The translations under genes and the position numbers were made by a program. A DNA stretch of 22,605 nucleotides, from positions 1 to 22,605 of the IMG/VR virus record IMGVR_UViG_3300027857_000191; one strand, given 5' to 3'. Positions 1 through 22,605 of this stretch are shown here, one piece after another (within the stretch, counting starts at the first letter, position 1; each line of letters begins with the position of its first letter). Source of the DNA: a virus. The notes under the pieces are model-generated. The model did no database searches. It had not been told where the DNA came from and saw only the letters and a list, made by a program, of their open reading frames with translations.

Positions 1-69
1 GTGCGCAGGAGCATCGCCGCTGGCGAACGGCGGATTGAAGTCGCGAGGAGGCGTGCCGCGCTCGGACAT
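1..69 (-). CDS. 5' end of gene after large terminase (portal candidate), partial
   Basis: An ATG at 69-67 opens an uninterrupted frame of 23 codons to the left edge of the window (MSERGTPPRDF...). It begins one base after the TAG stop of the large terminase on the same strand. I see no strong Shine-Dalgarno sequence, so expression may rely on coupling to terL. The visible residues are polar and Pro-rich and carry no recognisable motif. In most tailed phages the gene after terL encodes the portal protein, so portal is the default guess from position only. The gene is truncated by the window edge and cannot be identified from what is present. Confidence 0.55.
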   Translation of the reverse strand, partial: MSERGTPPRDFNPPFASGDAPAH

Positions 70-70
70 T

Positions 71-1537
71 CTAGCGGCCTAACCAGCCAGAGGTGTCTTC
101 CCGCCGAGAACCCAGCGCGCCAGGAAGCAGCGCGTTGAGCGTGCCCAGCATGGTGCTTCGCGGCTTGGCAATCTTGCAGGTAACGGCGCCAGTCTTCATT
201 CCACTGGCCACGCCGAAGTAGCAGAAGGCGTCGCTGGCATGGCTATGCTCGTCATGCTTCGGCTTGTCTGCAGTCTGCAGAATGCGGCCCGTGTTGGGAT
301 CAGTCTTACGGACTTCGTACTGATAATGCTTGAGCGCGTGCAGACCTTCGTGGCAGCGCTTGGCGTCGAACCAGCAATTTGCGAACACGGTTCGCCCAGC
401 ATTGATCTTGTCAATATCGCTCAGCCTGGGCACGATCCGCACATGGAAGCCTAGGGCCTCCAGCTGCTCCTGAATGCTGCCCCTAGAGCCCAGCTGCTTG
501 GCCTTGCCGTCGTGCGGAAGCCAGAGCGTGCCGTAGACGTAAGCCCGCTCTTGCATCTTCTTGGCATAATGGTCGATGTACTTCAGCCGATTTTGATAGA
601 AGTCAATAACATGCCACTCGAAGCCGATCTGTTGCACGAACCAGATACTGGTCATATCGCCGCGCCCCAAGTCGAAGTAGCAATTCACAGGATAGCCGCG
701 CTGATAGGGGACGCTGGTGATCCTATCCTGGACGAACGCTTCCCGCAGCTCATCGGCGAAGATCGCGCCCTCCAGCACCTTGCGCGTATGGCCCTCCCAG
801 ACATGGAGGTAGGCATCCAGGTCGCGGCGTTTTAAGTCTTCCATCTCCGAGCGCAGCACTTCTGGGAACCACGGATTATCACGCCAAGTGCTGGTCACCA
901 CATAGGCATTCGGATATTCCTTGCACTCCCAGCCGTCAGGCAGATCACTATGGTAAGTCCGGACTTTCTCCAGTCCATCAGGATTGACGACAAAGCGCTG
1001 ATAAATCTCGTCATCCTCCTGGTCTGGATTGAAGGTAAACCACAACTCGCTGTCCTTCGCGCGAATGGTCGGAATGAGCACTTCCAGCGAGTAGCGCGTC
1101 AGTTTGTCGGCCTCCTCAAGCCAGCACTTTGTGACGCCCTCATAGCTCTTGATCTTGGTCACGTTATGCCTAATGCCCTCGAAGGCAAATTCAGTCCCCT
1201 TAGTCGGCCCAACGCCGTAGATGCCCTGTTGCTGCACGTCGTACAGGTAATTCATTCCCATTAGGCTGATCTGATCAGCCAGCAACTTGTGAACGCTGTC
1301 CTTAATGCTGGCCTGCAGCTCGCGAGCACAGAGCACGCGCTCTTGGCCACTTAGCCCTTGGATCAGCAGCGCACGCGCGACGCCCCAGGAGCGGCCAGCA
1401 CCTCGGCCGCCCTTCAGCACTTTGTACCTCTTGGGCTTGAAGAGCCACTGGAGCGCTTCAGGAAAGTCGGGCGAAATACTGGCGATTTGCTCGCCCATGG
1501 AGAGGCTCTGGGGCTGCCGGGGGAGAAAAAGGGCCAC
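71..1537 (-). CDS. terL: Terminase large subunit (DNA-packaging ATPase/nuclease)
   Basis: This is the packaging motor subunit: ATP hydrolysis translocates DNA into the prohead and the C-terminal nuclease cuts concatemers. The 488-residue length is typical. Visible motifs are a Walker A-like GGRGAGRSWG (43-52), a Walker B WLEEAD (139-144) and a coupling motif WFTFNP (166-171). An RNase H-like nuclease follows, with acidic residues in YFDLGRGD (287-294), PHDG (341-344) and HASDAF (433-438). The pattern fits the Terminase_3/PBSX-type group. The Walker A has Arg where Lys is canonical. The GTG at 1537 has no obvious ribosome site, and an in-frame ATG at 1498 (residue 14) is an equally good start. 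It follows an exported protein gene and precedes the portal candidate. Confidence 0.95.
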   Translation of the reverse strand: MALFLPRQPQSLSMGEQIASISPDFPEALQWLFKPKRYKVLKGGRGAGRSWGVARALLIQGLSGQERVLCARELQASIKDSVHKLLADQISLMGMNYLYDVQQQGIYGVGPTKGTEFAFEGIRHNVTKIKSYEGVTKCWLEEADKLTRYSLEVLIPTIRAKDSELWFTFNPDQEDDEIYQRFVVNPDGLEKVRTYHSDLPDGWECKEYPNAYVVTSTWRDNPWFPEVLRSEMEDLKRRDLDAYLHVWEGHTRKVLEGAIFADELREAFVQDRITSVPYQRGYPVNCYFDLGRGDMTSIWFVQQIGFEWHVIDFYQNRLKYIDHYAKKMQERAYVYGTLWLPHDGKAKQLGSRGSIQEQLEALGFHVRIVPRLSDIDKINAGRTVFANCWFDAKRCHEGLHALKHYQYEVRKTDPNTGRILQTADKPKHDEHSHASDAFCYFGVASGMKTGAVTCKIAKPRSTMLGTLNALLPGALGSRREDTSGWLGR

Positions 1538-1588
1538 TAGACGCGATGCGTAAAGTGGCCCACCAAGTGCGCGCTTCGTAACGCCGTT

Positions 1589-2164
1589 CTACTGGATCTG
1601 ATACCAGATCGTGCCGTTGTAGAGCCACTGGTGAGTCGTGCCAGCAGTAGTCACCGCGATAGCGCCGCAGGCTGGGAGACAGGTCGAGCCAGATCCAGCG
1701 GCAGTCGTAATGCCCGTGGTCAGATTCGCTCCCCAGACGAGCGTGAACTTCTGGCCCTGGAAGGGCGTGGCGCAGAAGGTGATCGTCGGGTTCGTGACGG
1801 TGGCATTCTCGAACAGCGTGCTGGTAGTGCAGGGCACAGTGTACGTGGTGGCGCTGGACGTGCTCGGCAAGTTCGTGAATGCGCCTTGACCCAGGGCCAG
1901 CAGGGGCACGAGCTGGGACGTCGGAGCGACTTGGCCCGTCGCGGCCTGGTTGGCACCATAGCTGTCCACTGGCACGGCTTCGTTGCCCGTATAGGCCGTC
2001 GAGCCCGCCGAAGCCGTCGCCGCGCATTGGCTGCCAGTCAACGTATAGCTGGCGCAGTAACTGGAGCCGCCCAGGATCGGCAGCCCAGGCCAGAGGCCGA
2101 CGGCAAACGCAGTGACAGCGCTGGCGAGCAGCAGCGCACCAGCAGAAAGCAGAAGTTTCTTCAT
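1589..2164 (-). CDS. Exported beta-rich protein, unknown function
   Basis: A 191-residue protein with a clear Sec signal peptide (MKKLLLSAGALLLASAVTAF, residues 1-20). The mature part is rich in Thr, Ser, Ala and Gly, has about six Cys residues that could form disulfides, and ends in an aromatic motif (WLYNGTIWYQIQ) like the ends of some beta-structured phage surface or tail proteins. The start is well supported by AGGAGAGAG about six bases before the ATG. It lies just upstream of terL in the same direction. A signal peptide is unusual for a virion protein, so it may instead act in the host periplasm or envelope. Function is not assignable. Confidence 0.85.
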   Translation of the reverse strand: MKKLLLSAGALLLASAVTAFAVGLWPGLPILGGSSYCASYTLTGSQCAATASAGSTAYTGNEAVPVDSYGANQAATGQVAPTSQLVPLLALGQGAFTNLPSTSSATTYTVPCTTSTLFENATVTNPTITFCATPFQGQKFTLVWGANLTTGITTAAGSGSTCLPACGAIAVTTAGTTHQWLYNGTIWYQIQ

Positions 2165-2199
2165 AGTCTCTCTCCTGGGCCGAAGGGGATGACTGCACG

Positions 2200-2222
2200 C
2201 TGGCTTGGCCCATGCCAGCCAG
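2200..2222 (-). other. Hairpin between genes (possible mRNA processing or termination structure)
   Basis: An inverted repeat CTGGCTTGGC (2200-2209) with GCCAGCCAG (2214-2222) can form a GC-rich stem with one bulged base and a four-base loop. It lies between the stop of the small basic protein gene (2239) and the next start (2164). There is no T-run on the minus strand, so it is not a standard intrinsic terminator. It may stabilise or process the mRNA. Confidence 0.35.
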
Positions 2223-2238
2223 GAGCGCGCAGAATTCG

Positions 2239-2412
2239 TTAGCCCTTTACACGCTTCAGGCGTGGGTTGGCCCTCTTCGCTTTCGCAGAGGCACGGCGAG
2301 TGGCTGCGGCCAGAACTGCGCCGGGATTCCTGATGCCTTCCCGCCTGCCAATCTTGGCCGCAACGGCAGCGAAGCCTGGATGCTTCGCGCTATGTCTCGT
2401 GCTCTCTGCCAT
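2239..2412 (-). CDS. Small basic phage protein, unknown function
   Basis: A 57-residue, Arg/Lys/Ala-rich protein with the layout of a familiar phage family: a helical segment (FAAVAAKIGRREGI), then AAATRRASAKAKRANPRLKRV near the C-terminus. Homologues are short basic proteins near structural genes. A nucleic-acid-binding role is plausible from charge but unproven. I choose the ATG at 2412 because GGTGAG lies seven bases upstream; a TTG five codons earlier lacks such support. The Shine-Dalgarno overlaps the stop of the preceding 50-residue membrane gene, which suggests coupled translation. Confidence 0.75.
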   Translation of the reverse strand: MAESTRHSAKHPGFAAVAAKIGRREGIRNPGAVLAAATRRASAKAKRANPRLKRVKG

Positions 2413-2420
2413 CAGAAATC

Positions 2421-2573
2421 TCACCAACTTGTCGGCGCCTGGGCGAACGCGATGGCCAGAAGTGCCAGCACACCCGGAAGCCCAAACACACTATGCTCCA
2501 GCACCAGTAGCACCACCGACGCGACGATGCAGAACCAGCTGCCCAGAAACTTAGCTACGCCCAGCGGAGACAC
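2421..2573 (-). CDS. Small membrane protein (50 aa)
   Basis: A GTG start at 2573 preceded by TAAGGG (spacing seven) opens a 50-codon frame ending in TGA at 2421. The product is strongly hydrophobic, with two likely membrane segments (about 8-24 and 30-44, e.g. VASVVLLVLEHSV and GVLALLAIAFA) and a short C-terminal tail. It fits exactly between its neighbours, three bases after the preceding stop and with its own stop in the next gene's ribosome site, which supports reality despite the small size. Function unknown; small holin-like or envelope proteins of this size occur in phages. Confidence 0.65.
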   Translation of the reverse strand: MSPLGVAKFLGSWFCIVASVVLLVLEHSVFGLPGVLALLAIAFAQAPTSW

Positions 2574-2576
2574 GGC

Positions 2577-2876
2577 CTAGCCCTTACGGATATGAGCAAA
2601 GTCTGCTTTGGGCGCTCGGGCGCCAGAATGAATGCTGCGCGCGGTATCAGCCAAGTTGCCACCACCGCCGCCCAGTCCAGGCTCACACGCTGTGTGCATC
2701 GTATGACTGGCCTCGTCGTTCTTGTTCTTCGGGCCGGCAGGCGAACGGGCGATGTCCGTGGCGCCACGCACGACGCTGGCCATATCATGTCCGATCTGGC
2801 CATGCTCAGTCTTGTCCAGATGGCACGCCTTGTTGAAGCGCGGCAGCAAGTCCGGAGTCGGTGAATTCTCAGACAT
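2577..2876 (-). CDS. Hypothetical protein, low-complexity polar
   Basis: A 99-residue polar protein starting MSENSPTPDLLPRF. It contains a glycine run (GLGGGGGN) and a basic C-terminus (ADFAHIRKG), with no membrane segment or known motif. The ATG at 2876 has GGAG eight bases upstream. An upstream in-frame GTG (2936) would add 20 residues but overlaps the preceding gene far more. The start overlaps the stop of the preceding 50-residue gene by eight bases, consistent with coupling. Likely intrinsically disordered; function unknown. Confidence 0.65.
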   Translation of the reverse strand: MSENSPTPDLLPRFNKACHLDKTEHGQIGHDMASVVRGATDIARSPAGPKNKNDEASHTMHTACEPGLGGGGGNLADTARSIHSGARAPKADFAHIRKG

Positions 2877-3021
2877 TTCGCATTCTCCGTTCAAACCGTT
2901 TGATGTGGAAGCCAAGATAGGCATACTGCAGCGCACCGATGAATTGATAAGTCCAGATTGTTAGTCGCGCTGACTGCGTCAGCTTCCAGACTCTCTTCGC
3001 GCAGCGGCCAGCCAAAGTCAT
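2869..3021 (-). CDS. Small basic membrane-associated protein (50 aa)
   Basis: An ATG at 3021 overlaps the TGA of the upstream gene (TGATG) and opens a 50-codon frame that ends inside the start of the next gene. The product has a basic N-terminus (RCAKRVWKL), a central aromatic/hydrophobic stretch (LTIWTYQFIGALQYAYLGF, about 20-38) and a very basic tail (KRFERRMRN), as expected for a single-helix membrane or amphipathic peptide. The exact fit between two stop/start overlaps is the main evidence. Function unknown. Confidence 0.6.
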   Translation of the reverse strand: MTLAGRCAKRVWKLTQSARLTIWTYQFIGALQYAYLGFHIKRFERRMRNV

Positions 3022-3299
3022 CAGACACGCCTCTTACTGCGAAGAAGCCCCACGGCCGCTTTCAAGTGATTCACTGCGGGCTCGCCCGCAAGGCCGCCAG
3101 TGATGGCCGGCGCGTCCTGCTCTGGCTCTGGCATCAGGCCGAAGGAGTTGTCAGCCAGCTGACTTGTAGCGTGCTGGGCGGTCGTCTTGACGTTCCGAGC
3201 CTCGTGCAGCTTGGCCGGCTTCTTGCGTGTGTGGGCCATGACGCGCACGGACTCGGCGTCGCCCGGATGGAAAATCATCTTACTCTGCGTTCTGGCCAC
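3021..3299 (-). CDS. Hypothetical small protein
   Basis: A 92-residue basic protein (MARTQSKMIFHPGDAESV...). I chose the GTG at 3299 because GGAGG stands six bases upstream, the best ribosome site in the region; the internal ATGs at 3278 and 3239 lack one. The frame has a Lys/Arg-rich patch (HTRKKPAKLHEARN) and a basic C-terminus (LLRSKRRV). No domain is recognised. Its stop overlaps the start of the following 50-residue gene by one base. Confidence 0.65.
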   Translation of the reverse strand: MARTQSKMIFHPGDAESVRVMAHTRKKPAKLHEARNVKTTAQHATSQLADNSFGLMPEPEQDAPAITGGLAGEPAVNHLKAAVGLLRSKRRV

Positions 3300-3384
3300 T
3301 GAGAGCCTCCATGCGCTAGGGCAAAGTGTGAGGGGCGCTGCGCAGCGGGTCAAGGACAAAGTGCACCGCGAACGCGTACATGGC

Positions 3385-3873
3385 TTAGATCGGCCCCCGA
3401 CCAAGCCAGTGCAGTACGGGCACCACGTCCTGCTTGGCCATTTGCAGCGCCTCCAGCAAGTTGCGCGCTACTAGGCTGCCTCTTGGCAGCGCAGAAAGTG
3501 ATCTGCTAACGATAATTCCCCAGACCGCGCGGGAATAAGCCTGCCGAAGTACGGGCAGATAAAGCTGGACCAGCTGGGCCTCGGCCTGCTCCACGTTACG
3601 TAGCTTGCATTCCAGCACAAGCACCGCTCCGCTAAGGGGTACCACAACGTCGGGCTGGCAGTAGCCAGTTTGTCCATCCGCGCAGTATTCGTACCATTGG
3701 CCATGCTTTGCTCCTGGCAGACTACGCAGTAAGTTCTCGGCGAAACGCTTCTCATAGCTCAGCCCGAAGCCCTTGCTTCCACGCGGCTTGCGCTTCAGTT
3801 GCGGAATGCAAGCTGGCCGTGGGCATTCCTTGGCCCACTGGACGTTGCAGACTACGCGGTGGCTAGCACGCAT
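3385..3873 (-). CDS. PD-(D/E)XK-type nuclease-like protein
   Basis: A 162-residue protein with a restriction-endonuclease-like signature: a helix with Glu41 (LSYEKRFAENLL), then QPDVVV (Asp75), VLVLECKL (Glu88-x-Lys90) and Gln100 in the following helix. The N-terminus has Cys9, Cys17 and Cys22, which might bind a metal. Phage proteins of this type are usually read as VRR-NUC-like or resolvase-like nucleases acting on branched or cut DNA; that assignment is by motif only. The ATG at 3873 overlaps the previous stop (TGATG); a GTG one codon earlier has a better-spaced GAGG. It lies in the packaging arm, so a role in maturing packaged DNA is possible. Confidence 0.7.
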   Translation of the reverse strand: MRASHRVVCNVQWAKECPRPACIPQLKRKPRGSKGFGLSYEKRFAENLLRSLPGAKHGQWYEYCADGQTGYCQPDVVVPLSGAVLVLECKLRNVEQAEAQLVQLYLPVLRQAYSRAVWGIIVSRSLSALPRGSLVARNLLEALQMAKQDVVPVLHWLGRGPI

Positions 3874-4508
3874 CACGTTAAGCGCCTCACGAAGCGATCA
3901 CACACTGCGTCGGGCGAGATCGGGCCAGCGACTAGCGAGCAAATATCTGGCCTCTTGAACATGCTGCAAAGCCCGCAATTCCTGTGCCTGGCTCCGTGGC
4001 CAAACAGGACGCTGATCTTGCTCACCTTGCCATTCTGCAAGTCCTCCAGCGTCCGCTTCAGCTCACCGCTATACGGGGACAAGTCCAAGTCTGGGGGGCA
4101 GTCAGTCAGCTTCTCATGCTCAATCGGAGCGTAGAATGGGCGCAGCAGGTGCCGATACTCCTGCGGCGTATGGCCCAGATCCAGCACATAGCGATCTTCC
4201 GCCGCTGTGGCCATGTGGTGCCTGGGCTCATAGCCCTCCACGTAGGGCTTGAGGGACCACTCAATGATCTCGTGCAGAGCAATCAGCCTGATGGCCCATT
4301 CAGGCAGACTATGCAGCTTCGGATCGAAGTAGATCGTCTGGCCATCCAGCGCGCTGCCGGCCAGATATGGCACGTCATAGTCGTGGTTCCACTTACGCCT
4401 GCCGCTAATGCTCTCCTTCAGCTCTGGATATTCATTTAGCAGAACGAGGAATTCCGCCAGTGCGCCTCTGGGCGGCACATCATCGTAGCCCGGATCACCG
4501 CTTGACAC
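3873..4508 (-). CDS. Two-domain conserved phage protein: HExxE-type domain plus four-Cys module
   Basis: A 211-residue protein. The N-terminal part has the pattern YDVPYLAGSALDGQTIYFD (44-62), then ALHEIIEW (77-84) and HHMATAAE (97-104), seen in a phage family of unknown function that may bind a metal through His/Glu. The C-terminal part (175-208) has Cys178, Cys181, Cys190 and Cys203 in the order CGLCSMF...C...V.GPISPDAVCDRF, a small phage module I know as a separate protein. So this looks like a fusion. The GTG at 4508 is supported by GGGAGGAG seven bases upstream. Its stop overlaps the nuclease-like gene. Confidence 0.75.
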   Translation of the reverse strand: MSSGDPGYDDVPPRGALAEFLVLLNEYPELKESISGRRKWNHDYDVPYLAGSALDGQTIYFDPKLHSLPEWAIRLIALHEIIEWSLKPYVEGYEPRHHMATAAEDRYVLDLGHTPQEYRHLLRPFYAPIEHEKLTDCPPDLDLSPYSGELKRTLEDLQNGKVSKISVLFGHGARHRNCGLCSMFKRPDICSLVAGPISPDAVCDRFVRRLT

Positions 4509-4725
4509 TGGTCAGCTCCTCCCAGACGCTTCTGGGAAATGCGTAGAGGGGATCATCTGGCAGATAACGTCGCAGCGCCGGACTCATCAGCGCATGGTCA
4601 CGGCATACGCTGAGCGTAATCCTGGCGTGCACATCCGCGTGCCAGTAGAGCCAGTTATGCAACTGGGCAAGCCAGAGGGGCTTTCTCGCTCGTCCCTTGG
4701 TGCATCGCCGAGAACGCTGCTGCAT
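4495..4725 (-). CDS. Hypothetical small protein
   Basis: A 76-residue protein, basic at the N-terminus (MQQRSRRCTKGRARK), with a Trp/His-rich middle (WLAQLHNWLYWHADVHA) and a C-terminal segment RRYLPDDPLYAFPRSVWEEL. No family recognised. GGGAG lies ten bases before the ATG. Its end overlaps the next gene by 14 bases. Its start lies 71 bases inside the preceding Cys-rich gene, a longer overlap than anywhere else in this arm, so one of the two boundaries may be wrong. A later in-frame ATG at residue 47 would remove the overlap but discard half the protein. Confidence 0.55.
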   Translation of the reverse strand: MQQRSRRCTKGRARKPLWLAQLHNWLYWHADVHARITLSVCRDHALMSPALRRYLPDDPLYAFPRSVWEELTSVKR

Positions 4726-4876
4726 CGCTTTGGGGCTCCCCCATATTAGCGCAGACTGTGACCGCCTCCGTGGTCATACACAGCTCGCTGGCATAGACCA
4801 GCCGATGGCACTGAACGCAGCGCGCGATCAGCACGTTCGGCTGGAGATCAGCAAAGCTGGACGGAAGAGGGGTCAT
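4655..4876 (-). CDS. Small Cys-rich (zinc-ribbon-like) protein
   Basis: A 73-residue protein with CVQCHRLVYASELC and a further Cys at 42, giving the spacing C-x2-C-x9-C-x8-C (Cys20, 23, 33, 42), which could bind one zinc ion. The remainder from about residue 46 is low in complexity and overlaps the next gene by 71 bases. There is no Shine-Dalgarno, but the ATG overlaps the upstream TGA (ATGA), so translation is probably coupled to the holin-like gene. DNA or protein binding is possible; function unknown. Confidence 0.55.
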   Translation of the reverse strand: MTPLPSSFADLQPNVLIARCVQCHRLVYASELCMTTEAVTVCANMGEPQSDAAAFSAMHQGTSEKAPLACPVA

Positions 4877-5763
4877 TTCGTTGTTGCTGCCGGAACTGGC
4901 GTCGCATTGGCCGCCACTGGAGCCACAACAGCAATCTGTGGTACCTTCGAGCAGACCGAATTGAGACTCGGAATAGGCACGGACAAGTTGACCGCTGATA
5001 GTTGCTGCACCCCGTTGGCCAGATCGGCGAAGACCTGAGTGCAGTGCGGATTGGCGCAGAGATTATTCGCCGCCATCATGGCCAGACGCAGAGCTTCCAG
5101 ATCAGTGGCCACCTTCAGCGTCAGCGGCACCGGGTGGGCCTTCACGACTGCCGAGAACTGCTGCATGCCCATCCAGCATTGCTGGCCATTGCCATCTTGC
5201 AGAGCGGGAATTGTGGTGGACAACGCCACAGCGGCATCTATGTCATCCCCGATGAAAGTAGCTAGGTCCTGGAACGGCTTGGCCAGAGCGGCCAGGATGT
5301 CCTCCTCGCTGGTGGCCGCAGCAGATGCTGCAGCACCCCCGGCCTTCTTGGCCAGATTAGCCCTGTCCGTCGCCAAATCCTTGGCAAGATTGCCGGTGAC
5401 GGCAATCTGGGCAGAGGCGGGAGAGACCGCATGCAGAACGAGGAAGCCGACCAACAGCGCACCGACGACCTTGGCCACGCCAGTCATTGGCGTCAAGTTG
5501 ATCGTAGCTCCCACCGGGGGCACCGCGCCGGGCGGAAGCACCAGCGCTGTGGCGTTCTCCGGAACCTTCTTCATGTTCCAGTGGGCATAAATCGACCAGA
5601 TCACGCTATAAGCCGTGACACACGCTGGCACGATGGTCAGAATGGCCGTAGTCAGCGTGGAATACTGCTCTGCCGTGGCCAGTTGCGGCGCCACGACCGT
5701 AAGCATGCCGAAGATCAGAGTTAGGGCCTGCTTCAGTGCATTCAGTTTCTCTTCCTGGTTCAT
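4873..5763 (-). CDS. Holin-like membrane protein fused to an exported domain
   Basis: A 296-residue protein. The first 60 residues carry two probable membrane helices (about 12-28 and 37-60) separated by a short loop, followed by a basic turn (HWNMKK), resembling small phage holin-type proteins. A third hydrophobic segment (95-115) ends in HAVSPASAQ, just like a signal-peptidase site, and leads into an Ala-rich domain (120-296) with several Cys residues that would face the periplasm. GGAG precedes the ATG at 5763. Neighbouring genes encode membrane proteins and an endolysin candidate, so a lysis or envelope role is likely. The holin label is an inference from topology. Confidence 0.75.
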   Translation of the reverse strand: MNQEEKLNALKQALTLIFGMLTVVAPQLATAEQYSTLTTAILTIVPACVTAYSVIWSIYAHWNMKKVPENATALVLPPGAVPPVGATINLTPMTGVAKVVGALLVGFLVLHAVSPASAQIAVTGNLAKDLATDRANLAKKAGGAAASAAATSEEDILAALAKPFQDLATFIGDDIDAAVALSTTIPALQDGNGQQCWMGMQQFSAVVKAHPVPLTLKVATDLEALRLAMMAANNLCANPHCTQVFADLANGVQQLSAVNLSVPIPSLNSVCSKVPQIAVVAPVAANATPVPAATTK

Positions 5764-5772
5764 CTGCTTCTC

Positions 5773-5994
5773 CTATTCCTTCGCCGGCGCGCTCTTAGCT
5801 CGCCCAGCGTCCGTAGTCTCAATGCAAGCCTTCGCCGCTACGGGCAAGAGTTGCGCCTCGATGTCGTTCACAAGGCCCTCAGCCTGAGCGGCATAGAAGC
5901 CCGGCACTTTCGCCGCGATGGCGTTGTGGATAATTCCCACAGTCGCCTTCTTCATAGCTGCGACTGCGGTGATGATTTCCTGCTGAGTAGCCAT
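5773..5994 (-). CDS. Hypothetical small helical protein
   Basis: A 73-residue, Ala-rich, mostly helical protein (MATQQEIITAVAAMKKATVG...) with a charged C-terminus (GRAKSAPAKE). No signal peptide, membrane segment or known motif. GAGGAG lies eight bases before the ATG. It sits between two membrane-protein genes of the envelope/lysis cluster with only ten bases on each side, so it is surely part of the operon. Function unknown. Confidence 0.75.
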   Translation of the reverse strand: MATQQEIITAVAAMKKATVGIIHNAIAAKVPGFYAAQAEGLVNDIEAQLLPVAAKACIETTDAGRAKSAPAKE

Positions 5995-6004
5995 TTCAGT
6001 CTCC

Positions 6005-6226
6005 TCATTTCACTGGAAGAAAGCTGACAATTCCACCCCACCAGAAGTGGCAGACGAGAAAGCCCGTAAGAAAGCCCGCGAAGTACGTGAACGGAGGCCA
6101 GGCTTTGCTGAGTGTCCAGATATAGCGTGAGAGGGTCTCCTTGCCTTTCCAGAGAGCGTAGCCTTCGGCCAGACCAAAGCTGAGCGGCAGGGCGACGAAT
6201 AGCCAGATGGTCCAGTAGGTGCTCAT
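6005..6226 (-). CDS. Small inner-membrane protein, conserved phage family
   Basis: A 73-residue protein with two hydrophobic segments (about 4-22 and 46-70), the second aromatic (TYFAGFLTGFLVCHFWWGGI), joined by a conserved-looking loop (GKETLSRYIWTLSKAWPP). I recognise this layout as a common small membrane protein near phage lysis genes, with no established function. The ATG overlaps the endolysin candidate's stop (ATGA), suggesting the two are translated together; holin or anti-holin is the natural hypothesis. Confidence 0.8.
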   Translation of the reverse strand: MSTYWTIWLFVALPLSFGLAEGYALWKGKETLSRYIWTLSKAWPPFTYFAGFLTGFLVCHFWWGGIVSFLPVK

Positions 6227-6882
6227 GCCGATACGTCCAGCGTGGGGGGCAGCCAGAAGCCCGCAGCGGCGAGGCCATAGCTCTTGACAACATCGGGATC
6301 AATATCAATGCCCAGGAGTCTGGTCTGCCTCTGCTGCGTGATGACGGCCCGGCCAGTCGCGGCGTACTCGTGCGAGCGGCTCCAGCCCATTGCATTCGAC
6401 AGCCAGGGGACATCGACGAGCTTGGTGGCCTCCAAGGCGAACAGCAGCGCGCCGCAGCCATAGGCGCCCATTCGATAGCCCGCTGGAAGAGCCACGCGAA
6501 AAGCAGCGAAGTATGGCAGACAGAGCTGTCTCAGCTGCACCTCATCCGCATCGTTGTCCACTGTGGGCGAGACTACGACGCCGCTGGGTGCGCCGAGTAG
6601 CTGCAAGTAATGTCCGCAGAAGGCTCCATCGCGCGCGCCGCAGGGGGCGTTAATATCATGGTGAGAAAAGTTGCTGCTGCCGCCCCAGCCCTCGCAGACG
6701 AAGCCCACAGCGATGCCAGCGGCGTGCAGAGCCGTGACGTGCTCCTTGCGGACAACTTTCGAGCCAGTGGGATTGATGGGCGACAAGTAGCCGATGAAGC
6801 CGCGCAGGCCCAGGTCATAGAGCTGCTTGGCCTTCGAGGCCACTTGGCCGGGATCAGGTGAGTCGAAAACAGTAACGGTCAC
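6223..6882 (-). CDS. Glycoside-hydrolase-like protein (DUF1906 type), endolysin candidate
   Basis: A 219-residue protein resembling the TIM-barrel glycoside-hydrolase-like family around Rv2525c/DUF1906. The early strand VTVFDSP is followed by LYDLGLRGFIGYLSP (21-35), then IAVGFVCEGWGG (57-68, Glu64) and VVVSPTVDNDAD (102-113, Asp109 and Asp111), and a late YGCGALL/WLSNAMGW region. Glu64 and Asp109/111 are candidate catalytic acids. There is no signal peptide, so release would need a holin, consistent with the membrane proteins downstream. The GTG start at 6882 has AAGGAG eight bases upstream. Peptidoglycan cleavage is an inference. Confidence 0.75.
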   Translation of the reverse strand: MTVTVFDSPDPGQVASKAKQLYDLGLRGFIGYLSPINPTGSKVVRKEHVTALHAAGIAVGFVCEGWGGSSNFSHHDINAPCGARDGAFCGHYLQLLGAPSGVVVSPTVDNDADEVQLRQLCLPYFAAFRVALPAGYRMGAYGCGALLFALEATKLVDVPWLSNAMGWSRSHEYAATGRAVITQQRQTRLLGIDIDPDVVKSYGLAAAGFWLPPTLDVSA

Positions 6883-7046
6883 TGTAAGTTCTCCTTGGCC
6901 TCCAGGCCCTCCACCCTGCGGGCGAGCATCAAGTAAAATTGCTGCATTTCCGAGCTGGCCTTCTCCCAGCTGGCGTCCAGCCCGCAGCGTGTCCTGATCT
7001 GGCTGCGCAGCTCTTTCGCCGTAGCCAGTAAATCCGCCTCGCGCAT
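6879..7046 (-). CDS. Small coiled-coil protein (55 aa)
   Basis: The ATG at 7046 overlaps the preceding TGA (TGATG), and the frame ends with a TGA overlapping the next GTG start (GTGA). The 55-residue product (MREADLLATAKELRSQIRTRC...) is amphipathic and helical throughout, with charged residues spaced as in a short coiled coil and no hydrophobic segment. Position between an exported coiled-coil protein and the endolysin candidate, with perfect coupling at both ends, supports it. Function unknown. Confidence 0.65.
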   Translation of the reverse strand: MREADLLATAKELRSQIRTRCGLDASWEKASSEMQQFYLMLARRVEGLEAKENLQ

Positions 7047-7336
7047 CACTTCTTCTCGGGCTCGCTCCTCGGCTCTGTCGGCTTCTCCTTGGCCCTCAGA
7101 TCGGCCAGTTCCTTGTTGGCCGCTTCCAGCTTGCCTTGAAGTAGCGCGGCCTGCGCCTGGGCCTGGGCCGCTTCGTCCAGCGCACGGTTCCTCTGCTGCT
7201 GCAGCACGGCGAGGGCATTCTGGACGAACTGGGGATCGGGCGGAGCGGCGACGGGGGCGGTGGGCTGGCTAAACGCAGTGCTGCCGCTGATGAATGCCAC
7301 TACGGCCGCTAGTAACAGAAACTTCCCTCTAAGCAT
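7046..7336 (-). CDS. Exported coiled-coil protein, spanin-like by layout
   Basis: A 96-residue protein with a Sec signal peptide or anchor (MLRGKFLLLAAVVAFISG, with a likely cleavage after TAFS), then a long coiled coil (about 36-82, QQQRNRALDEAAQAQAQAALLQGKLEAANKELADL region) and a charged Glu/Lys tail. An N-terminal export signal followed by a periplasmic coiled coil is the layout of an i-spanin, but there is no partner lipoprotein nearby, so this is only a possibility. GGAGAAAGAGC precedes the ATG. The start overlaps the terminase-small-like gene by eight bases. Confidence 0.8.
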   Translation of the reverse strand: MLRGKFLLLAAVVAFISGSTAFSQPTAPVAAPPDPQFVQNALAVLQQQRNRALDEAAQAQAQAALLQGKLEAANKELADLRAKEKPTEPRSEPEKK

Positions 7337-7967
7337 GCTCTTTCTCCTCGATAACTTTGATCTCAGTGGCTTCCGCCTCGATGATCGCCCCGTTGCGCGC
7401 TGGCACGAAGTTAATGTTCACGGAGAGCCCACTCTGCTGGCCCGCACCCTGCCTCGGATCACCCTTGGCTGGGGCCGCGCTGCGGTCCATCGTGCTCTCC
7501 ACAATCTGCCGCAGCTCATTGTTCGTGAACTTGTCAGGAGTCTCCTCTAGTCTCTCCTGCAGAACTTCCATGGCCGTTCCGCCCAGCGTGACCAGCCGTG
7601 CGTAGGCGTCAAACTTATGCCCGTTCTGCTGTTCGGCGTAGTAGGCCAGTAGCTCCTTGAAAGCCGGATCGACCCTGAGCGTCCTGATGCTGCCCACGCT
7701 GCGGCCAGTAATCATGCTGGCATCGAGATCGTTCACACCGCTGGCCAGCAACTGGGCCAACTGCTGGTGACCAGTCCGCAGACTGGAGACTACGTGGTCT
7801 GGCCGCTGACTCTGCCAGTTCCGTTCACGCAGCTCTTGCTGCAGCAGTGGCAGGTCACTGGGCTCGATCTGGCGCACCACTTCGCAGGGCTCACTTGGCA
7901 ACTGCATCTTGGCCAGGGCAACTTGCTCCAGCAGAGCTAACGAAGTTTCCTGCGTTTGGCCAGTCAC
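7329..7967 (-). CDS. Terminase small subunit-like HTH protein
   Basis: A 212-residue protein (219 if the GTG at 7988 is used). Its middle resembles small-terminase-like phage proteins: SSLRTGHQQLAQLLASG, then ASMITGRSVGSIRTLRVDPAFKEL, which looks like a helix-turn-helix, then a helical segment with LVTLGGTAMEVLQERLE and a Pro/Gly-rich linker before a beta-like C-terminus (LSVNINFVPARNG). Such proteins recognise viral DNA and start packaging. I choose the GTG at 7967 because it overlaps the TGA of the preceding small gene (GTGA); neither start has a strong ribosome site. It is separated from terL by about 16 genes, unusual but in the same operon direction. Confidence 0.65.
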   Translation of the reverse strand: MTGQTQETSLALLEQVALAKMQLPSEPCEVVRQIEPSDLPLLQQELRERNWQSQRPDHVVSSLRTGHQQLAQLLASGVNDLDASMITGRSVGSIRTLRVDPAFKELLAYYAEQQNGHKFDAYARLVTLGGTAMEVLQERLEETPDKFTNNELRQIVESTMDRSAAPAKGDPRQGAGQQSGLSVNINFVPARNGAIIEAEATEIKVIEEKEHA

Positions 7968-8080
7968 TTCTTGTCTCGACTTTCCCACAGGTCAAGCCAC
8001 TGCTTTCGTTGTGGCTCGGGGGCTATGTGCCAAATGAGCACATTTAACTTTCTTACTAGCCAAAGACGAACTGCTTGCAT
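7964..8080 (-). CDS. Tiny protein (38 aa), coupled start and stop
   Basis: An ATG at 8080 overlaps the stop of the preceding gene (TGATG) and the frame ends in a TGA at 7964 that overlaps a GTG of the small-terminase-like gene. The product has a hydrophobic/basic N-terminal half (MQAVRLWLVRKLNVLIWH) and a charged end (WLDLWESRDKK). It would explain why the 90 bases between two confident genes are otherwise empty. If the terminase-like gene starts at 7988 the two overlap by 25 bases, still tolerable here. Function unknown. Confidence 0.5.
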   Translation of the reverse strand: MQAVRLWLVRKLNVLIWHIAPEPQRKQWLDLWESRDKK

Positions 8081-8460
8081 CATGCTCCGCCTCCGGGCAA
8101 GAAGCAGCGAATGAGCGTCTGGCCCTGCGCGTCCGTATAAGGCCAGACAACGGCTTGGCCAAAGCGGTTCGGCTCAGTGATGACGGCGTCCTGAGGCACC
8201 GCGTAGCGCACTCCGTCCACGATGACCCAGTAGTGATCGTCGTGTGTGCCCCAGTCGGGATCGGCGAGTGATCTGCCGTCTGCGAAGCTGCAGCACAGAC
8301 CTTTCTGGCTAGCCAGCTTGTCGAACCAGGCATGGAGCCGGCTATCTGGATAGTTTCCTTCCGCATGAGCGAAAGCGAAGGCGAACATGAGGGCAGCGGC
8401 AGCCAACACCGCTGTTGCAAGCGCGAGGCCAATCCAGTCCCATTTGGCGCGCAGGGGCAT
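8080..8460 (-). CDS. Exported conserved protein with CCS motif
   Basis: A 126-residue protein with a signal peptide or anchor (about 10-33, ending AFAHA). Its mature domain has the pattern KGLCCSFADGR (53-63), DPDW, WVIVDGVRYAVPQDAVI, EPNRFG.AVVWPY and IRCFLPGGG. I recognise this as a family found in Rhizobiales genomes and their phages, with no assigned activity. The paired Cys56-Cys57 and Cys119 suggest disulfides in the periplasm. The ATG follows the previous TAA by three bases. It could be an envelope-modifying or superinfection-exclusion factor, but that is speculative. Confidence 0.8.
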   Translation of the reverse strand: MPLRAKWDWIGLALATAVLAAAALMFAFAFAHAEGNYPDSRLHAWFDKLASQKGLCCSFADGRSLADPDWGTHDDHYWVIVDGVRYAVPQDAVITEPNRFGQAVVWPYTDAQGQTLIRCFLPGGGA

Positions 8461-8463
8461 GTA

Positions 8464-8934
8464 TTATGCTCGGAAAGCTAAGAGGCCGCGCAGAGAAACG
8501 CACCGCGTGCGCACTGCGTGGCCATCATTGCCACTGTGCAGCATGATCTGGCCACTTGGGCACTGGCCCACAGCGACTTCGCCAACATGATGGCTCCAGA
8601 CGGCGACGGCCCCTGGCACTGGCCCGCTTGGATGTCCGTAGTGCGTCCAGTTGCGCGCCAAGTTGAACGAGGCGTCAGCCACGCCCTTGAGTTGCCTCAT
8701 GAACCAGCCGCACCATGCGCGTGGGCGGGGGCCGAGGCCAGCGAAGTGCGTCGGCTTGACGTGACCGATCCAGCTTGGCCCGAAGAAGGTGCTGTGGGGC
8801 CACTCAGGCTGGGCAGGAAAGTGTGCCCAAGTCGCTCGGTGATGGTGATGAGCGTGGTGGTGGTCACGCGCGCTGGCCGGCACACAGAAGGCCACAATGA
8901 ACGTGAGAGCAACCCCTAGTGCTTTCGCGTACAT
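8464..8934 (-). CDS. Exported NlpC/P60- or CHAP-like peptidoglycan hydrolase candidate
   Basis: A 156-residue protein: signal peptide (MYAKALGVALTFIVAFCVPASA), a His-rich patch (DHHHAHHHH, 24-32), then a papain-like pattern with AWCGWFMR (Cys75), GAVAVWSHHVGEV (His115/His116) and SGNDGHAVR (Asn136). This order of Cys, His and Asn matches NlpC/P60, CHAP and TIGR02594-type domains that cut peptidoglycan peptides. The ATG at 8934 has GAGG five bases upstream; the frame is open further upstream but without a plausible start. As an exported enzyme it could act without a holin. The His-rich region may bind metal. Confidence 0.75.
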   Translation of the reverse strand: MYAKALGVALTFIVAFCVPASARDHHHAHHHHRATWAHFPAQPEWPHSTFFGPSWIGHVKPTHFAGLGPRPRAWCGWFMRQLKGVADASFNLARNWTHYGHPSGPVPGAVAVWSHHVGEVAVGQCPSGQIMLHSGNDGHAVRTRCVSLRGLLAFRA

Positions 8935-9155
8935 TGGTCCTCGCCAGTTAGGGGCATCTCTGTCTCCACGGCTTCCTCGACAGTCTCCCAGTCCATGACC
9001 CAGTCGTAGAGGGCTTTGGCACCTGTGAGCACTGCGCTTACATGATCGTTCGGCTGTAGTGCGCTGGCCAGCCGAAAGCATTCCAGCCGGACCGCCGCGT
9101 CGTCTTGCGCGCTGATGAATTCGACTTGGCCAGAGGGGTCAGTGGCATCTGTCAT
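8916..9155 (-). CDS. Small acidic protein, first gene of the leftward operon
   Basis: A 79-residue acidic protein starting MTDATDPSGQVEF, with a helical middle (RLECFRLASALQPNDHVSAVLTGAKALYDWVMD) and an acidic end. It resembles small phage proteins of the type 'LDCLRLA...A..IV..A..F..FV', with no known role. AGGAG lies about eight bases before the ATG at 9155. It is the promoter-proximal gene of the leftward block and its leader contains an 11-bp GC hairpin. It overlaps the next gene by 19 bases. Confidence 0.8.
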   Translation of the reverse strand: MTDATDPSGQVEFISAQDDAAVRLECFRLASALQPNDHVSAVLTGAKALYDWVMDWETVEEAVETEMPLTGEDQCTRKH

Positions 9156-9179
9156 GCGAGCTGCTCCTGGCGTGGTGGT

Positions 9180-9224
9180 GCGGGGCCAGCGCTTGCACGG
9201 GGGACGGGGGGAGGCTGGCCCCGC
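9180..9224 (-). promoter_or_regulatory. 11-bp perfect GC hairpin in the leader of the leftward operon
   Basis: GCGGGGCCAGC (9180-9190) is exactly complementary to GCTGGCCCCGC (9214-9224), with a 23-base loop made almost only of G on the plus strand and C on the minus strand. On the leftward transcript it would sit about ten bases upstream of the ribosome site of the first gene (start 9155). It could act as an mRNA stabiliser, attenuator or protein-binding element. Confidence 0.5.
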
Positions 9225-9414
9225 AGGCGCAACGGGCGGAAGGGCTGACCCGTGGCGCGACGCGGAGAGGATGGCACAGACTGGCGCGGCGCGCAAGATC
9301 GGATGGCGCGCGGGGGGCGCGTGGGCGCGCGAAGGTGGCCCGCCGTGGCGGGGTACGCGGCTGCCCACGAGTGGGCCGTGATAGGTTTCTGGCGCACTAC
9401 TCAGTGGGGCCCCC

Positions 9415-9456
9415 CCTACCCCCCAGAGCGCGGGGTAGGCCATGGGGCTCTACCCC
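9415..9456. repeat. Three alternating CTACCCC/GGGGTAG elements
   Basis: CCTACCCC (9415-9422) pairs with GGGGTAGG (9432-9439), and the latter can pair instead with CTACCCC (9450-9456). Two mutually exclusive hairpins are therefore possible in a transcript from either strand, or the copies are operator half-sites for a dimeric regulator. Confidence 0.4.
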
Positions 9457-9508
9457 CGCTGGTGCCGCCATGGTCGGTTTGCACCAGGGCTGGTAGGCTC
9501 GCCACGAC

Positions 9509-9542
9509 TGGCACGCCGCTTGCGTCGGCAAGACTCGTGCCA
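9509..9542. promoter_or_regulatory. Two-part dyad (7 bp + 5 bp stem, symmetric internal loop)
   Basis: TGGCACG (9509-9515) pairs with CGTGCCA (9536-9542); inside, after three unpaired bases on each side, CTTGC (9519-9523) pairs with GCAAG (9528-9532) around a GTCG tetraloop. It lies about 75 bases upstream of the rightward promoter. It may be a regulator binding site or an RNA structure on a leftward leader. Confidence 0.4.
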
Positions 9543-9617
9543 ACACCGCGCCGCGCGCTATGCGTGCCACGCAACCCAGACCCGCGCGGACTGCGCGAGA
9601 ATTGTGCGACGAGTCAC

Positions 9618-9646
9618 TTGCATTCGGGCTCGCCGCGTGCTATGTT
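9618..9646 (+). promoter_or_regulatory. Sigma70-like promoter for the rightward block
   Basis: TTGCAT (9618-9623), a 17-base spacer and TATGTT (9641-9646) with an upstream TGC (extended -10-like) form the best promoter candidate before the gene at 9714. Predicted start of transcription is near 9653, giving a leader of about 60 bases. The heptamer GCACGGT occurs at 9651-9657 and again at 9670-9676, flanking that start, and could be an operator pair. Match to consensus is moderate (3/6 and 4/6). Confidence 0.5.
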
Positions 9647-9713
9647 GTGTGCACGGTCGGACGGACAACGCACGGTGCATTGAACGGGACGCGACCACGA
9701 AGAGGAAAGTCAA

Positions 9714-10283
9714 ATGACTGACCAAAGCGAAACGACCACGCTCAACACGTTCACTTGGGGCGTGAAAGGCACGGCGGATTTTGTCGAGACTACGGTCTCC
9801 GATATTCCAGTGCCGAACCTGGCCATGCTGGCGCTGCAAGGCTTCCGGCATAAGCTGGGCAACGAAGTCGCGGCGAAGGTCGCGGCCTGGGCCAAAACCG
9901 AGGACGGCGCGAAAGCGACGGACGACGAGAAGGCTCAATATGCGCGGCAAGCCCGCGCGGACATGCTGGACCGTATCCTGACCGGGCAACTGGGCGTGCG
10001 CGCCAGCGCTGGCCCGCGCGTGACCGGCATTGATGCGCTGAAGCGTCAGATCGGCACGAAGTGGCTGAAGGAAGCCATTGCGAAGTACAATGCCAAGACC
10101 GGCAAGAATGTGGCCCTGCCCACAGGCGAGAAGACTATCAACTACATGGGCAAGGACATGACCAGGGACGAGATGATCTCGGCCTATATCCGCGCGAACC
10201 AAGACCGTGTGGACGCCGAAGCGGCAAGGCAGCAGAAAGCGCAGGAAGAGGGCGCCGACGTTGGCGAGGACTTGTTCGCCTAA
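9714..10283 (+). CDS. First rightward gene, unknown early protein
   Basis: A 189-residue soluble protein starting MTDQSETTTLNTFTWGVKG. It is Ala/Lys/Asp/Glu-rich and mostly helical after residue 30 (FRHKLGNEVAAKVAAWAKTE), has a central segment VTGIDALKRQIGTKWLKEAI, then NYMGKDMTRDEMISAYI, and ends in a Glu/Gln/Ala-rich helix with an acidic tail (GEDLFA). No family is recognised. AGGAAAG precedes the ATG. As the promoter-proximal gene of the early arm, followed by a strong hairpin, it should be expressed early and at high level, which suits a regulator, a DNA-binding protein or a host-takeover factor. Confidence 0.9.
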   Translation: MTDQSETTTLNTFTWGVKGTADFVETTVSDIPVPNLAMLALQGFRHKLGNEVAAKVAAWAKTEDGAKATDDEKAQYARQARADMLDRILTGQLGVRASAGPRVTGIDALKRQIGTKWLKEAIAKYNAKTGKNVALPTGEKTINYMGKDMTRDEMISAYIRANQDRVDAEAARQQKAQEEGADVGEDLFA

Positions 10284-10313
10284 GGCCACCGCACAGTGCG
10301 CATTGCGAAATGG

Positions 10314-10339
10314 GGGAGGGCCAGTCGTGCCCTCCCTTT
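10314..10339 (+). terminator. Hairpin terminator or attenuator after the first rightward gene
   Basis: GGGAGGGC (10314-10321) pairs perfectly with GCCCTCCC (10329-10336) around a seven-base loop and is followed by TTT. The stem is strong but the T-run is short, so partial termination is more likely than full termination. It sits between the stop at 10283 and the start at 10359. Confidence 0.55.
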
Positions 10340-10358
10340 CACGCAACAGGAGACCGTC

Positions 10359-10601
10359 ATGCAGTATTATCCCGGCCAGCAGATCGTGGCGCGCGACGGC
10401 GCGAGGTACGTTCTCACGCACTATGCGGAGCTGACTTGGTGGGGAGTTCGCGGGAGTGGAGCCAGCGGCTTGCCCGTGCCAGTGAGCGTGCTGTACCCCG
10501 CCTGGGGCGGAGATGACGAGCGCGCGGGAGCGGATCTGGCGCGGCAGCGCAGAACGCGCGTGCGGAGCGTTGCCAGCAAGTTGCGTGGAGCTGCGCGCTG
10601 A
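10359..10601 (+). CDS. Hypothetical small basic protein
   Basis: An 80-residue protein starting MQYYPGQQIVARDGARYVL. The first part looks like a small beta-rich fold (GQQIVARDGARYVLTHYAEL, WWGVRG, PVSVLYPAW), and the C-terminal third is Arg-rich and helical (DLARQRRTRVRSVASKLRGAAR), suggesting nucleic-acid contact. AGGAG lies eight bases before the ATG. It follows the attenuator-like hairpin and precedes the 280-base noncoding AT-rich region. No family recognised. Confidence 0.7.
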   Translation: MQYYPGQQIVARDGARYVLTHYAELTWWGVRGSGASGLPVPVSVLYPAWGGDDERAGADLARQRRTRVRSVASKLRGAAR

Positions 10602-10677
10602 CGGGGCGTGGTCGGGCCATGCGGCGCGTTGCGGGTAGTGGCCGGGACGGGCTCCGGAGTCATGCTAACAATACACC

Positions 10678-10701
10678 GGATTAATGTACCTAATTGTTAA
10701 A
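10678..10701 (+). repeat. Left arm of 24-bp inverted repeat
   Basis: Begins GGATTAATGTAC and ends AATTGTTAAA, with CT between. It matches the reverse complement of 10813-10836 at 22 of 24 positions, the two mismatches being the central pair. Weaker similarity continues for about eight bases beyond the outer ends. The arms are 111 bases apart. Confidence 0.85.
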
Positions 10702-10812
10702 CGTGATACCCTTCCCTACCCTCTTTTTTCATATATATATATTTATATATACTGAAGAAGGAGAGAGGACACTCACGGGCCACCTTACACCCAAATGCCC
10801 ACACATAGCCTA

Positions 10813-10836
10813 TTTAACAATTGCGTACATTAATCC
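10813..10836 (-). repeat. Right arm of 24-bp inverted repeat, overlapping a promoter -35
   Basis: Begins TTTAACAATT and ends GTACATTAATCC, the inverse of 10678-10701 except for the two central bases. It contains TTGCGT, the -35 box of the candidate promoter at 10821-10849, so a protein bound here would be expected to affect transcription of the gene at 10882. Confidence 0.85.
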
Positions 10837-10849
10837 CGTGCATTATGGT
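10821..10849 (+). promoter_or_regulatory. Sigma70-like promoter for the main rightward operon
   Basis: TTGCGT (10821-10826), a 17-base spacer and TATGGT (10844-10849). It closely resembles the promoter at 9618 (TTGCAT, 17, TATGTT). Transcription would start near 10856, about 26 bases before the ATG at 10882. The -35 lies inside the right inverted-repeat arm. Confidence 0.5.
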
Positions 10850-10881
10850 CATCCACGCGGCAAATCCACGGAGCCAGCACC

Positions 10882-11274
10882 ATGCCCATCACCGCCCAGA
10901 GACTACATGCCCTGCTCGTCGAGCACGAGGACACGCTCGAACGCTGCCGCGCGCTGCACAACGTCATCCTCGGCACGATCAAAGGCCCGGCAGAGCTAGA
11001 GGAACAGATCAGCGCCGAGGCCAAACTGGATGACATCAGGGCGACCATCAGTGTGCTGCTCAAGTTGCCCCATCACGCCCACTTACTTGAACGCACGCTC
11101 TACAACCGCAACGCCAAGCGCAACGCCAGGGCCAAGGTTCGTCAAGCCCAGAAACGACGCCAGCTTGGCGCCCACGAGCGCGCAGCACCTGCCGCGCCGG
11201 ACGTACTAGAGGCGCAGGCTCTAGAGGAACTGGAATACAGCAAGTTCAACAGAGGAGAGAGCCAAGATGTCTAA
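10882..11274 (+). CDS. Helical basic protein, first gene of main rightward operon
   Basis: A 130-residue, largely helical protein. Residues 1-60 look like a coiled coil (ALLVEHEDTLERCRALHNVI, then ELEEQISAEAKLDDIRATI). Residues 70-100 are strongly basic (RTLYNRNAKRNARAKVRQA), followed by an acidic C-terminus. GGAG lies eight bases before the ATG. It directly follows the inverted-repeat promoter region, so a regulator that binds those repeats is a reasonable hypothesis, but no DNA-binding motif is definite. Its stop overlaps the next start by eight bases. Confidence 0.8.
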   Translation: MPITAQRLHALLVEHEDTLERCRALHNVILGTIKGPAELEEQISAEAKLDDIRATISVLLKLPHHAHLLERTLYNRNAKRNARAKVRQAQKRRQLGAHERAAPAAPDVLEAQALEELEYSKFNRGESQDV

Positions 11275-11629
11275 AGAAGAGCAACTGCGAGATCATCTTC
11301 GCAGCGCACTGGCGATAGCAGAAGAGCTTTATCTGAAGCGCAAAGACGCAGAGAAGGCTAGATCGCTCATCGGTGAAGTGCATCGTTTTGCACTAAAAAC
11401 TTACATCGCCTCGAAAGGTAGAGGCATCGAGACGACAAAACTTATAGAGTTTCTCTCCCCCCGCTGCCCGGCAGAGCAGATCACAGACATTCTCGACACG
11501 GCTTGTCATCTTGGCTGGCTGTGGCAAAATTCTGAGACACGCCTGCTTATTCCGCGCGCACGGACTCCGCAGCAACAGGATGAAATCTTAGCTATGTGGG
11601 CGACCGTAAGTGGCGATCCCAGTAAGTAA
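11267..11629 (+). CDS. Possible winged-helix regulatory protein
   Basis: A 120-residue protein with an N-terminal helical part (EEQLRDHLRSALAIAEELYL), then ALKTYIASKGRGIETTKLI, CPAEQITDILDTACHLGWLW and a hairpin-like ETRLLIPRA, an order of helices and strands compatible with a winged-helix DNA-binding fold. That is a pattern-level inference without a definite family. GAGGAG precedes the ATG at 11267, and the codon use is slightly less GC-rich than its neighbours. It may act on the inverted repeats upstream. Confidence 0.75.
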   Translation: MSKEEQLRDHLRSALAIAEELYLKRKDAEKARSLIGEVHRFALKTYIASKGRGIETTKLIEFLSPRCPAEQITDILDTACHLGWLWQNSETRLLIPRARTPQQQDEILAMWATVSGDPSK

Positions 11630-11664
11630 CGCTCTGGGCGCATAGGTGCCCCGCGCCGGGCGCA

Positions 11665-11684
11665 TAATCACGCGACCGTGATTA
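11665..11684. promoter_or_regulatory. Perfect 8-bp dyad, operator or hairpin
   Basis: TAATCACG (11665-11672) and CGTGATTA (11677-11684) form a perfect dyad with a CGAC spacer, in the 150-base gap after the gene ending at 11629. It overlaps a weak promoter-like pair TTAGCA (11682-11687) and TGCTAGCCT (11703-11711). No T-run follows, so an operator is more likely than a terminator. Confidence 0.45.
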
Positions 11685-11779
11685 GCAACATTCGCGGCAA
11701 TGTGCTAGCCTGTTCGTTGGCTCGCAAACCGCGCGCCGGGCAACGCCACGTCTCTGTGGCGAATACGGGAAAACCAGCA

Positions 11780-12016
11780 ATGACCACGATCACGAGGCAA
11801 GTCATAGAGACCGCACTCGACACAGGGCAAGTCGAAGTCGCATTGGTCAACGGCCGCTGGTGGAGACTTCGCCGCAACGGCAAGACCCAGACGTGAAAAA
11901 CACGGCCGGGCGAATTTCGCATTCCAGTCAAGGCGGGCCTTCGTGCATTCGGCGAGATCACCGATATGAATATGGCCGATGCAAGCCTGTTCCGTATCGT
12001 TAAGGTGCGCTCATGA
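11780..12016 (+). pseudogene. Small conserved phage gene interrupted by in-frame TGA at the Trp position
   Basis: The frame from the ATG at 11780 gives 38 residues (MTTITRQVIETALDTGQ..., then NGRWWRLRRNGKTQT) and stops at TGA (11894-11896). Read on in the same frame it continues KTRPGEFRIPVKAGLRAFGEI... to a second TGA at 12014-12016. The phage family I recall has RNG-x-TQTW-KTRP-x-EFRIPVKAGLR in one chain, so the TGA stands where tryptophan is expected. The second stop overlaps the next start (ATGA), as at other real junctions. TGA ends many neighbouring genes, so it is not recoded generally. A nonsense mutation, sequencing error or programmed readthrough (TGA followed by A is leaky) are the options. 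Confidence 0.7.
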
Positions 12017-12114
12017 CCCGCCGGGACTACGTTCTCATCGCGGACGCCATGGCCCGCACAAACCCAAACTTTGACCGCGACCGCTTCGTCGCAGCCTGCG
12101 GGGTGCGCAAATGA
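12013..12114 (+). CDS. Tiny conserved phage protein (33 aa)
   Basis: ATG at 12013 overlaps the TGA ending the interrupted frame, and its own TGA overlaps the ATPase start at 12111 (ATGA at both ends). The product reads MTRRDYVLIADAMARTNPNF and ends DRDRFVAACGVRK, matching a common small phage protein (pattern DYV.IA.A......P.FDR.RF..ACG). Function unknown. The family resemblance and the two exact overlaps make it credible despite its size. Confidence 0.75.
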   Translation: MTRRDYVLIADAMARTNPNFDRDRFVAACGVRK

Positions 12115-13538
12115 GCGACGCCCTCACAATGCAGCTTGAACTGGCCGTGGCTGCGCTCAAGAACGAGCGCGATCGCCGCTTCGCCAGTTCGCTCTTGGCT
12201 CAGCACAAGGCCGCGGTCGCTGGCGGCGGCAAACCGCTGACGCAAAATCAGCTCTATTGGGCCAAGACCATGATCGAGCGCAGCGGCCAGAAGGCGCCCG
12301 TCACCGAGTTCGACAAGGTGGAAGAGGACATCTTCAGCCAGACGCCCTCGCGCAAGCCGCAGCCCCTCAGCCAGTTCGCGCACGAAGCGTTGCGCCAAGG
12401 CCGAATAATTGAGGCCATAAAGCTGCACCGCGACGAACGCGGTTTGTCACTCACCGAGGCTAAGCAGGACGTGGACTATGCCAAGTCACTGATGGTCGCG
12501 GGCCAAGACCCCACAATCGAGGGCGCGACCACACCACAAGCCACTACACCTGCGCGCCAGACCTTCGAGGTGAAAGGCGAGGACTTGGAAGCCTGCCTGG
12601 CCAAGATCGTCACGCCGCAGATCGAGGCCCTTGGGAAAGCCATTGACGACAGCGCCACGGCGCGGCAGGAGACTTTCAACCGCACGGCGGCGAAGGCCAT
12701 AGCGCAGCAGGTAGTTACGGAGGCCATCAAGCGCCTCGACGCTCGCGTGCCCCGCCAGGTCAACATAGTCGTCACTCGGCCAGACGGCACTACGCACACC
12801 GAGACCGGCCCGCAGCATCCCCAATACGAGGAATTGCTGCGGATGGCGAGCCTGCGGAAAGATGACGGCTACGTTCCGGGCATTTTCCTTGCGGGCGAAC
12901 GCGGCAGCGGCAAGACCACGGGCTGCCGCAACGCAGCACGCGCCCTGGGCATGAAATGGTACGCCAACGGCGCAGTCAGCATGGCGCACGAAATGCTCGG
13001 CTGGATTGACGCGAGCGGCAAGTATCACCGCACACCGTTCCGGGACGCCTTCGAGTTCGGAGGCTTCTACACGTTCGACGAAGTGGACAGGTCAGACACC
13101 AACGCGCTACTGGCGGTCAATCCCCATCTGGCCAACGGCGAGGCGGCTTTCCCAGACGGAATTGTGCAGAGGCACAAAGACTGTATTATCACGGCGACGG
13201 GGAATACCTGGGGCCTGGGCGGCTCGCTGGAGTTCAGCGGAGCGTGCAAGCTAGACGAGGCTTTCTTGTCCAGGTTTGAAATTAAGCTGCCCTGGGATGT
13301 GGATCAGTCGTTCGAGCGGAAGCTCGTGGGCAACAATGAGTGGTATGACTACGTTAGTCGGGCGCGCGAGCGTATTCGCGAGGCAGGCATCAAGTATACC
13401 ATTGACTCCCGCGCGGCCATTGCGGGCGCGAAGATGATAGCCCAACTGGGCTATAGCCACGACAAGGCAGCACAGCAGACCTACTTGGCCAGCATGAAGC
13501 CGGACCAGCGCAAGATCGTTCAGGGGCTCAGCGCATGA
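12111..13538 (+). CDS. MoxR/CobS-type AAA+ ATPase with N-terminal L7/L12-like motif
   Basis: A 475-residue protein. Residues 1-90 are helical. Residues 92-124 (EALRQGRIIEAIKLHRDERG and then LSLTEAKQDVDY) resemble the C-terminal helix pair of ribosomal protein bL12. A coiled linker (150-210) leads into the AAA+ core: AGERGSGKTT (Walker A, 261-270), FYTFDEVD (Walker B, 319-326), TATGNTWG (sensor 1, Asn365) and LDEAFLSRF (arginine-finger region, Arg388). CobS/MoxR ATPases remodel target complexes with a VWA partner, and the gene two places downstream looks like that partner. The substrate is unknown. The start overlaps the previous gene by four bases. Confidence 0.9.
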   Translation: MSDALTMQLELAVAALKNERDRRFASSLLAQHKAAVAGGGKPLTQNQLYWAKTMIERSGQKAPVTEFDKVEEDIFSQTPSRKPQPLSQFAHEALRQGRIIEAIKLHRDERGLSLTEAKQDVDYAKSLMVAGQDPTIEGATTPQATTPARQTFEVKGEDLEACLAKIVTPQIEALGKAIDDSATARQETFNRTAAKAIAQQVVTEAIKRLDARVPRQVNIVVTRPDGTTHTETGPQHPQYEELLRMASLRKDDGYVPGIFLAGERGSGKTTGCRNAARALGMKWYANGAVSMAHEMLGWIDASGKYHRTPFRDAFEFGGFYTFDEVDRSDTNALLAVNPHLANGEAAFPDGIVQRHKDCIITATGNTWGLGGSLEFSGACKLDEAFLSRFEIKLPWDVDQSFERKLVGNNEWYDYVSRARERIREAGIKYTIDSRAAIAGAKMIAQLGYSHDKAAQQTYLASMKPDQRKIVQGLSA

Positions 13539-13744
13539 CCAGACACTTGGTAGTTTCAACAGCGCATGAAGTTGTGCAGAAATTGCCGCTAGCGAGTGGA
13601 CAATATCTCTGTCTGCGCTGTGGACTGTCTGGGCCACTGGCTTTACTCTTTCCAGCAATCGGAACATGCAGACCGCACTTCGAGTGCGAAACATCTGGCT
13701 GGCTACACGACGAGCGCTACGAACGCGCAGAAGTGGATTACTGA
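13535..13744 (+). CDS. Small Cys-rich protein between ATPase and VWA-like genes
   Basis: A 69-residue protein whose ATG overlaps the ATPase stop (ATGA). It has CLRCG (Cys26, Cys29) and CRPHFEC (Cys45, His48, Cys51), a plausible single-zinc site, then an acidic C-terminus (HDERYERAEVDY). Its stop lies one base before the next ATG. The tight insertion between an AAA+ ATPase and its likely partner suggests it works with them, perhaps as an adaptor, but nothing proves it. A long open frame in another phase runs over it and is taken as an extension artefact of the next gene. Confidence 0.65.
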   Translation: MTRHLVVSTAHEVVQKLPLASGQYLCLRCGLSGPLALLFPAIGTCRPHFECETSGWLHDERYERAEVDY

Positions 13745-13745
13745 G

Positions 13746-14636
13746 ATGAGACTCGACTTCGAGGGCCGCGAGGACAACTACACGTTCGTCGAAGCGGGCC
13801 AGTTGCGCGCGCTGTGCGATCAGCATAGCGGCCAAATCGGCAACATGCGCGGCGACTGGTATGGCAAGCACGACAAGGCTACAGCGCTGCACGCCTTGAC
13901 GCTCGGCGACGAGCGGCTAGTCGCCGCCAGTGACGCTCTTCTGGCCAAGCTAGAGGACAAGCTCCCGCACACCCGAAAGTGGCAAATGCAGCGGGCGGTC
14001 AGCGGCGGCCTAGTCTGCGTGCCGGAATACTTGACGGGGCAGCCGGAATGTATGCGCATCAGGCGCAGAATGGACAGGAACGACGCTCCAGTGACGATCT
14101 TCATGGACTTGACCAGCTCGGCGATGATAGGTGCCGACAAGTTGCTCGCTCGCGGCACGGCGATCTTGGCGCTCGCTCGCGCGCTGTGCGAGCACCGAGT
14201 GGTCGAACTCTGGGGCGGAGTCTCGCTCGGCGGCAGCAGCTACGACCGTAATGGCAATAAGGCATGGAGCAGCACCTTCGCCTGGAGGATCGACACAGTT
14301 CCGCTGGACTTAGCCAGAGCCGCGTTCCTACTCAGCGCGCCCGCGATGGCCCGAGGGATCGGCTACGGGCTGGCCCCCACGCTCGCGGGCCATGATTACT
14401 GGAACGGTGGCTGGAGCTTTGAGAACCACGACTTGCACATCAGGACGCAGTCACAGCGTTTGCGCGCTGCAATGGGAGCAGCAGAGATGCTAGTAGTCCC
14501 GCCCATTTACGGCACTGATCCGCTGGTCACGGCGCCGCTAGAATGGATCACTCGCGAACTTGCCCGGCTGACTGGCAACGGGCCAGAACTGGGCAGTGAG
14601 GACTGGAATAAGGAAGGGGATAGGGCACATGCTTAG
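13746..14636 (+). CDS. VWA-like partner of the AAA+ ATPase (DUF7192/CobT-like)
   Basis: A 296-residue protein. The centre has WQMQRAVSGGLVCVPEYL..QPECM (79-103) followed by PVTIFMDLTSSAMIGADKLL (115-134), then ARGTAILALARALCEHRVVELW. This matches the phage DUF7192-type proteins that accompany MoxR/CobS-like ATPases. The strand ending in DLTSS resembles the first metal-binding motif (D-x-S/T-x-S) of VWA domains, here D121, T123 and S125. The C-terminal half has YGLAPTLAGHDYWNGGW and a helical end. The ATG at 13746 follows the previous stop by one base. ATPase plus VWA-like pairs act as chaperone-like remodelling machines; the phage target is unknown. Confidence 0.8.
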   Translation: MRLDFEGREDNYTFVEAGQLRALCDQHSGQIGNMRGDWYGKHDKATALHALTLGDERLVAASDALLAKLEDKLPHTRKWQMQRAVSGGLVCVPEYLTGQPECMRIRRRMDRNDAPVTIFMDLTSSAMIGADKLLARGTAILALARALCEHRVVELWGGVSLGGSSYDRNGNKAWSSTFAWRIDTVPLDLARAAFLLSAPAMARGIGYGLAPTLAGHDYWNGGWSFENHDLHIRTQSQRLRAAMGAAEMLVVPPIYGTDPLVTAPLEWITRELARLTGNGPELGSEDWNKEGDRAHA

Positions 14637-14829
14637 AACGCAGTTCGCGCTACGAAATGTCCTATATATCTGGGACTGGCGGCGCCGCACTTATAACAGC
14701 GTGCTTGTGCTGCTTGGCTCATTCGCTCTTGGCGACACGCCAGCGCACTGTATTGATGTCTGGCTCTTGGCCGAGGCATTTCTTGTGACCATTGAGGGCT
14801 GCTGGCGGGAGGGCGCAGATGACCGATAA
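14629..14829 (+). CDS. Hypothetical small protein (66 aa)
   Basis: A 66-residue protein with aromatic and basic N-terminal residues (VLYIWDWRRRTYNSVLVLLG) and a hydrophobic helix near VWLLAEAFLVTIEG, possibly membrane-associated or a helical bundle. AAGGGGATAGGG precedes the ATG, which overlaps the previous stop by eight bases. It ends inside the next gene by 11 bases. No family recognised. Confidence 0.65.
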   Translation: MLRTQFALRNVLYIWDWRRRTYNSVLVLLGSFALGDTPAHCIDVWLLAEAFLVTIEGCWREGADDR

Positions 14830-15091
14830 CCTCTTCCCCCATCGCCGCTCGCTAGAGTGGCACGCCGCCGCCACGCATGTTCTGCGGCTGGCCTGTGAGA
14901 AAGCTGTTCTGCTCGGCGCTCTTCGGCCCGACGATAGCTGGCAGCTGCAGCAGGCAGCACGCACCAAGATGCACACCGGGCAGGTCCGCGGGGCCATCCA
15001 GCTAGTCTTTCAGCTAAGTGATGCTCAGCGGCTGGCCCGCTCGCAGCCCGCCAAGTTGCTGCCAGCAACGGAGGACAACCATGGAAGTTAA
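14819..15091 (+). CDS. Hypothetical helical protein (90 aa)
   Basis: A 90-residue, mostly helical protein starting MTDNLFPHRRSLEWHAAATH, with a second amphipathic helix in SWQLQQAARTKMHTGQVRGAI. No signal peptide, membrane segment or known motif. GGGAGGG lies six bases before the ATG. It overlaps its neighbours by about 11 bases on both sides, as is usual in this arm. Confidence 0.7.
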   Translation: MTDNLFPHRRSLEWHAAATHVLRLACEKAVLLGALRPDDSWQLQQAARTKMHTGQVRGAIQLVFQLSDAQRLARSQPAKLLPATEDNHGS

Positions 15092-15425
15092 AATACTCGA
15101 AGTTCGCGACGTAGGTACGTTCATTCCGGTGTTGTGCATCAGGCCAGTGCCAGAGAACGAAGAGCAGCGCTATCTTCTGCGCCGTGATGGCTATCGCGGA
15201 GATGAGAATGAACGCTGCATTATCGTGGTAAAGGCTCAGTGCCGTGGCTGCAGCTACGATCCATATAACTGGCCCCTTGGTCCGCGCACTATGCCAAATG
15301 CGCATCTCTATATTGAAAAGAACTGGCACAATCTGCGCGACGGAGACGTAATCGACGTGGAATTCATTCTCGGCGAGAAAGTAACTAAGAAATGCAGCGA
15401 ACGCGAGACAACGGGAGCACTGTAG
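15081..15425 (+). CDS. Conserved phage protein of unknown function (EVRD..TFIPVL family)
   Basis: A 114-residue protein with the pattern MEVKILEVRDVGTFIPVLC, EEQRYLLRRDGYR, DPYNWP..PRTMPNAHLYIE and LRDGDVIDVEFILGE, a well-conserved phage protein I recognise from Rhizobiales phages; no activity is established. The fold looks beta-rich. GGAGG lies six bases before the ATG. Its stop TAG shares a base with the next gene's GTG start. Confidence 0.85.
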   Translation: MEVKILEVRDVGTFIPVLCIRPVPENEEQRYLLRRDGYRGDENERCIIVVKAQCRGCSYDPYNWPLGPRTMPNAHLYIEKNWHNLRDGDVIDVEFILGEKVTKKCSERETTGAL

Positions 15426-15718
15426 TGCCCATAACGCAGCTCAGAATGCAGAACGTGCTCGCGGAATGCCAGTCGCTCGTGGCGCATCTAGAGCAGCTAA
15501 GAGAGGACGCCGACCGCGTTGCGCGCAGCGCGTGGAACGAGAAGGCCCAAGTCGCACTGATCTTGAAGCTGCTCTATGAGCCACGACCGGCCACGCCGCA
15601 CAGCGAGAGGGAACGGGAACACTTCCAGAAAGCCGCTAGGCGAAACGCTGACCAAGCTAAGAGAATGCGGAGACTACGAGCGAAACAACAGGAGGACGAA
15701 CATCATGGGCTGGACTGA
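15425..15718 (+). CDS. Hypothetical coiled-coil basic protein
   Basis: A 97-residue protein with a coiled-coil first half (LAECQSLVAHLEQLREDADR) and a highly basic C-terminal half (KAARRNADQAKRMRRLRAKQ). I chose the GTG at 15425 because GGGAG stands seven bases upstream and it overlaps the previous stop by one base (TAGTG); an ATG at 15392 has a poor ribosome site and more overlap. Charge suggests nucleic-acid binding. No family recognised. Confidence 0.65.
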   Translation: MPITQLRMQNVLAECQSLVAHLEQLREDADRVARSAWNEKAQVALILKLLYEPRPATPHSEREREHFQKAARRNADQAKRMRRLRAKQQEDEHHGLD

Positions 15719-16118
15719 CAAGAAGGAACTTAGCGAGCAGGACAAGATACTAGAGCAGCTTTCCGGACTGCCCATGCGCGATTACGCGCTTGTAGTTCTC
15801 CAGCTAACTCTATCCCAGGCTTTCAAGGATACTACAAAGATCGAGCCCAGTCATTTCCGCGACCTGAGCCTCGCGGCGCTCAAGGCCATCAAGCATGTCA
15901 CGACGTGCGATGTGCTGCAGTTTCTCATGCAGCAGTTCGAAAAGGCTCCGGCGAATGTGACAACCCAGGACGTTATCACGCTGCTCGCCATGATGTTGCT
16001 CAGCACGAAAGGCCAGGCCGAGAAGGCCATGGCAGATGCACAACGCCTGGTCGAGCTGCTGCCCGGCGAGCAGGCGGCGCTTCGTGTGCTCAAGGAGGCC
16101 CAGAATGCGAGCGAGTGA
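15705..16118 (+). CDS. Hypothetical all-helical protein (137 aa)
   Basis: A 137-residue soluble helical protein starting MGWTDKKELSEQDKILEQL, with successive amphipathic helices (DYALVVLQLTLSQAF, FRDLSLAALKAIKHV, DVITLLAMMLLSTKGQAEKAM) that resemble a small helical-repeat fold. GGAGG lies nine bases before the ATG. No known domain. It overlaps both neighbours by 14 bases, so it is co-translated with them. Confidence 0.75.
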   Translation: MGWTDKKELSEQDKILEQLSGLPMRDYALVVLQLTLSQAFKDTTKIEPSHFRDLSLAALKAIKHVTTCDVLQFLMQQFEKAPANVTTQDVITLLAMMLLSTKGQAEKAMADAQRLVELLPGEQAALRVLKEAQNASE

Positions 16119-16458
16119 ATATCCCCTGCCAGACTACGCAGTCTCTGTCTGGCACCGCGGCGACGCCTTGGCCATCGCGCTGCCGGGCCAGAGCGAGGCC
16201 ACTGGCCCGCGCACGCTATTCATTCCACTGGAAAAGCTGCCCCCGGACGCGCCCGGCTGGAGGGCTTTCCTCACGCTCTTGCTCGAACGCCGCCACGTCT
16301 ATCAGAAGAACGAACGTCCAATGTTCGCCACGGCGGCTGAGCCTACGACGGTCCAGCTGGAAGAGATGCTCAAGGCACACCACGTTCGCAAGGCGCGGGA
16401 TGTCAGCATCGAAGATGACATATTTGCAACACCAGAAGAGGAGACCAAGAATGCCTAA
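16105..16458 (+). CDS. Conserved small phage protein, unknown function
   Basis: A 117-residue protein starting MRASEYPLPDYAVSVWHRGD, with a beta-like first half (VWHRGDALAIALPG, TLFIPLEKLP) and a helix (WRAFLTLLLERRHV), then an acidic tail (IEDDIFATPEEETK). I associate this layout with small proteins of alphaproteobacterial phages; no role is known. AAGGAGG precedes the ATG at 16105. It overlaps the next gene by eight bases. Confidence 0.75.
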   Translation: MRASEYPLPDYAVSVWHRGDALAIALPGQSEATGPRTLFIPLEKLPPDAPGWRAFLTLLLERRHVYQKNERPMFATAAEPTTVQLEEMLKAHHVRKARDVSIEDDIFATPEEETKNA

Positions 16459-16693
16459 GTTCATCATTCGCTGGGACGTTGGCTACGGACCAGAGTACGA
16501 TATTGTTGAGGCTACCGACAAAGCCCAGGCTGAAAAAATGGCCGAGGAAGCCTGGAAGCAGGACGTTGAGGCCCGCGCTGACTGGAGCGCCGAGGAGTAC
16601 AGCAAAGGGCTCGCCGAGGGATATGGCTTGGAGGACTCAGACCAGGACCAGGACCAGGACGAAGAGGAGACTGACCATGACGCTTCAGCGTAG
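16451..16693 (+). CDS. Small acidic protein with Asp-Gln repeats
   Basis: An 80-residue protein. The first half (MPKFIIRWDVGYGPEYDIVE) is a short beta-helix unit with KAQAEKMAEEAWKQD, typical of small phage proteins that carry the strand 'ARWDVG.GPEYDVV'. The tail is very acidic (DSDQDQDQDEEETDHD), coded by a six-base tandem repeat (gaccag) at about 16640-16660. GAGGAG precedes the ATG. Acidic tails of this type can mimic DNA or bind basic partners; here that is only a possibility. Confidence 0.75.
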   Translation: MPKFIIRWDVGYGPEYDIVEATDKAQAEKMAEEAWKQDVEARADWSAEEYSKGLAEGYGLEDSDQDQDQDEEETDHDASA

Positions 16694-17075
16694 TCTAATC
16701 GTCGGCGCGCACTTCCGGCCGCCAGCCAAAGGCTTGCTCGCCTGCCTGCCCGCAGGCAGCAAGTTACTTGCCCGCCGCGAGGCCAGTAACGCCTACGATG
16801 CCAACGCGATCCAGGTGATCTGGCTCACGAGCGGCCTAGACGCCAGCAACGGCACAGCACTCAGCCACGAGGACGTGCAGAGGGCCGTCGAGGGCTTCGG
16901 CAGTAGTGCGGAGGAAGTGTTTGCTCAGCCAGAATGGCACCTAGGCTACGTACCGCGCACGGAGGCGGCCACGCTCGCCCCACGCATGGACGCCACGCAG
17001 TGCGCTGAGCTGCCCGGCGAGCTAACTTTCGCCGCCACTGGCGGGGCGCAGATACAGTTCACAGTGCCAGACTAG
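16677..17075 (+). CDS. HIRAN-domain protein
   Basis: A 132-residue protein that is almost entirely one HIRAN-like domain: SLIVGAHFRPPAKGLLACLP, then LLARREASNAYDANAIQVIW with the typical R-E-x-x-N-x-Y-D-x-N-A-I pattern (about 35-49), and WHLGYVPRTEAATLAPRMD (LGYVPR motif). HIRAN domains bind damaged or branched DNA ends, usually fused to helicases such as HLTF/Rad5; stand-alone bacterial and phage forms are known but poorly studied. GAGGAG precedes the ATG at 16677. Role in phage DNA repair or replication is inferred. Confidence 0.8.
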   Translation: MTLQRSLIVGAHFRPPAKGLLACLPAGSKLLARREASNAYDANAIQVIWLTSGLDASNGTALSHEDVQRAVEGFGSSAEEVFAQPEWHLGYVPRTEAATLAPRMDATQCAELPGELTFAATGGAQIQFTVPD

Positions 17076-17085
17076 GAGCATACCC

Positions 17086-17448
17086 GTGCGCTATAACGAT
17101 CCCCAGCGGCCCACGAGCCTCGTCAGTGCCGTCAGCACGCCGCTGCAGACGAACGGCAGTCCGCTGCCCACCATCACGCTGATGTATCCCATGCAGAACG
17201 GGGACCAGAACGCCGAGGGCGAAGTGGACGGCATCTGGGGCTGGCTTTGCTGCATCCACGCGCACAGGGCCAGCAACAGGTTCGGCACGTACTACGGTTG
17301 GGTGCGCGACCTGGGCCAGTTCCAAGCGGACTACTTACTTGATCCCGAGGCGGCTCTGCTAAAGTATTTCAAGTACAGCGGGCCGGATTGGGAGCCCAGC
17401 ACGAACTCCCCACGAGCGAAACAGGAAATTCTAGAGGAGATCTTCTGA
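17086..17448 (+). CDS. Hypothetical phage protein (120 aa)
   Basis: A 120-residue protein starting from GTG at 17086, with AGGAG seven bases upstream. It has a conserved-looking centre, GIWGWLCCIHAHRASNRFGT then YYGWVRDLGQFQADYLLDPE (residues 49-88), with many aromatics and two adjacent Cys. No known domain is recognised. The stop overlaps the next gene's ATG by one base (TGATG). Confidence 0.75.
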   Translation: MRYNDPQRPTSLVSAVSTPLQTNGSPLPTITLMYPMQNGDQNAEGEVDGIWGWLCCIHAHRASNRFGTYYGWVRDLGQFQADYLLDPEAALLKYFKYSGPDWEPSTNSPRAKQEILEEIF

Positions 17449-17597
17449 TGCTACAGCTAGTTCCGTCACTTATAGCGATCCTCGGTCTAGGTCTAGCCTG
17501 CCTCGCGGGCAGCTGGCCGACTGCAGTATTCTGCGCGGGAGTACTCGCCTTCTGTCTGGTGGTGCTTCTTGGACTGGAATTGACGAGGGGGCGCTAA
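17448..17597 (+). CDS. Small membrane protein (49 aa)
   Basis: A 49-residue very hydrophobic protein with two membrane helices (about 4-20, PSLIAILGLGLACLAG, and 24-44, AVFCAGVLAFCLVVLLGLEL) and a short basic tail (TRGR). ATG at 17448 overlaps the previous TGA, with GAGGAG ten bases upstream. Possible roles include membrane anchoring of a replication complex or host-membrane modification; unknown. Confidence 0.75.
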   Translation: MLQLVPSLIAILGLGLACLAGSWPTAVFCAGVLAFCLVVLLGLELTRGR

Positions 17598-17714
17598 GTG
17601 GCCACCTTCCGCATCGCCGATCATGGTCGGGCCAAATCCCCATTGACCACACCCCGCCGCCATGTCACACTTTCCCACTTTCCGGGGGCTCTATGCCATC
17701 AGCAAAAATCCTAG
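17598..17714 (+). CDS. Possible tiny basic protein (38 aa)
   Basis: A GTG immediately after the previous TAA, preceded by GAGGGGG, opens a 38-codon frame (MATFRIADHGRAKSPLTTPR...) that ends at TAG 17714, overlapping the next gene by 22 bases. It would fill an otherwise empty 95-base gap. Composition is basic with several His. There is no family resemblance, so the call is tentative. Confidence 0.35.
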   Translation: MATFRIADHGRAKSPLTTPRRHVTLSHFPGALCHQQKS

Positions 17715-18202
17715 GCTTCGAGTTCCAGTTGCCCGCGCCCTACGCAACACAGCACGTTTGCACCGCTGCAGAGGCCGAGGCACTCAATCGTCTGTTGGTC
17801 CGCGGACTGGCCAAGGGCTTACACAAGGTGCTGGACAGCAAGCTAGTAGAGGCCCACGAGCGCTCTGGCAGTGGACCACTCAGCGTAGACGAGATAGCCG
17901 AAGCGCAAGAAGCTGGTCTGGAGTACATTCGGGAATTCATTCTGGGTTTCGCCTTGGGCCACGACGTAGCGCGCGCCATTCGCCTGGAGTGCGATCGCCT
18001 AGCGCGCCAGGCGCTGGAGGTCCATCTCAATCGCCAGGGCAAAGGACTCAGTGATCTTTCGCCCGACGTACTGCGGGCAGAACTGGCCCAGTTAGCGAAG
18101 TCTGAAAAGATCGTCGCTGAGGCCAACCGGCGCGTGGCGGTCACGCAAGAGATCGCTCAGAAGGCCCAGGCCGAATTGCAGGAAGCTTTGGGCGATGTCT
18201 GA
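17693..18202 (+). CDS. Conserved phage protein, FxLPxPYAxxHVxxAAEAxALN family
   Basis: A 169-residue protein. The N-terminus (FEFQLPAPYATQHVCTAAEAEALN) matches a family widespread in tailed phages, in which this segment is followed by long helices; here the helices carry ARAIRLECDRLARQALEVHL and a C-terminal coiled coil (IVAEANRRVAVTQEIAQKAQ). The family is near replication or structural genes in different phages and has no agreed function. GGGGG precedes the ATG. Its end overlaps the next gene by eight bases. Confidence 0.8.
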   Translation: MPSAKILGFEFQLPAPYATQHVCTAAEAEALNRLLVRGLAKGLHKVLDSKLVEAHERSGSGPLSVDEIAEAQEAGLEYIREFILGFALGHDVARAIRLECDRLARQALEVHLNRQGKGLSDLSPDVLRAELAQLAKSEKIVAEANRRVAVTQEIAQKAQAELQEALGDV

Positions 18203-18398
18203 AGAGGAGCTACTTTATGAAGCCCTTCGTGCGCCCCTTGGACTCGTGGCTCGCGGCAGCAAAGCAGCGCTCCAGAAAGCGAAGAGCAAACTGGCTGCAA
18301 GCGATCCGGCAATTCTTGAGCTGCAGCTTATCGGGCCAGATCCCAGTGGTCAGCTCTACATTCTACGAACTGATCAAGCACAGAGGCGACTAGCATGA
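18195..18398 (+). CDS. Hypothetical small protein (67 aa)
   Basis: A 67-residue protein (MSEEELLYEALRAPLGLVAR...) with a basic middle (ALQKAKSKLAASDP) and a beta-like C-terminus (ELQLIGPDPSGQLYILRT). AGGAAG precedes the ATG. It is coupled at both ends: an eight-base overlap in front and an ATGA overlap behind. Function unknown. Confidence 0.75.
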   Translation: MSEEELLYEALRAPLGLVARGSKAALQKAKSKLAASDPAILELQLIGPDPSGQLYILRTDQAQRRLA

Positions 18399-18628
18399 CT
18401 GAGAAATTTCTCTGCATAACACGAATGGTCAGAAGTTTCTTGGCTACTAAGTCTGGCGTTGGCATGAGGCCGCCTTTCTATGCCGAGACCGCATCAGTAA
18501 AGAACAACCTTACTTGGCCTTATTGGATCGTTCGAAATGCTAGCTGCAATTCGCTCGGCTCATTCTGGCCGAGACCCTGGGCAGAAGCCCTAGCGCGCGA
18601 GATGAATACTCAAGTGGAAGCAAAATGA
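18395..18628 (+). CDS. Hypothetical small protein (77 aa)
   Basis: A 77-residue protein (MTEKFLCITRMVRSFLATKS...) with aromatic residues in the middle (LTWPYWIVRNASCNSLGSFW) and a helical end. No known motif. GAGG stands eight bases before the ATG, and ATGA overlaps occur at both ends. Base composition is slightly less GC-rich than in the flanking genes. Confidence 0.7.
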   Translation: MTEKFLCITRMVRSFLATKSGVGMRPPFYAETASVKNNLTWPYWIVRNASCNSLGSFWPRPWAEALAREMNTQVEAK

Positions 18629-18831
18629 CAGATAGCAGTAGCATGATTGCTGACGAAACGCCCAGCGTCATGAGCGACCGGAAGATCAGAGTCCACATTC
18701 TGGTCTACGAGCAGGACTGGGAATGGCTAGGCATAACGTATGGCTCAGCGCTGAAGCGCGGCAACATCGTTCGCATGTTGCTGCGGGACTTCAAGCGCCG
18801 CATGGAGGCCAAGGTGGAGGGCAAACTGTGA
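18625..18831 (+). CDS. Ribbon-helix-helix-like small protein
   Basis: A 68-residue basic protein. After a polar N-terminus, RKIRVHILVYEQDWEWLGI could form a strand and first helix, then YGSALKRGNIVRMLLRDFKR a turn and second helix, which is the order of Arc/CopG ribbon-helix-helix DNA-binding domains. The C-terminus is basic (RMEAKVEGKL). If so, it may be a transcriptional regulator of this arm. A start at the internal ATG (residue 16) would leave the fold intact. Assignment is pattern-based only. Confidence 0.65.
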   Translation: MTDSSSMIADETPSVMSDRKIRVHILVYEQDWEWLGITYGSALKRGNIVRMLLRDFKRRMEAKVEGKL

Positions 18832-19106
18832 GCCAGGACAGTGACGAGGAAGTTGCTCAAGTCACCAAGCTGCTTGAGGGCATCAGCGCAGTCTGTGATG
18901 GCGCCAAAGCCGCAGAGGTTTATACGGCGCTCACATTCTGCCTTGGGCGTGTCATTAGCATCTCGCACGATCCGGCCAACTTGCTCTGTTTGACCATTCT
19001 CAAGATCGCCAAGGCGGCCAAGATCGGCTGCGTAGAGGTCACGAACGCAGAAGAGCTAGAGGAGCTACTGGATGAGCATCATGCCCAGTCCCAGTCCACT
19101 CACTGA
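18828..19106 (+). CDS. Hypothetical helical protein (92 aa)
   Basis: GTG at 18828 overlaps the previous TGA (GTGA), with GGAGG ten bases upstream. The 92-residue product is helical and acidic, with EEVAQVTKLLEGISAVCDGA, VYTALTFCLGRVISISHD and LLCLTILKIAKAAKIG. No known motif. It overlaps the next gene by 35 bases, a fairly long overlap, but both have good ribosome sites. Confidence 0.7.
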   Translation: MSQDSDEEVAQVTKLLEGISAVCDGAKAAEVYTALTFCLGRVISISHDPANLLCLTILKIAKAAKIGCVEVTNAEELEELLDEHHAQSQSTH

Positions 19107-19323
19107 AGCCAGTGCCACTTCGCTGGACGAATACTTCGCCAGGAAGCCCCCATACGACTCCACCACGCTGGTCGCGATCAAGCAGGAATTTCGCCGACTA
19201 CGTGCGAAGTTCGGCGAGGATCAGGCCGCTGGCGTCAGCACACGGGCTAAGAAGGCCAAGCCAGCGAAGTCTAACGAGATCACTATGGACATCTTCGGGG
19301 CAGAGGACGAGCCTGGAAAATGA
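19072..19323 (+). CDS. Hypothetical small protein (83 aa)
   Basis: An 83-residue protein with a polar N-terminus, a central helix (DEYFARKPPYDSTTLVAIKQ and then EFRRLRAKFG), a Lys-rich patch (RAKKAKPAKS) and an acidic end with TMDIFGAEDEPG, which resembles the short acidic tails that contact partner proteins. GAGGAG precedes the ATG at 19072; an ATG at 19081 is possible. Stop overlaps the next start (ATGA). Confidence 0.7.
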   Translation: MSIMPSPSPLTEASATSLDEYFARKPPYDSTTLVAIKQEFRRLRAKFGEDQAAGVSTRAKKAKPAKSNEITMDIFGAEDEPGK

Positions 19324-19481
19324 CCGAATACGCCAGCCCAGCAGCCATCGTCGTGGCTAAGCAGATCGCCACGTTCAACGGGCAGGTCTTCGACAAGCTT
19401 GGCCCGCCTGGACAGGCAAGACTGCTGGCTCTGGCCAACAGCATATTGGCCACAGTTCATCGCTTGGAGCAGAAGGAATGA
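19320..19481 (+). CDS. Tiny helical protein (53 aa)
   Basis: A 53-residue product (MTEYASPAAIVVAKQIATFN...) of two short helices, coupled by ATGA overlaps at both ends (19320 and 19478). The composition is protein-like and no other frame covers the interval, so it is very likely real. Function unknown. Confidence 0.75.
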   Translation: MTEYASPAAIVVAKQIATFNGQVFDKLGPPGQARLLALANSILATVHRLEQKE

Positions 19482-19609
19482 ATTTCCTCTGGCTTTGCCT
19501 CGCTCTGGCCGCCTTCCTGTGCTACGTGCTCAGTCCGCCGCCGCTCTGGGTCGGCGCGGGGCTAGTGGGCATCATGCTGCTGACAGGAGTCTTGCTCTAT
19601 GTATCCTGA
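19478..19609 (+). CDS. Small membrane protein (43 aa)
   Basis: A 43-residue hydrophobic protein with two membrane helices (LWLCLALAAFLCYVL and VGAGLVGIMLLTGVLLYV) joined by PPPLW. ATG overlaps the previous TGA, and its end overlaps the nuclease start by 11 bases. AAGGA precedes the ATG. It is the second two-helix mini membrane protein of this arm, after the one at 17448. Confidence 0.75.
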   Translation: MNFLWLCLALAAFLCYVLSPPPLWVGAGLVGIMLLTGVLLYVS

Positions 19610-20570
19610 GAACGCGGCATTCAGCAGCAAGCTGCACACACTTCAGCTGTTTTGGGATAGTGTCTCTCTCGGCGCACTCAAGAAGTGCCCACGTTACTAT
19701 CAGCTGCGGCATATTGAGGGCTGGCAGCCCAGGCAGCGATCAGTCGATCTAGCCTTCGGCATCTTCATGCACAGCGGCAGAGAACGCTACTATCATGCGC
19801 GGGCGGAAGGCAAGCTGCACGAAGAGGCTCTGGACTTCGCCTTGCAGTATGTGCTCGAAGCGACCTGGGACTCTAAGAGCAACAGGCCGTGGCAGGGCGA
19901 CCAATACAAGAACAGATTCACCTTATGCCGAGCCCTAGTGGCCTACTGTGACAAGTGGCAAGACGACGCGCTGGTCACGGTCATTAAGAGCGATAAGAAG
20001 CCCGCAGTGGAGGAGAGCTTCCGCTTTCCGCTGGGCTTCGGGCCCACAACGTCACTGCCCTACGACGCCCAGACGGACCAAGGAGGCGATAGTGAAGAAT
20101 ACTTCCTTTGCGGGCATCTCGACCGACTCGTAGAATTTTCTGACCGCCTATGGATCAGCGATCTTAAGACGACTCGGCACACGATTGATAGTTATTATTT
20201 CGCCCAATTCACACCGAGTAATCAGTTCAGCATATATGTGCTGGCAGGAAACATTGTGCTGGGTCGGAAGGTGGCCGGTCTCATTGTTGACGCGGTGCAA
20301 GTGGGCGTGAATTTCGAGCCCCGCTTCGGCCGAGCGCTGATCGAACGCACAGAGGCCCAGCTAAGTGAGTTCGTCCGTGGCCTTCATGCGCTACTGCGCA
20401 GTGCGGAATACTATGCCCGCCAGAACTTCTGGCCCATGAACGAGCAAGCCTGTTTCCGCTGTGAATTCCGCAGCATCTGCTCTCGCGCGCCGAGCGTGCG
20501 CGAGCAATGGCTCAAGGCGGACTTCGAGCGTTCACACTGGGACCCCACGAAAGTTAGAGGAGACATCTGA
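19599..20570 (+). CDS. Cas4/RecB-like PD-(D/E)XK nuclease with iron-sulfur cysteines
   Basis: A 323-residue exonuclease of the PDDEXK_1/Cas4-AddB type. Visible are His58 (FMHSGRERYY), Asp175 (CGHLDRLVE), Asp188-x-Lys190 (WISDLKTT) and Gln209 (SNQFSIY). Four cysteines are placed as in Fe-S cluster nucleases: Cys30 (LKKCPRYYQL) and a C-terminal trio Cys285, Cys288, Cys294 (CFRCEFRSIC). It probably degrades DNA ends to give single strands for recombination. AGGAG precedes the ATG. A Sak4-like ATPase lies three genes downstream, a typical phage recombination pairing. Confidence 0.9.
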   Translation: MYPENAAFSSKLHTLQLFWDSVSLGALKKCPRYYQLRHIEGWQPRQRSVDLAFGIFMHSGRERYYHARAEGKLHEEALDFALQYVLEATWDSKSNRPWQGDQYKNRFTLCRALVAYCDKWQDDALVTVIKSDKKPAVEESFRFPLGFGPTTSLPYDAQTDQGGDSEEYFLCGHLDRLVEFSDRLWISDLKTTRHTIDSYYFAQFTPSNQFSIYVLAGNIVLGRKVAGLIVDAVQVGVNFEPRFGRALIERTEAQLSEFVRGLHALLRSAEYYARQNFWPMNEQACFRCEFRSICSRAPSVREQWLKADFERSHWDPTKVRGDI

Positions 20571-20571
20571 T

Positions 20572-20778
20572 ATGGACTGGATACTCATCGGCACAGTCGC
20601 CGGCTCGTTAGTCACCAGCACGTTCGCCAGCAAGGAAGCCTGTCTCGGCCGAGTGGCCATACTACACGATCTGAAGATTGAGGCCAAGTGTGTCGAGGCG
20701 CCGAAGGCAGTCAGCAATTTCATCACGTTGGATGGACCAATTTGCTACTACGATGCAGCTGGACGGGCGCACTGCTGA
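20572..20778 (+). CDS. Small Cys-containing, possibly exported protein
   Basis: A 68-residue protein with a short hydrophobic N-terminus (MDWILIGTVAGSLVTSTF) and four Cys (24, 40, 60, 68), with FASKEACLGRV and IEAKCV. This resembles a family of small phage proteins with a signal-like start and disulfide-forming Cys. Periplasmic location is possible but uncertain. GAGGAG stands about nine bases before the ATG. Its stop overlaps the next start (TGATG). Confidence 0.75.
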   Translation: MDWILIGTVAGSLVTSTFASKEACLGRVAILHDLKIEAKCVEAPKAVSNFITLDGPICYYDAAGRAHC

Positions 20779-21026
20779 TGCCCCGCAGCCTCTTCAAGTT
20801 CGACGTTCGCCCTGGCGGTTGCTGGAACGGCAAGGTGCGCCGCTACCTGCGCGCGGCGGGTCTAGATGCACCAGCATTCTTGACCGACGAAATGCGTCAG
20901 CGGCATGTGCATCCCAGGCACAGGCGCCAGATGCACGTTGTGGCGCCCGTGCCAGTTACAGCGCCCAGCACGCCAGTCAGCCCCTTCGCTCTTCTCGGAA
21001 AGAAGCCCAGTGCCCCAGCCAGTTAA
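20778..21026 (+). CDS. Hypothetical basic protein with Pro-rich tail
   Basis: An 82-residue basic protein (MPRSLFKFDVRPGGCWNGKV...), with RRYLRAAGLDAPAFLTDEMR and a His/Arg-rich segment (QRHVHPRHRRQMH) followed by a Pro/Val/Thr-rich tail (APVPVTAPSTPVSPF). The start overlaps the previous TGA by one base and the end overlaps the ATPase gene by 17 bases. No known family. Tail composition suggests a flexible, partner-binding end. Confidence 0.7.
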   Translation: MPRSLFKFDVRPGGCWNGKVRRYLRAAGLDAPAFLTDEMRQRHVHPRHRRQMHVVAPVPVTAPSTPVSPFALLGKKPSAPAS

Positions 21027-21837
21027 ACTCATCGTGGCCAGCGACAGCGGAATGGGCAAGACTGGCGCGCTGGCCAGTCTGGCCGCAGCGGGTTATTCGC
21101 TCCGCATAGCCGACATGGACAACAACAGCGGGATACTGAAAGGTCTGCTGCTAAGCGATCCGAATAGCCCCTACTTGAAAGCCAACAAGGATGTTGGGAA
21201 GATGCTAACCAGTGTGGTAGCCATCAGTGAGGAGCGAGGACTGATCGGAGTGCCCCCGAACGCTAAGATGGGCATTAAGAAGGCTACGGCGTGGCTCAGA
21301 CTCAGTTCGCTGCTTGAAAACTGGGACGACGGAATGCAGAAGCTCGGGCCGATTACCAGCTGGACGACCCAGGACGTTCTAGTCATCGACACGTTCACGA
21401 AGGCCAGCCGGGCGGCGATGAACTTCCACTTGTCGCTGAACGGAAGGCTTAACCAGAAGCCCACACTCTACGACTTCGGCGATGCCCAGGAGCTACTTCG
21501 CACGTTGCTCGACATCATCTGTGCGCCCGAGGTCGGCTGCAACGTCGTGCTGAATTGCCACATCGACAGGGGCGAAACGAAGTCCGGCGTGCCCACGGAA
21601 TTTCCAATGAGCATTGGCAACGCCCTCGGTCCCCAGATCGCCACGTACTTCGGCAGTTTGCTGCAACTAGTTAACCAGGCCAAGGGGATTGGCGCAGCAC
21701 GTATCTACGAGCGGAAATTCATCACGGTGCCCGCTAGTCCGCTGGGCGTGAAGACTTCCGCGCCCTTCAGCGCTCAGGCCGAGTATCCACTACAGACTGG
21801 CCTAGCGGATTACTTTAAGGCAGTCAGAGGAGAATGA
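21010..21837 (+). CDS. Sak4-like RecA-fold ATPase (AAA_24), recombination mediator
   Basis: A 275-residue P-loop ATPase with SDSGMGKTG (Walker A, 11-19), IADMDNNSG (33-41), VLVIDTFTK (Walker B, 123-131) and VVLNCHIDR (179-187), the order seen in phage Sak4/AAA_24 proteins that promote single-strand annealing or recombination. The GTG at 21010 is chosen because the fold begins almost at once; the frame is open further upstream but runs through the previous gene. The ribosome site is weak (AAAGAAG), so coupling is probable. With the Cas4-like nuclease it likely forms the phage recombination module. Confidence 0.85.
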   Translation: MPQPVKLIVASDSGMGKTGALASLAAAGYSLRIADMDNNSGILKGLLLSDPNSPYLKANKDVGKMLTSVVAISEERGLIGVPPNAKMGIKKATAWLRLSSLLENWDDGMQKLGPITSWTTQDVLVIDTFTKASRAAMNFHLSLNGRLNQKPTLYDFGDAQELLRTLLDIICAPEVGCNVVLNCHIDRGETKSGVPTEFPMSIGNALGPQIATYFGSLLQLVNQAKGIGAARIYERKFITVPASPLGVKTSAPFSAQAEYPLQTGLADYFKAVRGE

Positions 21838-21838
21838 A

Positions 21839-22015
21839 ATGTCACAGCGCGCGGACTACTTAGAGCAGTGTATTCTGCAATACCTTGAGCGGGCACATAG
21901 CGAATTCCACTCCATGGGTCACAAAGGGATGGCAGAGAGTGCAGAACGCGCTCAGCGCGAAGTCAGAGAGCTGACATTGTTGGCCCGTTCAGAGCAGACA
22001 AACTCAGCAGCATAA
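21839..22015 (+). CDS. Tiny helical protein (58 aa)
   Basis: ATG at 21839 with AGGAG upstream, two bases after the ATPase stop. The 58-residue product (MSQRADYLEQCILQYLERAH...) is a single charged amphipathic helix pair, including GMAESAERAQREVRELTLLA. It could be a small partner of the ATPase. No family recognised. Confidence 0.7.
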   Translation: MSQRADYLEQCILQYLERAHSEFHSMGHKGMAESAERAQREVRELTLLARSEQTNSAA

Positions 22016-22068
22016 CGCTGCTAGCTGGCGCCTCGCAGTCAACCTGGGGCGGAAGAGGAGACCCAAAC

Positions 22069-22377
22069 GTGAATACTCATCCGAATAGGACGAAGAGAAC
22101 AGGCGAACGCGCTGTGCTCGTCACGACTGCGCATCGCGGAGTGTTCTTCGGCTATGCGAGCAAGACAGATGGAGCCAGCATTAAACTTCGCCGCGCAAGA
22201 AACTGTCTCTTCTGGCCAAGCAGCAACAAGGGCTTTCTCGGTCTAGCTTCCATGGGACCAGTAGATGGTGCGCGCGTGGGGCCGGCAGCAGATATTGAGC
22301 TACGAGATATTACGTGTGTGGCTGAATGCTCAGAAGAGGCCACAAAGGCTTGGGAGGACGCGCCGTGGTCGAGATAA
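22069..22377 (+). CDS. Conserved phage protein (RGVFFGY..D...I.LRRARNCLFW family)
   Basis: A 102-residue protein with the pattern TAHRGVFFGYASKTDG (20-35), IKLRRARNCLFWPSS, GFLGLASMGP, ADIELRDITCV and a C-terminal helix ending AW. I recognise it as a common small phage protein, apparently a beta-barrel-like fold, of unknown function. GTG at 22069 has GAGGAG eight bases upstream. In related phages a Gly-rich repeat protein often follows, as it does here. Confidence 0.85.
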   Translation: MNTHPNRTKRTGERAVLVTTAHRGVFFGYASKTDGASIKLRRARNCLFWPSSNKGFLGLASMGPVDGARVGPAADIELRDITCVAECSEEATKAWEDAPWSR

Positions 22378-22605
22378 TTAAAGGCAAAGTGCCTAACGGC
22401 TCCGGCTACGGCGACGGCTCCGGCTCCAGCTCCGGCTACGGCGACGGCTCCGGCTCCAGCTCCGGCTACGGCGACGGCTCCAGCTCCGGCTACGGCGACG
22501 GCTCCGGCTCCGGCTTCGGCTCCGGCGACGGCTCCGGCTACGGCGACGGCGACGGCGACGGCTACGGCTCCGGCTCCGGCTTCGGCTCCGGCTTCGGCTC
22601 CGGCT
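22365..22605 (+). CDS. Gly/Ser/Asp/Tyr repeat protein, 3' end outside window
   Basis: GTG at 22365, with GGGAGG eight bases upstream, gives MVEIIKGKVPN followed by a long run of Gly-x dipeptides where x is Ser, Tyr, Asp or Phe (for example GSGYGDGSGSSS). The frame is open to the window edge with no other domain. The DNA is built on the hexamer GGCxxC, with an imperfect 30-base repeat (about 22398-22490). The hydrophilic, turn-rich pattern suggests a flexible or sticky surface protein. Function unknown; the full length cannot be seen. Confidence 0.75.
   Translation, partial: MVEIIKGKVPNGSGYGDGSGSSSGYGDGSGSSSGYGDGSSSGYGDGSGSGFGSGDGSGYGDGDGDGYGSGSGFGSGFGSG
22392..22605 (+). repeat. GGCxxC hexamer and 30-base tandem repeat
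   Basis: About 210 bases made of the six-base unit GGC plus TCC, TAC, GAC or TTC, with the longer unit GGCTACGGCGACGGCTCC recurring at about 30-base intervals in the first 100 bases. It continues past the right edge. Repeat number is likely to vary by slippage. Confidence 0.85.

Follow-up and report, generated by a model that had tools for sequence, protein, structure and literature searches.

Does an in-frame TGA that stands in place of a conserved tryptophan codon in a small phage gene mark a stop that is read through, or a nonsense change of a more ordinary kind? The window analysed here, i.e., the whole stretch of 22,605 bases, is a single IMG/VR virus record and represents part of the genome of an uncultured tailed phage. 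On its plus strand a frame opens with the ATG at 11780, runs for 38 codons to a TGA at 11894-11896, with AAA directly 3' of it, and continues for 39 more sense codons to a second TGA at 12014-12016, the translation of 11780-12016 being MTTITRQVIETALDTGQVEVALVNGRWWRLRRNGKTQT, a stop, KTRPGEFRIPVKAGLRAFGEITDMNMADASLFRIVKVRS and a stop. Translation confirmed both the position and the reading of the in-frame TGA given in a preliminary description of this DNA, and the four-base overlap of the terminal TGA with the next start, also claimed there, was seen at 12013, where the two codons share the bases ATGA. The same ATGA overlap joins the end of the 33-aa ORF at 12013-12114 to the start of an AAA-ATPase gene at 12111. 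The features concerned are:

11780..12016, plus strand: interrupted 78-codon gene of an uncharacterised phage protein family with the motif RRNGKTQTWKTRPxxFRIPVKxGL (translation, homology).
11780..11896, plus strand: upstream half, 38 codons and the premature TGA, with the predicted helix and the first two predicted strands only (translation, predicted structure).
11894..11896, plus strand: premature TGA in place of a Trp codon that is TGG in 59 of 59 homologues (alignment, homologous loci).
11897..12016, plus strand: downstream half, free of further in-frame stops until the terminal TGA and under purifying selection in comparison with the nearest homologue (translation, codon comparison).
12013..12114, plus strand: 33-aa ORF with the motif NPxFDxxRFxxAC, between the interrupted gene and the AAA-ATPase gene (ATGA overlaps at 12013 and 12111; counterpart in a relative).

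The interrupted product, with its TGA read as Trp, retrieved 15 IMG/VR loci when used as a query. Alignment A1, comprising 14 sequences (the window row with TGA read as W, the other 13 rows unaltered), was then used for a wider IMG/VR search, which yielded 59 homologous loci. The Trp column put forward in the preliminary description proved invariant in A1, and the site codon was TGG in all 59 tblastn-confirmed loci and a stop in none, with a Lys codon next in 54 of them. Of the two peptide patterns behind the 59-locus scan, one is located 3' of the site and matches with or without the Trp, so that stop-bearing copies could have been found. A degenerate motif search with TGA gave 18 matches, all in unrelated frames and none in the homologous frame, while the same search with TGG gave 13, each of them in a contig that had already been retrieved as a genuine homologue; the check for related phages carrying TGA at this position, suggested earlier, was negative. 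A near-exact search across the site, in which the changed base could be A or G, returned no other record, indicating that this phage has been sampled once only. When the stop was replaced by X the product still matched its nearest homologue with E = 1e-32, hence the homology across the stop site is not due to chance, and both halves form one continuous frame in each homologue aligned across the site; the idea that the two halves might always be separate genes was tested on these homologues and did not hold. From these comparisons the Trp is invariant among the sampled homologues and the stop private to the window record.

The window product is homologous to the conserved core of the RRNGKTQTWKTRP phage protein family on both sides of the site and carries a stop codon in the column of the Trp that follows the TQT motif; as judged from the alignment, it belongs to this family only as an interrupted copy. 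Members of the family are frequent among environmental phage contigs (the 59 IMG/VR loci, L052-L110). No credible relative of the interrupted gene turned up when 50,697 annotated phage records were searched at the DNA and protein levels, the window protein matched nothing in Pfam or PHROG, and scans of genome contigs gave no homologue. A by-product of the analysis is a small, well-conserved environmental phage protein family, found on 59 viral contigs and credibly matched by none of the annotated phage records searched.

Outside the site, the gene offers seven single-transition routes to a stop, four of them at Trp27 and Trp28, and an intact Trp39 codon adds two more, i.e., with the site intact six of nine routes sit in three Trp codons. 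A G-to-A change would therefore ordinarily be expected to put a stop exactly at a Trp, and as Trp codons supply most of these routes the coincidence is no evidence for readthrough or recoding. Caution is needed with similar cases, since a single transition predicts just this outcome, a TGA in frame where a Trp is conserved.

The history of the frame was examined by codon comparison with the nearest homologue (L002), over 35 aligned codons on each side of the stop. The downstream half, which is the conserved core of the gene, showed 18 synonymous and four nonsynonymous codon differences (pS 0.74, pN 0.08), the upstream half 10 and 14, respectively (pS 0.58, pN 0.32). On a rough neutral estimate, a window branch free of selection ever since the split would by itself have gathered about 43 nonsynonymous changes, vs. 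about 6.5 observed on both branches together. The pS and pN values of the downstream half imply translation and selection through most of the history since the split, and at the level of codons this half was under strong purifying selection until recently; dS is near saturation, so that the comparison gives no more than a loose limit on the age of the stop. The data fit a recent stop and a bypassed one alike.

AlphaFold2, run on A1, predicted a single small domain with fair confidence (mean pLDDT 87, pTM 0.72), with a predicted helix at residues 6-15 and predicted strands at 18-21, 27-32, 46-52, 56-61, and 71-73, on both sides of residue 39. Since one predicted domain spans the site, a product of 38 residues would have only part of the fold, the stop costing three of the five predicted strands and the invariant P43, P49, and K51. 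The short (38 aa) and long (78 aa) forms envisaged in the preliminary description fit poorly with this result, the halves being parts of one domain rather than a core and an optional extension. No match in the PDB or viral fold searches reached E ≤ 0.001, no solved relative of the family protein was found, and the best PDB matches, Tudor-like and Hfq/Sm-like small barrels, had low TM-scores, too weak for a function to be assigned. A separate downstream gene was considered and rejected, the first in-frame start after the stop (ATG, residue 63) leaving only a 16-residue tail; a GTG at 11893, overlapping the premature stop in another open frame (11860-12003), was taken as chance because the family conserves the 11780 frame. 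The interrupted gene is accessory, a record 75% identical at the neighbouring AAA protein (L017) having no match to it, and in the best reading it is a dispensable phage gene.

The surroundings of the gene were also inspected. The 33-aa ORF is probably real, as 18 of its residues match, at 61% identity and with a weak E of 4e-4, sequence lying directly before the AAA gene of the relative; further weak matches occur in other phage contigs (L092, L094, L058, and L007), some of them also near a gene of the RRNGKTQTWKTRP family. The AAA ATPase at 12111-13538 matches PHROG 249, labelled "porphyrin biosynthesis" (E 4e-42), and has relatives in Sinorhizobium, Rhizobium and Mycobacterium phages. The intergenic stretch at 11630-11684, before the interrupted gene, contains a direct repeat of 15 nt, whose copies CGCTCTGGGCGCATA and CGCGCCGGGCGCATA are 22 nt apart, together with a perfect inverted repeat of 8 nt (TAATCACG/CGTGATTA), a possible operator. 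The terminase large subunit (Terminase_3; 71-1537, minus strand) shares about 50% identity with its nearest counterpart, that of uncultured Manatee Spring Caudoviricetes.

Among the ways in which a full-length product could still be made, a general reading of UGA as Trp in host or phage, or a suppressor tRNA encoded by the phage, deserves almost no credence. The in-frame TGA itself is all that speaks for such a reading, and it is contradicted by several plus-strand genes of the window that end in TGA at the codon matching the end of their counterpart in a collinear relative (L050/L051, from the same record as L017); in one further gene (20905-21837) the window has TGA and the counterpart TAG. 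These shared termini bear out the earlier statement that TGA acts as a true stop elsewhere in the window, and general recoding is excluded on the same ground; a tRNA search found none in the 22,605-base window, which is part of the phage genome, nor in the 36 kb of the relative. Functional readthrough, in which a near-cognate tRNA-Trp would read UGA-A at some rate and yield 38- and 78-aa products, has more in its favour. UGA followed by A is a leaky context, and a simple leaky UGA needs no stimulatory 3' RNA structure. Insertion of Trp at UGA is documented for the A1 protein of Q-beta at a rate of about 1 in 15 (PMC8067240). Purifying selection on the downstream frame would also be expected if the UGA were regularly read through, which counts against a nonsense reading, yet a recent change accounts for it equally well. 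Conservation of the stop at the same codon, expected of a gene with programmed UGA readthrough, was found in 0 of 59 loci, and the short product ends within a single predicted domain, which sets it apart from a coat protein that is complete before its extension begins. Compared with shuffles, the RNA around the stop and 3' of it showed no unusual structure (z = +0.39 and +1.27), and an Rfam search of the window gave no match. The "readthrough candidate" of the preliminary description, lacking the stop in homologues, a recognisable 3' structure and a tRNA, is accordingly regarded as very improbable. Even less probable is that a leaky UGA, recently acquired in a small single-domain protein, was kept as a translational throttle and lets through a little full-length product by Trp insertion.

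A private nonsense change or a base error, and not a programmed element, is thus very probably what the TGA represents. If the TGA were an error of sequencing or assembly, or a minority variant taken as consensus, the Trp codon would be intact in the population and the gene normal; we regard this as a serious possibility, though clearly not the likeliest. The window is a single record, its change occurs in no other, the frame has no other flaw and was under selection until recently, and the site adjoins an A run (TGAAAAAC), a plausible place for a miscall. Nevertheless, substitution errors are rare in assembled consensus sequences, and none of the other conserved plus-strand genes tested against the relative is interrupted, which marks the premature stop as an isolated event and the record as not visibly error-rich. 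A real, recent and private nonsense mutation in an accessory phage gene is the best explanation and, in our view, somewhat favoured overall: the stop is private, the invariant Trp is one transition away, and the frame is otherwise intact and recently selected, all in keeping with the "fresh nonsense mutation" first proposed, while the lack of any further decay of the frame tells against it. A G-to-A transition in the Trp codon, real and present in the phage population, would have put a premature UGA into the 78-codon gene; translation would mostly end there, the resulting 38-residue fragment would be non-functional, and the overlapping start at 12013 may be less strongly coupled to translation of the gene.

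The locus resembles the coat/A1 system of Q-beta in that a UGA interrupts the frame of a phage gene, coding sequence follows it, and the residue inserted would plausibly be Trp. In Q-beta, however, the short product is already the complete major coat protein, to which readthrough adds an extension (PMC8067240), whereas the stop in the window cuts a single small predicted domain and is found in no relative. Within the RRNGKTQTWKTRPxxFRIPVKxGL family the window member alone has the stop, the W being invariant in the 59 loci. The closest likeness is to an ordinary nonsense mutation, or recent pseudogene, in a phage accessory gene: a single transition in a Trp codon with the remaining frame intact, uninterrupted homologues, and a gene not found in the collinear relative, with no difference found between the two cases.
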